Shown here: one piece after another, positions 1-64,000 of the stretch
Layout of the letters: each line of letters opens with the position of its first letter
Numbering within the stretch: position 1 is the first letter of the stretch
Origin: Bacteroidota bacterium
GTDB lineage: Bacteria; Bacteroidota; Bacteroidia; B-17B0; Aurantibacillaceae
DNA: 64,000 bases
Direction of reading: 5' to 3'
Assembly: GCA_029237825.1 (NCBI GenBank)
Contig: JAQZBQ010000006.1
Coordinates: 1-64,000 of the forward strand
Notes under the pieces: model-generated
The model's database searches: none
The model's input: only the letters and a program-made list of their open reading frames with translations
Told to the model about the DNA's origin: nothing
Position numbers and translations under genes: made by a program

Positions 1-7
1 AATAATA

Positions 8-379
8 ATGGAAAAACGCTATGAGACGGTCTTCATTTTAACTCCCGTTTTGTCTGAAGATCAGGCAAAGGAGGCCGCAAAAAAGTTTGAAAAAATCCTT
101 ACGGATTTGGGAGCAAAAATTAATCACAGAGAAAACTGGGGCCTAAAGAAATTGGCTTACCCGATTCAAAAGAAAACAACTGGTTTTTATCACCTGCTTG
201 ATTTCTCGGGAAAAGGTACAGAAATCGCAGAACTTGAATTACAATTCAAACGTGACGAACGTATCTTACGTTTCTTAACGATTGCCTTGGAAAAACATGC
301 CGCTACATGGGCAGACAAGAGACGCGGTAAATTATCTGAAGCAAAAACTGCTAAAGCAACTAAAAAAGCAGAAGCTTAA
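8..379 (+). CDS. rpsF: 30S ribosomal protein S6
   Basis: Primary rRNA-binding protein of the small-subunit platform, which pairs with S18. The 123-residue product opens with the family-typical [11 protein letters not shown] strand and carries the [12 protein letters not shown] segment, then a Lys/Ala-rich tail (about residues 105-123) common in Bacteroidetes S6. Length fits the family. It starts an S6-S18-L9 operon, the standard gene order, with S18 27 bases downstream. Only seven bases upstream are visible, so the promoter and leader lie outside the window. Identification is certain. Confidence 0.98.
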
Positions 380-406
380 TTATTAACTCCAAAAAAGAAT
401 TACAAA

Positions 407-670
407 ATGGCAAAAAATGAAGTACGCTTTTTAAATCCTCCAAGTGCTGAGGTTAAAAAGAAAAAATACTGCCGCTTTAAGAAGCTGGGTATTAAATATA
501 TTGATTACAAAGACGCTGACTTTTTATTAAAGTTCGTAAATGAGCAAGGTAAATTATTACCTCGCCGTTTAACCGGAACTTCATTGAAATTTCAACGTAA
601 GGTGTCTCAGGCAGTTAAACGTGCGCGTCACATTGCTTTAATGCCTTATTTAGCAGATGGTTTAAAATAA
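407..670 (+). CDS. rpsR: 30S ribosomal protein S18
   Basis: Small-subunit protein that forms the platform heterodimer with S6. The 87-residue product contains the typical central block with [12 protein letters not shown], the LPRRLTGTS motif and the [13 protein letters not shown]-terminus. It has a single Cys (YCRF), so it is a zinc-free form. It lies between rpsF and rplI on the same strand and is clearly cotranscribed with them. Confidence 0.98.
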
Positions 671-689
671 TTTAAAGAGGAAAAAGAAC

Positions 690-1136
690 ATGGAAGTTAT
701 ATTAAAACAAGACCTTAAAGGGTTAGGATATAAAAACGACATCGTTAAAGTAAAAAACGGATATGGTCGTAACTTTTTAATTCCTCAACGCATTGCAGTT
801 TTAGCTACTGACAGTAACAAAAAGATGCAGGCGGAAGAAATTAAACAAAGCTCATTTAAAGAAGAAAAATTACGTAACGAGGCAACCGCAATGGCTGCTA
901 AGTTTGCAGACGTAACCGTTAAGGTTGGTGCTAAAGCAGGAGAATCAGGAAAAATATTTGGTTCTGTAACTAATATTCAATTAGCTGAAGCATTGAAAAA
1001 AGCAGGTTACGATGTTGAACGTAAGAACATTGAAATGAATGAAGAAGCGATCAAATCTTTAGGGACTTACAGTGCTAAAGTTCGTTTATTCAAAGAAATT
1101 TCGGCAACTGTTAACTTTGAAGTTATCGCTGAATAG
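690..1136 (+). CDS. rplI: 50S ribosomal protein L9
   Basis: Large-subunit protein that binds 23S rRNA domain V and projects from the L1 side, where it helps keep the reading frame. The 148-residue product has the N-terminal L9 domain (MEVILKQDLKGLGYKNDIVKVKNGYGRNFLIP, written here only in part as a motif: GLGYKNDIVKVKNGYGRNFL), a connecting helix around residues 45-75 and the C-terminal domain. A purine-rich AAAGAGG lies about 12 bases before the ATG. It is the last gene of the rpsF operon and is followed by a strong hairpin at 1159-1192. Confidence 0.98.
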   Translation: MEVILKQDLKGLGYKNDIVKVKNGYGRNFLIPQRIAVLATDSNKKMQAEEIKQSSFKEEKLRNEATAMAAKFADVTVKVGAKAGESGKIFGSVTNIQLAEALKKAGYDVERKNIEMNEEAIKSLGTYSAKVRLFKEISATVNFEVIAE

Positions 1137-1158
1137 TCTTTAGAATTCATTAATCATA

Positions 1159-1192
1159 AAAAAGCCCATCTGAAATTACAGATGGGCTTTTT
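1159..1192. terminator. Bidirectional intrinsic terminator between rplI and the DUF3999 gene
   Basis: Perfect 12-bp inverted repeat: AAAGCCCATCTG (1161-1172), a 6-base loop, then CAGATGGGCTTT (1179-1190). It is T-rich on both exit sides, so it can end the rplI operon on the plus strand and the DUF2339/DUF3999 operon on the minus strand, whose last stop is at 1207. Confidence 0.93.
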
Positions 1193-1206
1193 ATTTGAGG
1201 CCTCGA

Positions 1207-2448
1207 TTATTGTTCCTTTTTACCCATATCTTTTAACAGGCTTCTGGAAAATAAAATGATAATTAAGCCCCCAATGGACAAACACATCCATAAAAACGGA
1301 GGCGTTTCGAGGAAAGATTTTTCTTGTGCAGGGGAGAGAGAAATATTCTGGTCGGGAAGCAGTTTTAATTCGCCGATAGATGCTTCGGGAAGCAGTTGTG
1401 GAGATTGTGAAACGAAATTCACCAGATCATACTCCGGTAACTTCAATGTTTTATTACCGCATTTCAGCATATAGCTTTCGTTATGTCTAAGATCTGCAAC
1501 GAAGTAACTGGCCAGTTGCTTACAGCTGAGGGATTCAATTTGAAGCGGGGGATTATCTTTATTCTGGATTTCAACAAACAGTTCCTTTTCAGTAATCTCA
1601 GGCAAATCAAACCACAAAGCCTCATCTGATTTCAGATCAAATTCATAAAGCGTTTCCTGAATCTGTTCTGATTTATGTTTCAGTTTTTGCTCCCGGATAG
1701 CGTATACCCGTGCGTGACGCATGAACAACCGGGGCGAAGCAATTTTAAAATCAAGGCGATGAATGGTTTGCTCACCCTTAAAAGAAAGCTTTAGTATAGT
1801 GGTTTTGTTTTTCTCAACTTCTGTAATACTTTTGGAAAAGGCTACCTCATTTAATTTTCCAGCTATAACCGAGTTTTTAAAATATCCGGCCGAATTGATT
1901 TTCAACGGTTGAGCAAACCAGTCATCAACTGATAATCTGAAATACCTATAATTGTTTGCTGGAAAATAAATACACTTATACTGGTTGGTATAGGTTTCGT
2001 TATAGGCCAGGCTCAGTTCCTGCAATTCGCTCACACTGTACCATTGGTTCAAATCATCACTACCCTCGATGGAGCAGTACTTATAAGCATCTGAATTATT
2101 AATGTTAAACGCTATGTTGCCTATTTTATCCTGACGGGCATTATAGATGATGATCTCCGAATACGAATTAAAATGCTTTTGAGACAAAATTTCATAAGCA
2201 ACGAAATCTGATTTCGATTTTAATAAAGGCTCGCTTAATACTACATAAGGTATCTCGTTTTGCTTTGAATCGTAAATACGCACATCATGAAAATCCTTAG
2301 TCATGTTTTGTCTGAGTTCGGGACTAACGGCGATTTTGTAAAGGGAATCTTTGTTTACTTTAACAACCGCCGCCTGGTGAGTAAACTTTTGTGCTGCAAG
2401 CAGGAATGTGCATAGCGTAAAAATGACACTGAATCTGATCTTTTTCAT
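1207..2448 (-). CDS. DUF3999-like exported protein
   Basis: The 413-residue protein has a signal peptide (MKKIRFSVIFTLCTFLLAAQ), a long beta-rich extracytoplasmic region with discoidin-like stretches (the HDVRIYDS and CSIEGSDDLNQWY segments) and one C-terminal membrane helix near residues 385-405 followed by a short basic tail. This architecture, together with its neighbour, fits the DUF3999 family, whose function is unknown. Its ATG follows directly on the stop codon of the upstream DUF2339 gene with no spacer, so translation is probably coupled. DUF2339 and DUF3999 genes are known to be neighbours, which suggests one envelope complex. The family call rests on pattern and context, not on a search. 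Confidence 0.72.
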   Translation of the reverse strand: MKKIRFSVIFTLCTFLLAAQKFTHQAAVVKVNKDSLYKIAVSPELRQNMTKDFHDVRIYDSKQNEIPYVVLSEPLLKSKSDFVAYEILSQKHFNSYSEIIIYNARQDKIGNIAFNINNSDAYKYCSIEGSDDLNQWYSVSELQELSLAYNETYTNQYKCIYFPANNYRYFRLSVDDWFAQPLKINSAGYFKNSVIAGKLNEVAFSKSITEVEKNKTTILKLSFKGEQTIHRLDFKIASPRLFMRHARVYAIREQKLKHKSEQIQETLYEFDLKSDEALWFDLPEITEKELFVEIQNKDNPPLQIESLSCKQLASYFVADLRHNESYMLKCGNKTLKLPEYDLVNFVSQSPQLLPEASIGELKLLPDQNISLSPAQEKSFLETPPFLWMCLSIGGLIIILFSRSLLKDMGKKEQ

Positions 2449-4935
2449 TTAAATGGTTTCTTCAGGGTTAATTGCCGTGTCTAATGGTTTTTCATCGTCA
2501 AGAAGCAATGCCTTAATCTTTTGGTACATGAAGGAAATAATAAGCAGGACCACGCCAAGTATGATGAAGGCTACAATTTTTCCTGCTTCGGAAGCGTCTT
2601 TGATATCGTACGTAAATAATTTTAAAAGCGTAATGCCTACCAAGGCCAGTGCAACTACGCGAAACGTTTTGCTCGATTTTTTCATGCCAATGAAAAGGAA
2701 CAAAAATGCCAATATGCCCCACAATATGGGAAAACCTATCTTTACAACATGTGTTTGGGTTGCCTCGTAAATCGTGGTCTTTACAAGATAGTTATCGCTG
2801 AGATTACGGAATTGCGAAGGAAGGGTTATTTTACCTACATGAAGGATCAACTCGAGACTGCTGATGTAAACAATGGATATTGCCAATAACACGGAATTTA
2901 AAATTTTACTATCAGGGATCTGACTGCTAGCAGACGTAACCGTTAAATACATCTGCCGTATGGTGAAGACAAAACAAGCAAGAGAAATATAATGAAATAT
3001 AAAGCCTATGTTGTTGACATAGCCATCAAATAAGCTTTCTTTCAAATCAACGATTGGAATGATGGTGAAAAAGATCGCAAAGATTACTGTATTAATAAAA
3101 TTAAACACGTACAACGTATTACCAGCGCGTATGTTTCCCATTTGATTTACCACTATATTTAAGAGGGAAAAATACATCAGGTGGTATGCACCTATAATGA
3201 TAGCGATTGACGTTCCATAGTAGAGCCGTTCTTTTAATTGGTAAGACAATTCAAACAATCCCGTGAAGTATAGAACCGCAATAAATGCTATACTCATGAG
3301 TGTAGTGTATGTTTGAGGGTTGAAAGAAATACCCAGGTATTTTACTACATTCGATTCCTTTCTGAGTAATAAAACCAAAGCCAGAAAAGAAAGTGAAGAA
3401 ACAAATGAGGTAATAAATCCTTTATTAAGGATGATTGGTAAAGAAACGTCGTAAGAAGCAGTATACACATTTGCCCAGTCTATAATCAGGCTAATTGTCA
3501 TTAAGAAGGTTATAATGACGGAAGCAAAGCGGTATAACACGATACCCGATTTTTGTGCGAGCCAAACCAACAGCACAGCTTCAATGGCCCAGAAAATGGT
3601 AATATAGTTTCCTTGAAGTTGTACGGGAGCCGTTAGGGTGATGAACGTTAAGGTTAACCCAATCATAAGGTAAACCAGTTTTTCATCAGCACGGAACTTT
3701 TTATACAATAACCAGGAACACACCAAATTAAAAACTGCCATGCAGATGCTAAATAAACCCTGCATATCCAAATGGTAATAGGATAGGATTTGCATGCCAC
3801 CTCCATAAAACAAAAAGGTGTTACTGATGAGAATAGATAAATCCAGTGAACCAAAACGGCGTTTCTCTTTAATATTATTGATCACATTCATTAATACGAA
3901 CACAACATAAAAAACTGACCCAAAAACGAAGGCGCCTAAGTAAGGCGCTTGCTCCTGCCCGATCACTTTTGATTCGAGCCATGCAAAATATAACAACATG
4001 GTAAAACAATACGAAAGGACGTTGATGAGATTCCATTTACGCAAATACGCCAGCACCAGCATACCAGTGTCGAGAACCAAGACATAAACAAATAGCGCTA
4101 CATAATTTCCTTGTCCGGTACTCACCATAAATGGCGTTGCAAAGCCTCCGATGAGCGATAAGGCAGCGAGTTCAATCCTGTCATATAACACAGAGATGAA
4201 CACTGAGAATGCCGTAATTACGAGCATAAGGATAAAAGCTGTTGTTTGATTAAATAGGTGATACTGATGAAAGGCAATACCGATGGTAAAATAAAAAATC
4301 ACGATGCCGCCAGCTACAAGAACAGAGCTAAAGGCTTTAAACCGTTTGTGAAGGCTATGCGCAAAGCCAATGACAATTCCTCCACAGAGGATTCCAATGC
4401 CCACTCTGGCTACTTCATTGATCCATTCCTTATCAATCGCGTATTTCACAAAAAATGCGATGCCGATAACAAGAACAGAAATTGCCACCTTGCTTAAAAT
4501 ATTTTCCCCAATAAATTTTTCAAGATCGGGGTTGTTCTTTCTAAAAGAGGCGTACCAACTTTCCTTTTTCGGAACATGCGTATTTGCGGCCTGTTTTTGA
4601 GCAGTGTTATTTATGGTGGGGTTTTGTACAGGTTGAATATTTAAAACTGGGACCGGCTCAACAGTCTTTTGCTTTTCCTCAACAGGTTGCTTAACCTCCT
4701 CTTTTACAGGTTGAGTAATAATGGGAGGAATATCTGAGACCGGCTTTACCGTTTGTTTTGGAAATTCCGTGTGGGTTTCTTTCTTTACCGCAAATTGGTT
4801 TTGTTGAAAATTAAGTGACTGCAGGTATTTCTCAATATGAGACAATTTACTTTCTAAACTTTTAAGCCTGGAGTTTTTTACTGAGTGAAAAATAATAAGC
4901 AGTAAAATAACTACCAACAACAAAAATATTTCCAT
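2449..4935 (-). CDS. DUF2339 multi-pass membrane protein
   Basis: Large polytopic inner-membrane protein with about 20 or more hydrophobic helices. It starts with one membrane helix (MEIFLLLVVILLLIIFHSV), then a coiled-coil and Pro/Gln/Val-rich linker (about residues 20-135), then the motif FIGENILSKVAISVLVIG and the repeated helices typical of DUF2339. Function is unknown. I chose the ATG at 4935 (828 residues) instead of the upstream ATG at 4968 because a candidate -7 element (TATCTTTA) lies at 4958-4965, downstream of the longer start. The stop codon touches the start of the DUF3999 gene, so the two form one transcript. Confidence 0.82.
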   Translation of the reverse strand: MEIFLLLVVILLLIIFHSVKNSRLKSLESKLSHIEKYLQSLNFQQNQFAVKKETHTEFPKQTVKPVSDIPPIITQPVKEEVKQPVEEKQKTVEPVPVLNIQPVQNPTINNTAQKQAANTHVPKKESWYASFRKNNPDLEKFIGENILSKVAISVLVIGIAFFVKYAIDKEWINEVARVGIGILCGGIVIGFAHSLHKRFKAFSSVLVAGGIVIFYFTIGIAFHQYHLFNQTTAFILMLVITAFSVFISVLYDRIELAALSLIGGFATPFMVSTGQGNYVALFVYVLVLDTGMLVLAYLRKWNLINVLSYCFTMLLYFAWLESKVIGQEQAPYLGAFVFGSVFYVVFVLMNVINNIKEKRRFGSLDLSILISNTFLFYGGGMQILSYYHLDMQGLFSICMAVFNLVCSWLLYKKFRADEKLVYLMIGLTLTFITLTAPVQLQGNYITIFWAIEAVLLVWLAQKSGIVLYRFASVIITFLMTISLIIDWANVYTASYDVSLPIILNKGFITSFVSSLSFLALVLLLRKESNVVKYLGISFNPQTYTTLMSIAFIAVLYFTGLFELSYQLKERLYYGTSIAIIIGAYHLMYFSLLNIVVNQMGNIRAGNTLYVFNFINTVIFAIFFTIIPIVDLKESLFDGYVNNIGFIFHYISLACFVFTIRQMYLTVTSASSQIPDSKILNSVLLAISIVYISSLELILHVGKITLPSQFRNLSDNYLVKTTIYEATQTHVVKIGFPILWGILAFLFLFIGMKKSSKTFRVVALALVGITLLKLFTYDIKDASEAGKIVAFIILGVVLLIISFMYQKIKALLLDDEKPLDTAINPEETI

Positions 4936-4957
4936 GAAAAAAGGGTGTTTATTATAA

Positions 4958-4988
4958 TAAAGATACACCTTTTAAGAAATCAGGTAAA
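4958..4988 (-). promoter_or_regulatory. Candidate promoter of the DUF2339/DUF3999 operon
   Basis: Read on the minus strand: TTTA (4988-4985), a 19-base spacer, then TATCTTTA (4965-4958). Each box differs by one base from the Bacteroidetes consensus TTTG-N19-TAnnTTTG. The predicted start of transcription falls near 4952, so the ATG at 4935 would have a short leader. Confidence 0.45.
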
Positions 4989-5051
4989 CTGGTGATTCAA
5001 GGAAATGATGAGAAATTATCAACCTCCAACAACAAAAACAATTCCTTGTTT

Positions 5052-6971
5052 TTATTCCTGTAATTCAAGCCAGCGCATCGTCTTTTCATCAATCTCCGCC
5101 GTTAGTTGTGTAAACTCGTTTGACAGCTTCTCGATTTCCTGCATATCCGCGATACCACTAGCCAGTAACTTTTCAATTTCCGATTTTCTTAATTCAAGTT
5201 TTGGCAGTTCTGCATCGAGATTTTCAAGTTCCTTCTGCTCTTTAAATGATAATTTCTTTTTCTCTATGGTCTTGCTTTGTGGGGTTGCGATCGGTTCGGT
5301 TTTAATGCTCTCTGCAGGCATCGACTCAATGCTTGCTTTTTGCTCCTTCGCTAACTCTTCCTCTTCCGCCTCTGAGTCGTATTTCCATTGCCTGTATTCG
5401 GTATAATTTCCTGGGAAATCTTTTACGATACCATTTCCTTCAAAGGCAAAAACGTGATCTACCAAACGATCGAGGAAATACCTGTCGTGTGATACAATTA
5501 AAACACAACCCTGGAAATCGAGCAAAAACTGCTCGAGTGTTTGCAGGGTAATGATATCCAAATCGTTGGTTGGCTCATCCAGAATCAAGAAATTTGGATT
5601 TCTTACCAATACCGTAAGCAGGTACAAGCGGCGTTTTTCACCTCCACTTAATTTACTCACATGGCCGTATTGCACTTCGGGTGCAAAATTAAACCGTGTC
5701 AACAAACCTGATGCGCTTAATGACGTACCATTGGCTAATGGGATGAATTCAGCAATATCTTTAACAACTTCTATTACCCGCTTATCGTCGGCAACCTGGA
5801 TTCCTTTTTGCGAATAATAACCAAAAACAATGGTATCGCCTACAGTAACTGTTCCGCTATCCGGCGGTTCAATGCCCTGCAACATATTAATAAATGTACT
5901 TTTTCCAATCCCATTCGGACCAACAATTCCAATTTTTTCGCCTTTAACGAATGTATAGGTAAAGGGTTCAAGGATTTTTTTATCGCCAAACGCTTTTTTA
6001 AGATTCCGTACTTCAATAATCTTACTGCCAATGCGTTCAACTTTTACACTTAATTCAATTTTCTTGTCAATTTTCTTTTTACGCGCTTTGGCCTCTACAT
6101 CGTAAAACGCATCCACGCGGGATTTGGATTTTGTTGTCCTTGCACGGGGTTGTTTCCTTACCCATTCCAACTCCCGGCGGTATAAGTTTTTGGCTTTCTC
6201 GAGTTCGGAAGCTTCCATAAACTCGCGTTCCGCTTTTTTTTCCATATAATAGGCGAACTTTCCTTTGTACTCATAGAGTGAATGGTTATCAATTTCAATA
6301 ATCCGGTCACACACCTCATCTAAAAAATAGCGGTCGTGGGTTACAAGCAAAATACTCTTTTTATAACTCCTTAAATAATCCTCCAGCCATTCAATTACAG
6401 ATACATCAAGGTGATTGGTAGGTTCATCCATGATGAGCAGATCGGGCTCATTTAAAATTACCTGCGCGAGTGCCAAACGTTTTTTTTGTCCGCCACTTAG
6501 TGTGCTTACCTTTTGCTTAAGATCATTTAATCCCAGGTTGGCGCACACCAAGGTGATTTGGGTTTCCACATTCCATGCTTCAAGGTCGTTCATCTTATTG
6601 GTAAGTACATCTAATTGATTCTCCGTTTTCTCAGTTGGATTTGCGTAATGCGTTTCAACCAGGCGGGTATAATCAATGGCGGTTTTCACCATCTCACTGT
6701 CACCAGCATAAATGGCCTGCTCAATCGTATGCGTTTCATCCAGCTGCGGTTCCTGACTTAAAAACGAAATTCTTAATTCTTTTCTGAATGTAACCTCACC
6801 GCTGTCCGGGATCTCTATTCCCTGAAGGATTTTGAATAATGTGGATTTACCAGAACCGTTTTTTGCGATCAAGGCAACTTTATCGCCATAATTAATTCCG
6901 AAGTTTATATTTTTAAAAAGGACTTTGTCGCCAAAACTTTTACTTAATTGATTAACTGAAAGAAGGTTCAT
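5052..6971 (-). CDS. ABC-F family ATPase (Uup/EttA-like)
   Basis: Soluble tandem ABC ATPase of the ABC-F class, proteins that act on the ribosome or in ribosome assembly and not in transport. In 639 residues there are two nucleotide-binding domains, each with Walker A (AKNGSGKST and GPNGIGKST), signature (LSGGQKKRLALAQ and LSGGEKRRLYLLT) and Walker B (LLIMDEPTNHLD and FLILDEPTNDLD). They are joined by a basic linker around residues 240-310 with the ERxFMEA segment. A Uup-like coiled coil forms the last 80 residues. No membrane segments are present. Which ABC-F subfamily it belongs to cannot be fixed by eye; the C-terminal coil favours Uup. Confidence 0.93.
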   Translation of the reverse strand: MNLLSVNQLSKSFGDKVLFKNINFGINYGDKVALIAKNGSGKSTLFKILQGIEIPDSGEVTFRKELRISFLSQEPQLDETHTIEQAIYAGDSEMVKTAIDYTRLVETHYANPTEKTENQLDVLTNKMNDLEAWNVETQITLVCANLGLNDLKQKVSTLSGGQKKRLALAQVILNEPDLLIMDEPTNHLDVSVIEWLEDYLRSYKKSILLVTHDRYFLDEVCDRIIEIDNHSLYEYKGKFAYYMEKKAEREFMEASELEKAKNLYRRELEWVRKQPRARTTKSKSRVDAFYDVEAKARKKKIDKKIELSVKVERIGSKIIEVRNLKKAFGDKKILEPFTYTFVKGEKIGIVGPNGIGKSTFINMLQGIEPPDSGTVTVGDTIVFGYYSQKGIQVADDKRVIEVVKDIAEFIPLANGTSLSASGLLTRFNFAPEVQYGHVSKLSGGEKRRLYLLTVLVRNPNFLILDEPTNDLDIITLQTLEQFLLDFQGCVLIVSHDRYFLDRLVDHVFAFEGNGIVKDFPGNYTEYRQWKYDSEAEEEELAKEQKASIESMPAESIKTEPIATPQSKTIEKKKLSFKEQKELENLDAELPKLELRKSEIEKLLASGIADMQEIEKLSNEFTQLTAEIDEKTMRWLELQE

Positions 6972-7037
6972 TTATTTATTTAGATTTTAACCGCAGAAAG
7001 CGTGCTTTACGAAAGAGCGCAGGGGATTAGGATTAGA

Positions 7038-7838
7038 TTAATTCTTTAAATTTTTTTCGATGAGGTAACGGAGCTTGTCTTTACTGATGTTAATACTGAT
7101 TTCGCCATTAACAGTTAAAGATACATGACCGGTTTGTTCCGACACGGTTATTGCCAGGGCGTCGGTTGTTTCTGTAAGACCAACGGCAGCTCGGTGGCGC
7201 ATCCCAAAATGAGAGGGGAAATTTTCCCTTTCGGTTACCGGTAATACGCAACGGGCAGCAATAATACGATTATCTTTTATGATCACCGCTCCATCGTGAA
7301 GAGGACTATTTTTATAAAATATGTTTTCCAGCATTTTTTCAGTTAACACAGAATCCACGATTTCCCCTGTATTGACATAGAACTTCAAATCGGATTTGCG
7401 TGAAATAATGATGAGGGCACCCGTTTTACTTTCACTCATGTTATAACAGGCGTTAATCAGAGCTTCATCATCCAGAGTGTACCGTGACGCCACTGCTTCA
7501 TGGTTAGAAAACGATAAAATGGTTTTCCAGTTACGGTTTTTAACAAATTCGTTTGAGCCAATGTATAAAAGGAACTTTCGTATTTCCTGTTGGAACACTA
7601 CAAGAACAGCGATGAATCCAACGTTGATGAATTTTCCCAAAATGGACCCAAGCAAGGTTAACTCGAAGGCGCGAACGACAATCCACACAACGTAAATGAG
7701 GGCAAGTCCCATAAAAACATTTACTGCCGCTGTGCCCCGCACCATTTTGTAGAGCTGGTAAAGCATAATGGCAACTAATAAGATATCAATTGCGTCTGCA
7801 AGTCCGAACGAAATAAATATGTAGAGGAGTGTCAACAT
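7038..7838 (-). CDS. cdaA: Diadenylate cyclase CdaA
   Basis: Membrane-bound enzyme that makes cyclic di-AMP from two ATP. The 266-residue product has three N-terminal membrane helices (about residues 1-85, including DAIDILLVAIMLYQLYKM), a short coil, and a DAC (DisA_N) domain. The catalytic motifs are intact: DGA at residues 182-184 (LHDGAVII) and RHR at 214-216 (MRHRAAVG). Length and layout match CdaA/DacA. No cdaR or glmM follows, so the Firmicute operon arrangement is absent. A -7 element ends only five bases before the ATG (see 7844-7851). In this phylum c-di-AMP is expected to act on osmotic and potassium balance; that is inference. Confidence 0.95.
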   Translation of the reverse strand: MLTLLYIFISFGLADAIDILLVAIMLYQLYKMVRGTAAVNVFMGLALIYVVWIVVRAFELTLLGSILGKFINVGFIAVLVVFQQEIRKFLLYIGSNEFVKNRNWKTILSFSNHEAVASRYTLDDEALINACYNMSESKTGALIIISRKSDLKFYVNTGEIVDSVLTEKMLENIFYKNSPLHDGAVIIKDNRIIAARCVLPVTERENFPSHFGMRHRAAVGLTETTDALAITVSEQTGHVSLTVNGEISINISKDKLRYLIEKNLKN

Positions 7839-7843
7839 TCCCC

Positions 7844-7851
7844 CAAAGATA
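7844..7851 (-). promoter_or_regulatory. -7 element TATCTTTG directly before cdaA
   Basis: Exact match to TAnnTTTG on the minus strand, ending five bases before the cdaA ATG at 7838. If it is used, the transcript would start at or within a base or two of the start codon. No good TTTG box was found 19 bases upstream. Confidence 0.4.
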
Positions 7852-7902
7852 GGCTTTTAAAGCAATTTTAAGTAGATTTTTGGTCTCAAAAAAACAGAAC
7901 AG

Positions 7903-9267
7903 TTATACTTTTATACCAATTACCAACACGTCGTCTACCTGTTCGTGTGCGCCTTTCCAGGAATTGAACTTTTCTTCGAGAATAAGACTCTGTTCGGTGA
8001 GAGGAAGCCTATGCACTGACAGTAGGAGTTCTTCAAATTGCTTATACTTAAATTTCTTTCCTTTTGGCCCTCCAAACTGATCTGCGAACCCATCTGTAAA
8101 TGTATAAATCATATCGCCCGGTTGAAGCGCAATCTGATTATAGGTGAATGGTAATGAATCGTCGTGCCCTATCCCCACCGGCATTTTATCCGCTTTACAT
8201 ACTAAAATTGCATTGTCCCTGATAATATAAAATGAATTATTAGCGGCGGAATACTCCAGCTTCAAACCCGCTATGTTTAATTTGCAGAGTACCGCATCCA
8301 TGCCATCCTTACTTTCACCGGAAGATCCTTCCGCGTTTAATCCCTTGATGATTTCGGTGCGGATGTAATTTAAAATCCAATCGGGCCGGGTAATTTTGTT
8401 TTCGTTGATGCACTGGCTCAATTTGCTGATATTGAGCAAACTCATAAAAGCGCCCGGAACTCCATGACCGGTGCAATCCGCAGTAACATAAATAAAACAT
8501 CCATCTGGTGTTGGTGTTGCCCAATAAAAATCACCGCTTACCACATCTTTGGGTTTAAAAAATATAAAACGGTTAGGCAGGAATTCATTCAACAAGTTTT
8601 CAGAAGCCAATAATGCAAACTGAATGCGTTTTGCATAGTTAATGCTATCCATTATCTCCTTTTGCTTCTCTTCGATGACTTGTTTCTGGCCAATGATGGC
8701 CTTCTGGAATAATAAATTTTCGCGTCTGAAAAACACAAAGAATAAAACGGTAATTACAAACAACACAAAAAGGTTTACTATACTGATTATTCCCTGTGTC
8801 CGTTTCATTTCTTCAGTAAAAGGAATAAGGCCAGGTTTGCCACCAAAGAAAATAACCAACGAAAAAAAACAAATTACTGCAAGGACTATGAATAACCGTA
8901 GCGCCGCATTGCTTTTAAACAAGGCGATTGCAATAAGGCACATGATGATGATGAAAAAATGCAGGTTGGATTGTATCCCGTAAAAAACCGAGCCAAAAGT
9001 AAAATAAAATAAACCGTAGGCACTGGAAAGAAACACAGAGGCATTAAATAAACCGCGGGCATTTAAAAAAAGGCATATCAGAGCAGAGATAAAAAATAAA
9101 AGATTTAAAACTGCAATCCCCAGGATATTGTATAAAATGGTAACAGGTATGTACGCTACCATGGTAACAATGGTGAAAAGAGAAATCATGTTACTGATTC
9201 TCATGCGGCGGTTCAGGTTATCATCTTGCGAAGCCAAAACGCCAATATTTAGTATTTTATTAATCAT
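7903..9267 (-). CDS. Membrane SpoIIE-type PP2C serine phosphatase
   Basis: The 454-residue protein has about six N-terminal membrane helices (roughly residues 25-185), a helical linker (QVIEEKQKEIMDSINYAKRIQ) and a C-terminal SpoIIE/PP2C domain. Metal-binding motifs are present: GDFYWA, TADCTGHGVPGAFMS, DGMDAVL and DGFADQFGG. Such proteins dephosphorylate Ser/Thr residues, often on anti-sigma antagonists, under control of the sensor region. The start ATG overlaps the stop of the upstream TPR-SpoIIE gene by four bases (ATGA), so the two are translationally coupled. No anti-sigma or STAS partner is adjacent, and the target is unknown. Confidence 0.9.
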   Translation of the reverse strand: MINKILNIGVLASQDDNLNRRMRISNMISLFTIVTMVAYIPVTILYNILGIAVLNLLFFISALICLFLNARGLFNASVFLSSAYGLFYFTFGSVFYGIQSNLHFFIIIMCLIAIALFKSNAALRLFIVLAVICFFSLVIFFGGKPGLIPFTEEMKRTQGIISIVNLFVLFVITVLFFVFFRRENLLFQKAIIGQKQVIEEKQKEIMDSINYAKRIQFALLASENLLNEFLPNRFIFFKPKDVVSGDFYWATPTPDGCFIYVTADCTGHGVPGAFMSLLNISKLSQCINENKITRPDWILNYIRTEIIKGLNAEGSSGESKDGMDAVLCKLNIAGLKLEYSAANNSFYIIRDNAILVCKADKMPVGIGHDDSLPFTYNQIALQPGDMIYTFTDGFADQFGGPKGKKFKYKQFEELLLSVHRLPLTEQSLILEEKFNSWKGAHEQVDDVLVIGIKV

Positions 9268-11273
9268 GCGATACGAATTCCAATAATAAGGATGTCATCA
9301 ACCTGTTCGAGATTGCCCTGCCATTGAACCAATACCTCGTTAAGTGTGTCTTTCTGGCTATCCATGCTTTTGTGACTGTTTTCCAGAAGCAACGCATTCA
9401 AAGGCTTGTATTTAAATTTTTTTCCTTTAGGTCCGCCAAACTGATCGGCATAACCATCTGTGTATAAATACAACACGTCTCCAGACATTAATTGTTGTTC
9501 GAATGACTGGAATGGTTTCTCATTTTCACCTTTTCCAACAGGCATACGATCTTTTTCCAACTCAAAAATCTTATTATCCCGTATCAAAACCACGGTATTG
9601 TTGGCTGCAGAATATTCTATCCGTTTCTCCTTTTTATGATAGGCAATTAAAACTCCATCCATACCGTCTTTCTGTCCCTCGCCGCTTATGGAATTAGTAA
9701 GCCGGTCACGAACATAGTTAAATATTGCATCCGGGTATTTAATTTTCTTTTCGCGGACAGCTTCATTTAAAAACCCAATGTTTAATAAACTCATAAAAGC
9801 ACCTGGTACTCCGTGCCCAGTACTATCACATACTGCAAGATAGAACACACCCTCCTGTTCAGCAGCCCAGTAAAAATCTCCGCTAACAATATCTTTAGGT
9901 TTAAAATATACCATAAACTCTGACCTTCCCGTCGAATCGGCCAATTCCAAATTTCCTTTTAGCAGATCATCGCTCGCAAGCAATGCATACTGGATTCGTT
10001 TAGCATAATTTATGGAATCTAGTATCTCTTTTTGCTTCCCTTCAATTACATGTTTCTGCCGTTCAATCTCAATCTGCTTTTTTTCCACCTCTTCCTTTTG
10101 TAAGTATATTAAATGATGAGCAATCTTTTTTTGTTTGTATACACGATACATGAAAAAAGCAAACAAAAGGGACAAAACAAAAGCAGAAATGATGAAATAG
10201 GAAATTAATTTTTGCTGCTTAATTGTACGAACAGAAAGTTCGTTTTGTTTTTTTAAAAGTGCGTTCTGCTGTTCCTTCTTTTCCGTTCCATACTTCGTAT
10301 TTAACTCTTCAACCTGCTGACTAGCAACTTCACCCAGGTACAACTTATTAATTGAATCATATCGTAACCGGAGTTGATACGCCATTTTATAATTTCCTTT
10401 TAGAGCATATAAATCCGAAAACTCTTCGAGGGCAATCTTGAGGTTAAAGATATCTGAAGTGCGCTCAGAATAAGAAATGTATTGTTGGTAATATAATTCC
10501 GCTTTTCCATAATTGCCTAGATCTTTATTTACCGCACCTAACAAACCATATATATAATAAATAGCTGTAGAGTCGCTATCCTGGAAATGAAGCGTGAGTG
10601 CAGTATCTGCATATTGCTGAACTTTTGAAAACAACTTTCTATCGTTTGTTTCCTGGGCAAGTGCATAATATGCGTTAGCAAGGTTATCCAAAATGATTAC
10701 CTCGAAATGGCGGATACCATGTTTCCTTGAGACACGCAGACCGATATCAAGAATAGCGATAGTTGAATCTACCTGACCCTGGGTATTAAAATAATCAGCC
10801 AGGTTTACAATAGACCCGAGGTAAGACTTGTAGTTTTTTTCTGATAGCGAAGCTTGTTGCTGAAGTTTAAAATATTTGTAGGCTTCTTCCTTGCGATACA
10901 ATCGTAAATAAATGTATCCGATTTGCCCATAAATTGGAGATACTCCGGCGTTATACGTCGTTTCCAAAATTTTCCTCGCCTTAAGGTAATTCACCAAAGC
11001 GTCATTGAACTTAAAAAGCCGTGAATTGGCTACACCCAGGTTGGTATACGCCCGAACTTTATGCGGAGTAGAATTTACCCTGATTGCAAGCTCTAGTTGC
11101 AGATTAGCATATTTAAAAAGGGAATCAGCACTTTCATCTTCATATTTATGACACAAATTGTTATACTCATTCAATAAAATCGTGTCATGAACGGGCGATT
11201 GCGCGCACAAATTATTCTTGCCCAGAAAAAAAATGACGAATAATAGGGTGATGGTATTTCCTTTTCCTAACAC
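9264..11273 (-). CDS. TPR sensor SpoIIE-type PP2C phosphatase
   Basis: The 669-residue protein has a signal/anchor segment (LLFVIFFLGKNNLCAQ), tetratricopeptide repeats over about residues 40-330, one membrane helix near 350-370, a coiled coil (EEVEKKQIEIERQKHVIEGK) and a SpoIIE phosphatase domain with GDFYWA, VCDSTGHGVPGAFMS, DGMDGVL and DGYADQFGG. The repeats are therefore predicted to be periplasmic and the phosphatase cytoplasmic. The start is GTG: an in-frame TAA lies just upstream and no ATG fits the signal sequence. It lies 41 bases after its paralogue at 11315-13495 and overlaps the next one. Confidence 0.9.
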   Translation of the reverse strand: MLGKGNTITLLFVIFFLGKNNLCAQSPVHDTILLNEYNNLCHKYEDESADSLFKYANLQLELAIRVNSTPHKVRAYTNLGVANSRLFKFNDALVNYLKARKILETTYNAGVSPIYGQIGYIYLRLYRKEEAYKYFKLQQQASLSEKNYKSYLGSIVNLADYFNTQGQVDSTIAILDIGLRVSRKHGIRHFEVIILDNLANAYYALAQETNDRKLFSKVQQYADTALTLHFQDSDSTAIYYIYGLLGAVNKDLGNYGKAELYYQQYISYSERTSDIFNLKIALEEFSDLYALKGNYKMAYQLRLRYDSINKLYLGEVASQQVEELNTKYGTEKKEQQNALLKKQNELSVRTIKQQKLISYFIISAFVLSLLFAFFMYRVYKQKKIAHHLIYLQKEEVEKKQIEIERQKHVIEGKQKEILDSINYAKRIQYALLASDDLLKGNLELADSTGRSEFMVYFKPKDIVSGDFYWAAEQEGVFYLAVCDSTGHGVPGAFMSLLNIGFLNEAVREKKIKYPDAIFNYVRDRLTNSISGEGQKDGMDGVLIAYHKKEKRIEYSAANNTVVLIRDNKIFELEKDRMPVGKGENEKPFQSFEQQLMSGDVLYLYTDGYADQFGGPKGKKFKYKPLNALLLENSHKSMDSQKDTLNEVLVQWQGNLEQVDDILIIGIRIA

Positions 11274-11314
11274 AAATTTCTTTTAATTAAAATTAGAACA
11301 TCGTTCCATCAACT

Positions 11315-13495
11315 TTAAAACTTAATTCCAACAACCAAGATATCATCCACCTGCTCCAAGCTACCTTTCCAGGTATCCAAAGCGTTTCCAAGTAATTTAC
11401 CTTGCGCTGCAAGTGATTCGGTACTATTCTGTAAAAGTAAATCATTTAGCGTTTTGTATTTAAATTTTTTTCCTTTTGGTCCGCCAAACTGGTCGGCATA
11501 GCCATCGGTATATAAATACAACACGTCATCCTTTAAAACATCTACTGTATGGAGCGTAAAACTTTCCATGCGTTCGCCTTTACCCACAGGCATTTTATCT
11601 TTGGGCAACAAAGTAAGTTCTTTATTTCTGATAAGCGCAGGCTCGTTATTGGCAGCGGCATAAGAAATTTTACTTTCTGCTTTATCATAGCACAACAGGA
11701 TAGAATCCATACCATCTTGTTGGCCGTCATTGCCAATGTTTTGAATTAACCGCGCGCGTACGTAATTTAATACTTCGTTTGGCTGGAGGATATTCTTTTC
11801 TTTGATGGCTTCACTTAGGAACCCAATGTTCAGTAAACTCATAAACGCGCCGGGAACGCCGTGACCGGTACTATCACAAACTGCCAGGTAAAATTTATTT
11901 TCATGTTCAGTTGCCCAGTAAAAATCACCACTCACAATATCTTTAGGTTTAAAAAGAACAAAGTGTTCCAGTAAATGTTTTGAAAGAAATGATTCGTGTG
12001 CGAGCAAAGCATACTGAATTTTCCTGGCGTAATTAATCGAATCCAGAATTTCCTTTTGTTTTTCTTCAATGATCTCCTTCTGGTTAACGATTTCGGTATT
12101 GGCATGTTGCAGCGCCTCATTCTTGGCATTAATCAGATCGTTCTTGCTCTGTAAAATATTGGCGTTGTTTCTCTTTTGGATAAATGCTCTAATTAAAATG
12201 ACGCACACTAAAATCACGCAGAGAAGGATTCCAAATATCATAAACCTCTGGGCTTTCTCGCGCTTGAGTTGTTCTTCATTCTTTGTAATTTCAAGGCGGC
12301 TTATCTGTTCGGCTTTTTGAAGTTTATCTATTTCAGCCTGCTTTTTTTCAGCTTCATACATTTCCTTGTATTCCGCAACGGCCTTCTGGGTTTTTTCTCC
12401 CAAAATAGAATCCTTCAATTTCACATATTCCTTGTACATGTCATACGCTTTTCTATAGTCGCCTGTCATGCGATAAAGCATTGCCCTTTTTTGGATAACA
12501 TTTGACAAGTTGAATAAATCACCTTGTGACTCCGTAATTTTTTGTGCTTCATTTAAAACCTCGTTTGCTTTGTCAAACTTTCCTTCATTTGCATATTGCA
12601 CCGTTAAATTAATACAGGCGATAGCCACGCCATTTTCATCATTCGCTGCCCGTTTAAGTTTCAGCGCTTCTTCAAGAACTGCAGTTGCCTTTTTTGGATT
12701 TTTGAAGTAAGAAAGTTCAATCTCCGCCAGGTTAATCAAAACGGTGCCAAGCGCCCGTTTTTCCCCAATGTTCCTGTAAATTTCTTCGGCTTTCCGGAGG
12801 TAGGTTACCTGATTGGCACGATCATTCATGCCGTCGTAAGCCTGAGACATGGAGTTGTATTGATTTGCAACGGCCTTTTGGTTATTTATTTCCGAAAATA
12901 GTTTTACCGCATTTTCAAAATAAGGAATGGACTCTTTATATTTTTCGAGCCTGATAGAAACGTTTCCAAGATTTCCGTATGCGGAAGCCTTCATCCCCGC
13001 CAAACCTAATTTTTCAGCACATTTCAAAGAAAAAGCATATTCGGAAAATGCTTGTTTAAAGTTCCCCAAACGTTCGTAAATCAATCCGAAATTTCCGTGG
13101 CCTTTAGCCTCCATTAATGTGTCTTTCGCACGTATAGCTTTCTTAATCAATGTATCATATACCTGAAGCGCCACATCGTTTTTACCTGTGTAATACAATG
13201 CCAACCCTAATACGTTATAAGCTGTTAAATGAGCGCGCTGTTTCTTCGGATTATGGCGCGTTAAATCAATAAGGTGATACGCTGCTTTTTCGCCAACATT
13301 AAAATCTTCAAATACTACAAAACGTGAAAAGTTTTCGAGTGAATCAATTTTTAACGTATTCGAATTCATCTTCAGGATATCTGAAAGCTGCTTTTCATAA
13401 TCCTTATCCTGCGAGTGCAGCAACAAACCACTACATAAGAACAGGATTAAACTCATACCAAAAATCAGTCTACTCTTACTAGGGAAATTATTCAT
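11315..13495 (-). CDS. TPR sensor SpoIIE-type PP2C phosphatase
   Basis: First gene of a three-gene phosphatase operon. The 726-residue product has a signal peptide (FGMSLILFLCSGLLLHSQ), at least six TPR units over about residues 30-400, a coiled coil, a membrane helix around 430-450, a second coil (NTEIVNQKEIIEEKQKEIL) and a SpoIIE domain with GDFYWA, VCDSTGHGVPGAFMS, DGMDSIL and DGYADQFGG. I chose the ATG at 13495 because it places the signal peptide at the N-terminus; the open frame continues to 13609 but adds a basic, non-signal stretch. The target is unknown. Confidence 0.9.
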   Translation of the reverse strand: MNNFPSKSRLIFGMSLILFLCSGLLLHSQDKDYEKQLSDILKMNSNTLKIDSLENFSRFVVFEDFNVGEKAAYHLIDLTRHNPKKQRAHLTAYNVLGLALYYTGKNDVALQVYDTLIKKAIRAKDTLMEAKGHGNFGLIYERLGNFKQAFSEYAFSLKCAEKLGLAGMKASAYGNLGNVSIRLEKYKESIPYFENAVKLFSEINNQKAVANQYNSMSQAYDGMNDRANQVTYLRKAEEIYRNIGEKRALGTVLINLAEIELSYFKNPKKATAVLEEALKLKRAANDENGVAIACINLTVQYANEGKFDKANEVLNEAQKITESQGDLFNLSNVIQKRAMLYRMTGDYRKAYDMYKEYVKLKDSILGEKTQKAVAEYKEMYEAEKKQAEIDKLQKAEQISRLEITKNEEQLKREKAQRFMIFGILLCVILVCVILIRAFIQKRNNANILQSKNDLINAKNEALQHANTEIVNQKEIIEEKQKEILDSINYARKIQYALLAHESFLSKHLLEHFVLFKPKDIVSGDFYWATEHENKFYLAVCDSTGHGVPGAFMSLLNIGFLSEAIKEKNILQPNEVLNYVRARLIQNIGNDGQQDGMDSILLCYDKAESKISYAAANNEPALIRNKELTLLPKDKMPVGKGERMESFTLHTVDVLKDDVLYLYTDGYADQFGGPKGKKFKYKTLNDLLLQNSTESLAAQGKLLGNALDTWKGSLEQVDDILVVGIKF

Positions 13496-13750
13496 AATCT
13501 TATTTTTTAGAATTTTAACCTGTCCTATTTCAAAAACTTTGTAGAAGAGCACCGATTTCCTATTTTTCATCTGCCATTCCCTTTCCAGAAATAATTTCCG
13601 GTCAGACAATTAACGAATCTATCGATTTGCTCTGAGAGAACGAATGACCACAGGGAAAAAAATCAATAAGCACCGTAATTCGATTCATTAATTTCAAATT
13701 GTAAGTTACTGTCCCAATAGTTGAATCTTCCGCTATAAACCTTTTCCCAA

Positions 13751-15799
13751 TTAGTCCTGGTTTCTCATTTTCACCATCGTTAAAATTGTGGCTATTGCAA
13801 CCGTTTCACCTGTTTCATCATAAACGTCAACAAGCCATTTCACAATACCTTTTGCAATATCATCGGCGTTTTTCTTTTCCTGCTGGATCTTTTCTTTACA
13901 GGTAAATCGCACACCAATTGTGCTTCCCATATAAACCGGTTTGGTGAAGCGGCATTCGTCGATGCCATAATTTAAAAGAACCGGCCCTTTCTTTGCATTT
14001 ACAAATAAACCGGCAGCCTTACTTAAAATGTAATAACCGTGAGCAACCCTCCCGGTAAACATGGTGCCGTCAAGTGCAGTGACGTCGGTATGCGCATAAA
14101 AATGATCGCCACTCACGTTGGCAAAATTCGCCACATCCGCATCGGTGATGGTGTGTTTAGCTGTGATCAATGTTTCACCAATTTCCAAATCTTCAAAGTA
14201 TTGTCTGAAGGGATGAATATCCTTTTCAATTTGCGCGGCACCTTGCTGGTATTGATTCAAGATAGCGGTAATGGTTGAAGGAGAACCCTGGATGGCTGTG
14301 CGTTGCAGATAATGGAACACTCCCCTCTTCCCTCCCATTTCTTCTCCACCACCGGCTCTACCTGGTCCGCCGTGAACCAGCATAGGCATTGGCGATCCGT
14401 GACCTGTGCTTTCTTTGGCACATTCATTATTTAAAACCAAAATCCTTCCGTGCATACAAGCCGCGCCAATCGTATATTTTCTTGCGATGGCATTATCTGC
14501 AGTGATGATGGAACTTACCAGCGAACCCCGTCCCATTTTTGAAAGTTCAATCGCCTCATCTATTGTTTTGTAAGGCATCAATGTACTTACTGGCCCAAAT
14601 GCTTCTACGTTATGGCAATCTGTATTGGTAAATGGTTTATCGTTGAGAAAAATGATCGGTGGCATAAAAGCACCTTTTTTCTTATCTGCACCTTTTACTT
14701 CAAAATTTTCAAAATTTCCGATGATGATTTTTTGGGTTTTAGAAAGTAATTCTACTTTCTCTTTCACTTCAATGAGTTGTGAATGACCAGCTAACGATCC
14801 CATCCGTACTCCTTCTACATTTGGATCACCAATTACATTTTGAGCAAGGCGTTTTCCTAAAGCAATTTGTACATCTTCAATCATATTCTCAGGAACAATG
14901 ATTCTCCGCACGGCAGTACATTTTTGTCCGGCTTTGGTGGTAATCTCCCTTGACACTTCTTTTATGAAAATATCAAATTCAGGCATAGAGGGAGTTACAT
15001 CAGTTCCTAATACACAGCAATTCAGGGAATCAGCCTCCATATTGAAATGAACAGCCTCCTGTAATAAACGCGGATGAGACTTGAGCATCTTCCCTGTTGA
15101 CGCTGATCCGGTAAATGTTACGACATCCTGGCTCTCTACATGGTCGAGTATTCCATTTGCACTTCCACAAATTAATTGCAAAGCTCCTTCGGGCAAAATC
15201 TTGCTGGCAATAATTTCCTGCACAACAGCTTCCGTTAAAAAAGAAGTTAATGCCGCAGGTTTTACAATTGCCGGAACTCCTGCCAACCAGTTAACTGCCA
15301 CCTTTTCAAGCATTCCCCACACAGGAAAATTAAATGCATTGATATGGATAGCGACACCTTCTTTTGGAACACAAATATGATGACCTATGAATGTATTATT
15401 TTTCGACAACCTTGCTACATCCCCGTCATAACAATACGTTTCATCCGGAAACTGTCGGCGCAAAGACGCGTATGTAAACAGGTTGCCAATACCTCCTTCA
15501 ATATCTACCCAGCTATCTGAACGGGTTGCCCCTGTAGCCCAGCTCAATTTATAAAAATCCTCTTTCTTACTTTGAAGATGCAAGGCCAAGGCTTTTAACA
15601 TTAAACCGCGTTGCTGAAAGGTTAACCTTCTTAAACGCGGACCGCCAACGGTGCGTGCATACTCACACATTTTGGCAAAATCGAGCCCTTTACTGCTTGT
15701 TGTGGCAACCACCTCACCGGTAATTGCGTTATATAATTCCTGACCATTATCCGCTCCGGCAACCCATTGGCCTAAGGCGTAATTTTGTAATTTACCCAT
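13751..15799 (-). CDS. paaZ: PaaZ: oxepin-CoA hydrolase / aldehyde dehydrogenase
   Basis: Bifunctional ring-opening enzyme of phenylacetate catabolism. It hydrolyses oxepin-CoA and oxidises the resulting semialdehyde with NADP. The 682 residues match the family length. The aldehyde dehydrogenase domain covers about residues 1-520, with the catalytic Cys294 (GQKCTAVRR) and general base Glu255 (NMEADSLN). A MaoC-like hydratase domain covers about 535-680, with the VSGDHFYAHTD active-site motif. No other paa gene (paaABCDE, K, G, F, J) lies in the window, so it is an orphan here. A consensus-like promoter sits just upstream. Confidence 0.95.
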   Translation of the reverse strand: MGKLQNYALGQWVAGADNGQELYNAITGEVVATTSSKGLDFAKMCEYARTVGGPRLRRLTFQQRGLMLKALALHLQSKKEDFYKLSWATGATRSDSWVDIEGGIGNLFTYASLRRQFPDETYCYDGDVARLSKNNTFIGHHICVPKEGVAIHINAFNFPVWGMLEKVAVNWLAGVPAIVKPAALTSFLTEAVVQEIIASKILPEGALQLICGSANGILDHVESQDVVTFTGSASTGKMLKSHPRLLQEAVHFNMEADSLNCCVLGTDVTPSMPEFDIFIKEVSREITTKAGQKCTAVRRIIVPENMIEDVQIALGKRLAQNVIGDPNVEGVRMGSLAGHSQLIEVKEKVELLSKTQKIIIGNFENFEVKGADKKKGAFMPPIIFLNDKPFTNTDCHNVEAFGPVSTLMPYKTIDEAIELSKMGRGSLVSSIITADNAIARKYTIGAACMHGRILVLNNECAKESTGHGSPMPMLVHGGPGRAGGGEEMGGKRGVFHYLQRTAIQGSPSTITAILNQYQQGAAQIEKDIHPFRQYFEDLEIGETLITAKHTITDADVANFANVSGDHFYAHTDVTALDGTMFTGRVAHGYYILSKAAGLFVNAKKGPVLLNYGIDECRFTKPVYMGSTIGVRFTCKEKIQQEKKNADDIAKGIVKWLVDVYDETGETVAIATILTMVKMRNQD

Positions 15800-15821
15800 A
15801 GTAAAACATTGTTTAAGAACT

Positions 15822-15852
15822 GAAAATTAGCGAATAAAACTTGGAATTCAAA
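15822..15852 (-). promoter_or_regulatory. Candidate paaZ promoter
   Basis: On the minus strand: TTTG (15852-15849), exactly 19 bases, then TAATTTTC (15829-15822), one mismatch from TAnnTTTG. Predicted transcription start is near 15816, giving a leader of about 17 bases to the ATG at 15799. Confidence 0.55.
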
Positions 15853-15925
15853 AGCCTGAAAGAAGTGGGAAGTAAGAAAATATTTCGCCTTTTTTAAATA
15901 AGCTCACCATCAAAACGACCGAATG

Positions 15926-16213
15926 CTATACCAATTTCTTTAAAAAAAAGGTACCAAAAGGAACCAGGGATAGAAAAAATGCAATCACGGAATTTTTGAA
16001 GGATAAGTGTTTTTGGAAAAACATTATGGCCAGAAGAATCATAAAAGCTACAAACAATGCGCCATGTAGCGACCCAATGGGCCTGACGAATTGTGGTGTG
16101 TGGTAAAAGTACTTTAATGGCATGGCAAAAAATATCAGCGCCAGGTAGCTGTATCCTTCGATCTTTCCGATTAATAAAAACCACTTAACGGTATTTACAT
16201 TCCTATTATTCAT
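15926..16213 (-). CDS. DUF3817-type small membrane protein
   Basis: A 95-residue hydrophobic protein with three predicted membrane helices (WFLLIGKIEGYSYLALIFFAMPLKYF; GSLHGALFVAFMILLAIMFF, given here as separate parts; and a C-terminal helix ending FFLKKLV). The GKIEGYSYL... and GxxHG motifs are typical of DUF3817 proteins, whose function is unknown. I chose the ATG at 16213; in-frame upstream codons reach 16267 but add a basic stretch unlike the family. It is divergent from the serine hydrolase at 16294. Confidence 0.75.
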   Translation of the reverse strand: MNNRNVNTVKWFLLIGKIEGYSYLALIFFAMPLKYFYHTPQFVRPIGSLHGALFVAFMILLAIMFFQKHLSFKNSVIAFFLSLVPFGTFFLKKLV

Positions 16214-16293
16214 CTGCATAAATATAAGTTTATATTCCCGAACAGACCTAAACTTTTGTACTTTCAACAGCGTTACGAATCTAAATCGTTAGT

Positions 16294-17604
16294 ATGAAAC
16301 ACGTTATTATCATATTTCTTTTTTCCTTTTTTGGTAGCTTTCCTACAAACGGGCAGTCTTTGTATTTTCCGCCGCTTACAGGGACACAATGGGATTCAAT
16401 TGTTCCATCTGACCTAAATTACTGCCAGGAACGCATTGATTCACTTTATTATTACCTTGAATTAAAAAACACAAAGTCATTCATTTTGCTAAAGGATGGT
16501 AAGCGGGTCCTTGAAAAATATTTTGGGACCTATACTCGCGATTCTGCCTGGTATTGGGCCTCAGCAGGAAAAAGCCTCGCAAGTTTCATCACGGGTATTA
16601 CACAACAGAAAGGATATATTCAACTCAATCATAAAGCGTCCCAGTATCTTGGAACAGGCTGGACAAACACACCGTTGCTGAAAGAGGATTTAATAACCAT
16701 AAAAAACCTCCTGAGCATGACCAGCGGGCTCGACGATTCACCTACCCCGCCCTGTGACAATGAAGACACTGCAAAATCCTGCTTAACTTATTTTGCGGAT
16801 GCGGGTACGCGCTGGGCTTATCATTCTGGTCCTTACCGCAAATTGCATGACATTGTAAGCATTGCGACAGGACAGAGCTACAACTCCATCACTAATAATT
16901 GGATCGAATCAAAAACAGGGATGAGTGGAGTTTGGTTTCAGCAAGTATATTATAGCAAGGCGCGGGATATGGCACGCTTCGGCTTATTGAATTTAAATAA
17001 GGGAATATGGAGCCAGGATACGATTATGAAAGACTCTTCTTATTTTTCAGCAATGACAAATTCGTCTCAAAACTTAAACAAATCCTATGGTTATTTGTGG
17101 TGGCTCAATGGCAAAAGTAGTTTTATGGCGCCCGGAAGCCAGTTGGTTATACCAGGAACGCTAATGAGTAACGCGCCAGGCGATATGTATTGCGCCTTAG
17201 GAAAAAATGACCAAAAAATTTATGTTGTTCCAAGTTCCAAAATGGTTGTAGTGAGGCAAGGCAGTTCGGCAGGAGGTTTCAACTTAGCAGCTTCAGCATT
17301 TGATAACGTATTATGGGATTATATAAATAAGCTAAGCTGTAGTCCGACTTTCATGGAAGATCATGAATTATTAAACCACTCCATGTATCCCAATCCTGTA
17401 ACAGATGTACTAACTATTTCCAACACTAACCAATTACTTCATAAGATATCGGTTTACGATGTGTATGGGAATTTGGTACATACCTACAATTGCGATACTG
17501 CGTTAATAGCAATCGACTTTTCATCATTCAGTAATGGAATTTACCTGTTGGAAATGGAATCTGGGAACCACAGGCGAATCAGAAAAAAGGTAATTAAGTC
17601 CTGA
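16294..17604 (+). CDS. Secreted serine hydrolase (beta-lactamase fold) with T9SS tail
   Basis: The 436-residue protein has a signal peptide (MKHVIIIFLFSFFGSFPTNG), a class C beta-lactamase/esterase-type domain over about residues 45-345, and a Por secretion C-terminal domain (YPNPVTDVLTIS to the end). The nucleophile motif SxxK is SAGK at 90-93. The Tyr motif is Y176-H-S rather than the YxN of true AmpC enzymes, which fits an esterase or peptidase more than an antibiotic hydrolase. It is exported by Sec and then probably by the type IX system to the surface. Its stop codon directly abuts that of the convergent DEAD-like gene. The substrate is unknown. Confidence 0.88.
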   Translation: MKHVIIIFLFSFFGSFPTNGQSLYFPPLTGTQWDSIVPSDLNYCQERIDSLYYYLELKNTKSFILLKDGKRVLEKYFGTYTRDSAWYWASAGKSLASFITGITQQKGYIQLNHKASQYLGTGWTNTPLLKEDLITIKNLLSMTSGLDDSPTPPCDNEDTAKSCLTYFADAGTRWAYHSGPYRKLHDIVSIATGQSYNSITNNWIESKTGMSGVWFQQVYYSKARDMARFGLLNLNKGIWSQDTIMKDSSYFSAMTNSSQNLNKSYGYLWWLNGKSSFMAPGSQLVIPGTLMSNAPGDMYCALGKNDQKIYVVPSSKMVVVRQGSSAGGFNLAASAFDNVLWDYINKLSCSPTFMEDHELLNHSMYPNPVTDVLTISNTNQLLHKISVYDVYGNLVHTYNCDTALIAIDFSSFSNGIYLLEMESGNHRRIRKKVIKS

Positions 17605-18219
17605 TTATTCGTTTACTTCTACTACTGTAGGGTTGATCAAAAACTTATCGGTAATCTTCTCAACTTTAACATTCAACTCTTTAGCGAAGACTAAGTGCTG
17701 GCATTTTGGTAAACTTAAGGATAGCCTTTCGAGGTAACTAAATACGTTCAACTTCGCAATCTCATCTGCGTCGTCGAAAGCCAATATTTTTATTTTTGTG
17801 ATGTTGAAATTTTTACGGATATAAATTTCCATAATTCGTTTGGCAGTACCAATTACTATATCTGTTCCGAAGTAGATGGCCTCCGTTTGCTTATCAATTT
17901 TACCACTATCAACAACGAGTTCGGCCCTCAAATCAGTGCCGGACGCCAGTTTTTTGAATTGATCCATTAACTGTAACGCTTTTTCCTCATCGGGCACAAG
18001 GATCAATGCACGGGGCGCATCTTCAAACGCTGAAACCAGTTTTTGAATGGCAGAAATAAGAACGGTCGAACTCTTTCCCGAGCTATCAGGCCCAATACCA
18101 ATTAAATCAGATCCGCCATTTATTTTTGGAATGCATTTCAACTGCAACGGTTTGGGACTATCGAATCCGTTCGCGGCTAAAGCAGCTGCCAAATTTTTAT
18201 GTAATTTTTCTTTAAACAT
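17605..18219 (-). CDS. One-domain DEAD-box-like protein
   Basis: The 204-residue protein corresponds to only the first RecA-like domain of a DEAD-box helicase. Seen are a Q-motif-like PLQLKCIP, Walker A GPDSSGKS (43-50), an Ia-like LILVPDEEK, an Ib-like GTAKRIMEI and a changed motif II, FDDAD (148-152), in place of DEAD. Motif III and the whole second RecA domain (motifs IV-VI) are missing, and no remnant of them lies downstream, where the convergent gene ends at once. Canonical unwinding is therefore unlikely; an ATP- or RNA-binding switch is possible. It lies two bases after mltG on the same strand. Confidence 0.8.
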   Translation of the reverse strand: MFKEKLHKNLAAALAANGFDSPKPLQLKCIPKINGGSDLIGIGPDSSGKSSTVLISAIQKLVSAFEDAPRALILVPDEEKALQLMDQFKKLASGTDLRAELVVDSGKIDKQTEAIYFGTDIVIGTAKRIMEIYIRKNFNITKIKILAFDDADEIAKLNVFSYLERLSLSLPKCQHLVFAKELNVKVEKITDKFLINPTVVEVNE

Positions 18220-18221
18220 CG

Positions 18222-19271
18222 TTACCGTTTAATTCCCTTTTTATTGAGTGCATCCTGGTACGCTTTTGCATTTTTCTGGTGCACTGAGTAATCGTTCGTG
18301 AAGCATGATAATCCACTAAAATCAGGTTTCGCACAAAAATAAATGAAATCGTGCCGTGTGTAATTTAATACTGCATCAATGGCTGAGGGGTTTACGAGAC
18401 AAATTGGCCCCGGAGGCAACCCTTTATACCTGTAGGTATTATACGGAGAGTCGATCTCTTTATCTGCAGACAGAACACGCTGCACATCAAATTTACCATT
18501 GGCGAATACCACGGTGGGATCCGCCTGTAACCTCATATCTTGTTTTAATCGGTTCAGGTATACGCCTGCAATTTTTTGTTGCTCTGTTCGAATACCGCTT
18601 TCACTTTGAACAATGGATGCAAGCGTAACAACTTCTGGTATGGATAATTGCAACGCCCTGGCCTTCTCCTTTTTTACTGTTGTCCACACCGAATCAAATT
18701 TTTGTTTTAGCAACTCAAATAATTCCGAGATAGGAATAGTCCAGTTCACCTCATATGTTTCTGGGACAACCAACGCCATAAAATTAATACTGTTCACGCC
18801 ATATTTTTCTTGCAGAAGTTCGTCAGCGGAACAAAACTCTTCAAGGTCCGATTCTTCTATTTCAAGTTTCTCTGATATGTAATTTATAAATTCTTCCTTC
18901 GTTCGGATTTGCGAATTGAGGTATAATTTTACTTTTTCCTGCTTACCGTTTATAAGCATCTTCACAATAGAGCGGTTACTCATCTTTGAATCAATGCGGT
19001 ACTTACCGGGGTTTATTTTTTCTGGCAGATTCATTTCCTTTGCCATCCATTCAAAACTCTTTTGATCTTTAATAATGTTCTGCGAATACAATTCATCTAA
19101 AACATCATTAAAATCGGCATTCGACTTAATATAGATGTAGGTAAACTTTTTGCCCTCGAGGTGAACATTATTCCTGAATAAATTTTGGTAGGACCAGTAA
19201 GCGGCAAAAGCAAGCAGAGCGAAGACGAAAAACACTATGACTTTCTTAAAAGCAGATCCCTTGCGCGCCAT
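18222..19271 (-). CDS. mltG: Endolytic transglycosylase MltG
   Basis: Inner-membrane lytic transglycosylase that cleaves nascent peptidoglycan strands and sets glycan length. The 349-residue protein has one N-terminal membrane helix (VIVFFVFALLAFAAYWSY), a LysM-like region, and a YceG catalytic domain with LASIVQSESG (the second acidic residue being the likely catalytic Glu), the AGVYLNRLKQDMRLQADPT-type core in parts (YLNRL, LQADPTV) and SPYNTYRYKGLPPGPI in parts (YNTYRYKGLPPGPI). The ATG overlaps the TauE/SafE stop by one base (TAATG), and the DEAD-like gene follows by two bases, so the three are coupled. Confidence 0.95.
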   Translation of the reverse strand: MARKGSAFKKVIVFFVFALLAFAAYWSYQNLFRNNVHLEGKKFTYIYIKSNADFNDVLDELYSQNIIKDQKSFEWMAKEMNLPEKINPGKYRIDSKMSNRSIVKMLINGKQEKVKLYLNSQIRTKEEFINYISEKLEIEESDLEEFCSADELLQEKYGVNSINFMALVVPETYEVNWTIPISELFELLKQKFDSVWTTVKKEKARALQLSIPEVVTLASIVQSESGIRTEQQKIAGVYLNRLKQDMRLQADPTVVFANGKFDVQRVLSADKEIDSPYNTYRYKGLPPGPICLVNPSAIDAVLNYTRHDFIYFCAKPDFSGLSCFTNDYSVHQKNAKAYQDALNKKGIKR

Positions 19272-20077
19272 TACAAAAAGAGTTCTTTAACTAAAACAAA
19301 AACTCCTACCACTAAGGTAAACCAGCCGAAAGCCGGCTTGAGTTTACGGCTTGGGATTTTAGTTGACAGGACGCTACCCAACAGGATTCCGATCCCGCAA
19401 ACCGATGAAATCGTCAGTAAGAATTGCCAATCCAGATCCTGATTTCCAAGATTACCTAAAAAACCGATGATGGAATTCAGGGCGACAATGCAAAGGGATG
19501 TACCAATTGCCTTTTTAAAATTTAACCGCACGAAAATCATCAACACGGGAACAATGATGAAACCGCCACCTGCACCTACAAAACCTGTAATCACGCCAAT
19601 TACAACCCCCAACAAAATCACAAATGGTACTCCAAGTGGCGTCTTTGTAAATTCATTCCATTTTACATCATTTATGCGATTCGGCTTCCTGCTAATAATC
19701 ATTGAATATGACGCGGTTAAAATGAGTAAAGCAAAAATAACCATGATCAGGGTTTGCTTTTCTAGTGTGAATGAACCTAAAGTAATGACATCGGGAATGC
19801 GTGGCATGATAAATTTACGCATGCAAAACACTGAAGTGATAGATGCCAGTGCGAAATTCAGAATGGCTTCGGCGCTGACTTCTCCCTTTCTAACATACGT
19901 AAGCGCACCTACCATGGCGGTTATTCCAACTATAAAAAGTGAATAGGTTGTGGCAATTTCCGCCTCAAGGCACATGATATATACCAACACAGGTACTCCA
20001 AGAAGTGAACCACCCCCACCAATTAAACCGAGAATCATCCCGATTATTAAAAAAGCTATGAGACCTGCTATGAACAT
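19271..20077 (-). CDS. TauE/SafE family anion permease
   Basis: A 268-residue polytopic membrane protein with about eight helices in two pseudo-repeats, each starting with a Gly-rich loop: MILGLIGGGGSLLGVPVL near residue 15 and VITGFVGAGGGFIIVPVL near residue 160. This is the TauE/SafE (DUF81) signature. The family exports sulfite, sulfoacetate or other organosulfur anions, but the substrate cannot be told from sequence. It is the first gene of a tight set with mltG (one-base overlap) and lies 38 bases after aspS. Confidence 0.9.
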   Translation of the reverse strand: MFIAGLIAFLIIGMILGLIGGGGSLLGVPVLVYIMCLEAEIATTYSLFIVGITAMVGALTYVRKGEVSAEAILNFALASITSVFCMRKFIMPRIPDVITLGSFTLEKQTLIMVIFALLILTASYSMIISRKPNRINDVKWNEFTKTPLGVPFVILLGVVIGVITGFVGAGGGFIIVPVLMIFVRLNFKKAIGTSLCIVALNSIIGFLGNLGNQDLDWQFLLTISSVCGIGILLGSVLSTKIPSRKLKPAFGWFTLVVGVFVLVKELFL

Positions 20078-20115
20078 CCTTCCTTCTTTTAGTTATGCCC
20101 AATTGGCCTGTTTGA

Positions 20116-21903
20116 TTATTTTGCGGCAGTTTGATTTATCAACGAGGCTATATGAAGCTCCTTCAATTGCTCATCGCTGATCTCGCTAGGACTATCAATC
20201 ATCACATCGCGCCCTGAATTATTTTTCGGGAAAGCAATAAAGTCACGGATACTGTCACTGCCCCCAAAAAGGGAACATAAGCGATCGAACCCAAAGGCAA
20301 GACCGCCATGCGGTGGCGCACCAAACTCGAACGCGTTCATCAAAAATCCAAACTGTTTTTGTGCTTCTTCTTTTGTAAACCCTAATAACTCGAACATTTG
20401 AGCCTGCAATTGCCTGTCGTGAATCCGGATGCTTCCACCACCAATTTCAACACCGTTAATTACTAGATCATACGCGTTAGCCCTCACAGCTCCCGGGTCT
20501 GTTTTGAGTAAACTGTAATCTTCAGGTTTTGGCGATGTGAAAGGATGGTGTTTTGCGTGCCACCTTCCTGCTAACGATGCTAATAAATTTGGATCGCCAT
20601 CATTCCATTCCAATAAAGGAAAATCAATAACCCAAAGCGCTGAAAATTTTGTTTTATCTCTCAACCCAAGGCGATTTCCCATTTCTAATCTTAACTCGCT
20701 CATCGCCTTCCGCGTCTTTTCTTCCGGGCCCGCTAACACAAGTATTAAATCGCCGGGTTTTGAAGCGCATGCTTCCGACCATTTTTTAAGATCCTCTTCA
20801 TTATAAAACTTATCTACACTTGATTTAAGTGTTCCATCTGCATTATGTCGGGCGTATATCAAACCGGTTGCACCTAACTGCGGACGTTTAACCCATTCGG
20901 TTAATTCGTCTAACTGTTTACGGGTGTAATCTGAGGCGCCTTCAGCACAAATTGCTATAACCGCTTCAGCATCGTCAAACACCTTGAAATTTTTCCCCCC
21001 CGTTACAGCTTTAAAATCAACAAACTTCATTTCAAAACGTGTATCAGGTTTATCATTCCCGTAATACTTCATAGCATTGGCGTAGGTCATGTGCGGTACC
21101 CCGGGCATCTCAATTTTCTTTACTGTCTTGAATAGATGCCGCACCAGTCCTTCAAATGTATCCAGGATATCCTGTTGCTCAACAAAACTCATTTCACAGT
21201 CGATTTGAGTAAACTCGGGCTGCCTGTCGGCTCTTAAATCCTCATCACGAAAACACTTTACAATCTGGTAATACCGATCAAAGCCGCCAACCATTAATAA
21301 TTGCTTAAAGGTTTGAGGGGATTGAGGCAAGGCATAAAACTGTCCTTCATTCATGCGGCTTGGCACTACAAAATCACGAGCCCCTTCAGGCGTGGATTTG
21401 ATAAGAACAGGTGTTTCCACCTCTAGAAAATTCAGCTTATCAAGATAATTGCGTGTTTCAATTGCCATGCGGTGACGCAGTTCAAGGTTTTTTCTCACTT
21501 CATTTCTACGAAGATCGAGGTACCTGTATTTCATGCGGAGTTCATCCCCGCCATCTGTATTATCCTCTATAGTAAATGGAGGGGTTTGCGATTCATTTAA
21601 TATTTTGAAATCCTTAACCAGGATCTCGATTTCACCGGTAGGATTATTTTTGTTTTTGCTTTCACGTTCAATAACTGTACCGGTAACCTGAATGACATAC
21701 TCACGACTAACGTTCCTGGCCCTGCTATTCAAATCCTTATCGCCATCTTCATTAAAAGCCAACTGGGTAATTCCATAGCGATCTCTCAGGTCAATAAAAG
21801 TCATGCCCCCTAAATCGCGGGACTTTTGAACCCAACCACTTAAGGTAACTGTTTTATTAACGTCTGATAATCGCAATTCGCCGCAGGTGTGTGTACGTAA
21901 CAT
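20116..21903 (-). CDS. aspS: Aspartate-tRNA ligase
   Basis: Class II aminoacyl-tRNA synthetase that charges tRNA-Asp. The 595-residue bacterial-type enzyme has an N-terminal OB-fold anticodon domain (1-105), class II motifs including [18 protein letters not shown] (motif 2) and GLAFGFDRL (motif 3), and the GAD insertion of bacterial AspRS around residues 285-400. The residue after the anticodon-binding Phe/Gln region, which separates discriminating from Asp/Asn-charging forms, cannot be settled by eye. It heads the run aspS, tauE-like, mltG, DEAD-like. Confidence 0.97.
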
Positions 21904-21994
21904 ACTTAAATTTTAAAGTTCTAATTTATCTAAATGAGTGGGAATAAAAAAATGGAGCAGATATATTCAAGATTAAAGGCTTCGGGTTGGCTTA

Positions 21995-22735
21995 TTACTT
22001 TTTAAGATACAATTCTTCCGCCTTTTCCCAATTAGCAACATTCCACCAATTGGAAATATAATCCGCACGCTTATTCTGATACTTCAAATAATAGGCGTGT
22101 TCCCATACATCCAAGGCCAATACTATTTTCCCCTGATGTTCTGCAACTTTCATTAAGGGATTGTCCTGATTGGGCGTGGTTGTAATTAAAAGCTTGTTGT
22201 CTTTCTCTATCAACCAGCACCATCCACTACCAAAGTGCTTTGATGCTTTCTCGGAAAACTGCTTTTTAAACTCTTCGAACGACTTAAAGTCTCTATTGAT
22301 TGCTTCCGCTAACTTTCCGGAAGGCAAGTTTGGTTTAGCATCTTTGTTTGGCTTAAGCAATGTCCAGAATAAAGTGTGGTTTACATGCCCACCCAAATTG
22401 TTTCGAATAACTGCAGATGTGTATTGATCGATGTGCCTGCACTTGGTCATATCATCCACCTGAAAATCAATATTAGTAGATGGCGTTTCGTTCATTTTTG
22501 TGACGTAGGCCTGATGATGCTTGGTATGATGAATCAACATGGTTTGTTCATCAATATATGGCTCAAGTGCATTATAAGTATAAGGCAACGGGGAAAGTGT
22601 AAAGGGAGTTGAATTCCCTGCCTGGTGGCCTAAAGCCTCCAGCGCCGACAGCTGTTCATTACTTACTAGTTTGAAAGCAAGCCCAGATAAACCAAGCAAT
22701 CCGATTTTCTTGAAGAAATCTCTCCGGTCGTTCAT
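21995..22735 (-). CDS. sodB: Fe/Mn superoxide dismutase with Tat-type signal
   Basis: Converts superoxide to oxygen and hydrogen peroxide. The 246-residue protein carries a standard Fe/Mn-SOD (from about residue 43) behind a 35-40 residue extension that looks like a twin-arginine signal: NDRRDFFKK followed by IGLLGLSGLAFKLV. Metal ligands are visible as His in HHTKHHQAYV, His in GGHVNHTLFW, and Asp and His in DVWEHAYYLKY. The enzyme is thus predicted to be exported to the periplasm or beyond. Metal choice (Fe, Mn or either) is not decided. It follows the biotin carrier gene with one base between stop and start. Confidence 0.93.
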   Translation of the reverse strand: MNDRRDFFKKIGLLGLSGLAFKLVSNEQLSALEALGHQAGNSTPFTLSPLPYTYNALEPYIDEQTMLIHHTKHHQAYVTKMNETPSTNIDFQVDDMTKCRHIDQYTSAVIRNNLGGHVNHTLFWTLLKPNKDAKPNLPSGKLAEAINRDFKSFEEFKKQFSEKASKHFGSGWCWLIEKDNKLLITTTPNQDNPLMKVAEHQGKIVLALDVWEHAYYLKYQNKRADYISNWWNVANWEKAEELYLKK

Positions 22736-22736
22736 C

Positions 22737-23249
22737 TTAAAACTGAATTAATAATTGGTTTTTTTCAACGGCCACACCTTTGGTCACCGCAATTTTCTTA
22801 ATCGTTCCTTCAGTTGGCGATTTTAAAATATTCTCCATTTTCATTGCTTCCAGTACAATAAGCGGGTCGCCTTTTCTTACTTCGGTGCCTTCTTCTACTA
22901 AAATATTTAAAACCATTCCTGGCATTGGTGCTTTAATTTCATTTACTTTTTTAGTGGCGAGGTTATCGAGTCCCAGGCTATGAAGTAAATCATCATATTT
23001 ATCCTTTATGTCGAGTGAATAGGAAGTATTATTAACCTTCACTACCAGCTTTTTCTCATCAGGAATGTGCTTGACTACTTCCAGGTTATATGAAATATTA
23101 TCTTTCAAAACATGGAAAACACCCTCCCTTATTTTTATGATGCTGGCAGAAAATTGCTGACCGTTTAATGTTCCCGAAATGCTATCGTTACCCTTTTTTT
23201 CGAGTTCGGTTTTGAACTCTTTAGTGCCATTTACAGTAATTGTGTACAT
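22737..23249 (-). CDS. Biotin carboxyl carrier (biotinyl domain) protein
   Basis: The 170-residue protein has a beta-rich N-terminal part (1-95) and a C-terminal biotinyl domain (about 98-170) with the modified Lys in EAMKMEN and the symmetric TEGTIKKI half. This layout fits the small carrier subunits of acyl-CoA (acetyl-, propionyl-) or pyruvate carboxylases found in Bacteroidetes. No carboxylase or carboxyltransferase gene is adjacent, so its partner lies elsewhere. The SOD gene starts one base after its stop, so they share a transcript. A TACTTTTG element sits four bases before the ATG. Confidence 0.88.
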   Translation of the reverse strand: MYTITVNGTKEFKTELEKKGNDSISGTLNGQQFSASIIKIREGVFHVLKDNISYNLEVVKHIPDEKKLVVKVNNTSYSLDIKDKYDDLLHSLGLDNLATKKVNEIKAPMPGMVLNILVEEGTEVRKGDPLIVLEAMKMENILKSPTEGTIKKIAVTKGVAVEKNQLLIQF

Positions 23250-23253
23250 ATAG

Positions 23254-23261
23254 CAAAAGTA
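23254..23261 (-). promoter_or_regulatory. -7 element TACTTTTG directly before the biotin carrier gene
   Basis: Exact TAnnTTTG on the minus strand, ending four bases before the ATG at 23249. Use of this element would give a leaderless or nearly leaderless mRNA for the carrier-SOD operon. Confidence 0.42.
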
Positions 23262-23278
23262 GAAAATTTAGCGGAAAT

Positions 23279-23309
23279 AAAAAGCCCCGAAGGAAATTCG
23301 GGGCTTTAA
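23279..23309 (-). terminator. Intrinsic terminator after the 23327-24136 gene
   Basis: 11-bp perfect stem: AAAGCCCCGAA (23281-23291), loop GGAAA, TTCGGGGCTTT (23297-23307). On the minus strand it is followed by TTTTTATT. It separates the secreted-protein gene from the carrier-SOD operon. Confidence 0.92.
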
Positions 23310-23326
23310 AGGATATTTATACAATA

Positions 23327-24136
23327 TTATTTTTTGATGAACTCGCCCATCTTATTGTCAAAATTAAGGAAATAACCGCCTTTTGCCAAATTAGACGCGT
23401 CGATTGTAGAACCGAAACCTCTTTTCACAACATTTCCGTACTGGTCATAAATTTCATACATCGTATCACGAGGCTTATCACCAGCTACGAAGTTAATATC
23501 CTTTGACACTTTGATTGGCGCAAATGTAATTTCAGGTTCGTCAGAAACAAACTCAACTGGTTTGGATAACCGAGGCTGACCGCTATAATCTGTTTGCCTT
23601 ACACGGATCTGATTTTTACCTGAGTGTGGAGTTACTTTAAAAGTATAGTTATTCGTTGTTGGGGTACCGATTCCATCTACTTCACCTACTTTTACCCATT
23701 TGTTCCAACGGAATTGTTCAACTGCGTACGCTAATTTTCCTGTTTCAGATTTAGTAGACCATTTTACAGTTCCGTCTTTATCAACCGTCATTGATATAAC
23801 TTCAAATGTACTTTTTGGTTTAAGAACTTCAGGATTTAAAACTTTTGGCTTGCAATCTTCTTTATGTTTAATTTTAATTTCAACTTTTTCTCCTACTGCT
23901 AATTTATGGGGCTTAAAATCGATTTCAAATGCACTTGAGTTTGTTTCATCTGTTGTAATATTACCGTTTACTAATACTTCTGTAACACAAAAACCAACTC
24001 CACCACTTCCAAACGGATTTTGTACATATAAGTTTTTACCTTGGTAATTTCCTTCTAAAATAATAACACCTCCTTGTGAAAATCCCCTTGTTGAAAGGAA
24101 TAAAGAGAGTATTAATATCGAATAAATTTGTTTCAT
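23327..24136 (-). CDS. Secreted protein with T9SS-like C-terminus
   Basis: A 269-residue protein not recognised as a named family. It has a signal peptide (MKQIYSILILSLFLSTRGFSQ), a GldM-like beta-rich region around residues 22-100 (GNYQGKNLYVQNPFG, CVTEVLVNG), and a C-terminus (YEIYDQYGNVVKRG then LAKGGYFLNFDNKMGEFIKK) that resembles a type IX sorting domain without the leading PNP motif. The ATG at 24136 gives the signal peptide directly; six codons upstream are also open. It is monocistronic, with its own promoter at 24172-24202 and a terminator at 23279-23309. Surface or outer-membrane location is likely; function is unknown. Confidence 0.75.
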   Translation of the reverse strand: MKQIYSILILSLFLSTRGFSQGGVIILEGNYQGKNLYVQNPFGSGGVGFCVTEVLVNGNITTDETNSSAFEIDFKPHKLAVGEKVEIKIKHKEDCKPKVLNPEVLKPKSTFEVISMTVDKDGTVKWSTKSETGKLAYAVEQFRWNKWVKVGEVDGIGTPTTNNYTFKVTPHSGKNQIRVRQTDYSGQPRLSKPVEFVSDEPEITFAPIKVSKDINFVAGDKPRDTMYEIYDQYGNVVKRGFGSTIDASNLAKGGYFLNFDNKMGEFIKK

Positions 24137-24171
24137 AGTCTGTTGTTTTAGCACGTCTGCAAAAAGTCTTG

Positions 24172-24202
24172 CAATATTAAAACGATATTTGAGAAAAACA
24201 AA
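24172..24202 (-). promoter_or_regulatory. Candidate promoter of the 23327-24136 gene
   Basis: Minus strand: TTTG (24202-24199), exactly 19 bases, TAATATTG (24179-24172), one mismatch from TAnnTTTG. Predicted start near 24166, leader of about 30 bases. Confidence 0.55.
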
Positions 24203-24306
24203 ATAAAAACGGGTTTTTTATTTAAAAAGTGTAAATAGTCTGTAGATTTTCAAAAACGGTCGATAAATTGCTATATTTAGGCAGTTTTAACCCTTCTTGA
24301 TAAAAT

Positions 24307-25995
24307 ATGAAATTTAACATATCCATCATCGCCTTCGCTTTTTCTTTTTTAATTTTTGGATGTAAAAATGAAGGTTCAAAAAGCAAGCAATCGGATAAAA
24401 ACGGTGGTACTTTTGTAATGGCAGAAGACAATCATATTGCAACCTTATATCCGCTATCTATTACGTCGCAGGTTGAAGGTCTTGTTGCTTCTCAAATTTT
24501 TGAGTGTCTTGTGCGATTAGACGCTAAAACTCTGGAAGTTATACCGGGTTTAGCAGAGAAGTGGGAAATTTCATCAAACGGGAAGCTCATCACGTTTCAT
24601 TTGGTAAAAGGCGCGCATTTTCAAAATGATCCTTGTTACCCTGATGGAAAAGGTCCTGAAATTACTACCAGGGATGTGAAATTCACCCTGGAAAATATGG
24701 CTACCAAAACAGAAAATAATTACCAGTTCAATACCATTCTTAAAGACCGGCTTGTTGGCGTGAATGACTTTTTCGATAAGAAAGCCTCTTTCATTTCCGG
24801 ACTTAAAATTATTGATGATTATACATTTTCACTTGAGCTGGAAAATCCAAGCCTTAGTTTTACGAAACTTCTGGCAAATCCGGCTGTAGCTCTTATCAAC
24901 GAAATTGCGTATAAAGCTTACGGACAAAATTTGAAAACCGGTGCTGGTCCGTTCATTTATGATGCTTCGTCGACAAAAGAAAAAATTATTCTTGTAAAAA
25001 ATCCTGATTACTTTTTAAAAGATAGCGCCGGTAATGCATTACCGTATTTAGATACCCTTATCGTATTAATTACACCTTCCATTGAAGACGGCTTATCGTT
25101 GTTTGAAAACGAAAAAATTGATTTGATCAATACACTGCCATCCCTTCGCGTAAAAGATGTCGTTGAAAAAAACATCAAAGAATTTGTTAGTCATCCTCCA
25201 AAATCGTTGCTACAGAGAGAGCCGGAGATGTTTACCCAGTTTTACGTATTCAACACCAAACAAAAACCCTTTGATAACCCGCAAGTAAGGCAAGCAATTA
25301 ATTATGCAATTGACAGGGAAAAACTGGTAGATAACGTGTTGCAGGGACAAGCAATTGGAGCAGCTGTTCACGGTATTACCCCAAATACGTTTTCAGGTTA
25401 TGATATAAAGAAAATTAAAGGTTATGATTTAGATGTTGAAAAGGCAAAAAAACTTTTAGCTGAGGCAGGGTATCCAAATGGAAAAGGATTTCCGGAAGTT
25501 CGCATCCTCGTGAATTCTGGTAATTCGAGAAACAGCACCGTTGCAGTTGAATTACAAAAGCAACTGAAAGAAAACCTGAATATCAATGTGAATTTCGAAT
25601 CCCTTCCAAATGTGCAGAAGTATGAATTACAAATGCATGGTAAAAGCGATTTATATAGGGATGCCTGGGTAGCAGATTTTTCAAGTCCGGAATCTTTTTT
25701 AAGTTTATTTTCGGGTGATGGAGTTCCGGTAGATTTTGAGACGGCAAGTTTTCCTAACACATCACGGTACCAAAACGCGACTTATGATATAAACTTTAAA
25801 AAAGGGCGTGACGCGAACAATAAAGACACAAGCTATGCCTACTTTATGAAAGCGGAACAAGTGTTGATGGATGATGCCGTTATTATTCCACTTTGGTATG
25901 AAGGGTCTTACCGTTTACTTACCAATAATGTGAAAGGCTTATACCTTAACGCCATGCGCTATTACGACTTTACGAAAGCCTATAAAGTTAAATAG
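24307..25995 (+). CDS. Family 5 (peptide/nickel type) solute-binding lipoprotein
   Basis: Periplasmic binding component of an ABC importer of the OppA/DppA class (SBP_bac_5). The 562-residue protein begins with a lipoprotein signal (MKFNISIIAFAFSFLIFGC, lipid Cys19). It carries family signatures such as TLYPLS, VEGLVASQIFECLVRLD, GLAEKWEISSNGKLITFHL in parts, and VRQAINYAIDREKLV. No permease or ATPase genes are adjacent, which is usual for Bacteroidetes members of this group. The ligand is unknown; oligopeptides are the default guess. Confidence 0.92.
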   Translation: MKFNISIIAFAFSFLIFGCKNEGSKSKQSDKNGGTFVMAEDNHIATLYPLSITSQVEGLVASQIFECLVRLDAKTLEVIPGLAEKWEISSNGKLITFHLVKGAHFQNDPCYPDGKGPEITTRDVKFTLENMATKTENNYQFNTILKDRLVGVNDFFDKKASFISGLKIIDDYTFSLELENPSLSFTKLLANPAVALINEIAYKAYGQNLKTGAGPFIYDASSTKEKIILVKNPDYFLKDSAGNALPYLDTLIVLITPSIEDGLSLFENEKIDLINTLPSLRVKDVVEKNIKEFVSHPPKSLLQREPEMFTQFYVFNTKQKPFDNPQVRQAINYAIDREKLVDNVLQGQAIGAAVHGITPNTFSGYDIKKIKGYDLDVEKAKKLLAEAGYPNGKGFPEVRILVNSGNSRNSTVAVELQKQLKENLNINVNFESLPNVQKYELQMHGKSDLYRDAWVADFSSPESFLSLFSGDGVPVDFETASFPNTSRYQNATYDINFKKGRDANNKDTSYAYFMKAEQVLMDDAVIIPLWYEGSYRLLTNNVKGLYLNAMRYYDFTKAYKVK

Positions 25996-26041
25996 GTACA
26001 AAGGGCCGCTATTCTTTCAAAACAGTTAAACGTTATTTTTA

Positions 26042-26989
26042 ATGGCAGATTACTATTCAATACTCGGACTCCCAAAAAATGCGACCGAGATTGAAATAAA
26101 AACTGCGTTTCGGAAACTTGCCAAAGTATACCATCCCGATAAAAATCCTAATGATCCCCGGGCAAAGGATCTTTTTGAAGTAATTTTAAAAGCTTATAAC
26201 ACACTCATCAATCCGCATTCCCGGAGGCGGTACGACCTTTCACAAACAGCGGAGCCATTGTTCAACTCCCGTACCCATCAACCAAAACAAAAAGGTCAAA
26301 AAGAATGGTCGACAACAGATGAAGACATCAGGCGAAGGGAATATTACCGGAAACATTACCAGCAAGTAAAAACCAAAACTGCCACTTCGCAAATTGAGAA
26401 TGCAAAAACCAGGCATACTGATTACAAATACGTATTATTTGCCACGCCCATTGCTGTTGGCCTCCTCATGCTGATTGTATCAATCTTTGGGTCAAAACCC
26501 GGCGCCACTCTGTCACCTCAAACCAATACTCCAATTCATGCAGTTGCCGAACCCATCGTGGAACTTACAAATGGTGATAAACCTTATACGAAATATTTTG
26601 GGAGCAATAAATTATTTGACACTCCTCACAGCCTGAAAATAAATAACTCGAGTTCCAATGATGCTGTAATTGTGGTTTATGACAAGCTAACCCAAAAGCA
26701 TATTCAGCACACTTACCTGAAGAACGGCTTTTCTGCTGAGTTCACGGGCCTCCCTGAAACGGGTGTGTATTGGAAAAGCGTAATTGGCACAAACTGGAGT
26801 AACACAAAACCCGTCAATGAGGACCGCGTGACAGGTTCCTTCAATAACCTCGTGCAGTACCAAAGCTACGAAAAAGCGCCAGTACTTTTTCCAAAAAACC
26901 AGGAAGAAGTATACCTCTTGTATGTGATTGATCCTTCATCGCCACAAAAAAACTTTATCAGTAACGAACACGATTTTTTTAAAAAGTAA
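26042..26989 (+). CDS. Membrane-anchored J-domain protein
   Basis: The 315-residue protein has an N-terminal J domain (residues 2-65) with the HPD motif intact (YHPDKNPND), a basic linker, one membrane helix at about 138-155 ([20 protein letters not shown]) and a C-terminal region of about 150 residues with no recognised domain. It lacks the G/F and zinc-finger regions of DnaJ proper, so it is a type III J-protein that recruits DnaK to the membrane. If the N-terminus is cytoplasmic, the C-terminal part is periplasmic. Its stop overlaps the next start by one base (TAATG). Confidence 0.87.
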
Positions 26990-27786
26990 TGCTAAAAACG
27001 ATCTTATTTAAAAAAGGCAAGATCACGTTCTCCGACACCGGAAAAGGTAGAGCAGTTGTTTTATTACACGGATTCCTGGGGTCGCATGAGGTTTGGAAAA
27101 GTACCATTGAAAGTCTGTCATCTTCGTACCGTGTGATAGCAATTGATTTGCCCGGGCATGGTGCTTCTGAATGTTTTGGTTATGTACATACTTCTGAACT
27201 AATTGCTAAAAGCGTGAAGGCAGTGATGGACAGTTTGCGGTTAAAAAAATATGTGATCGTTGGGCACAGTATGGGAGGATATGCAGCGCTTGCATTTGCA
27301 GATCTCTTTCCTGACTATCTTAAGGGCTTGTGCTTATACCATTCCACCGCATACGCTGATAGCGATGAAAAAAAGAGAGACAGAACCCGTTCGGTTAAAG
27401 TCGTGAAAGCCAATCATAAAATTTACACAACGGAGGTCATAAAAAATTTATTTGCTAAAAAGAATTTTAAATATTTAAAAGAAGAAATTGCCTTTGCGCA
27501 AAAAATTGCGGCCAAAACTTCCAAACAATCCATTATTGCATCACTGGAAGGGATGAAGGACAGACCCAACCGTGATATGATTTTAGGTATGGCACATTAT
27601 CCCATCATGATGGTGATTGGTGAACTGGACAATGTGCTTCCTCATCAACAGTTAATTGAGCAGAGCGAATTGATTAAAAATAAACATATTCTGTACCTAG
27701 AGCATGACGGACATATGGGGTTTTTAGAAAGTCCACTGAGAAGCAATCAGGCACTAAAGAAATTTTTAAGAGTTTGTTTTAAATAA
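26989..27786 (+). CDS. Alpha/beta hydrolase
   Basis: A 265-residue cytoplasmic alpha/beta hydrolase. Seen are the oxyanion-hole HGF motif (VVLLHGFLGS, 24-32), the DLPGHG turn at 53-58, the nucleophile elbow GHSMGG with Ser94, a late Asp in IGELDNVLP, and the final His in LEHDGHMGFLE. The triad is complete. The substrate cannot be told; esters, including MenH-like or carboxylesterase roles, are possible. It is translationally coupled to the J-protein gene by a TAATG overlap. Confidence 0.9.
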   Translation: MLKTILFKKGKITFSDTGKGRAVVLLHGFLGSHEVWKSTIESLSSSYRVIAIDLPGHGASECFGYVHTSELIAKSVKAVMDSLRLKKYVIVGHSMGGYAALAFADLFPDYLKGLCLYHSTAYADSDEKKRDRTRSVKVVKANHKIYTTEVIKNLFAKKNFKYLKEEIAFAQKIAAKTSKQSIIASLEGMKDRPNRDMILGMAHYPIMMVIGELDNVLPHQQLIEQSELIKNKHILYLEHDGHMGFLESPLRSNQALKKFLRVCFK

Positions 27787-27843
27787 ATTAATTAATGCGC
27801 TTCCCGCAAACAGCTAATAAAACGATTTATCCATAATATTTAA

Positions 27844-28344
27844 ATGAATATTGTCTTTACTAATGCCCGTAAAACTGATTTAGAAAAAATTGTCGCGACT
27901 TATAATTCTACCATAAGTTCAAGGCTTGTAACCGCAGATCTGGAGCCGGTTTCCGTTAAAAGTAAAGAAGCATGGTTTGAAGCTCACAATCCAGACAGTC
28001 GTCCTTTATGGATCATTGAAGTGGATGCTACCTACGTGGGTTGGATGAGTTTCAATTCATTTTATGGTCGCCCTGCATATAACGGAACCGTGGAAGTGAG
28101 TATTTACTTGGAAGAAGACGCACGTGGGAAGGGCCTGGGAAGAAAATGTTTACAAAAAGCATTTGAAGCCTGTGAACATTTGAACATAAAAACACTGCTG
28201 GGCTTTATTTTCGATCACAATGAACCGAGTTTAAAATTATTTTACAACATGGGTTTTGAAAAATGGGCACACTTACCAAGGATAGCCGATATGGTAGAAG
28301 CTGAAAGGGGCCTCATTATCGTTGGTAAACGCATTTTGGAATAA
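27844..28344 (+). CDS. GNAT family N-acetyltransferase (Pat/Bar-like)
   Basis: A 166-residue acetyltransferase that resembles phosphinothricin acetyltransferase-type GNATs. The acetyl-CoA binding motif is seen in EDARGKGLGRKCLQKA (about residues 92-107), preceded by VEVSIYLEE and followed by GFIFDHNEPSLKLFYNMGFEKW. The real substrate is likely an amino acid or analogue such as methionine sulfoximine, but that is family knowledge and not visible here. It stands alone, 57 bases after the hydrolase. Confidence 0.9.
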   Translation: MNIVFTNARKTDLEKIVATYNSTISSRLVTADLEPVSVKSKEAWFEAHNPDSRPLWIIEVDATYVGWMSFNSFYGRPAYNGTVEVSIYLEEDARGKGLGRKCLQKAFEACEHLNIKTLLGFIFDHNEPSLKLFYNMGFEKWAHLPRIADMVEAERGLIIVGKRILE

Positions 28345-28425
28345 ACTTCCTGACATATTAATGATATTTTGTCATTAAAAACCAATCTGGTATTTAAATT
28401 GAGAGTTATGGATTAAAAAAGAAAA

Positions 28426-29127
28426 ATGTTTGATCCAATTCTCCTAATCATCAGTGTTGTTTTTATCGGTATCGGTATGGTTGTAAGCAACCGCCTTAAA
28501 ACTAAATTTGCCCATTATTCGCAGGAGCCACTGAGCAGCGGTTTATCCGGAAAAGATATTGCTGTAAAAATGCTGAACGCCCATGGGATTTATGACGTAA
28601 ATGTTATATCCGTGGATGGTAGTTTGTCAGACCATTATAATCCTGCTAATAAAACTGTTAATTTAAGTCGTGATGTTTATCATGGCAGACATGTTGCTTC
28701 AGCCGCCGTTGCAGCCCATGAATGCGGACATGCCGTACAGCATGCTACAGCCTATCAATGGTTAACACTTAGAAGCACACTCGTTCCAGCTGTTCAGTTA
28801 AGTTCAACCCTAATGAATTTCTTAACCTTTGGAATTGCCCTGGTCGCCTTTATGATACCTACCCTCACCAATACAATGCTACTCATTTTCATCATCTTAC
28901 AAAGTATCATCACCCTGTTCAGTATCGTCACATTACCTGTTGAAGTGGATGCAAGTAAAAGGGCTCTGGTTTGGCTCGACCAATCGGGGATAACAAGAGG
29001 GCAGGAAAACGCTGATGCCAGGGACGCGTTAAAATGGGCGGCCTATACTTATTTTATTTCTGCGCTTGGGTCCATTGCAACCCTTGCCTACTACATCTGG
29101 AAATTTATGGGAAACAGAAGAGATTAA
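28426..29127 (+). CDS. Zinc-dependent membrane peptidase, YugP type
   Basis: The 233-residue membrane protein has an N-terminal helix (PILLIISVVFIGIGMVVSN), the gluzincin-type HEcGH motif at residues 98-102 (AAHECGHAVQH), two central helices (about 125-170) and a C-terminal helix. The metal-ligand Glu/Asp region is VEVDASKRAL, typical of YugP-family (Zn-dependent protease, putative) proteins. The substrate is unknown. Its stop lies one base from that of the convergent DAHP synthase gene, with no hairpin between. Confidence 0.9.
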   Translation: MFDPILLIISVVFIGIGMVVSNRLKTKFAHYSQEPLSSGLSGKDIAVKMLNAHGIYDVNVISVDGSLSDHYNPANKTVNLSRDVYHGRHVASAAVAAHECGHAVQHATAYQWLTLRSTLVPAVQLSSTLMNFLTFGIALVAFMIPTLTNTMLLIFIILQSIITLFSIVTLPVEVDASKRALVWLDQSGITRGQENADARDALKWAAYTYFISALGSIATLAYYIWKFMGNRRD

Positions 29128-29128
29128 A

Positions 29129-30214
29129 TTAAGAATGTTTTTTGTTCATTACCTCCGTCTGAATTCGTATCGATTCCTCGTGCAGTAATTGGCAAAGTTT
29201 TTCGATATGTTCCCTCGAAAGACCTAATTTCTCCGACCACTGTGAACGCGTGCGCAAAATTTCCTGCCAACGTTCCAGTTGAAAAATGGTAATCCCATGT
29301 TCTTTCTTGTATTGCCCTATTTGTTCAATAATCTGTATACGCTCCTTTAAAACATGCATCAATTCTTCGTCAACTTCATCTATCCTATTTCGGAAATGCT
29401 GCAATTTGTTGTGGCATTCAGGATTAGGGGAAGACGACTGGCGGTAAATTAGCCCACTTAGTAATAATTTCAAAGCCTCCGGCGTTAACTGTTGCTGAGC
29501 ATCACTTAATGCGCTCTCAGGATTGATGTGAGATTCTATCATCAATCCATTCATTCCCAAATCAAGTGCTGTCTGTGCAACCGAAGGAATTAATTGCCTG
29601 TTACCGCAAATATGGCTTGGGTCACAAATAACGGGAAGGCTAGGCAACATGGTTTTAAGCTCAATGGCAATTTCCCATAAAGGTTTGTTCCTGTACTTGT
29701 TTTTAGTTGGATAATGAAAGCCACGATGAATCGCTGCTAATTTTGTCACTCCCGAATTCGCAACCCTTTCAATGGCTCCTAACCACAATTGCACATCGGG
29801 GTGAATGGGATTCTTGACAAAGACAGGAATATCCACGCCCTTTAAAACGTCGGCAATTTCCTGAACGCTAAACGGGTTACCCGTTGTTCTCGCCCCAATC
29901 CATAATACATCCACGCCATGCTTGAGTGCCAGTTCGGTATGGTTGGCATTTGCCACCTCCACGGCTGTCTTTAATTTAAATCTGCTTTGAACTTTAGAAA
30001 GCCATTTTAATCCTACTTCTCCAACCCCTTCAAATGCATTAGGCCGCGTACGCGGTTTCCAAATACCCGCACGAAAAATTTTTACCTCTTTTATACGCGA
30101 TAGTTCTTCTGCAGTTTTTAAAACCTGAGTTTCGGTTTCAGCTCCGCATGGACCAGAAATAATCAAGGGCTCATTGGCAACGCCAATCCAGGTATGTAAT
30201 GCGTGAATTGTCAA
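29129..30214 (-). CDS. DAHP synthase / chorismate mutase fusion
   Basis: Joins the first step of the shikimate pathway (PEP plus erythrose 4-phosphate to DAHP) with the branch to prephenate. In 361 residues, a DAHP synthetase I/KDSA-type barrel occupies about 15-265 (IISGPCGAETE, FRAGIWKPRTRP, WIGARTTGNPF, KNPIHPD, CDPSHICG) and an AroQ-type chorismate mutase occupies about 268-360 (RIDEVDEELMHVLKERI). The start is TTG at 30214; an in-frame TAA lies two codons upstream and there is no ATG in the first part. The CM domain probably acts as the allosteric sensor for prephenate. Confidence 0.94.
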   Translation of the reverse strand: MTIHALHTWIGVANEPLIISGPCGAETETQVLKTAEELSRIKEVKIFRAGIWKPRTRPNAFEGVGEVGLKWLSKVQSRFKLKTAVEVANANHTELALKHGVDVLWIGARTTGNPFSVQEIADVLKGVDIPVFVKNPIHPDVQLWLGAIERVANSGVTKLAAIHRGFHYPTKNKYRNKPLWEIAIELKTMLPSLPVICDPSHICGNRQLIPSVAQTALDLGMNGLMIESHINPESALSDAQQQLTPEALKLLLSGLIYRQSSSPNPECHNKLQHFRNRIDEVDEELMHVLKERIQIIEQIGQYKKEHGITIFQLERWQEILRTRSQWSEKLGLSREHIEKLCQLLHEESIRIQTEVMNKKHS

Positions 30215-30274
30215 AATTTAATACTACAAAGAAAACAAAAATCGAAGCAATCCCAACAATTAAACTATCATAAA

Positions 30275-32164
30275 TCACTTACAGTAGGTGGCCTGTGCCT
30301 GACCCGCCGCTTCAAATCCAAGCCTCATCGCTGTATGGAAATCCGGGCAAGGGTTTTGCTTTAAATTCACTTTGGCTACACCTTTCCAATAATACGGCTC
30401 CGCAAACTCGGGATCTAGCCGGATGGCTTCGTTCAGGTCATTCAAACAGGCATCAAAATTTCGCATTTTTCCATAAACAATTGCTCTGCGCAAAAGGTAC
30501 AGAGGGGTATCAGAAGAAAAATAAATCAGTTTATTATAGAATGTTAATGCTTCGCTGAGTTGATTTAAATCATCGTAACAATTTGCGATCACGTACAATG
30601 CTCTCAGGTTCTGTGGCTCATTATTCAACACAAATTCTGCATCCTGAATTGCTTTTGGATAATCCTTTAAGGTATAGTATACATTTGCACGAGCCACATA
30701 GGCCTTAGGATATTGCTTTAACTTGATGGCCATATTAAAGTCTTCCAAAGCATTGGTCATACGGTTAGTTTGGGCATACAACAATCCCCTGTTATAATAT
30801 CCCTTATAATACTCTGTGTTTTCAGCAATTGCAGCATTGAAGTACCGAAGCCCCAAATCATAATTTTTATTCAGCATATACTCAGCGCCCAAGCTATTTA
30901 ACGCCACAAAAGAATGTGGATATTTCTTCAGAATATCAGAATACAGGGAAATACTGTTCTTCCATACCCCAGCCCTTATAAACGTGAGTGAACCAAAAAT
31001 AAGCGTCAAAGACACCGCAATAATTTTTAAGGCCTTGGCATTAGGCGGAAATACCGAGACCAGAACAATGGATAATCCTATTATGGGAAGGTACATATAC
31101 CGGTCGGCAGTTAAAACTTCTCCAAATGGTAAAAATTGAAGCACTAAAATAAGATTGGCTATAAAAAAGCCCAAAGCAAAAAAAACCAACTTTGATTTTT
31201 TAAAAAGCCGGTATAAAACAAAAATCAAAAATAGAAGAACCCCATAACCCAGGATTATACTTTGCATTTTATTTTGTGGATAAGGATAAATGACCGACAA
31301 ATTAACAGGGACCAGAAATTTATAAATGTACTGAAGCAGTGCAAAACCTGCATATCCAACCCGTTCATGAATTGCGAAGGCGTGGTTCTGGTTGATGAAT
31401 TTATCTTCTGTACGTGTGTAAATTGTAGCGAGTCCAAGAATAAGCGCAACAATAAAAAACGGCACTTTATTTAAAATAAGTGACTTCAGGCTTGTTTGTC
31501 TTTTCATCAGGTAATCAAAAAGAACCATTACCAAGGGAAAGCATATAGCGGAAGGTTTACTCAAAACAGAGAGCGCAAAAAACAAAAGAGTAAAAATGTA
31601 AAATTTTGAAATTCGTGCTGTAATATATTTTGTGTAGTAAATTAAACCCAGCAAAAAAAAGAAACTATAGGTAAGGTTATTCTTGGCCGAAACCCATGCC
31701 ACAGTTTCAACCTGTAGCGGATGGAAACAAAAAATGAGGGCACATACCACCGCCTTCCAGTTATCCTTTAAAATGATATTTATTAAATGGTAAACCAGTA
31801 ATGTATTCATGACATGAAATAACAAGCTCATGGCATGATGGCCCATAGCGTTCCCCCTGAATAATAACCAATCCACCGCAAATCCAATCATACTGACTGG
31901 TGCATAATTCCCTACATAATAACTCGTAAAAAATGCTTTCAGGCTGAACTGATGTACATCTTTATTATTCAATAATACATCGCCATCATCCCAGCTGATA
32001 AATTGTGCTGAAAAAAGCTTAGCATATATTGCTACTGCAGCCAAAACAAGTATGACTACAAAATAAATTTTTGTTCTTGGTACAATATGTTGAATGCTAG
32101 CGTTCAGGGAAACAAATTTACTATTTCCTGCATTTGTTTCTATACAAATCTTAAATTTACACAT
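30275..32164 (-). CDS. GT-C type membrane glycosyltransferase with C-terminal TPRs
   Basis: The 629-residue protein has about ten membrane helices (residues 30-400) with the acidic first-loop motif WDDGD and the GHH and HPLQVETVAWVSA segments typical of TMTC/PMT-like GT-C enzymes. At least five TPR units follow over about 410-625. It probably moves a sugar from a lipid-linked donor to a protein or glycan on the periplasmic side. I use the ATG at 32164, whose CATG is shared with the divergent GT2 start; the open frame continues to 32317 but would run through the GT2 gene. No other Met fits before the first helix. Confidence 0.85.
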   Translation of the reverse strand: MCKFKICIETNAGNSKFVSLNASIQHIVPRTKIYFVVILVLAAVAIYAKLFSAQFISWDDGDVLLNNKDVHQFSLKAFFTSYYVGNYAPVSMIGFAVDWLLFRGNAMGHHAMSLLFHVMNTLLVYHLINIILKDNWKAVVCALIFCFHPLQVETVAWVSAKNNLTYSFFFLLGLIYYTKYITARISKFYIFTLLFFALSVLSKPSAICFPLVMVLFDYLMKRQTSLKSLILNKVPFFIVALILGLATIYTRTEDKFINQNHAFAIHERVGYAGFALLQYIYKFLVPVNLSVIYPYPQNKMQSIILGYGVLLFLIFVLYRLFKKSKLVFFALGFFIANLILVLQFLPFGEVLTADRYMYLPIIGLSIVLVSVFPPNAKALKIIAVSLTLIFGSLTFIRAGVWKNSISLYSDILKKYPHSFVALNSLGAEYMLNKNYDLGLRYFNAAIAENTEYYKGYYNRGLLYAQTNRMTNALEDFNMAIKLKQYPKAYVARANVYYTLKDYPKAIQDAEFVLNNEPQNLRALYVIANCYDDLNQLSEALTFYNKLIYFSSDTPLYLLRRAIVYGKMRNFDACLNDLNEAIRLDPEFAEPYYWKGVAKVNLKQNPCPDFHTAMRLGFEAAGQAQATYCK

Positions 32165-32933
32165 GCTCCATTTATCCGTTGTCATCATTACGTTCAATGA
32201 AGAAAAGAACATTGGCCGCTGTTTGGATTCCGTCAAGGATGTTGCAGATGAAATCGTAGTTCTGGATTCGTTTAGTAAGGATAAAACAGAGGAGATTTGT
32301 AAATCCCATGGTGTCAAATTCTATCAACATGTGTTTGATGGCCACATACAACAAAAGAACCGAGCGATTACCTATGCTACCTATCACCACGTACTTTCAT
32401 TAGACGCAGACGAAGCCCTTGATGATACTCTGAAAAAATCGATTCTGGAAGTAAAACTAAACTGGACCCATGATGGCTATTACATGAACCGGCTCACCAA
32501 TTACTGCGGTCATTGGGTTAAACATTGCAACTGGTATCCCGATAAAAAACTACGGTTATGGGATTGCCGAAAAGGATCCTGGACGGGGATCAATCCTCAT
32601 GATAAATATGAATTAACGGATGGCGACACAAACACTACTCATCTTAAAGGTGATATTCTCCATTACAGCTATTACACCATAGAGGACCATTATAAGCAAG
32701 TAGAATACTTTACCAACATTGCTTCGAAAGCTTATGTAGACGCCGGAAAAAAAGCACCCCTGTTTAAATTGTTGGCCAACCCCATTGCCAAGTTTATTGA
32801 TCATTACATTTTGCATTTAGGATTTTTAGATGGTAAGGCAGGTTATTCAATTTCTAAAATTTCGGCCTTTGCTACTTATTTAAAGTATAAAAAAATCAGA
32901 GATCTTTATAAACAAAAAGCACTTGCAAAATAA
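32163..32933 (+). CDS. Family 2 glycosyltransferase (LPS-core type)
   Basis: A 256-residue GT-A enzyme of the WaaE/KdtX-like group. It starts MLHLSVVIITFNEEKNIGRC (the donor-binding strand), with DEIVVLDSFSKDKT, the metal-binding LDADEAL and a C-terminal membrane-associated part. Members of this group add glucose or similar sugars to the LPS inner core. I chose the ATG at 32163 because the family begins right there; open codons extend to 32094. It overlaps the next gene (GT9) by 11 bases, so both are coupled. Confidence 0.92.
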   Translation: MLHLSVVIITFNEEKNIGRCLDSVKDVADEIVVLDSFSKDKTEEICKSHGVKFYQHVFDGHIQQKNRAITYATYHHVLSLDADEALDDTLKKSILEVKLNWTHDGYYMNRLTNYCGHWVKHCNWYPDKKLRLWDCRKGSWTGINPHDKYELTDGDTNTTHLKGDILHYSYYTIEDHYKQVEYFTNIASKAYVDAGKKAPLFKLLANPIAKFIDHYILHLGFLDGKAGYSISKISAFATYLKYKKIRDLYKQKALAK

Positions 32934-33936
32934 TCCAACCATCATAATTAGTCGTACAGACAGCATTGGCGATGTTGTATTGACGCTTCCGTTGGCGGGA
33001 ATTTTAAAGAAAAAGTTCCCTACATGCAGAATTATTTTTCTTGGCCGGGATTACACGCGGGATGTGATTAGATTATCGGAACACGTAGATGAAATAATGA
33101 GTTACGATGATCTTTTAAAACTGGATTTGGGAAAACAACTCCGACGTTTTCAGGAATTAAATGCCACGCATATCCTCCATGTATTTCCTGTTAAAGAAAT
33201 AGCATTCCTTGCCAGGCGGGCCAAAATTCAAAACCGTATTGGAACTACAAACCGCGTATGGCACTGGTTTACATGTAACCGTTTCGTAAAATTATCGCGT
33301 AAAAATTCGGACCTACATGAGGCGCAGTTAAACACCAAGCTTTTAAAAGCAATGCAGATAACTGAAGATTTTTCATTAACCGACTTAACCGGGTTCTATG
33401 GTTTAAAACGAACTCCAGCGTTAGACGCCCGTTACAATACACTGATTGATCAAACGAAAACGCGAATCATCCTGCATCCTAAATCAAAAGGGAGCGCTCG
33501 CGAGTGGGGATTGGCAAATTACTCTGACCTAATAAAAGAGTTAGATACAAACACCTATCAGATTTTTATCAGCGGCACAGCGGCCGAAGGCGAACTCATT
33601 CAGCCACTCATTTCGCAACATCCGCATATAGTAAATCTAACCGGCACCTTATCACTTCAACAATTTATTGCCTTTATCAATTGCTGTGACGTGATGGTAG
33701 CGGCAAGCACCGGTCCGTTGCATATCGCCGCCGCTTTAGGAAAAAAAGCGATCGGTATATTTGCTCCAATGCGACCTATTCACCCGGGAAGATGGAAACC
33801 AATAGGAGTGAACGCCCATTATCTGGTGCAGGAAAAAGATTGCGGAGACTGCCGGAAATCGATGGATTGCCACTGCATAAGAGAAATAAAAGCTGCTGCT
33901 GTTAAAAAAATAATAGAAAAAGATGAGTGCTCTTAA
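32923..33936 (+). CDS. Family 9 glycosyltransferase (heptosyltransferase-like)
   Basis: A 337-residue GT-B enzyme of the ADP-heptose:LPS heptosyltransferase family. Visible motifs are ISRTDSIGDVVLTLPL at the N-terminus, ILHPKSKGSAREW in the middle and AASTGPLHIAAALGKKAIGIF in the C-terminal donor-binding half. The end is Cys-rich (DCGDCRKSMDCHCIREI), a feature common in this family. It sits between GT2 and an SDR gene with overlaps of 11 and 14 bases, so the three form one transcript, probably for LPS or surface glycan building. Confidence 0.92.
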   Translation: MQNNPTIIISRTDSIGDVVLTLPLAGILKKKFPTCRIIFLGRDYTRDVIRLSEHVDEIMSYDDLLKLDLGKQLRRFQELNATHILHVFPVKEIAFLARRAKIQNRIGTTNRVWHWFTCNRFVKLSRKNSDLHEAQLNTKLLKAMQITEDFSLTDLTGFYGLKRTPALDARYNTLIDQTKTRIILHPKSKGSAREWGLANYSDLIKELDTNTYQIFISGTAAEGELIQPLISQHPHIVNLTGTLSLQQFIAFINCCDVMVAASTGPLHIAAALGKKAIGIFAPMRPIHPGRWKPIGVNAHYLVQEKDCGDCRKSMDCHCIREIKAAAVKKIIEKDECS

Positions 33937-34720
33937 AAATAAAGTGGTTTGGATTACTGGCGCTTCTTCGGGCATAGGTGAATCATTGGTTCATGAATGT
34001 GCTAAACAAGGCGCAAAGATTATTTTATCGGCCCGACGAGAGGCTGAGTTATTGAGGGTAGCAAACGAGGCCAAACTTCAGGAAAATAATTTCTTAATTG
34101 TTCCCTTTGACCTGGCTGATACTTCCAGAGCAGGTGAACTTGTACTTCAGGTTATTAATAAATTCTCAAGCATTGATATACTCATTAATAATGGTGGTCA
34201 AAGCCAGCGCTCAACGGTTATGGAAACCTCAACAGATACTGAGCGCAGGCTTTTCGAAATAAATTACTTTAGCGGTGTAAACCTTTCAAAAGCGGTTTTA
34301 CCCTTTATGCTTGAAAAAGGGAAGGGAAAAATTGTTGTAGTTAGCAGCATAGCGGGAAAATTCGGATTTTATTTGCGCTCAAGCTATTCTGCTGCTAAAC
34401 ATGCGTTACACGGGTATTTTGAGAGTTTACGACTGGAAGTTGAAAAACAAGGGGTGAGTGTTTTAATGGTTTGTCCGGGGAAAATTAAAACCAATGTTTC
34501 CATAAATGCGATTTTAGCTTCTGGTATGTCTCACAACCAAATGGATGAAAGCCATGAAACGGCAATGGGCCCTGAGGCCTGCGCTCAACAAATTCTCAAA
34601 GGAATTCTTTCCGATAAAGAAGAAATTTTTATAGGCGGTAAAGAATTATTAATTGTAAAGATTAAACGATTTCTACCTTCCCTTTTCTCGAAGATTATCC
34701 GAAAACAAAGTCCGTACTAG
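33923..34720 (+). CDS. Short-chain dehydrogenase/reductase
   Basis: A 265-residue classical SDR with a Rossmann fold: cofactor motif TGASSGIG (residues 11-18), NNGG in ILINNGGQSQ, catalytic Ser in VVSSIAGKFG, and YxxxK (YSAAKHAL). Arg residues after strand 2 (SARREAEL) favour NADPH. It resembles the DHRS7-like group. It is coupled to the GT9 gene by a 14-base overlap. A role as ketoreductase for the nearby polyketide-type cluster is conceivable but not supported by strand or operon. Confidence 0.9.
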   Translation: MSALKNKVVWITGASSGIGESLVHECAKQGAKIILSARREAELLRVANEAKLQENNFLIVPFDLADTSRAGELVLQVINKFSSIDILINNGGQSQRSTVMETSTDTERRLFEINYFSGVNLSKAVLPFMLEKGKGKIVVVSSIAGKFGFYLRSSYSAAKHALHGYFESLRLEVEKQGVSVLMVCPGKIKTNVSINAILASGMSHNQMDESHETAMGPEACAQQILKGILSDKEEIFIGGKELLIVKIKRFLPSLFSKIIRKQSPY

Positions 34721-34764
34721 AGTAACGCGTATCACGCCGGTAGCATCCGTTTAGAAAAAACGTT

Positions 34765-35529
34765 TTAAAATTTTTCAGGAAGCACCATCTCATATCCTCT
34801 TTCACGAATAGCGGGGATAAGCGCTTCTAACAGATCTGGCATAAAAGCCAGGCGATCGTGCAAGAGAATAATTGCGCCAGGTTTTAGGCGTGAAAGAACG
34901 CGGTCTTTTATTTTTTCAATGTCTTTAATCTGCGTATCGTAACTTCTGATTGTCCATCCAATGGATTGCAAATCTAATCTTTTTACAGCCCTTGCGATAT
35001 TAGGGTTTGTAACTCCGTAAGGTGGACGAAACAGATTGGTGCTTTGATACTTCTGAAGTAAAAGATTGCACTTGTTAAAATCTTCGGTAACCTTTTTAGT
35101 TGGCCAAACATCAATCCAATTGTGGTGTGAAAAACTATGGTTCCCTATTTTGTGGCCTTCAGAAACTATCTGCTGCATAATCCATTCTTTTCCTTTTATA
35201 TTTTTCCCAATAATAAAAAAAAGAGCTTTTACCTGATATCGTTTAAGGACTTCCAACACTTTAAGTGTATGTGTATGAGGGCCATCATCAAAGGTTAAAA
35301 CTATTTGTCTTTGGTTTGTATTAATGGATTTAACGGATGGTAAATGAAAATTTAAACCTATGAAGTAAGCGCCGCAAAATTGAATGGCGGCAAATATGGC
35401 GATCCAGAATACCAGGTACCACACACTTAACTGCATACTAAAATAAAATACTAATAAGGATATTAACCCGATAAAGAAGATTATGGTAACGTTCCAAAAT
35501 TTCATGAATTGACTGTCTGGCTTAGACAT
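34765..35529 (-). CDS. Polysaccharide deacetylase (NodB homology)
   Basis: The 254-residue protein has two N-terminal membrane helices (about 12-55) and a NodB domain (about 70-250) with the metal/catalytic motifs TFDDGPH, HSFSHHN and RPPYG, plus ILLHDR near the end. It is a carbohydrate esterase family 4 type protein that would face the periplasm. It is transcribed in the same direction as the ketosynthase cluster and follows it by 94 bases. A purine-rich GAGGGAGTA precedes the ATG. The substrate is unknown. Confidence 0.92.
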   Translation of the reverse strand: MSKPDSQFMKFWNVTIIFFIGLISLLVFYFSMQLSVWYLVFWIAIFAAIQFCGAYFIGLNFHLPSVKSINTNQRQIVLTFDDGPHTHTLKVLEVLKRYQVKALFFIIGKNIKGKEWIMQQIVSEGHKIGNHSFSHHNWIDVWPTKKVTEDFNKCNLLLQKYQSTNLFRPPYGVTNPNIARAVKRLDLQSIGWTIRSYDTQIKDIEKIKDRVLSRLKPGAIILLHDRLAFMPDLLEALIPAIRERGYEMVLPEKF

Positions 35530-35623
35530 TACTCCCTCGACTACTATTTAAGTCTTCAAAATAAACCATCATATAGCTCAAAAATCAGTATAAGTATTAA
35601 TGTCTAAATACACCATAAGATTC

Positions 35624-36685
35624 TTAACACTGACTAACTAAGGTGAACGAATAATTAATGTCAAGGTATTGATTAATAATCAGAACGTATTTAATTTTCG
35701 AAGGTAACTTAGCCGAAATAGCCAGTACCTTTGGCAATTGTTGCCGCTCGATGATTTTGGTTGCCGTCCACATTGCAAAAGCAGTTGCCGTATGATATTC
35801 ACCGCAGACATTTTTAAAAGCCCCTGCAGTAGTTTCTTTTTCAATCTCAGGCAAGAGTGACTTAAGTTTTTCATCGAAAATCAAATCACCGCTAAAACCC
35901 ATTAAAGCAACATCCATATCTGAAAGTGTCAACCTATGAGAACTTAAAAACATGTGAAGCTTCTTTAAAATATCTTCGGAATTTTTAGGCTTGTACAACG
36001 TTTGAATGCCGTTAATGCAAGCAAGGCTGCTTTGGGTTTTGTTCCTACTCAACACGAAAAAGGCAGCTCCTTCGCTCATTTGAATCCCTCTTTTTTCACT
36101 CATCCAGATCGGCATATCCGGCTCCCGTACCTGAAATTTATTCGCCTTACGGTTAAGTAAAATATAATTTGGGGTATGCTCTTCGATGCCACCGACCAAT
36201 ATGGTATCTTTTCCTTCGTCAAAAAGCATCAATGCATCCTGCACCGTACTTTCAAATGAAAATCCACGATGTACATAAGTGAAATTATAATCATGGCACT
36301 TCATAATAAGTGCGATTTGTGACCCTACGGTATTATGAGTAGATTGAATGAAAGATGTTGGGGTTAAAAATTGTTCATCGTTATCCAAGATCGCCAATAA
36401 AAAACGCTCACTGTCTTCAAAACATCCAAGACCTGTACCCGTTACAATAGCATCTACATTCTTGACGCCAGCCTGTTGAATTGCAATATTACCTGCCGCC
36501 ACACCCATTTTAATGGCGCGACCCATGCGACGTAAAAGATTGGGGGCAATAAAATCCTTATAGGAAGGTTCAATCGCCTCAAAGTAATCACCTTTAGGGC
36601 TATGAACCTCGTCAAAAAACCAATCACTATCGATTGAGTTTTGCGGTGAAATGCAACCAGTTCCGTTTATATAAGCTTTAGCCAA
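35624..36685 (-). CDS. Ketosynthase-like protein lacking the active-site Cys
   Basis: The 353-residue protein has the thiolase fold of beta-ketoacyl synthases (MAKAYINGTGCISPQ start, ILVGGIEE, EGAAFFVLSR) but not the catalytic set. By hand alignment the nucleophile position in the block ending FSFESTVQDALML is Glu145, the HGTGT His is missing (LMGFSGDL), and only the last His is kept (CGEYHTATAFAMW). It may be a chain-length factor or structural partner of the ketosynthase encoded just upstream. I propose a TTG start at 36685, one base after the upstream stop; the open frame reaches an ATG at 36754, but that would need a 68-base overlap and an off-family N-terminus. Confidence 0.78.
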   Translation of the reverse strand: MAKAYINGTGCISPQNSIDSDWFFDEVHSPKGDYFEAIEPSYKDFIAPNLLRRMGRAIKMGVAAGNIAIQQAGVKNVDAIVTGTGLGCFEDSERFLLAILDNDEQFLTPTSFIQSTHNTVGSQIALIMKCHDYNFTYVHRGFSFESTVQDALMLFDEGKDTILVGGIEEHTPNYILLNRKANKFQVREPDMPIWMSEKRGIQMSEGAAFFVLSRNKTQSSLACINGIQTLYKPKNSEDILKKLHMFLSSHRLTLSDMDVALMGFSGDLIFDEKLKSLLPEIEKETTAGAFKNVCGEYHTATAFAMWTATKIIERQQLPKVLAISAKLPSKIKYVLIINQYLDINYSFTLVSQC

Positions 36686-36686
36686 A

Positions 36687-37880
36687 TTATGCTTTCTTAA
36701 ATAGTAATGACGAGCAGTTTCCCCCAAATCCAAAAGAGTTAGAGAGAATAACATTTAATGGTGTATGCACCAAGGTTGTTTCAGGTATCAATCCGGTTTC
36801 TGCAATTGGTGTATTGAAATTCAGGTTCGGAAAAATCATGCTATTTTGAAGCGATAATACTGAAATCACTGCTTCGATGCTAGCTGCCGCCGCTAGTGTA
36901 TGTCCGGTAAAAGCTTTTGTTGAACTGAATTTTGGGACCTGGTTACCAAACACAGCAACGGTTGCTTTGCTTTCGGACAAATCATTATTAGGCGTGCCGG
37001 TGCCATGCATGTTAATGTAATCAATATCTGTAGGTTTTAATCCACTTAATGCCAGAGCCTGCTGGATGGCTAAAGTTGCGCCGAAACCTTCGGGTGATGA
37101 AGCTGTTAGATGATAAGCGTCGTTTGTATTGGCATAGCCAATCAGCTCTGCGAGCGCTTTTCCTTTGCGGTGGTTTAATGCGTTTTCTCCTTCAATAACC
37201 ACAAAGGCAGCTCCTTCCCCTAAATTTAGTCCTTTCCGGTTTTCATCAAAAGGCCTGCACCATTCACGATCCAGTATCATGAGTGTATTAAAACCATTGA
37301 ACGTAAACTTTGATAATGCGTCCACACCCCCAACAACAACCCTGTCTAAATGGCCATGCTTAATCATTCTGCATCCCAACATAATTGCATTTGCAGCAGA
37401 AGAACATGCTGTTGAAATCGTTGTAACATAATCCACATTCCCGATGTAATCCGCAATGCGCTCCGTACTGTCACCGCAATCGTGAGTATCTAAAACATCC
37501 AGGTGTTCATCGTTTTTAAAAAGGTCTTTGTAATACAACTCGGTTTTACTCATTCCTGCCACAGTTGTTGACGAGATAACACCGGTACGTAAACCGTCTT
37601 TAGTATCTATACCTGAATTCAAAACTGCTTCCTTGGCAGCCAACATGGCGATATAGGAATTACGGTTCAATGCCGGATTCTGATCCCCTACAAGATCCGC
37701 CAATTCAGCATTTGATAATTTTATTTCACCGGCAAGAAACTCATCCTTGTAACGAGTTGTTAAATATTGAATTTTACCAATACCGGTTTTTGATTGAGAA
37801 AGGGATAAAAAACATTCAGGCACATTGTTTCCAATAGCCGAAATCATTCCTAACCCGGTAATATAAACTTTTTGCGACAA
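36687..37880 (-). CDS. Beta-ketoacyl-ACP synthase (KAS I/II type)
   Basis: The 397-residue condensing enzyme has a full Cys-His-His set: Cys159 in STACSSAANAI, His292 in MHGTGTPNND and His327 in AFTGHTLAAA. It extends an ACP-bound acyl or polyene chain with malonyl-ACP. Its position between an ACP gene (six bases upstream) and a Cys-less ketosynthase-like gene downstream fits a ketosynthase/chain-length-factor pair of a type II PKS of the aryl polyene or flexirubin kind, not housekeeping fatty-acid synthesis. Confidence 0.92.
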   Translation of the reverse strand: MSQKVYITGLGMISAIGNNVPECFLSLSQSKTGIGKIQYLTTRYKDEFLAGEIKLSNAELADLVGDQNPALNRNSYIAMLAAKEAVLNSGIDTKDGLRTGVISSTTVAGMSKTELYYKDLFKNDEHLDVLDTHDCGDSTERIADYIGNVDYVTTISTACSSAANAIMLGCRMIKHGHLDRVVVGGVDALSKFTFNGFNTLMILDREWCRPFDENRKGLNLGEGAAFVVIEGENALNHRKGKALAELIGYANTNDAYHLTASSPEGFGATLAIQQALALSGLKPTDIDYINMHGTGTPNNDLSESKATVAVFGNQVPKFSSTKAFTGHTLAAAASIEAVISVLSLQNSMIFPNLNFNTPIAETGLIPETTLVHTPLNVILSNSFGFGGNCSSLLFKKA

Positions 37881-37886
37881 AGCGAA

Positions 37887-38144
37887 TTACGATTTCCCCT
37901 GTGATTTGATGTATTCAGCCATCGTTCTTAACGACTGAAAAATAGTTTTACCATCTTTAGGATCCTGAATTTTAATCCCATAATGCTTTTCGAGCAGTAC
38001 AATTAATTCCAAAGCATCAATTGAATCAAGGCCTAAGCCTTCGCCGAACAAAGGAGAATCCGGGTTAATTTCTTCGGGCTTAACTTCAGCTAAATTTAAC
38101 TGTTCAATTATTTGTCCTTTTAATTTTTCGATTAATGCGTCCAT
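37887..38144 (-). CDS. Acyl carrier protein
   Basis: An 85-residue four-helix carrier protein. The phosphopantetheine attachment site is Ser41 in GLGLDSIDALEL. It differs from the housekeeping AcpP in its N-terminus and in the EGLGLDSIDALEL version of the motif, as seen in secondary-metabolism ACPs. Its ATG lies immediately next to the stop of the 211-residue ketosynthase-like gene, and a ketosynthase follows by six bases, so it is the dedicated carrier of this cluster. Confidence 0.95.
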   Translation of the reverse strand: MDALIEKLKGQIIEQLNLAEVKPEEINPDSPLFGEGLGLDSIDALELIVLLEKHYGIKIQDPKDGKTIFQSLRTMAEYIKSQGKS

Positions 38145-38780
38145 TTATGTTAGATTATATAATTCGGTTAGTGTTGTTTGGTTAAGAGGTTTAAAAATAG
38201 CGTTTTTATTTGTATTTCTTTGAGATTCACTTAAAAAAATAAAGGCTTCATCATTGTTTGTCTCTGCCTCTACCCATCCAGCAATAACAGCATCTATGCC
38301 ATTAAGGTAAAGGGATTCGCAATAATTAATGAGTAATGCAGGGTCAAATTTTTCACAAACAAAAAACGCATTTTCCCCTGTTATTTTATGACGAATGGCC
38401 AGCTCTCCGATTGTGATATTGGGAAGTGTATAAACGAAAATGGCCGGCGACGGAAAATAATTGGATTTGTCGCTAATTGAATTCTGGTAGGCCTTATCAG
38501 TATCGAGACTCGAGGCATGGTTTGAAAAAACAATAGCAATTTTTGCCAAATCATTTTCGGTCAACAATGCTGTTTCCCTTAATGCAAATTCCGTAGCGAT
38601 GATCGCTAATTTGCATTGCACATCCATTTTATGAAATTTGGGGTAATTCATTGCAAGGAATTTATAGGATTCCAACAAAAACTCATGTATTGAAACGGAT
38701 GAAGCAGATTTAAAAACAACCGTGCCGTTAACTGTTACCGTATTGTGCTTAATGTGGGCGTATGATGTGATCGCGTTCAA
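38145..38780 (-). CDS. Half-length ketosynthase-like protein (Ketoacyl-synt_2 type)
   Basis: A 211-residue protein that matches only the N-terminal half of a ketosynthase (KLAIIATEFALRET, FPSPAIFVYTLPNITIGELA, IDAVIAGWVEAE). By hand alignment the position of the nucleophilic Cys is Glu143 (FVCEKFD), and the His motifs are absent with the missing half. Proteins of this size and pattern (beta-ketoacyl synthase chain length factor, Ketoacyl-synt_2, ApeC-like) occur in aryl polyene and flexirubin clusters. It probably has a non-catalytic, pairing or chain-length role. It abuts the ACP gene exactly and follows the 38789-39922 ketosynthase by eight bases. Confidence 0.75.
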   Translation of the reverse strand: MNAITSYAHIKHNTVTVNGTVVFKSASSVSIHEFLLESYKFLAMNYPKFHKMDVQCKLAIIATEFALRETALLTENDLAKIAIVFSNHASSLDTDKAYQNSISDKSNYFPSPAIFVYTLPNITIGELAIRHKITGENAFFVCEKFDPALLINYCESLYLNGIDAVIAGWVEAETNNDEAFIFLSESQRNTNKNAIFKPLNQTTLTELYNLT

Positions 38781-38788
38781 ATTTCCTA

Positions 38789-39922
38789 TCAGTTAATTTT
38801 TTTAAATAAAGCGGCTGCATTGCAACCACCAAATCCGGAAGCAGTTTTAATAAACGAATTAAATGCTTTTTCCTTATGACGGTCAATCATCGTGATATGG
38901 CCACTTATTCCTTTTATCTCATAACCTTCAGATTTAATCAACCGTTGATGCTTCATGGATTCTAGTGAGAGTATCGTTTCCAAAACCCCCGCGGCACCAA
39001 GCGTATGTCCGTAATACCCTTTTAAACTATTAACAGGCACTTCCGACAAACCGCTTCGCTCAAATGCAATGGATTCCATTTCATCATTGTACGGAGTGGC
39101 CGTTCCATGCGCTGAAATAAATCCAATTTCTGAGTGATTGTCTTTTAATATTTGTTGCAGACATTGGAACAACCCTTCGCCTGTTCTTGACGGTCCGGAA
39201 ATGTGATTGGCATCATTGGCCGACGCTCCTGCTACAACTTCGGCATCATACTTGCCAGCGTACGTTTTTTGGTTTGTAATCAGAATTGAGGCAACCGCTT
39301 CACCAAGGTTAATCCCTGTGCGGTTAGCGTCAAATGGTTTTGAAGGATCACCGCTTAACGCATTGAAAGATTTAAAACCACTCATCGTAAATTCAGAAAG
39401 GATATCTCCTCCGCAAACAATAACATTGTCGTACTGTTTGGTTTCGATCAACCGCTTTGCAACAATAATTCCGAGTATACCTGAAATACAGGCATTTGAT
39501 AAAATGAGTGGTGTGTGTTTAAATTTAAAATAAGATTGCAGTTGTTTGCCTAATTCAGAGAGGTAAACTCTATTTGGATTCATATGCGGATAACTATTTT
39601 CAAGAACATCAATATTCCCTTTGGTAGTAGAATAGAGTAATAATGTTCGTTCACCCGACGGATCCAACCCGCTTTTTCTAATAACATCCTGAATGGAAAG
39701 GATACTTAACTGTTCCAATTTTGTAAATGATTCAGGCGCCTGGATAACTGAAACATGTTCCTTGATTTTTTCGTCGTCGATCTTTGCTACGCAAAACGGT
39801 TCAGTTGCAAAAGGGAAAATTATTTTCCGGACTCCGGTTTTTGAATGGGTAACAGCATGGAAATTTTCCTCCGTAGAAAATCCCAACGGACTTATAATAT
39901 TGTTATAGGAGGCAAAGATCAT
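38789..39922 (-). CDS. Beta-ketoacyl synthase
   Basis: The 377-residue condensing enzyme has Cys145 (LSNACISGILG), His272 (SAHGTATPYND) and His306 (GYYGHTLGAAG), so it should be active. It is somewhat shorter than FabF and begins MIFASYNNIISPLGFST. Its start overlaps the stop of the Cys-rich small gene by four bases (ATGA). It is the first of four ketosynthase-fold genes in this operon and may start or extend the chain together with the half-length partner that follows. Confidence 0.9.
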   Translation of the reverse strand: MIFASYNNIISPLGFSTEENFHAVTHSKTGVRKIIFPFATEPFCVAKIDDEKIKEHVSVIQAPESFTKLEQLSILSIQDVIRKSGLDPSGERTLLLYSTTKGNIDVLENSYPHMNPNRVYLSELGKQLQSYFKFKHTPLILSNACISGILGIIVAKRLIETKQYDNVIVCGGDILSEFTMSGFKSFNALSGDPSKPFDANRTGINLGEAVASILITNQKTYAGKYDAEVVAGASANDANHISGPSRTGEGLFQCLQQILKDNHSEIGFISAHGTATPYNDEMESIAFERSGLSEVPVNSLKGYYGHTLGAAGVLETILSLESMKHQRLIKSEGYEIKGISGHITMIDRHKEKAFNSFIKTASGFGGCNAAALFKKIN

Positions 39923-40128
39923 TTTTGACTTAAAAATTCATTCTTTAAAAATAACAAACAGCAACTACAAACACAATTTGAATAACGGCCGGACATGTAT
40001 AGTAGTTCCTCTTTTGTAAGGTGTATTTTTGAACAGAAGCATTCCGCGATGTTAGCGGAATTACATTCAAGCGGCTGATTGCACCGCTCACAACGCACGT
40101 TTTCAATCGTTAAAGAATCCATCACCAT
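39919..40128 (-). CDS. Small Cys-rich (CWC-type) protein
   Basis: A 69-residue protein with nine Cys in the pattern CxxCx5C, CxC, then CxCxCC (residues 13-57), fitting the cysteine-rich CWC family and suggesting zinc binding. Function is unknown. It is the first gene of the ketosynthase operon, overlapping the next gene by four bases (ATGA). The ATG at residue 3 is an equal alternative start. Because of its size, the call rests on the Cys pattern, the tight overlap and the intact frame. Confidence 0.72.
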   Translation of the reverse strand: MVMDSLTIENVRCERCNQPLECNSANIAECFCSKIHLTKEELLYMSGRYSNCVCSCCLLFLKNEFLSQK

Positions 40129-40155
40129 GTATCGTCAATGCTAAATGACAAACAA

Positions 40156-40187
40156 AAAAACCTCCCCGATTTCACGGGAAGGTTTTT
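40156..40187 (-). terminator. Intrinsic terminator after rpmF
   Basis: Stem AAAAACCTCCCCG / CGGGAAGGTTTTT with a short ATTTCA loop and one internal mismatch, followed on the minus strand by a run of seven T. It lies 20 bases past the rpmF stop and separates it from the ketosynthase operon, which is on the same strand. Confidence 0.88.
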
Positions 40188-40207
40188 GAACGTATGATTC
40201 AAACTAA

Positions 40208-40399
40208 TTAAGCTTTTACAGCTTTTTCCATTACTACTTTTCCTTTGTAGTAAAGTTTTCCTTCAAACCAGTGTGCACGGTGAAATAAATGTGCTTCACC
40301 TGTGGTTGTATCTTTCGCAATCGTCATGGTAGGCGCTTTGTATGTTGCACGACGAGAGTCTCTTCTGGATCTGGATAGTTTTCGTTTTGGATTAGGCAT
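40208..40399 (-). CDS. rpmF: 50S ribosomal protein L32
   Basis: A 63-residue large-subunit protein with the typical [18 protein letters not shown] start and the HRAHW segment. The CxxC zinc pairs of some L32 proteins are absent, so this is the zinc-free form. It lies 11 bases after yceD, the usual yceD-rpmF pair, and ends at a clear terminator. Confidence 0.97.
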
Positions 40400-40410
40400 G
40401 GTATTTAATT

Positions 40411-40941
40411 TTAATTATTGTTAAACTTTATATTCTTTAATTTTTCCCATTCAGGGTTGTCACTGGGTTCTTCGTCAATTTTTAATTCATTGTATTTAGC
40501 AAGCGTCTCTTCGTCACATTCTACATCTATTTCAACTTCATCCTCTTCACAGGGAACTTTCCTGCTTGGGATTGCTAACTCAATGTATTCATATAAATAC
40601 TGCGCAAAGTTTGCTTCATCCAAGCCTTCCTTCAGTACTAAAATTTCATCATTACTTTCTTCAGGGTTACCATGTTTGATGACTAACTTTTCCTGGCCAC
40701 TAATCGGGCAATTATAGTCAACCAAACACCGGTCACAACTCAACTTTACAGTGCCTTCAAAAGCAAATAAAATATGCATTAGCGTATTTTGTTTTACTAA
40801 CCTTGCCTTAACCTGAATATCAGCCTCGGTGATTTCGCTTTCACTAAATTGTTCAAAGAACTTACTCTTAATATCAAATTCAAATTGGTGTTCACCCATT
40901 GATAAACCGCCAAACTGAATTTTGTACTGACTTTTACCCAT
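40411..40941 (-). CDS. yceD: YceD/DUF177 family protein
   Basis: The 176-residue DUF177 protein is involved in accumulation of 23S rRNA and linked to rpmF in many bacteria. The conserved Cys motif [12 protein letters not shown] (about residues 70-81) and the acidic C-terminal half with [14 protein letters not shown] are visible. It starts the yceD-rpmF operon and has a good promoter immediately upstream. The exact role in ribosome assembly is known only in outline for the family. Confidence 0.92.
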
Positions 40942-40962
40942 AGCTTACCCCAAAATGGACGG

Positions 40963-40993
40963 CAAATATAGGCTTTTTTTGAATATTATCAAC
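40963..40993 (-). promoter_or_regulatory. Candidate yceD-rpmF promoter
   Basis: Minus strand: GTTG (40993-40990), 19 bases, TATATTTG (40970-40963). The -7 box is an exact TAnnTTTG; the upstream box has one mismatch. Predicted start near 40957, leader about 16 bases. Confidence 0.58.
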
Positions 40994-41053
40994 AAATTTA
41001 AGTGAGTTTACAGCAATTTTTCCTAAAATAATCCTTCCAAGCCAAACGATCAA

Positions 41054-41662
41054 TCATTCGTTTGTTCGAATCAGGCATTTGGGTAAAAACCATTTTCCGA
41101 TGTAATCTGCCATGTTTATAGGAGTTTCGTCACAGGATACGTATTGACCTTGCGTATTCCGCTTGAGATACCACGCCTGCCCGTCCCTGATTTGCTGCAA
41201 AACCAAAAGCTTCAATTCTTCCGGTTTCAGGCATTTATTTTCCGCGTTTATCTGAAAACCAAGCTCATTATTTCGCAAATCCATAACGCAGGCCAGGCTA
41301 TCTGCCCGTTCTCCGAACTCTTGCTCTCCTTTAAAAAATAAACGTTTGTTTCCTTTTTCGTGGGCAATTCCCAGTTTTCTCAGCTTTCTTGTTTTAATCT
41401 TTTGAGATAAGTAAGCCATTGTATAAATGTGGCGAAACGCGTCTAATTTTCCCCCGCTTTCATTAAGATCCAACAACCGATCCCCTTTAACGCTGGACAA
41501 CATTTTTTGGACCTCTGGCAATAGAACCTTCACTTTCCATACAGCAAAAGGATGGCCGATCCCCCAAAAAATTTCGTATTTGCTGAATTTGGTTCGTGCG
41601 GATAAGCTTCCAACACAAAAAAAATATAACAACATAAGAATTATGTATTTCGATTTTAACAT
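41054..41662 (-). CDS. Exported DUF6973-like protein
   Basis: A 202-residue protein with a signal peptide (LLYFFCVGSLSA). The block GGKLDAFRHIYTMAYLSQ followed by LGIAHEKGNK resembles the DAFRHxxW...AHE pattern of the DUF6973 group, whose function is unknown; the conserved His, Arg and Glu hint at a hydrolytic or metal site, but this is guesswork. It is monocistronic and divergent from the small ORF at 41730. The family call is tentative. Confidence 0.65.
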   Translation of the reverse strand: MLKSKYIILMLLYFFCVGSLSARTKFSKYEIFWGIGHPFAVWKVKVLLPEVQKMLSSVKGDRLLDLNESGGKLDAFRHIYTMAYLSQKIKTRKLRKLGIAHEKGNKRLFFKGEQEFGERADSLACVMDLRNNELGFQINAENKCLKPEELKLLVLQQIRDGQAWYLKRNTQGQYVSCDETPINMADYIGKWFLPKCLIRTNE

Positions 41663-41715
41663 CCTTTTGTTAGCAATAGGAAAGCATTAAATGCGAAGAT
41701 ACTCAATCTGTTTTA

Positions 41716-41723
41716 TATCTTTG
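41716..41723 (+). promoter_or_regulatory. -7 element TATCTTTG before the 41730 ORF
   Basis: Exact TAnnTTTG ending six bases before the ATG at 41730. It suggests that transcription starts at or next to the start codon and argues against the upstream ATG at 41691. No TTTG box at the right distance was found. Confidence 0.4.
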
Positions 41724-41729
41724 AAGTTG

Positions 41730-42002
41730 ATGGACTTTAAGAACGATATAGCGAAGCGGTTTTTTACCAAACAGGAAATTGGTGGTGCAGAAAGCATCAA
41801 CGACCTGCGTGATAAGGAATTTAGTGGCAAAACCCTTACCGCAGAGGAAAAATTTGCTCTCGCTAACTTTGACCGCTATCGTTTGAACATTTTGAATTCA
41901 CAGGAAAACGAAGAACAGTTTCACATCAATTACCGTCAAATTCAGGTCATTTCCAATCTGGGCGACTGGCGCGAATTTCTGAAAGACGAATACAGCAAAT
42001 AA
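41730..42002 (+). CDS. Small conserved-looking hypothetical protein
   Basis: A 90-residue soluble, charged protein that I do not recognise. It has no signal peptide, membrane helix or Cys; a mostly helical composition is likely (LTAEEKFALANFDRYRLNIL). The ATG at 41730 is chosen because a -7 element lies directly before it; an in-frame ATG at 41691 would add 13 residues. Codon use looks like that of its neighbours, and the frame fills the space between two real genes. It precedes fbp by 127 bases but fbp has its own -7 element. Confidence 0.65.
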   Translation: MDFKNDIAKRFFTKQEIGGAESINDLRDKEFSGKTLTAEEKFALANFDRYRLNILNSQENEEQFHINYRQIQVISNLGDWREFLKDEYSK

Positions 42003-42066
42003 TTCCCTAACACAAGCGGAGGATTGTTCATCCACTTTTTTTATTCTTAATTTAATTTAATACATT

Positions 42067-42074
42067 TATCTTTG
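42067..42074 (+). promoter_or_regulatory. -7 element of the fbp promoter
   Basis: Exact TATCTTTG. The predicted transcription start is near 42080, giving a leader of about 50 bases before the fbp ATG at 42130. The region 19-25 bases upstream is T-rich without a clear TTTG. Confidence 0.45.
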
Positions 42075-42129
42075 TAAGAATGCATAAACCATGCTTCAAC
42101 AAACGATCTAACTTTAACTCAAACCAACC

Positions 42130-43143
42130 ATGTACGTAAAAACTTTAGGCCAGTTCATCATTGAAAAACAAAACGATTTTCCATTTGCTAAAGGTGAGCT
42201 TTCCCGTTTGCTTCGCGATATTGCCATTGCTGCAAAAATCGTAAACAGAGAAGTAACCAAAGCGGGCCTGGTTGAAATTTTGGGTGAGACCGGAGACACA
42301 AATGTACAGGGGGAAAGGGTTAAAAAACTTGACGTATTTGCCAACGATCAGTTCATTGCCGCACTCCGCGCGGGTGGCGAATGTTGTGCCATTGCAAGTG
42401 AAGAAAATGAAGACATTATTCCTATCGATACAGAAATTTCGAAAAATGCGCGCTATGTAGTCGCTATGGATCCGTTAGATGGGTCGTCAAATATTGATGT
42501 TAACGTTTCCATTGGTACTATCTTTTCAATATACCGTCGCGTTAGTTTAAACGGACCAGGAACGCACGAAGATTTCATGCAACGCGGGACCGAGCAGGTA
42601 GCTGCAGGCTACATCATTTATGGTTCTTCTGCGATGTTGGTTTATACCACAGGGAAAGGCGTAAACGGATTTACGCTGGATCCGAGTATCGGAGAATTTT
42701 GTTTATCTCATCCCGATATGCAAATGCCAAAAGACGGTAAAACCTATTCAATTAACGAAGGTAACTATCTGCATTTTCCGGAAGGCGTTAAAAAATATAT
42801 TAAGTACTGCCAGGAAGAAGACAAAGCAACTAACCGACCTTACTCAAGCCGATACATCGGCTCGGGCGTGGCTGATATTCACCGTAACCTAATTACAGGC
42901 GGAATTTACATTTACCCAAAAACGACCAAATCGCCTAACGGTAAATTGCGTTTATTATACGAATGCAATCCCTTAGCGTTTATTATTGAACAGGCTGGAG
43001 GTGTTGCTACCAATGGGTTTAAACGCATTATGGACCTCGATATTTCAGAATTACACCAACGTACCCCTTTATTTTTAGGTTCCACGGAAATGATGAAAAC
43101 TTCAATGGAGTTCATGGAGAAGTTCAAGGAAGCTACCGTTTAG
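42130..43143 (+). CDS. fbp: Class 1 fructose-1,6-bisphosphatase
   Basis: Gluconeogenic enzyme that hydrolyses fructose 1,6-bisphosphate to fructose 6-phosphate. The 337-residue product matches class 1 length. Metal and substrate motifs are seen: [20 protein letters not shown] (metal site), [10 protein letters not shown], and [20 protein letters not shown] near the C-terminus. It is followed by a SpoIIE gene 46 bases downstream that seems separately started. Regulation by AMP cannot be judged by eye. Confidence 0.97.
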
Positions 43144-43189
43144 GCCTAATTGCAGGCCTGTACATAAACTTTTGTATATTAGAGTCTTA

Positions 43190-44602
43190 ATGGAAGACAC
43201 CGCTGTATCGCCAAGGCTTGTCAAGGCTGAATTTGATAAATCAACTGAAAAATTCCACGCCCTGGCATGTTGGATTGGCATTGCTTTAAACCTTGTTTGG
43301 TTTATCGGTGATTATTTAAGCATACCCGAACACTGGGTACCCTTTCTCATTTTCAGGGTTTGTGTTTCAGGAACAAGCCTTTTCGTATTACTTCTTAAAG
43401 ATGTTTTAAAAGTCAGTATTTACACTTGTTTATTTATTCTGGTCCTGGGCATCTCCATTCAAAACGCCTATATGTGGAGCCTGATGGATATTCCGCATTT
43501 GCAAAAGCATGCTTTTGCTTACATGGTGCTCTTTATTGGCGTTGGGATGCTTGTGTTATGGGAACAGAAACTTTCGTGGCTGTTGCTCGGCGCCACAATC
43601 CTAAGTAATATTATTTTTTATGTGGTAAACAGTCCGTTAACGGTAGATGAGTTCATAACAAACGGTGGCCTTCTTGTGCTAACCGTTGTAATTTTCAGTG
43701 TCTTCTTAATCAGAAGCCGTTACCGGCTAACCTATAAAGAAATTCAAAGTCGGCTCGAACTTGAAAAATCTAAAAAACTGATTGAATTTCAAAAAGAAGA
43801 AGTTGAAGAAAAGAACCAGGAAATTGTAAGCAGCTTGCGTTACGCAAAACGTTTGCAGGAAGCTCTGTTGCCTCCTAAAAATTTATTAGACAGTTTTTTC
43901 GATGACAATTACTTTATCCTGTATCACCCGCGAGATATTGTTTGCGGTGATTTTTACTGGGCAAGAAAAATAAAATCCACGCCAGAGAGCGGTAAATCAA
44001 AAGATTACCTTTTAATTGCAGTTGCCGATTGTACTGGCCATGGCGTTCCTGGAGCGTTTATGAGCTTATTAGGCTCAAATTTTTTACATCAAAGTGCTGT
44101 GGAAAAAAGCGTGAATACAACCGCTGAAGCGCTGGACTTCCTGAATCAAAAAATTATTACCACACTAAACCACGGATATGGTGGTGTTGAAATCCGCGAC
44201 GGGATGGATATTTCCCTTATTGCAATTGATCTGGAAACCAAACAGCTTTCATACTCTGGCGCAAACAACCCGGCGTATATAGTAAGAAATAAAACGCTTC
44301 AAACACTAAAAGCAAATAAGCAAGCTATCGGCAATATGAATGATGTGGTACTGCCTTATGATAATGTTATTATCCAGTTAGAGCCAAATGACTGCATTTA
44401 TTTGTTTACTGATGGTTACGCCGACCAGTTTGGCGGCCCAAAAGGAAAAAAGTTAATGCGTAAACAATTTGAAGAAACACTTATAGCAGCTTCGGATAAA
44501 CCCATGGCGGATCAAAAGAAAATTTTGGAAAACACTTTCAATGATTGGAAAGGGTCGCTTGAGCAGGTTGACGATGTGTGTGTAGTGGGTGTACGCATCT
44601 AA
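43190..44602 (+). CDS. Membrane SpoIIE-type PP2C serine phosphatase
   Basis: Fourth SpoIIE phosphatase in the window. The 470-residue protein has about six membrane helices (residues 25-185), a coiled coil (ELEKSKKLIEFQKEEVEEKN) and a SpoIIE domain with CGDFYWA, VADCTGHGVPGAFMS, DGMDISL and DGYADQFGG. The family-wide ending W.G.LEQVDD...VGVRI is kept. I take the ATG at 43190; a TTG at 43172 is in frame but sits in promoter-like sequence. It is closest in layout to the 7903-9267 gene. It converges with the AsmA-like gene with three bases between stops. Confidence 0.9.
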   Translation: MEDTAVSPRLVKAEFDKSTEKFHALACWIGIALNLVWFIGDYLSIPEHWVPFLIFRVCVSGTSLFVLLLKDVLKVSIYTCLFILVLGISIQNAYMWSLMDIPHLQKHAFAYMVLFIGVGMLVLWEQKLSWLLLGATILSNIIFYVVNSPLTVDEFITNGGLLVLTVVIFSVFLIRSRYRLTYKEIQSRLELEKSKKLIEFQKEEVEEKNQEIVSSLRYAKRLQEALLPPKNLLDSFFDDNYFILYHPRDIVCGDFYWARKIKSTPESGKSKDYLLIAVADCTGHGVPGAFMSLLGSNFLHQSAVEKSVNTTAEALDFLNQKIITTLNHGYGGVEIRDGMDISLIAIDLETKQLSYSGANNPAYIVRNKTLQTLKANKQAIGNMNDVVLPYDNVIIQLEPNDCIYLFTDGYADQFGGPKGKKLMRKQFEETLIAASDKPMADQKKILENTFNDWKGSLEQVDDVCVVGVRI

Positions 44603-44605
44603 TGG

Positions 44606-46990
44606 TTAAAGCGTTTTATGTCCTAAACCTAACTTTAATTTTCCGGGATAACCGGAATAATTAAGTTTAAGACCTTTAGAATCTTCCTGACTCTTGCCTG
44701 AATTTTTCGGCAAATAATTTTTACTCCGCTTCTTTAAATTACTCCATGGCAACAAAATGTTGATGTTGGAGTTATCTTTAAAATGGTAAATTCCGCTCAT
44801 ATATAAATTCAGAACACTAGATGCAATTTCCATTTCTTTAATGTCCATTTTAAAACCATCTACAATCAAAGTTTCATGAAGTTCGGTAAATGAAATATCT
44901 TCAAAATCCCTGTTCTTAAAAATAAAATTGGAAATATTCTGAAGCGGCTCATAGTTAATCAAACGTCCATCCCTGATTTTAAAATCAATCTTTCCTTTTA
45001 TAGTATTTCCGTCCACTTCCATATTATCGTTCAACTCCATCTTCACATTTGCGCTTAAAGAAATATTCCCGCTCAAATTCTTTCCCTCAATTGCCTTTTG
45101 TCCGAAATTCTCAAACTCTTCGAACATCTGGTTTACGCTGATACTTTCCGTTTGAATAGACGCCTTAATTTTTTTTAAGTCATAAATGCTTCCTGTTGCC
45201 GAAACACTGCCCTTGCACGTTTTTGCGTTCAGCGATTTAATATCCAGAAGTTTATCTTTATAGTAAAGACTGATGGATGCATTGGATGCCTCAACCTTGC
45301 GGATAACTAACTTTTTTACCGCCATAGACACATCAAATTCAAATTTACTTTCATCAGAAAGAAAATTCTGCATTTTATTTTTGGTGGTGTCATTTTCTTC
45401 AACTTCTCTCCCTTTCACGGATTTTTTTAAGTAACCTGTTACATCAAAATAATTACTGCTGGCGTTTAGAGAAGCTTTAAATCCGTTTGCAAACCCAAGA
45501 GTATATTTAACGAAATTATTCACTGATCCTTTTAAAGTAAAATCACCCCCATCCGTTTTTAATGCAAGATTGTCAAATTTAAGCAGGTTATTATTGACGC
45601 TAGCATTCCCGCTAACACAGTATAGATAAGGTTTTCCTTTCTCCTGGTAACAGACATCTGAAAATTTTATCTTTGCTTTTAAGCTCATCGGCTTATCTAA
45701 AAATTCTTCATCATTAAGTTTATTTACAGGACCCCGGTAATTCAATCTTATATTCGCCATTCCCTTAAGATCAAGCGCCTGCGATGGCTTTAGTTTAATC
45801 TTTTTTGCATCAACATCCAGTTGAGCATTTACAACAATGAATGGGTCGGTAAAGTTATGTACTGTTAAAGCTCCATTAAACCCGAAATCATAAATTTTTC
45901 CTGAGAGCGGTTTCAATATCACCTTGGCGTGATCACCATCGCCCATTTTTAACGACGGGTGCAAACTGATAACAGATGCCTGAAAAGCGATATTCGTGTA
46001 GGGAACGCCTGAAGTTCCAATTTCCACATTGTTTTTTGAACTGGATGCATGGATAATGACAATTGGATCCTGCTGCTCGCCAATTTCAACCATGATAAGT
46101 GCTCTGGCGTCAACCGGTTTCTTAACTTTTATTTTGGATAATCCCTTTTTTACTCCCGGGTTTAGCAGTGAGATCACATCTAAATAATTTGCGATAGGGT
46201 TTGCAATACTCAATGTTAAGTGCTTCCGATCCTTTAATTCAACAAAAGCGGATAATGCGTACCGGTGTTTCCCAATTTCCGCGTAAGACGGTTCATGGAT
46301 AAAAATTTCCTTGCGTGGAAAACAGATTCTAGCTTTAAGGTTAAGATCGGCAGGAGTATTGCTTAAAAACGCTCCTTTTTCTTCCCGAAACAATAAACCC
46401 TTAATCAGAACTTGCCCGGTAAGATGTGCATCCATACCATCGGCAAAGTTCTCGAATTTTATCTCGTTGTCTTTAAGCAAAAAGTCAATCTTCTTGCGAT
46501 ACCGTTTATTGAAAAAACAAAAATTTGTTTCGGAAATGTTTACCCGTTTAAGTTCAAACAGAATTGAAGATTGACTGTCCAACACAGAATCTTTTCTGAC
46601 AAATTCATAATTCTTAATCCCGTCCACACCCTTTACAAGGTTAATATTGCCATGTTTAATGGAAATGGAATTAACAATGAACTCTTTGTGAAACAATTTT
46701 TCAATATTAAAGGAAAGCGAAAGGGACTCTGCTTGTAGAAGGATTTCATTGGGTTGCAAATCATTGGCAACAATTATATTGCGAAACTGCAAAGAGGTGT
46801 TTGGCCAATTCGCAAATAATGAAACACGAATAGATTCTGATTTTAGCGTTAACCCGTAATTGTCCTTCAAGCCTGAGATTAGCAGATTGGTGAGTTCCTT
46901 CTTATAAAACGTAACAGTAACAAAGACTGTTCCTATCACTATACATACTAACAGAAAAAGAATTCCTATAATTCTCTTTACAAATTTCAT
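44606..46990 (-). CDS. AsmA-like envelope protein
   Basis: A 794-residue protein with one N-terminal membrane helix (GILFLLVCIVIGTVFVTVTFY) followed by a long beta-rich periplasmic region. It has the AsmA start pattern (LTLKSESIRVSLFANWPNTSLQFRNIIV) and a C-terminal AsmA domain with GKIDFKIRDGRLINYEPLQNI-type residues, given in part as IRDGRLINYEPLQNIS. AsmA-like proteins form bridge-like grooves that carry phospholipid between the two membranes. It appears to be monocistronic. Assignment to a subfamily (AsmA, TamB, YhdP) is not made. Confidence 0.87.
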   Translation of the reverse strand: MKFVKRIIGILFLLVCIVIGTVFVTVTFYKKELTNLLISGLKDNYGLTLKSESIRVSLFANWPNTSLQFRNIIVANDLQPNEILLQAESLSLSFNIEKLFHKEFIVNSISIKHGNINLVKGVDGIKNYEFVRKDSVLDSQSSILFELKRVNISETNFCFFNKRYRKKIDFLLKDNEIKFENFADGMDAHLTGQVLIKGLLFREEKGAFLSNTPADLNLKARICFPRKEIFIHEPSYAEIGKHRYALSAFVELKDRKHLTLSIANPIANYLDVISLLNPGVKKGLSKIKVKKPVDARALIMVEIGEQQDPIVIIHASSSKNNVEIGTSGVPYTNIAFQASVISLHPSLKMGDGDHAKVILKPLSGKIYDFGFNGALTVHNFTDPFIVVNAQLDVDAKKIKLKPSQALDLKGMANIRLNYRGPVNKLNDEEFLDKPMSLKAKIKFSDVCYQEKGKPYLYCVSGNASVNNNLLKFDNLALKTDGGDFTLKGSVNNFVKYTLGFANGFKASLNASSNYFDVTGYLKKSVKGREVEENDTTKNKMQNFLSDESKFEFDVSMAVKKLVIRKVEASNASISLYYKDKLLDIKSLNAKTCKGSVSATGSIYDLKKIKASIQTESISVNQMFEEFENFGQKAIEGKNLSGNISLSANVKMELNDNMEVDGNTIKGKIDFKIRDGRLINYEPLQNISNFIFKNRDFEDISFTELHETLIVDGFKMDIKEMEIASSVLNLYMSGIYHFKDNSNINILLPWSNLKKRSKNYLPKNSGKSQEDSKGLKLNYSGYPGKLKLGLGHKTL

Positions 46991-47087
46991 TTCTCAAAAG
47001 TTACAGTATAAAGAACTAAACTTTTTTATAAAATCTGTTGCATGAAGAAATATAAAATTTATACATTTTACATGAAAGAAAGTCGGA

Positions 47088-47915
47088 CTAGTGAATTCCG
47101 CTGCTTATACTTTCGCGTTTCATAGGATGAATGGAAAGAACAGGAACGTTACTTGATTCAACAATCTTAATCGATGTTGATGCACCACCCATTAATTCGC
47201 CAAAACTCGTATCCTTTTTATTCATGAGAACAATAAGATCGATGTCGTTATTGTTTGCATAGGTTACTATCGCTTCGGCAGGGTTAGTTGAAGGAATAGA
47301 CCGGTTGGTACAGTCGACACCCCTTTCTTTTATAAACTTTTTTACCTGATTTAAATATGGAAGAAGGTTGTTCTCATACTTCTCATCACTTGGATTAAAA
47401 ACAGAAACAATACGAATAGTAGCTTTGTAATATTTTGCTAACTGTACTGCAATGCCTACTTTTTCGCGGCTTTCTGCACTTAAATCAATTGGCATTAAAA
47501 TATTGGAACAACTATTTCTCTGATCTTTCGAACGCATTGTGATAACAGGGCAAGGCGCGTTTTTAATAAACTTGCTCACATTTGTCCCTCCTAAAAAACT
47601 TCGGAAACGCACCTGTGTATCCAAACCTATAACTATCAAGGCACAACCCAGCTCTTCAGCTTTTTTATCAATTAATTCATAAATATCACCTTTCAGGTTA
47701 AGATATTCTGCCGGTTGGCCGCTCTCTTTGATCACTTTAGCAACAATTTCTTCAAGCTCTTTTTCATGTTTATGATTGCTTGCGGGAGACGCGTGCATAA
47801 TGATCATTTTTGCTTTTAAAAATTTAGCAAGGTTGTAGGACTGCTCAATGGCAATTAACGATTGTTTTGAAAAGTCAACCGGAATTAAAATTGAACTATT
47901 TTCCTTTAAAAGCAT
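47088..47915 (-). CDS. Tandem universal stress protein
   Basis: A 275-residue protein with two Usp domains (about 8-137 and 138-270), each with an opening strand (ILIPVDFSKQS and ILMPIDLSAES) and an ending strand (APCPVITMRS and SNVPVLSIHP). The Gly-rich nucleotide loop is GGTNVSKFI in the first and GGASTSIKI in the second, so ATP binding is possible but not canonical. It has its own consensus promoter. Usp proteins respond to starvation and oxidative or redox stress; the position just after the complex I operon may be coincidental. Confidence 0.92.
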   Translation of the reverse strand: MLLKENSSILIPVDFSKQSLIAIEQSYNLAKFLKAKMIIMHASPASNHKHEKELEEIVAKVIKESGQPAEYLNLKGDIYELIDKKAEELGCALIVIGLDTQVRFRSFLGGTNVSKFIKNAPCPVITMRSKDQRNSCSNILMPIDLSAESREKVGIAVQLAKYYKATIRIVSVFNPSDEKYENNLLPYLNQVKKFIKERGVDCTNRSIPSTNPAEAIVTYANNNDIDLIVLMNKKDTSFGELMGGASTSIKIVESSNVPVLSIHPMKRESISSGIH

Positions 47916-47928
47916 ATAGGTGTTTTAA

Positions 47929-47959
47929 CAAAGATAGAATTAATTCGATGAAAGTCAAA
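47929..47959 (-). promoter_or_regulatory. Consensus Bacteroidetes promoter of the usp gene
   Basis: Minus strand: TTTG (47959-47956), exactly 19 bases, TATCTTTG (47936-47929). Both boxes are perfect matches to TTTG-N19-TAnnTTTG. Predicted start near 47923, leader of about 8 bases to the ATG at 47915. It is the best promoter in the window. Confidence 0.75.
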
Positions 47960-48003
47960 TGAAGGCCGATGAATTACCCGATGATTTTTCACTTTGATTA
48001 AAC

Positions 48004-49392
48004 CTAACTAAAAATCTCAATCACAAAATTTGGAACAAGTCCAAGTGCAATGGTTATTAAGGACGAAACAGCTAACAAAAGCGCATGAGAAGTTTCCATA
48101 CGAACATCTTCCTGTGAATCATCTTGTTTAAAATACATGGCGATGATCACTTTAAAATAATAGTAAACCCCCACCGCAGAAGTAATAACCGCAAGAATAA
48201 GTAACCATTTAAAGGACGTTCCGATCAATACAGTGAAAACAAAATACTTCGCAAAAAAACCAGCTGTTACCGGAATACCAGCTAATGAGAGCATGGCGAT
48301 AACCATACACGCTGCAAGAAATGGATGACGCTTGCCTAAGCCATTAAAAGCTTCAATTCCTGAACTCTTACGTGATTTGCTGACATTGTATAAAACAGTA
48401 AAGGCTAAAATAGAACCGATAGAATAAGCTAATGAATAATACAAAATCGCGTTAATACTTGCCCAACCTCTGTTATTTGCAAGAATAGCCATTAACATGA
48501 AAGCGGCGTGGCTGATGCTGGAATAGGCAAGCATTCGCTTTACGCTTTGTTGCGTAGCAGCTGTAATATTTGAAACGATCAAAGACAGTGCAATTACGAC
48601 TGCCAATACATTACTCCAGACTTCACTTACACCGCCAAATACTACCAGGAAAAGGTGCATAAAGGCGGCAAAGGCGGCAGTTTTAACAATTGTACTCATT
48701 AATGCCGTGATAACAGTTGGCGAACCTTCATAAACATCCGGTGCCCAAAAGTGGAATGGTGCCGCACTCACTTTAAACAACATGGCCACAAGCACCATCA
48801 GTACACCCGCATAAAAAAATACAGGTAAGCTGCCCTGGGCCTGGGAAATAAATGAACGGATTGCCATCAAATCAAAACTACCGGTGGCTCCATATATTAA
48901 CGCAATTCCAAATAAAAGAAACCCGGAAGCAAATGAGCCCATGATCAGATACTTAAATCCCGCTTCATTAGATGCCAAATCACGTTTTTTACTAGCCGCC
49001 AAAACATACATTGGGATAGAAAGAATCTCAACTCCCAAAAATAATGTGGTCATGTTGCTGAATGATGTCAACATGATTGCTCCAACTAAAGCAAATAATA
49101 CCAATGCGAAATGATCTGTTACATGATCCTGTTCGAAATAGTCATTTGCTAAGATAAACCAAAAAAAAGCGGTAATCAATATTACGCCACTAAATGCCAA
49201 CGCAACATTATCAAAACGGATCATATTGCTAAACATTGGAATGGTAATGTTGTTATTCCATTCGGTAAAATTTACCAGGTATGCGGCCAGAATTCCAACC
49301 AGGACTAAAGGATACAATATTTTTTTGAATTTAAAAATCTCAGCCAGCATCGCTAAAATTCCTAATCCACTAATGATAAAAAGACCTTTCAT
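48004..49392 (-). CDS. nuoN: NADH-quinone oxidoreductase subunit N
   Basis: Antiporter-like membrane subunit of complex I. The 462-residue protein has about 14 helices, with the family motifs VSAAPFHFWAPDVYEGSP and KRMLAYSSISHAAFMLM containing the key Lys residues of the proton channel. It is the last gene of the nuo operon. It lies 51 bases after nuoM. Confidence 0.95.
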   Translation of the reverse strand: MKGLFIISGLGILAMLAEIFKFKKILYPLVLVGILAAYLVNFTEWNNNITIPMFSNMIRFDNVALAFSGVILITAFFWFILANDYFEQDHVTDHFALVLFALVGAIMLTSFSNMTTLFLGVEILSIPMYVLAASKKRDLASNEAGFKYLIMGSFASGFLLFGIALIYGATGSFDLMAIRSFISQAQGSLPVFFYAGVLMVLVAMLFKVSAAPFHFWAPDVYEGSPTVITALMSTIVKTAAFAAFMHLFLVVFGGVSEVWSNVLAVVIALSLIVSNITAATQQSVKRMLAYSSISHAAFMLMAILANNRGWASINAILYYSLAYSIGSILAFTVLYNVSKSRKSSGIEAFNGLGKRHPFLAACMVIAMLSLAGIPVTAGFFAKYFVFTVLIGTSFKWLLILAVITSAVGVYYYFKVIIAMYFKQDDSQEDVRMETSHALLLAVSSLITIALGLVPNFVIEIFS

Positions 49393-49443
49393 ATTTTAAT
49401 TTGTGAGTTGTTGGTATAAAGAGATTATGCCCTTTTAAAAAAA

Positions 49444-50907
49444 TTATTTGATATACGTTAAAATTACTTTCGTGCCTTCCTCTGCCAGATCATTAAGCGG
49501 TTTTGGGTAAACACCAAAAGCGATGATCGTGAAACAAACGATGTATAATACCCATTTATCTGAAGAGGCTAATGAACCAAATGCCATTGTCGAATCTTTA
49601 CGTTCACCCAGCATAATTGCCTGGTAACTTCTCAACATATAAACAGCACCCAAAATGATCGTTAAGCCCGCAAAAGCCGCGACCCATTGTCCGAACTGAT
49701 AAACTCCATTAATTAATAAAAACTCCCCAACAAAACCATTTGTTAAAGGCAAAGCAACAGAACCAAGCATAATGATCAAAAACAATACAGCAAAGTTCCC
49801 GTTCATGTTTCTAATACCGCCCAATTTATCAAGCTCTCTTGTACCAGTATGACGCATCAGAATATCCGCCACTAAAAACAACCCAACAACATTTACTCCA
49901 TGAGCAAGCATCTGCATAACACCGCCCTGGATTCCCTGCTGATTAACACTCAATATCCCTGCTGCAATTAATCCTACGTGAGCAATGGAAGAGTATGCGA
50001 TTAACCGTTTATAGTCTTTTTGAACAATGGCAATGCAGGATGCGTAAAGAATTCCAAAGACCGACAGGCCAATTACCAAACCTCCCCATTTATTCAATGC
50101 GAGCGGCGCTAAAGGCAACAGCCATTTGATCAAACCAAAAGTACCCATCTTCAACATGATTCCCGATAACAACATCGTTCCCTGCGTAGGAGCAGTTACA
50201 TAGGTATCTGGCTGCCATGTGTGTAGAGGGAAAACAGGCATCTTAATTCCGAATGCGAGAAAAATGCACCAAAAAACAAAAGATTGTTGGTTTAAATTTA
50301 ATGTCTTACCTGCAGAATATAAATCAGTAAGTGCCCATGATTTTATACCTGTATCATAACCCGTGTGATTATAAACATAGATTAATCCAATAAGCATAAA
50401 AAGAGAACCCAATAAGGTATATACAAAAAACTTAAAGGTGATTTTAGCCCGGTTCTCGCCACCCCAAACCAAACAAATGAAATAGATGGGTATCAATGCC
50501 AGTTCCCAGAATACATAAAATAAAAAACCGTCGTTGGCGGTAAAAACCCCGATCAATGCCATTTGCATGAGCAATACCAAACCATAAAATGAATTGGGTT
50601 TTTCATAAGTGGTATTAAAAGAGGATAAAATAATTAACGGAACCAAAAACGTAGTAAGTAACACCATTAATAGTGATAAGGCATCAATACTTACCGCAAA
50701 ATGTATCCCAAGAGATTCTACCCACGAACAATTTAAAAGAAGATTGGAACTATCAGGGTTGTGTTTGTACTGGAACAATGCCACTAATGATACTATAAAT
50801 TCAACCGCTGATAACCCTAAGGCCAGAGTTCTGCTTGTGTTTCCTTTTGAAAAGAAAACCAGGAAAGCTGCAATGAGTGGTATAATTATTAATAAGCCAA
50901 CTAACAT
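49444..50907 (-). CDS. nuoM: NADH-quinone oxidoreductase subunit M
   Basis: Antiporter-like proton-pumping subunit. The 487-residue protein has about 14 helices, the channel Glu in the FWELALIPIYFI segment, and the motifs PVFPLHTWQPDTYVTAPT and KRLIAYSSIAHVGLIAAG. Length is normal for NuoM. It sits between nuoL (20 bases) and nuoN. Confidence 0.96.
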   Translation of the reverse strand: MLVGLLIIIPLIAAFLVFFSKGNTSRTLALGLSAVEFIVSLVALFQYKHNPDSSNLLLNCSWVESLGIHFAVSIDALSLLMVLLTTFLVPLIILSSFNTTYEKPNSFYGLVLLMQMALIGVFTANDGFLFYVFWELALIPIYFICLVWGGENRAKITFKFFVYTLLGSLFMLIGLIYVYNHTGYDTGIKSWALTDLYSAGKTLNLNQQSFVFWCIFLAFGIKMPVFPLHTWQPDTYVTAPTQGTMLLSGIMLKMGTFGLIKWLLPLAPLALNKWGGLVIGLSVFGILYASCIAIVQKDYKRLIAYSSIAHVGLIAAGILSVNQQGIQGGVMQMLAHGVNVVGLFLVADILMRHTGTRELDKLGGIRNMNGNFAVLFLIIMLGSVALPLTNGFVGEFLLINGVYQFGQWVAAFAGLTIILGAVYMLRSYQAIMLGERKDSTMAFGSLASSDKWVLYIVCFTIIAFGVYPKPLNDLAEEGTKVILTYIK

Positions 50908-50927
50908 ATATTCTTTTTATTATTTAA

Positions 50928-52817
50928 TTATTTTATGAATGTGAAAAATAAAATGGCAATAATTCCCAATACCATACCGAAAATGTAAAAACCAATATGG
51001 CCTGTCTGACCTTTTTTAACGACAGAACTTACCCCATTTACAGCACTTCCCACCCCGTTAACAATTCCATCTACAAACTGTAAATCCATGAATTTATAAA
51101 ACGCAATTGCGATGACGTCTAACGGTTTACGAATTAAAGCATCATAAATTTCATCAACGTAATATTTATTATAGATCAATTTTTTAACACCGGTAAGTTT
51201 TGCATCGTTAGCTTCAGGAAGCACTTTATTCTTTATATAAACCATGTAAGCAAAGAAAATAGTTGCAAGCGCGGCTAAGGTTGCAATGATCATCAAAGTC
51301 CACTCTTTAGTGTGACTAAGTATAATGGGGTTTTTGTGGGCAATAATTGGGTCAAGGTGATGATGAAACCAGTTTGATGTTCCCCAGAATTCAGGAAGTC
51401 CCAACAAACCGCCGAAAACCGACAAAATCGCTAATACAATTAGTGGAATGGTCATTGAAGCGGGCGACTCGTGTAAATGGTGTTCCTGTTCATGTGTGCC
51501 TCTGAATTTTCCAAAGAATGTCAGGAAAAATAACCGGAACATATAAAATGCTGTTAAAATCGATGCAATTTGGCCAAAGAACCAAAGTGTTTGGCTATGC
51601 TCATATGTATGAGCCAGGATTTCATCTTTGGAGAAGAATCCGGACAATAATGGGAACCCGCTTATGGCAAGCGTTCCGATTGCCATTACCTTTCCGGTTA
51701 TAGGCAAATGCTTCCACAATCCGCCCATTTTACGCATATCCTGTTCACCGCCCATGGCATGAATTACAGAACCTGCCCCAAGGAATAATAAAGCTTTGAA
51801 AAATGCATGTGTTGTTACATGAAACACTGATGAACTATAAGCACCAACACCCAAACCAAGGAACATTAAACCCAACTGTGATACCGTTGAATAAGCAAGC
51901 ACTTTCTTTATGTCGTTTTGAAATAACCCAATCGTGGCTGCAAATAAGGCCGTAGCAACCCCTACAATTGCAACAACCTGTGATGCTTCTTCAGACATGG
52001 AGTAAAAAACATTTGAACGAACAATCATATATATCCCGGCAGTGACCATGGTAGCGGCGTGAATTAATGCCGATACCGGTGTTGGGCCAGCCATCGCGTC
52101 GGGCAACCAGGTATACAATGGAAGTTGTGCTGATTTGCCCATGGCGCCGATAAACAATAACAATGCAATTGCAGTTACTGTAGCATTATTGCCACTTGAT
52201 GCAATTGCAAATACATCATTGAAGGATACGCTTCCGAAAGTGATAAAAATTAAAATTATTCCAAGAAGAAAACCCAAATCCCCTACCCGGTTCATGATAA
52301 AAGCTTTCTTGGCAGCGTTGTTGTAGGCCGTATTTTTAAACCAGAAACCGATCAATAAATAAGAACATAAACCAACACCTTCCCAGCCAACAAACATAAT
52401 CAGGTAATTATTTCCAAGCACCAGAAGTAACATGAAAAATACAAACAAATTGAGGTATGTAAAGAACCGCGCAAAACCCTCATCATCGTGCATGTAGCCC
52501 ATAGAATAAATATGGATTAAAAATCCAATCCCTGTTATGATCAACAAAAACCACGATGATAACGGATCAACCAAAAACTCAAACGGTATTTTTAATGTGT
52601 CGGAATTAATCCAGGAAAACAAAGGAACGATATGTGAGTTCATATCATGATTTCCTTTAAGTTCAATGAATATCAATACAGAAACAACAAAGGATGCGAA
52701 AACTGAAAAACTGGCAATCCAGCCAGACGCATTCTTACTGATTTTCTTTCCGAAAAATCCGTTAATTATAAATCCTAATAAAGGGAAGAGTGGTATTAGT
52801 GCTACTAATTTGATCAT
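50928..52817 (-). CDS. nuoL: NADH-quinone oxidoreductase subunit L
   Basis: Largest antiporter-like subunit at the tip of the membrane arm. The 629 residues include the 14-helix core with WEGVGLCSYLLIGFW, PTPVSALIHAATMVTAG and KKVLAYSTVSQLGLMF. The extra C-terminal part would hold the long lateral helix and its anchor helix (last residues 605-629). It is preceded by nuoK with three bases between. Confidence 0.97.
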   Translation of the reverse strand: MIKLVALIPLFPLLGFIINGFFGKKISKNASGWIASFSVFASFVVSVLIFIELKGNHDMNSHIVPLFSWINSDTLKIPFEFLVDPLSSWFLLIITGIGFLIHIYSMGYMHDDEGFARFFTYLNLFVFFMLLLVLGNNYLIMFVGWEGVGLCSYLLIGFWFKNTAYNNAAKKAFIMNRVGDLGFLLGIILIFITFGSVSFNDVFAIASSGNNATVTAIALLLFIGAMGKSAQLPLYTWLPDAMAGPTPVSALIHAATMVTAGIYMIVRSNVFYSMSEEASQVVAIVGVATALFAATIGLFQNDIKKVLAYSTVSQLGLMFLGLGVGAYSSSVFHVTTHAFFKALLFLGAGSVIHAMGGEQDMRKMGGLWKHLPITGKVMAIGTLAISGFPLLSGFFSKDEILAHTYEHSQTLWFFGQIASILTAFYMFRLFFLTFFGKFRGTHEQEHHLHESPASMTIPLIVLAILSVFGGLLGLPEFWGTSNWFHHHLDPIIAHKNPIILSHTKEWTLMIIATLAALATIFFAYMVYIKNKVLPEANDAKLTGVKKLIYNKYYVDEIYDALIRKPLDVIAIAFYKFMDLQFVDGIVNGVGSAVNGVSSVVKKGQTGHIGFYIFGMVLGIIAILFFTFIK

Positions 52818-52820
52818 ATA

Positions 52821-53132
52821 CTAGTTCTTTAATCTGCTTAATAAATCAATGTCAATACTTTTGAAATTGCGGTACACCATCGATAAGATGGCCAATCCAA
52901 CAGCAACTTCAGCAGCTGCAACAGCCATAATAAAAAAAACAAATACCTGGCCTGATGCGTCATTGTGTAATGTTGAAAAAGCAACCAATAGAAGATTAAC
53001 TGCATTTAGCATCAATTCAATGCACATGAAAATAATAATTGCATTTCTGCGGGCCATAACACCAATAACACCAATGATGAACAGCACGGCACTTAACATG
53101 ATGTAGAAATTAATTGGAATTCCGTTTAACAT
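52821..53132 (-). CDS. nuoK: NADH-quinone oxidoreductase subunit K
   Basis: A 103-residue membrane subunit with three helices. The conserved Glu of the proton path is in [12 protein letters not shown] (about residue 36) and the second in the [11 protein letters not shown] helix (about residue 72). Size is typical. Confidence 0.97.
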
Positions 53133-53152
53133 ATACTTTTTACGTTTATAGA

Positions 53153-53692
53153 TTAAGAATTAGAAGTTTCTTTTGCGTTGATGTTTGTATCGCGTTTTCC
53201 AATCATAATGGCACCCACTAAAGCGGCCAATAATAAGATGGAAACAATTTCAAACGGAAATAGGAATTCAGTGAAAAGTACCTGCCCGAGGCTTTTAACC
53301 ATACCAATCTGTGAAGCTCCGCTTTGAACCAGTTGCAGTTGCTCGGCACCACGTAAGGCGCCCACCATAACAAACAGTAATACACCACCAACTATTCCGG
53401 CGATAAACCGTGTTCCAATGTGTTTTTGAGGTTCTGTATCCGCGTTTAAATTCATTAACATGATAATAAATAAAAACAGAACCATGATGGCGCCGGCATA
53501 AACCACAATATGAACGATTGCAAGGAATTGCGCGTTCAGCAATAAATAATGCCCTGCAATACAGAAAAACGTAAGTACCAAATATAACACCGAATTAACC
53601 GGGTTACGGGTAAAAACCACCATAAGCGCGAACATAATAGCAAGGAATGATAGTATTCCGAAGAGCCATTGTGTGATTGTGTATCCTAACAT
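53153..53692 (-). CDS. nuoJ: NADH-quinone oxidoreductase subunit J
   Basis: A 179-residue membrane subunit with five helices, containing the [19 protein letters not shown] segment that forms the flexible third helix of the family. I chose the ATG at 53692 ([12 protein letters not shown]) because it starts at the first helix; an ATG at 53719 would add nine polar residues. Flanked by nuoI and nuoK. Confidence 0.95.
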
Positions 53693-53746
53693 ATAATTCT
53701 TTTGTTTTGTTATGGTCAAGAGATTATCCCTAAACCTGACTACATA

Positions 53747-54349
53747 TTAATGTTTGTTTCCTTTATCTAATTTTTTATCAAATAACTCATTATGCTTTAA
53801 TCCAGGGATTTTCTTGAAAGCTAATACCTCAGGAGTCTGGCGTTTCGTTACGTCAATGCGCTGATCTATTTTCTCTACCAGTTTATCTTTTCCGTAAATA
53901 AAATCCCTGCGTTCAAATTCGGTATCTACTAAACGATCCGTTAAGAAGATTGCTTCCTTTGGACAGGCTTCTTCGCATAAACCACAGAAGATGCAACGCA
54001 GCATATCAATTTCATAAGTCGCAGCGTACTTTTCTTCACGATATAAATGTTCTTCCCCTTTTTTACGTTCGCCACTTGTCATCGTAATTGCTTCCGCAGG
54101 GCATGCCACCGCACACATCCCGCATGATGTACATCGCTCTGCCCCATTTTCGTCACGCTTTAAAACATGCTGACCGCGGAACACAGGTGCAATTGGCCTC
54201 TTTTGTTCCGGATAGTTGATTGTTGGCGATTTTTTGAATAAATGACTCGCCGTGATCATCATTCCTTTAGCAATAGCCGGCAAATAAAGCTTTTCAGCAA
54301 AACTCTGCTCTTTTTTTGAAACTACTACTTTTCTATTTGTTAATTGCAT
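53747..54349 (-). CDS. nuoI: NADH-quinone oxidoreductase subunit I
   Basis: Peripheral-arm subunit with two [4Fe-4S] clusters (N6a and N6b), bound by CTSCGMCAVACP and CIFCGLCEEACP. The 200-residue protein has an amphipathic N-terminal part (residues 1-50, somewhat longer than in E. coli) and a charged C-terminal extension after the second cluster. It passes electrons to NuoB. Confidence 0.97.
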   Translation of the reverse strand: MQLTNRKVVVSKKEQSFAEKLYLPAIAKGMMITASHLFKKSPTINYPEQKRPIAPVFRGQHVLKRDENGAERCTSCGMCAVACPAEAITMTSGERKKGEEHLYREEKYAATYEIDMLRCIFCGLCEEACPKEAIFLTDRLVDTEFERRDFIYGKDKLVEKIDQRIDVTKRQTPEVLAFKKIPGLKHNELFDKKLDKGNKH

Positions 54350-54361
54350 TTTTACTCCTTT

Positions 54362-55417
54362 TTAAAAATGGATGTTCCCTCTGAAATATTCTATCACAAT
54401 TGTTAATGCCAGATTAAATAAAGAAAGAGGCAATAACGTTTTCCAACCAAGGTTCATTAATTGATCGTAACGGAAACGTGGTAACGTCCAGCGAATCCAC
54501 ATAAATAAACAAACGAAGCCAAAAATCTTGGCAATTAAAACCCCAAACCCTATTAATGAAATCCAAACCGACCCATCCGCTAAACCAAGCTTGTCATACA
54601 ATTCAGCCGCAAACGGAAAATTATACCCACCAAAGTACATTGTAGCGATGATTGCCGAAGAAATAAACATGTTTATGTATTCCGCGAACAAATACAAACC
54701 TAATTTCATTGAGGAATACTCGGTGTGATAACCACCAACAAGTTCCGTTTCACATTCCGGTAAATCAAAGGGAGCGCGGTTTGTTTCAGCTAACGCGCAA
54801 ATAAAGAAAATTAAAAAGCCTAATGGCTGCCAGATGAAATTAGCAAAACCGGCATCCTGACCTTCAACAATCTCTTTTAAACTTAAAGATCCACCGGAAG
54901 AAATGATTAACGCAATCAGAGCAATTCCCATCGGGATTTCGTAACTAATCATTTGAGAAGAAGCCCGGACCGCTCCTAATAAAGCAAATTTATTGTTAGA
55001 TGCCCAGCCTCCGATCATAATACCATAAACTCCAATTGAGGCCACGCCTAAAAGGTAAATCACACCAATGTTAATGTCGGTAATCTGAAGATCGTAAACC
55101 TGTCCATTGATCATTACCGGTTTTGCCCATGGAATTACGGAACTTGTAATAACGGCGGTTACCATAAACAAGCACGGTCCTAAAATAAAAAGGGACCTAT
55201 TTGAAACATTGGGAATAATCTCCTCTTTCATGAACATTTTTACACCATCTGCCAGTGGCTGCAAAATACCTCCCCAACCAGCGCGACTAGGGCCTTTCCG
55301 GTCTTGCAAAAAAGCTGCAAACTTTCTTTCCCATAACGTTGAGTAAGCTGCCGCTGCAAGGCATAACACAAACACTCCAATACACATGAGCGCTTTGTAA
55401 ATAATAAATGCTGTCAT
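54362..55417 (-). CDS. nuoH: NADH-quinone oxidoreductase subunit H
   Basis: A 351-residue membrane subunit that shapes the quinone-binding site and links it to the proton path. It has about eight helices, with the LYSTLWERKFAA-like start seen here as AYSTLWERKFAAF, the RKGPSRAGWGGILQPLADGVKM region and the acidic loop FDLPECETELVGGYHTEYS. Length is standard. Confidence 0.97.
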   Translation of the reverse strand: MTAFIIYKALMCIGVFVLCLAAAAYSTLWERKFAAFLQDRKGPSRAGWGGILQPLADGVKMFMKEEIIPNVSNRSLFILGPCLFMVTAVITSSVIPWAKPVMINGQVYDLQITDINIGVIYLLGVASIGVYGIMIGGWASNNKFALLGAVRASSQMISYEIPMGIALIALIISSGGSLSLKEIVEGQDAGFANFIWQPLGFLIFFICALAETNRAPFDLPECETELVGGYHTEYSSMKLGLYLFAEYINMFISSAIIATMYFGGYNFPFAAELYDKLGLADGSVWISLIGFGVLIAKIFGFVCLFMWIRWTLPRFRYDQLMNLGWKTLLPLSLFNLALTIVIEYFRGNIHF

Positions 55418-55425
55418 AAGTTATA

Positions 55426-56409
55426 TTAAGGTCTTTTATTAATATCCATAAAACCAAGTGCTTTTTGCTGTTTCATAACCTGCACTTTTAGTTCATTTAA
55501 ATGATTGTAGTGGTTTTGAGATATCACACTTCCTCTGTGGATTGGCGAAGGTCCTTCAATTTTCCAGTCAGAAACACTTTTTCTATCAAAACGGCAGGTA
55601 TTGCAAATAAACTCCTCCACTTCCGCCCACATATTTTTTCGGGCAGTAACCCGTAATACATCCGGACCTTTCATCCATAACCGCACTTTTCCCGAACACT
55701 TCTTACAATCGCAAGACGCATCTACAGGCTTTGTAAACCAAACCCTGGATTTGAAACGGAATGTTTTATCGGTTAATGCACCTACTGGGCACACATCAAT
55801 TACATTTCCTGAAAATTCGTTTTCGATTACATTCTCAATGTACGTGGAAATTTCGGCAGCATCGCCCCGGTGCATCACTCCATGAACACGATTATCCGTT
55901 AGCTGTTCTGCAACTTTTACGCAACGGAAGCACATGATACAACGGTTCATGTGTAACTGCACGTATTTTCCAATATCGATGCGTTCGAATTCACGACGAG
56001 GAAATTCATACCGTGTTTTTGCTGCCCCGTGTTCGTAACTAAGATCCTGCAAACTGCATTCACCAGCCTGATCACATACCGGGCAATCTAACGGATGGTT
56101 AATCAATAAAAATTCTACTACCCCTTTACGCGCCTCCAAAACATCATTGTTAATCGTGTTCTCAACAACCATTCCGTCCATGACCTCAGTACGGCAGCTC
56201 GCTACCGGTTTGGGCATCGGTGTAGGGTTTGCAGCACTTCCCTGTGTTACTTTAACAATACAAGTACGACAGTAACCGCCACTGGTTTTTAATTTAGAAT
56301 AGTAACACATGGTTGGCGGAGCAACCTCCGGTCCAATCATACGTGCTGCTTCCAGAATTGTTGTACCTTTTGGTACGTCAATTGTTATTCCATCTATTGT
56401 TACTTTCAT
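55426..56409 (-). CDS. nuoG: Short NADH-quinone oxidoreductase subunit G
   Basis: Iron-sulfur subunit of the electron input arm. The 327-residue protein has the [2Fe-2S] site (Cys35, 47, 50, 72), the His/Cys [4Fe-4S] site N5 (His105, Cys109, 112, 118) and N4 (Cys157, 160, 163, 207). A further Cys set (233, 235, 238, 269, 272) in a Mop-Fe4S4-like segment (VLRVTARKN) follows. The molybdopterin-type domain of long NuoG (about 900 residues) is absent, and nuoH begins eight bases later, so this is a true short form, as I recall for other Bacteroidetes. Confidence 0.95.
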   Translation of the reverse strand: MKVTIDGITIDVPKGTTILEAARMIGPEVAPPTMCYYSKLKTSGGYCRTCIVKVTQGSAANPTPMPKPVASCRTEVMDGMVVENTINNDVLEARKGVVEFLLINHPLDCPVCDQAGECSLQDLSYEHGAAKTRYEFPRREFERIDIGKYVQLHMNRCIMCFRCVKVAEQLTDNRVHGVMHRGDAAEISTYIENVIENEFSGNVIDVCPVGALTDKTFRFKSRVWFTKPVDASCDCKKCSGKVRLWMKGPDVLRVTARKNMWAEVEEFICNTCRFDRKSVSDWKIEGPSPIHRGSVISQNHYNHLNELKVQVMKQQKALGFMDINKRP

Positions 56410-56434
56410 TATTAACTCAAAAGTTTAATTTCAA

Positions 56435-57772
56435 TTATGCACGAATTAAATTCAATCTATCGTAATGCGAGATGTCAACAAACTTTTTATTTCGTGCAAT
56501 CTCCAAAAATTCATGTTTAAAATGTCGGATAGCCGCCGCTACAGGCCATGCAGCTGCTTCACCCAATGGGCAAATTGTTTTTCCCTCAATTTTACTTTGT
56601 ATGTCCCAAAGCAATTCTACATCACTTTCTGTTGCCGTACCATTTAAAAACTTCTTAAGGATTTTTTCCATCCATCCTGTTCCTTCACGGCAAGGAGAGC
56701 ATTGACCGCAAGACTCGTGATGATAAAAACGGGCAAACGTAAATAAGTTTTTTACGATGCTTGTATCTTCATCCATAGCAATAAAACCTCCCGAGCCAAG
56801 CATCGTTCCGGTTTGAAAACCTCCATCTGACAAACTCTCATAAGTCATTAACCTTGGTTCTCCTTTTGCAGTTTTTAAAATTAATTCGGTTGGCAAAATC
56901 GGCACAGATGATCCGCCCGCAACAACAGCTTTTAATTTTTTACCGTTACGGATTCCACCACAATATTCATCGCTGTAAATAAAATCCTCAACCGTAATAC
57001 CTAATTCAATTTCATACACGCCAGGTTTATTGATATGCCCTGAAGCAGAGATTAATTTAGTACCGGTAGATTTTCCGACGCCAATTTTTGCATATTCCTC
57101 TCCGCCCATGTTCACAATAGGAACAACTGCAGCAATAGTCTCAACGTTATTTACAACTGTTGGGCAACCCCATAAACCAGCTACTGCGGGAAATGGTGGT
57201 TTAATGCGCGGATTACCACGCTTTCCTTCCAGTGATTCTAATAAGGCTGTTTCTTCTCCGCAGATATAAGCACCGCCACCAACCTGCACATAACAGTCGT
57301 GTGAGAAATCTGTTCCTAAGATATTTTTTCCTAACCAACCTGCGGCGTAAGCTTCGGCGATTGCAGCTTCAAGAATACGGGCAACATAAAAATATTCTCC
57401 TCGGATGTATATATAGGAAGTCTTAGCGCCCAATGCATAAGACGAAGTGATCATTCCTTCGATTAACGCATGCGGAATCTTTTCCATCAAATACCTGTCT
57501 TTAAATGTGCCAGGCTCTGATTCGTCGGCGTTGCAAACTAAGTAACGCGGAACGCCCTCAGGTTTAGCTAAAAAGCTCCACTTCATTCCGGTAGGGAAAC
57601 CCGCACCGCCACGGCCGCGCAAACCTGATTTCTTAACTTCATCAGTAATTTGATCAGGCTGCATCGATTTCAATGCTTTTTCTACAGACGCATAACCGCC
57701 ATGTGCACGATACACCTCAAGTGTATTGATCCCAGGCACTTTGTCATTATGTATTAATAATTTTCTTCCCAT
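56435..57772 (-). CDS. nuoF: NADH-quinone oxidoreductase subunit F
   Basis: NADH- and FMN-binding subunit. The 445-residue protein has the NADH motif [18 protein letters not shown], the FMN motif [19 protein letters not shown] and the N3 [4Fe-4S] ligands [13 protein letters not shown] plus a late Cys in [12 protein letters not shown]. It accepts the hydride from NADH and passes electrons to NuoE and NuoG. Confidence 0.97.
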
Positions 57773-57829
57773 TCTGATTTACTTTTGCTACCTGCTTCAG
57801 CTAACGCATTGAAACAAGTGGTCAAATTA

Positions 57830-58411
57830 TTAAAGTGTGTTTTTATAATCCAGATCTGTGTAACTTCTGAGTTTGCCTTCCGCTCTGTAATCGTCAAGAA
57901 TTTTATCGACCTTTTCATAGGTTAAATTTTCATGGTAACTGGCACCGCATTGCAACATTGGTGCTGTTCCGCATGATCCTAAACACTCAGCTACTTTTAA
58001 AGAAAACATGCCGTCTTTGGTAGTTTCTCCAACTTTAATGTTTAGTTTCTTCTCGATGTACTTTACGATATCCTCTGCCCCATTGAGCCAGCATGAACTT
58101 GTTTGGCATACTTCCAAAACACATTTTCCCATTGGTTTCAAATTATACATCGTATAAAACGATGCAACTTCGAATACTTCAACAGGCTTGACTTTTAAAA
58201 TAGATGCAACATAATCCATCGTTTCCGGACTTAACCATCCACCGAACTCCGCCTGCGCAACATGCAATACCGGAAGCATTGCCGATTTAATTCTTTCTGG
58301 TGGATAATGCGAAATGATGGTTTGAACGGTCTTCATCGCTTCGTCGCTGAATACGGTTGCTGCGCGTTTTGCCTCATCAAATTTTTGTGCACCGTGTACT
58401 TGTGAACCCAT
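57830..58411 (-). CDS. nuoE: NADH-quinone oxidoreductase subunit E
   Basis: Thioredoxin-fold [2Fe-2S] subunit (cluster N1a). The 193-residue protein has ligands in EVCQTSSCWLNG and AECLGSCGTAPML. The N-terminal helical part with LPVLHVAQAEFGGWL is typical. It lies 57 bases ahead of nuoF, the longest gap within the central part of the operon apart from nuoA-nuoB and nuoC-nuoD gaps. Confidence 0.97.
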   Translation of the reverse strand: MGSQVHGAQKFDEAKRAATVFSDEAMKTVQTIISHYPPERIKSAMLPVLHVAQAEFGGWLSPETMDYVASILKVKPVEVFEVASFYTMYNLKPMGKCVLEVCQTSSCWLNGAEDIVKYIEKKLNIKVGETTKDGMFSLKVAECLGSCGTAPMLQCGASYHENLTYEKVDKILDDYRAEGKLRSYTDLDYKNTL

Positions 58412-58439
58412 ATTTATTTCAATCTTTTAAATCTTTTTT

Positions 58440-59660
58440 TTAAGAATCGAGTTCGCCAGCTATGACGTTCATGCTACTCATCGTTAAAATTGCGTCTGAC
58501 AACATGATTCCTTTTACCATTTCAGAGTAGGCCTGATAGTAAATAAAGCATGGTCTACGGAAATGTAAACGATAAGGTGTTCGGCCTCCATCACTAATCA
58601 GATAAAAACCTAATTCACCGTTGCCGCCTTCCACACAATGGTATACTTCGCCAACCGGCACATCTGTTTCGCCCATCACAATTTTAAAATGGTAAATCAG
58701 AGCTTCCATGTTATTATACACCTCTTCTTTTGGCGGCAAATAAAAGTCCGGGAGATTTGCATGCATCGGACCTTCCGGCATTTTCTTAATTGCTTGTTCT
58801 ATAATACTAAGTGATTGCCACATTTCATGTTGGCGAACCATAAAACGATCATACGTATCGCCTTGTGTGCCCACAGGTATAGTAAATGTAAAGTCCTCAT
58901 AGGAAGAGTAAGGATTCATCACGCGCACATCATAATCAATTCCGGCAGCACGCAAATTAGGTCCGGTAAAACCATAACCTAAAGCTTTTTCCGCAGTGAT
59001 TGGGCCGCAATTAACAGTACGATCCATGAAGATTTTATTCCGCTCCAATAAATTAGAGAACTCTTTTAACCCTGCGGGAAAACCTTTTAAAAATGCATCA
59101 ATAAGGTCCCAGGTTTTTTTATTCCATTCTTTGTCAAACCCGCCAATTCTGCCAATGTTGGTTGTTAACCTAGCTCCGCATATTTCTTCAAAAATTTCAT
59201 AAATTTTTTCCCGCCATTGAAAGATGTAGAGGAAACCTGTCATGGCCCCTGTATCAACTCCAATTACAGAATTACAAATAATATGATCAGCAATTCGCGC
59301 TAATTCCATGATTATCACACGGTGGTATTGCGCACGTTTTGGAATTTCCGCACCAATTAGTTTTTCAACCGTCATATACCAACCCATGTTATTAATTGGT
59401 GATGAACAATAATTCATTCGGTCGGTAATTGGTGTAATCTGTGCATACGGACGGCGTTCCGCCAGTTTTTCAAAAGCACGGTGAATGTATCCGATTGTTG
59501 GCGTAGCTTCATGAATAATCTCACCATCCATTTTAAGTACATTTTGAAATATACCATGTGTTGCAGGATGTGTTGGCCCAAGATTTAAGGTCGAATATTC
59601 TTTTTCTTCAATTACTTCCTGGTTAACGGAGTATACAGTTTCTTTTTTACTCATTTTCAT
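58440..59660 (-). CDS. nuoD: NADH-quinone oxidoreductase subunit D
   Basis: 49-kDa type subunit that forms the quinone pocket with NuoB. The 406-residue protein has LGPTHPATHGIFQ with the quinone-contact His, RPYAQITPITDRMNYC, and the C-terminal GELGFYLISDGGRTPYRL region. It is separate from nuoC, not fused as in E. coli. A second ATG two codons in (59654) is an equal start. Confidence 0.97.
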   Translation of the reverse strand: MKMSKKETVYSVNQEVIEEKEYSTLNLGPTHPATHGIFQNVLKMDGEIIHEATPTIGYIHRAFEKLAERRPYAQITPITDRMNYCSSPINNMGWYMTVEKLIGAEIPKRAQYHRVIIMELARIADHIICNSVIGVDTGAMTGFLYIFQWREKIYEIFEEICGARLTTNIGRIGGFDKEWNKKTWDLIDAFLKGFPAGLKEFSNLLERNKIFMDRTVNCGPITAEKALGYGFTGPNLRAAGIDYDVRVMNPYSSYEDFTFTIPVGTQGDTYDRFMVRQHEMWQSLSIIEQAIKKMPEGPMHANLPDFYLPPKEEVYNNMEALIYHFKIVMGETDVPVGEVYHCVEGGNGELGFYLISDGGRTPYRLHFRRPCFIYYQAYSEMVKGIMLSDAILTMSSMNVIAGELDS

Positions 59661-59718
59661 TTAAATGTTTAGATTAAGATTCTGAAATTTATTCACCATC
59701 TTCAACCTGTTTTCAAAT

Positions 59719-60213
59719 CTATCTTCCGAACATGTCGTCCTTCTTATCCGTTCTGGTTTGATCTTCCAAAGGATATTCTTTTCTCATTGGGAAAATATCC
59801 ATTTCGTCAACATTTAATATCCTTTTTAAATTCGGATGCCCTTTAAACCTTACGCCGAAAAAATCATAGGTTTCCCGTTCCATCCAGTTTGCAGTAGGAT
59901 AGAGGTCTGTAACTGTTGGGATTTCAGGTTTATTAATATCAAAAAACGTTTTTAAACGAATTCGGTAATTCTTTGGCATGTTGTGTAAATGGTAGACAAC
60001 TCCTAACTGTTTCTCATCAGCTGTTTGAACTCCGCATAAAGTAGTTAGAAAGTGAAAATTCAATTCCTCATCTTCTTTAAGAAATTTAAGAACATCGTGT
60101 ATACTGTCTTTATTTACAGTAAATACGGGATAATCATATAGTAGCGCCGCTGATTCAATTTCACCCGGAAACCGCTCATTTAATTTTGCACTGACCCTGT
60201 CTAAAAGCTCCAT
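59719..60213 (-). CDS. nuoC: NADH-quinone oxidoreductase subunit C
   Basis: 30-kDa type peripheral subunit. The 164-residue protein has the signature MERETYDFFGVRFKGHPNLKRIL and ends soon after MRKEYPLED, as expected for an unfused NuoC. It supports the NuoD-NuoB contact and has no cofactor. It is eight bases after nuoB. Confidence 0.96.
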   Translation of the reverse strand: MELLDRVSAKLNERFPGEIESAALLYDYPVFTVNKDSIHDVLKFLKEDEELNFHFLTTLCGVQTADEKQLGVVYHLHNMPKNYRIRLKTFFDINKPEIPTVTDLYPTANWMERETYDFFGVRFKGHPNLKRILNVDEMDIFPMRKEYPLEDQTRTDKKDDMFGR

Positions 60214-60221
60214 AGTTTGAA

Positions 60222-60785
60222 TTATTCTATTCCGTATGAGTTCAACATGCGTTTGTATTCTTCAGATTCCCTTCTACGGAAAGATTCATTCTGAGCCATT
60301 TCCTGGATCTTTAAAACACCTTCTAATATTTGTTCAGGACGTGGCGGACAACCAGGTACATACACATCAACCGGGATGATCTTATCAATTCCCTGTAGCA
60401 CTGAATATGTATCAAAAATACCTCCGCTACTGGCGCATGCACCAACCGATAACACCCATCGCGGCTCGGCCATTTGTTCATACACTTGTCGCAAAGTCGG
60501 TCCCATTTTCTTCGCGATAGTTCCCATCACCATTAACATATCTGCCTGGCGAGGTGAAAAACTTAATCGCTCTGAACCAAAACGCCCTAAATCATAATGA
60601 GATGCCATTGTGGCCATAAATTCTATACCACAACAAGAGGTGGCAAATGGCAAAGGCCAAAGAGAATTCTTACGAGCCAAGCCAACAACATCTTCAAGTT
60701 TTGTAGCAAAAAAACCTGGTCCTTCAAGTCCGTCCGGACTTTTAGCAATTTCAGGTTTTGTACGCTTTATAATTTCTTTTGCCAT
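60222..60785 (-). CDS. nuoB: NADH-quinone oxidoreductase subunit B
   Basis: Carries the terminal [4Fe-4S] cluster N2 that reduces quinone. The 187-residue protein has the ligands ATSCCGIEFM (two adjacent Cys), the Cys in SVGACASSGG and the Cys in YVPGCPPRPE. Length is normal. Confidence 0.97.
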   Translation of the reverse strand: MAKEIIKRTKPEIAKSPDGLEGPGFFATKLEDVVGLARKNSLWPLPFATSCCGIEFMATMASHYDLGRFGSERLSFSPRQADMLMVMGTIAKKMGPTLRQVYEQMAEPRWVLSVGACASSGGIFDTYSVLQGIDKIIPVDVYVPGCPPRPEQILEGVLKIQEMAQNESFRRRESEEYKRMLNSYGIE

Positions 60786-60848
60786 TTTTTAATTTTTGAA
60801 TGATGAATAGTTAACACTTTCATTAAAAACCCATCCTGTGTTTTTTAT

Positions 60849-61223
60849 TTATTCTTCCCATTTTAATGCTTTTTTAGAAAGCATATAGTAAAATCCAACT
60901 AACAATAAAATAATAAATGTGAAAACTTCAATAACTCCAAGCATGCCTAAATGTTTAAAGTTCACAGCCCAAGGGTACATGAAAATAACTTCTATGTCGA
61001 AAAGCACAAATAAAATAGCTACCAGGAAGTATTTAATTGCGAACGGCATTCGTGCATTTCCTTCCGACTCTATACCGCATTCAAATGACTCGAGTTTAAT
61101 TTTTGTTTTACGTTTTGGACCGAGCCAATGTGAGGCAAGCATTGTGGTTACTACAAATCCCAAGGCGACAATAAACATTAATAGTATCGGTAAATAATCT
61201 AATGGAGATGATGCAGCGCTCAT
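60849..61223 (-). CDS. nuoA: NADH-quinone oxidoreductase subunit A
   Basis: A 124-residue membrane subunit with three helices and the conserved loop ESFECGIESEGNARMPF, which contains the Cys that closes over the quinone site. It is the first gene of a 14-gene nuo operon (61223 down to 48004). The 150-base space upstream holds a terminator of the preceding gene and presumably the operon promoter, for which I saw no convincing consensus. Confidence 0.96.
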   Translation of the reverse strand: MSAASSPLDYLPILLMFIVALGFVVTTMLASHWLGPKRKTKIKLESFECGIESEGNARMPFAIKYFLVAILFVLFDIEVIFMYPWAVNFKHLGMLGVIEVFTFIILLLVGFYYMLSKKALKWEE

Positions 61224-61322
61224 AAATGATAGTTTGAAAAGTGAATGTAAGGTTAACCATTTTTACGGAAAACATCAAATATTCAGTCTAATTTTTCAAC
61301 AATTGAACTGTTTAAAAAACAC

Positions 61323-61354
61323 AAAAAAACCGACAGTAAATCAGCTGTCGGTTT
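61323..61354 (-). terminator. Intrinsic terminator after the 61375 secreted-protein gene
   Basis: 10-bp perfect stem AAACCGACAG (61327-61336) / CTGTCGGTTT (61345-61354) with an 8-base loop, followed on the minus strand by a run of T. It separates the large secreted protein from nuoA on the same strand. Confidence 0.93.
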
Positions 61355-61374
61355 CTTTTTGATTTCTAAAAAAT

Positions 61375-64000
61375 CTATTCTTTCACGAACTTAAATCCAT
61401 GTGAAAAATCGTTTGACGTAACTTTAATTTCATACACGCCATTCGTAAGATCTGACACAGAAATATTTTCTCTATTATTTAATGTTAAAGTTCCATTTTT
61501 TACCAATTGGCCTGTAACCGAGTAAATCTCATAAGCAATAATTTGGCTTTTAACCACTGATGAAGAAAGGTAAATCACGTCTTTTACAGGATTAGGGCTT
61601 AATTGAAGTGCGGAAACGGAGGCCGCATCCTTCAGATCAGTCATAACGACGTTGATTGTCCCTGAACTTTTGGAACAGCCATAAGTTGATGTTACAACCA
61701 CGCTATACGACCCATCCTGTGTAACTGTATAAGATTGAGCCGTAGCCCCGCTAATAGCTACCCCATTAAGGTACCACTGGTTATTGGTCGCAGAACTGGA
61801 AATCAGCACAATACCATTTTGCGAAATGGTTGGTATAGCCGGATAGCTTCCTACGGAAACTGTAGACGTTGCAACAGATGAACATGCTCCGTTAAAACCC
61901 GTAACGGTATATACGGTAGTTGTGGATGGCGAAACAATTATGGTTGCGGCAGAAGAACCGGTTGACCATGAATAGGTAGACGCGCCGCTTGCTGTTAAAG
62001 CTTTAGATTGAACCTGGCAAACGGTTACTGAGGTAACACTTAAAACCGGTGGCAGTGTAACACTAATGGTGTTCGTGAATACAGAACTGGAACCATTTGC
62101 ATTGGTTGAAACCAAAGAAACAGTGTAAACTCCCGCCGCAGTGTAGGTAACCGTTGGATTCTTTACGGAAGATGTTGCTGAGGATGAGCCTGTAAGTGTC
62201 CAACTCCAGGCTGTAGGAGTTCCTGAAGACTGATCCGAAAAAACAATGGGAATGTTTATGCAAGCAGACGAAAACGTAGTGGAATAATTCGCAACCGGTG
62301 CAGCGGTGGGATCAGAATACAAATTCGATTCCCAAACGCCCCTGCCGTAGGTTGCCGCCCTGATTTTACCCGTTGGATAAAATATTTCGAAATCGTTTAC
62401 AATTACATTTGGCAGTCCGGTCATGAAAGGAATCCATGAACTCATACTTCCATCTCTATAATACACACCTACATCGGTTCCCACATATATCGCATCATTT
62501 GAATTGTTTTGGTAAGTAACGCAATTTACAGGCAGATTCGGTAATCCGGCTGAAATGTTCGTCCACGTTGCGCCTCCATCTGTGCTTGTGAATACTTTAT
62601 TTGCAGAAGAATAACCCGAAAAAGTTACGAAAATATTGTTGGCGTCAGTGTTATCAACAGCCACCCTTGTAATTACCGCGCTAGCCACAGGTAAACCTGC
62701 TGTTATAGATGTCCAGGTTGACCCGCCATTTGTTGTTTTAAAAAGTCCTGAACCAGTAGCTGCAAAAAGAACCAACGAATTGGAAGGCGCGGCAGCGAGG
62801 TAAAGAATTTCTCCTCCGGCACTGATATTCCCTATCTGTGTCCATGAAGAGCCACGGTTAGTTGTCTTAAATACCTGCTCGTATCCACAATAGTACGTAT
62901 TTGCTACATGTGGCGACTGAATGATTGGTGCAACCCAGGCGGCAGAACCTGTTAAACCAGAAACAATTCCCGTCCAGCTATTGCCGCCGTTGGTAGAAAG
63001 GTTAAAATCACCATATACGTAGCTTTCCACCATGATGTTATTATTACTCCAGTCAACAAAACAATCTGCACCATCTCCTCCATATACTTCTTTCCACGTG
63101 GTTCCATTTAATAAATTTGTTCCATTGTCCTGATGTCCTGAAAGGACATAATTAGCAGTAGTGGATGATTGACCGATGCGGTATGATTGCGAGATATCCA
63201 TCTGCCCATTAATCGTAAGCCATGAATTACCGCCATCAGTAGTAACTGCAACACCTCCGTCTGTGCCGAGGTAGCATACCGACCCGCTAACATATTCTAC
63301 AGCGTGAAGATCAGCGTGTACATATGGAGCTCCTCCTCCGCCATACCAGTGTGTATTTAGGCTCCAGGTAGCGCCGCCATCGATAGATTTCCATGTATTT
63401 ACACCTCCACAAATAATCTCATTTTTGTTGGTTGGGGAAACGCCGCAGGCAATATCATACCAACCTTGTCCGCCACTGTCAGTCCCACTTGTATTCCATC
63501 CGAAAATATTGGGTGAATTTGACATTAATGTAAAACTTGTACCTGCATTGACAGAGCGGTAAACACCACCAAAGGAATTATCGGAGGCACTTCTTAAAAT
63601 ATATACATAATCCGGATCAGCAGGTGTAACAGATATAACCTGTCTTGAACCACTAGTTGGAATTCCGCTTGAAATTTGCATAAACGATGCTGACGTATTT
63701 CCACCAGTTACCGATTTAAAGAATTGGCTCGACGTTACCGCGTAGACTGTGCTTGTATCTCCCGGACGATACTCCATATCTTTAAAATTACCGGAACGAA
63801 TAAGAGCCCACGTTGCTCCCGCATTATTTGTTCTATATATTCCCAGAGATGTGGCTGCAAATAAAATATTAGGATTTAATGGGTTAATTAACATTCTCCC
63901 AATTCTTCGTCCGCTAGACACCGGCCATGTCAGGCCAGTTGAATTCCAGGAAGTGCCACCATCTGTTGATTTAAGAATACCCACTGCATAGGTATCGCCG
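61375..64000 (-). CDS. Large secreted Asp-box/PKD protein with T9SS tail (partial)
   Basis: The C-terminal 874 residues of a bigger protein; the frame is open to the window edge, so the start and signal peptide are missing. At least nine Asp-box (BNR) repeats of the S/T-x-D/N-x-G-x-S/T-W/F type (STDGGTSW, TTDGGNSW, STNGGNSW and others) cover about the first 560 visible residues and suggest one or two sortilin/GH74-like beta-propellers. A PKD domain follows (ACINIPIVFSDQSSGTPTAWSW, part: SDQSSGTPTAWSW), then Ig-like stretches, then a type IX sorting domain starting at LSPNPVKDVIYLSS. It is probably a cell-surface adhesin or glycan-acting protein; enzymatic residues cannot be judged. Confidence 0.88.
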   Translation of the reverse strand, partial: GDTYAVGILKSTDGGTSWNSTGLTWPVSSGRRIGRMLINPLNPNILFAATSLGIYRTNNAGATWALIRSGNFKDMEYRPGDTSTVYAVTSSQFFKSVTGGNTSASFMQISSGIPTSGSRQVISVTPADPDYVYILRSASDNSFGGVYRSVNAGTSFTLMSNSPNIFGWNTSGTDSGGQGWYDIACGVSPTNKNEIICGGVNTWKSIDGGATWSLNTHWYGGGGAPYVHADLHAVEYVSGSVCYLGTDGGVAVTTDGGNSWLTINGQMDISQSYRIGQSSTTANYVLSGHQDNGTNLLNGTTWKEVYGGDGADCFVDWSNNNIMVESYVYGDFNLSTNGGNSWTGIVSGLTGSAAWVAPIIQSPHVANTYYCGYEQVFKTTNRGSSWTQIGNISAGGEILYLAAAPSNSLVLFAATGSGLFKTTNGGSTWTSITAGLPVASAVITRVAVDNTDANNIFVTFSGYSSANKVFTSTDGGATWTNISAGLPNLPVNCVTYQNNSNDAIYVGTDVGVYYRDGSMSSWIPFMTGLPNVIVNDFEIFYPTGKIRAATYGRGVWESNLYSDPTAAPVANYSTTFSSACINIPIVFSDQSSGTPTAWSWTLTGSSSATSSVKNPTVTYTAAGVYTVSLVSTNANGSSSVFTNTISVTLPPVLSVTSVTVCQVQSKALTASGASTYSWSTGSSAATIIVSPSTTTVYTVTGFNGACSSVATSTVSVGSYPAIPTISQNGIVLISSSATNNQWYLNGVAISGATAQSYTVTQDGSYSVVVTSTYGCSKSSGTINVVMTDLKDAASVSALQLSPNPVKDVIYLSSSVVKSQIIAYEIYSVTGQLVKNGTLTLNNRENISVSDLTNGVYEIKVTSNDFSHGFKFVKE

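Follow-up and report, generated by a model that had tools for sequence, protein, structure and literature searches.

Genes and layout of the ketosynthase operon

The window, the whole 64,000-nucleotide stretch of DNA that was analysed, carries on its minus strand at 34765-40128, in order, genes for a Cys-rich CWC protein, a ketosynthase (KSa), a half-length ketosynthase (KS)-like protein, an acyl carrier protein (ACP), a second ketosynthase (KSb), a Cys-less KS-like protein (CLF) and a NodB-type polysaccharide deacetylase. All of these genes were present as described in the first-pass annotation, and their core consists of the five close-packed minus-strand genes from KSa to CLF, at 35624-39922. 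The features, together with the orthology assigned to each below, are as follows.

34765-35529, minus strand: NodB-type polysaccharide deacetylase, FlxP orthologue (PF01522, 2e-31)
35624-36685, minus strand: CLF, FlxO orthologue, 353 aa (KS fold; beside FlxO in the KS tree)
36687-37880, minus strand: KSb, FlxN orthologue, active ketosynthase (FlxN clade, 100/99)
37887-38144, minus strand: acyl carrier protein, FlxM orthologue (GLDSID attachment motif)
38145-38780, minus strand: half-length KS-like protein, FlxL orthologue (FlxL clade, 100/99; single KS domain)
38789-39922, minus strand: KSa, FlxI orthologue, active ketosynthase (Cys-His-His intact; FlxI clade, 100/100)
39919-40128, minus strand: Cys-rich CWC protein, 69 aa (PF14375, above cut-off)
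40156-40187, minus strand: intrinsic-terminator-like hairpin, between rpmF and the operon

The distances between the first six genes, from CWC to CLF, are -4, 8, 0, 6 and 1 bp, the first of these being a 4-bp overlap of the CWC and KSa genes. The earlier description of one operon with spacing of -4 to 8 bases therefore held for these six genes but not for the deacetylase gene, which follows CLF after a gap of 94 bp. At the other end, rpmF is set apart from the KS operon by the terminator-like hairpin (40187-40156). Six core genes were under purifying selection when compared with two congeners, and are thus considered real genes; dN/dS, or pN/pS where synonymous sites were saturated, was 0.00-0.27 for the operon genes.

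Active-site residues of the KS-type proteins were compared with those of the FabF encoded in this genome. KSa and KSb retain the catalytic Cys and the two His residues; CLF has lost all three catalytic residues, and in the half-length protein the Cys is absent and the chain ends before the His-bearing C-terminal half. An ATG at 36754 was rejected as the CLF start, since the start of same-genus homologues indicated an over-extended reading frame; the likely start is the TTG at 36685, giving 353 aa, and several same-genus homologues (352-353 aa) start at the equivalent site. The AlphaFold model of CLF (pLDDT 86) has a KS/CLF fold, and chains 1tqy_A and 1tqy_B of the actinorhodin KS/CLF are among its matches. 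For the half-length protein (pLDDT 85), Foldseek returned moderate fold matches to the ishigamide KS/CLF chain 6kxd_B and to ApeC (6qsp_B), and sequence comparison with the PDB gave no clear match and no link to ApeC. In the gene order, an active KS adjoins a protein of predicted KS fold that lacks the catalytic Cys, a feature of KS/CLF heterodimers. From this adjacency, and by analogy, we infer the pairing of each KS with its partner: CLF is the probable chain-length-factor partner of KSb, and the half-length protein, judged by its model, probably serves as an ApeC-like chain-length-factor partner. The two non-catalytic genes gave dN/dS or pN/pS values of 0.09-0.18 against the two congeners, and loss of their catalytic residues under such purifying selection is therefore not decay.

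The deacetylase has the motifs TFDDGP, HSFSHH, RPPYG and LLHDR and a hydrophobic stretch at its N-terminus. Its position is the same in reference flexirubin clusters, and it may have a role in the pathway. The neighbouring SDR gene at 33923-34720 was considered as a missing ketoreductase (KR), and this was not supported, since the reference clusters lack the gene and contig C33 carries a better KR. As a separate observation, five SpoIIE-phosphatase-like proteins, named from sequence, were found in the stretches read; the C-terminal region of this type, with motifs such as DCTGHGVPGAFMSL and FTDGYADQFGGPKGKK, occurs in the window at 7903-13609 and 43172-44602 and at L008 18207-19958, which suggests a putative expanded signalling family.

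Relationship to flexirubin reference clusters

Flexirubin is a yellow-orange pigment of Bacteroidota, where it is used as a chemotaxonomic marker. The Chitinophaga pinensis flexirubin cluster, flxA-flxY, contains five KS-type genes (FlxC, I, L, N and O), its FlxP-U include a polysaccharide deacetylase, LolA, a GT and an exporter, and the activities of FlxA and FlxY have been shown biochemically (Schoner et al. 2014, PMC3992019). We found that the C. pinensis gene order fits the published lettering, and flx letters were assigned to single genes from gene order. In this cluster, flxI, L, M, N, O and P are the counterparts of the window genes, which keep the same order and share 37-61% identity (61% for the ACP). 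The two differ in that flxJ and flxK lie between flxI and flxL in C. pinensis but not here, where a FlxJ-type methyltransferase gene instead adjoins flxA, and in that the CWC gene here precedes flxI.

Four named genomes came out of a scan: Flavobacterium anhuiense, Pseudozobellia, Epilithonimonas hungarica and C. pinensis. The order KSa-half-ACP-KSb-CLF-deacetylase recurs in E. hungarica and, with one extra 170-aa open reading frame called between KSa and the half-length gene, in F. anhuiense; in C. pinensis it is interrupted by two inserted genes (methyltransferase/FAD), and Pseudozobellia has KSa-MT-half-ACP-KSb-CLF with no adjacent deacetylase called. The gene set had been described as unusual, a view that is not tenable given this recurrence in three of the named genomes. 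Where the Flavobacterium and Epilithonimonas clusters (L111, L113, L206) share the KSa-to-deacetylase order, they continue with LolA, dehydratase (DH) and GT genes, and their dar, ABC, thioesterase and KS genes form one continuous stretch, whereas in our genome these lie tens of kb apart or on separate contigs.

The KS tree agreed with the gene order. KSa fell in the FlxI clade, KSb in the FlxN clade, and the KS encoded on C33 with FlxC (100/100), and each of the five KS-fold proteins FlxC, I, L, N and O was placed with its C. pinensis or Flavobacterium counterpart. The genome's own FabF, on C15, was separate from KSa and KSb. A housekeeping FabF/FabB origin of the KS genes is ruled out by the tree and by the genome distribution described below. 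As judged from sequence, the window operon is the orthologue of flxI-flxL-flxM-flxN-flxO-flxP, the chain-building or elongation module of the flexirubin pathway. The proposal that it forms the KS/CLF/ACP core of a flexirubin- or aryl-polyene-type pathway was borne out by the tree, the gene order and the pathway genes found elsewhere in the genome.

The CWC gene is the only odd gene of the operon. It occupies the slot taken in the reference clusters by a 4HBT thioesterase gene, and it also heads the flexirubin KS operon of the congener G016 (L050 7154-7357); it was not at the head of the KS operons of G004, G006, G012, G014, G024 and G027, or of the named reference clusters examined. We rejected it as a pathway gene because, among the congeners read, it heads the operon in only one, and it is probably a local passenger outside the flexirubin pathway.

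Dispersal and co-distribution of the pathway genes

Flexirubin genes usually lie contiguously in one cluster, and contiguity is not essential. In this genome, which was read in stretches chosen around search hits, they were found at about eight loci, counting the window operon. The search for darA/darB, ammonia-lyase, ligase, KR and DH genes elsewhere in the genome, suggested as a check in the first-pass annotation, located them all; the operon is accordingly one fragment of a scattered pathway, and not the compact form of the cluster that had been proposed. The other loci and their main genes are listed here.

C33:54685-60664: FlxJ-family methyltransferase, with divergent FlxA, KR, KS, ACP and LPLAT
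C33:55902-57440, inside the preceding locus: FlxA tyrosine ammonia-lyase (NF053541, 819.5 bits, cut-off 700)
C28:96353-97654: FlxY 4-coumarate CoA ligase (NF053551, 704.2 bits, cut-off 520)
C26:107945-110512: DarB, small gene and BtrH_N/DUF4872 gene
C26:107945-109084, inside the preceding locus: DarB (NF053539, 604.8, cut-off 550)
C22:427178-428134: DarA homologue, 40% identity
C27:17998-20515: dehydratase and ABC pair
C27:175519-177628: thioesterase, LolA, unknown gene and FabA-like dehydratase
C3:14972-16180: GT

FlxA, FlxY, DarA, DarB, FlxJ and the dehydratases of the C. pinensis pathway thus all exist outside the window, whereas C. pinensis has one flx cluster plus a dar pair; the F. johnsoniae flexirubin cluster is 37 kb (cited in PMC3992019). 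FlxJ scored slightly under its curated cut-off (531.9 against 560), and DarA matched no curated model. The C33 KR is 60% identical to that of C. pinensis, and a second ACP, besides that of the window, is encoded on C33. For the C27 dehydratases, Pfam ApeP/ApeI matches were under cut-off, and for one of them the FabA-like match was above it. A C45/AAT-type acyltransferase gene (C18:28196-29953 = L097 13196-14953), 49% identical to the C. pinensis gene directly before a PPTase-like gene, may be a ninth locus; its product is a candidate enzyme for linking the polyene to the dialkylresorcinol.

Most of the pathway loci lie well within contigs, among unrelated genes, and the dispersal is therefore not an assembly artefact. 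The DarA locus is near the end of C22 here and is internal in the congener G004, and dispersal is common to congeners and G024. A literature search on dispersed flexirubin genes found nothing directly on the subject among open-licence papers.

The FlxU-type RND/MMPL exporter was not found in this assembly (G000). It is present in the related genomes G004, G006, G016 and G024, adjoining in each a BadF-type kinase gene that is kept even in the pathway-less G010 and was also not found in this assembly. Because this conserved neighbouring gene is absent as well, the exporter most likely lies in an assembly gap, and we do not conclude that it was truly lost. In G033 (L060 3093-6944), a 1283-aa MMPL exporter-acyltransferase-methyltransferase fusion adjoins an ammonia-lyase operon, and a similar 1291-aa protein occurs in C. 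pinensis.

Across 41 genomes, one and the same set of 20 carried DarA, DarB (counted from 50% identity upwards) and the FlxC-type KS; the window's KSb, counted above 43% identity, occurred in this set and also in G035, or 21 of 41. Four genomes of the window's own genus, G009, G010, G011 and G015, some of whose assemblies are fragmented or incomplete, had no detected DarA, DarB, FlxC KS or KSb; these pathway-less congeners keep FabF and are without the window operon. Their absences may reflect few independent losses. G035, in which DarA is absent and DarB is represented only by a distant relative (41%), carries a KR-DH-ACP-KS-CLF-DH set (L047 7921-11833) that by its gene content looks like an aryl-polyene variant lacking the dialkylresorcinol.

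Proposed pathway and alternatives

We consider it highly probable that the window's flxI, L, M, N, O and P genes form the module for polyene chain elongation in a flexirubin pathway whose genes lie scattered at about eight loci. The gene identities, active-site residues, orthology, co-distribution and purifying selection were each shown; the predicted product is flexirubin, an aryl polyene ester of a dialkylresorcinol, and the pathway is likely functional. In the proposed scheme, drawn mostly from homology, FlxA (C33) would deaminate tyrosine to 4-coumarate, which FlxY (C28) would activate. Malonyl units would be added on dedicated ACPs by two pairs, KSb with the inactive CLF and KSa with the half-length protein as its ApeC-like partner, and the third KS, FlxC (C33), would also take part. 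The C33 ketoreductase and two hot-dog dehydratases would convert every beta-keto unit into a double bond. The ring would be methylated by FlxJ, and a dialkylresorcinol made by DarA and DarB would be joined to the polyene as an ester; transport would involve LolA, the GT, the ABC pair and an RND/MMPL exporter.

Part of this scheme resembles aryl-polyene (APE) systems, in which ApeO pairs with ApeC, a half-size CLF, as a KS-CLF heterodimer, and a second KS, ApeR, complements it (6QSP; PMC8358021). Common features are an active KS whose partner is half-size or inactive, the dedicated ACPs and the iterative polyene elongation. This genome differs in having two sets of a KS and its partner besides a third KS, priming by tyrosine ammonia-lyase and CoA ligase, and dialkylresorcinol genes. 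The operon might alternatively make a plain E. coli/Xanthomonas-type aryl-polyene lipid without a resorcinol ester, and the half-size CLF of APE clusters (PMC8358021), the DarA-less G035 set and the curated models are compatible with this: the best model for KSb is PRK09185, with a score under that model's cut-off, and that for the ACP is PRK09184 (87.7 against a cut-off of 70). However, the genome has DarA and DarB, which co-distribute with the operon, and FlxA and FlxY, which would prime with tyrosine-derived 4-coumarate, score above curated cut-offs. We regard such a lipid as improbable.

A decaying, non-functional pathway, to which the missing exporter, the dispersed genes and the four pathway-less congeners could point, appears more improbable still, since every reading frame is intact, pN/pS or dN/dS is low throughout, catalytic residues are retained, congeners and G024 show the same dispersal, and the absence of the BadF-type kinase gene along with the exporter points to an assembly gap. 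An accessory fatty-acid synthase operon for ordinary lipids, unrelated to pigment, would account for the fatty-acid-synthase-like character of KS, ACP, KR and DH, but hardly merits credence when the genome has its own FabF on C15, separate in the tree, and pathway-less congeners that retain FabF are missing the operon.

The flexirubin module thus remains the preferred reading. Its enzymes are ordinary for flexirubin, and what is mildly new is that, in this genus, a pathway spread across about eight loci is still kept or lost together. With rather less confidence than for the module itself, we favor the idea that the flexirubin pathway of this genus, although split into about eight unlinked loci, is kept or lost whole and persists without clustering, and that two distinct KS/inactive-partner pairs and a third KS build one polyene. 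Cluster-based mining would likely list an orphan aryl-polyene piece and, apart from it, a resorcinol fragment, rather than one pathway. The genus offers a natural example of a dispersed secondary pathway that is still inherited or lost together, and such co-distribution helps to define the core pathway genes.
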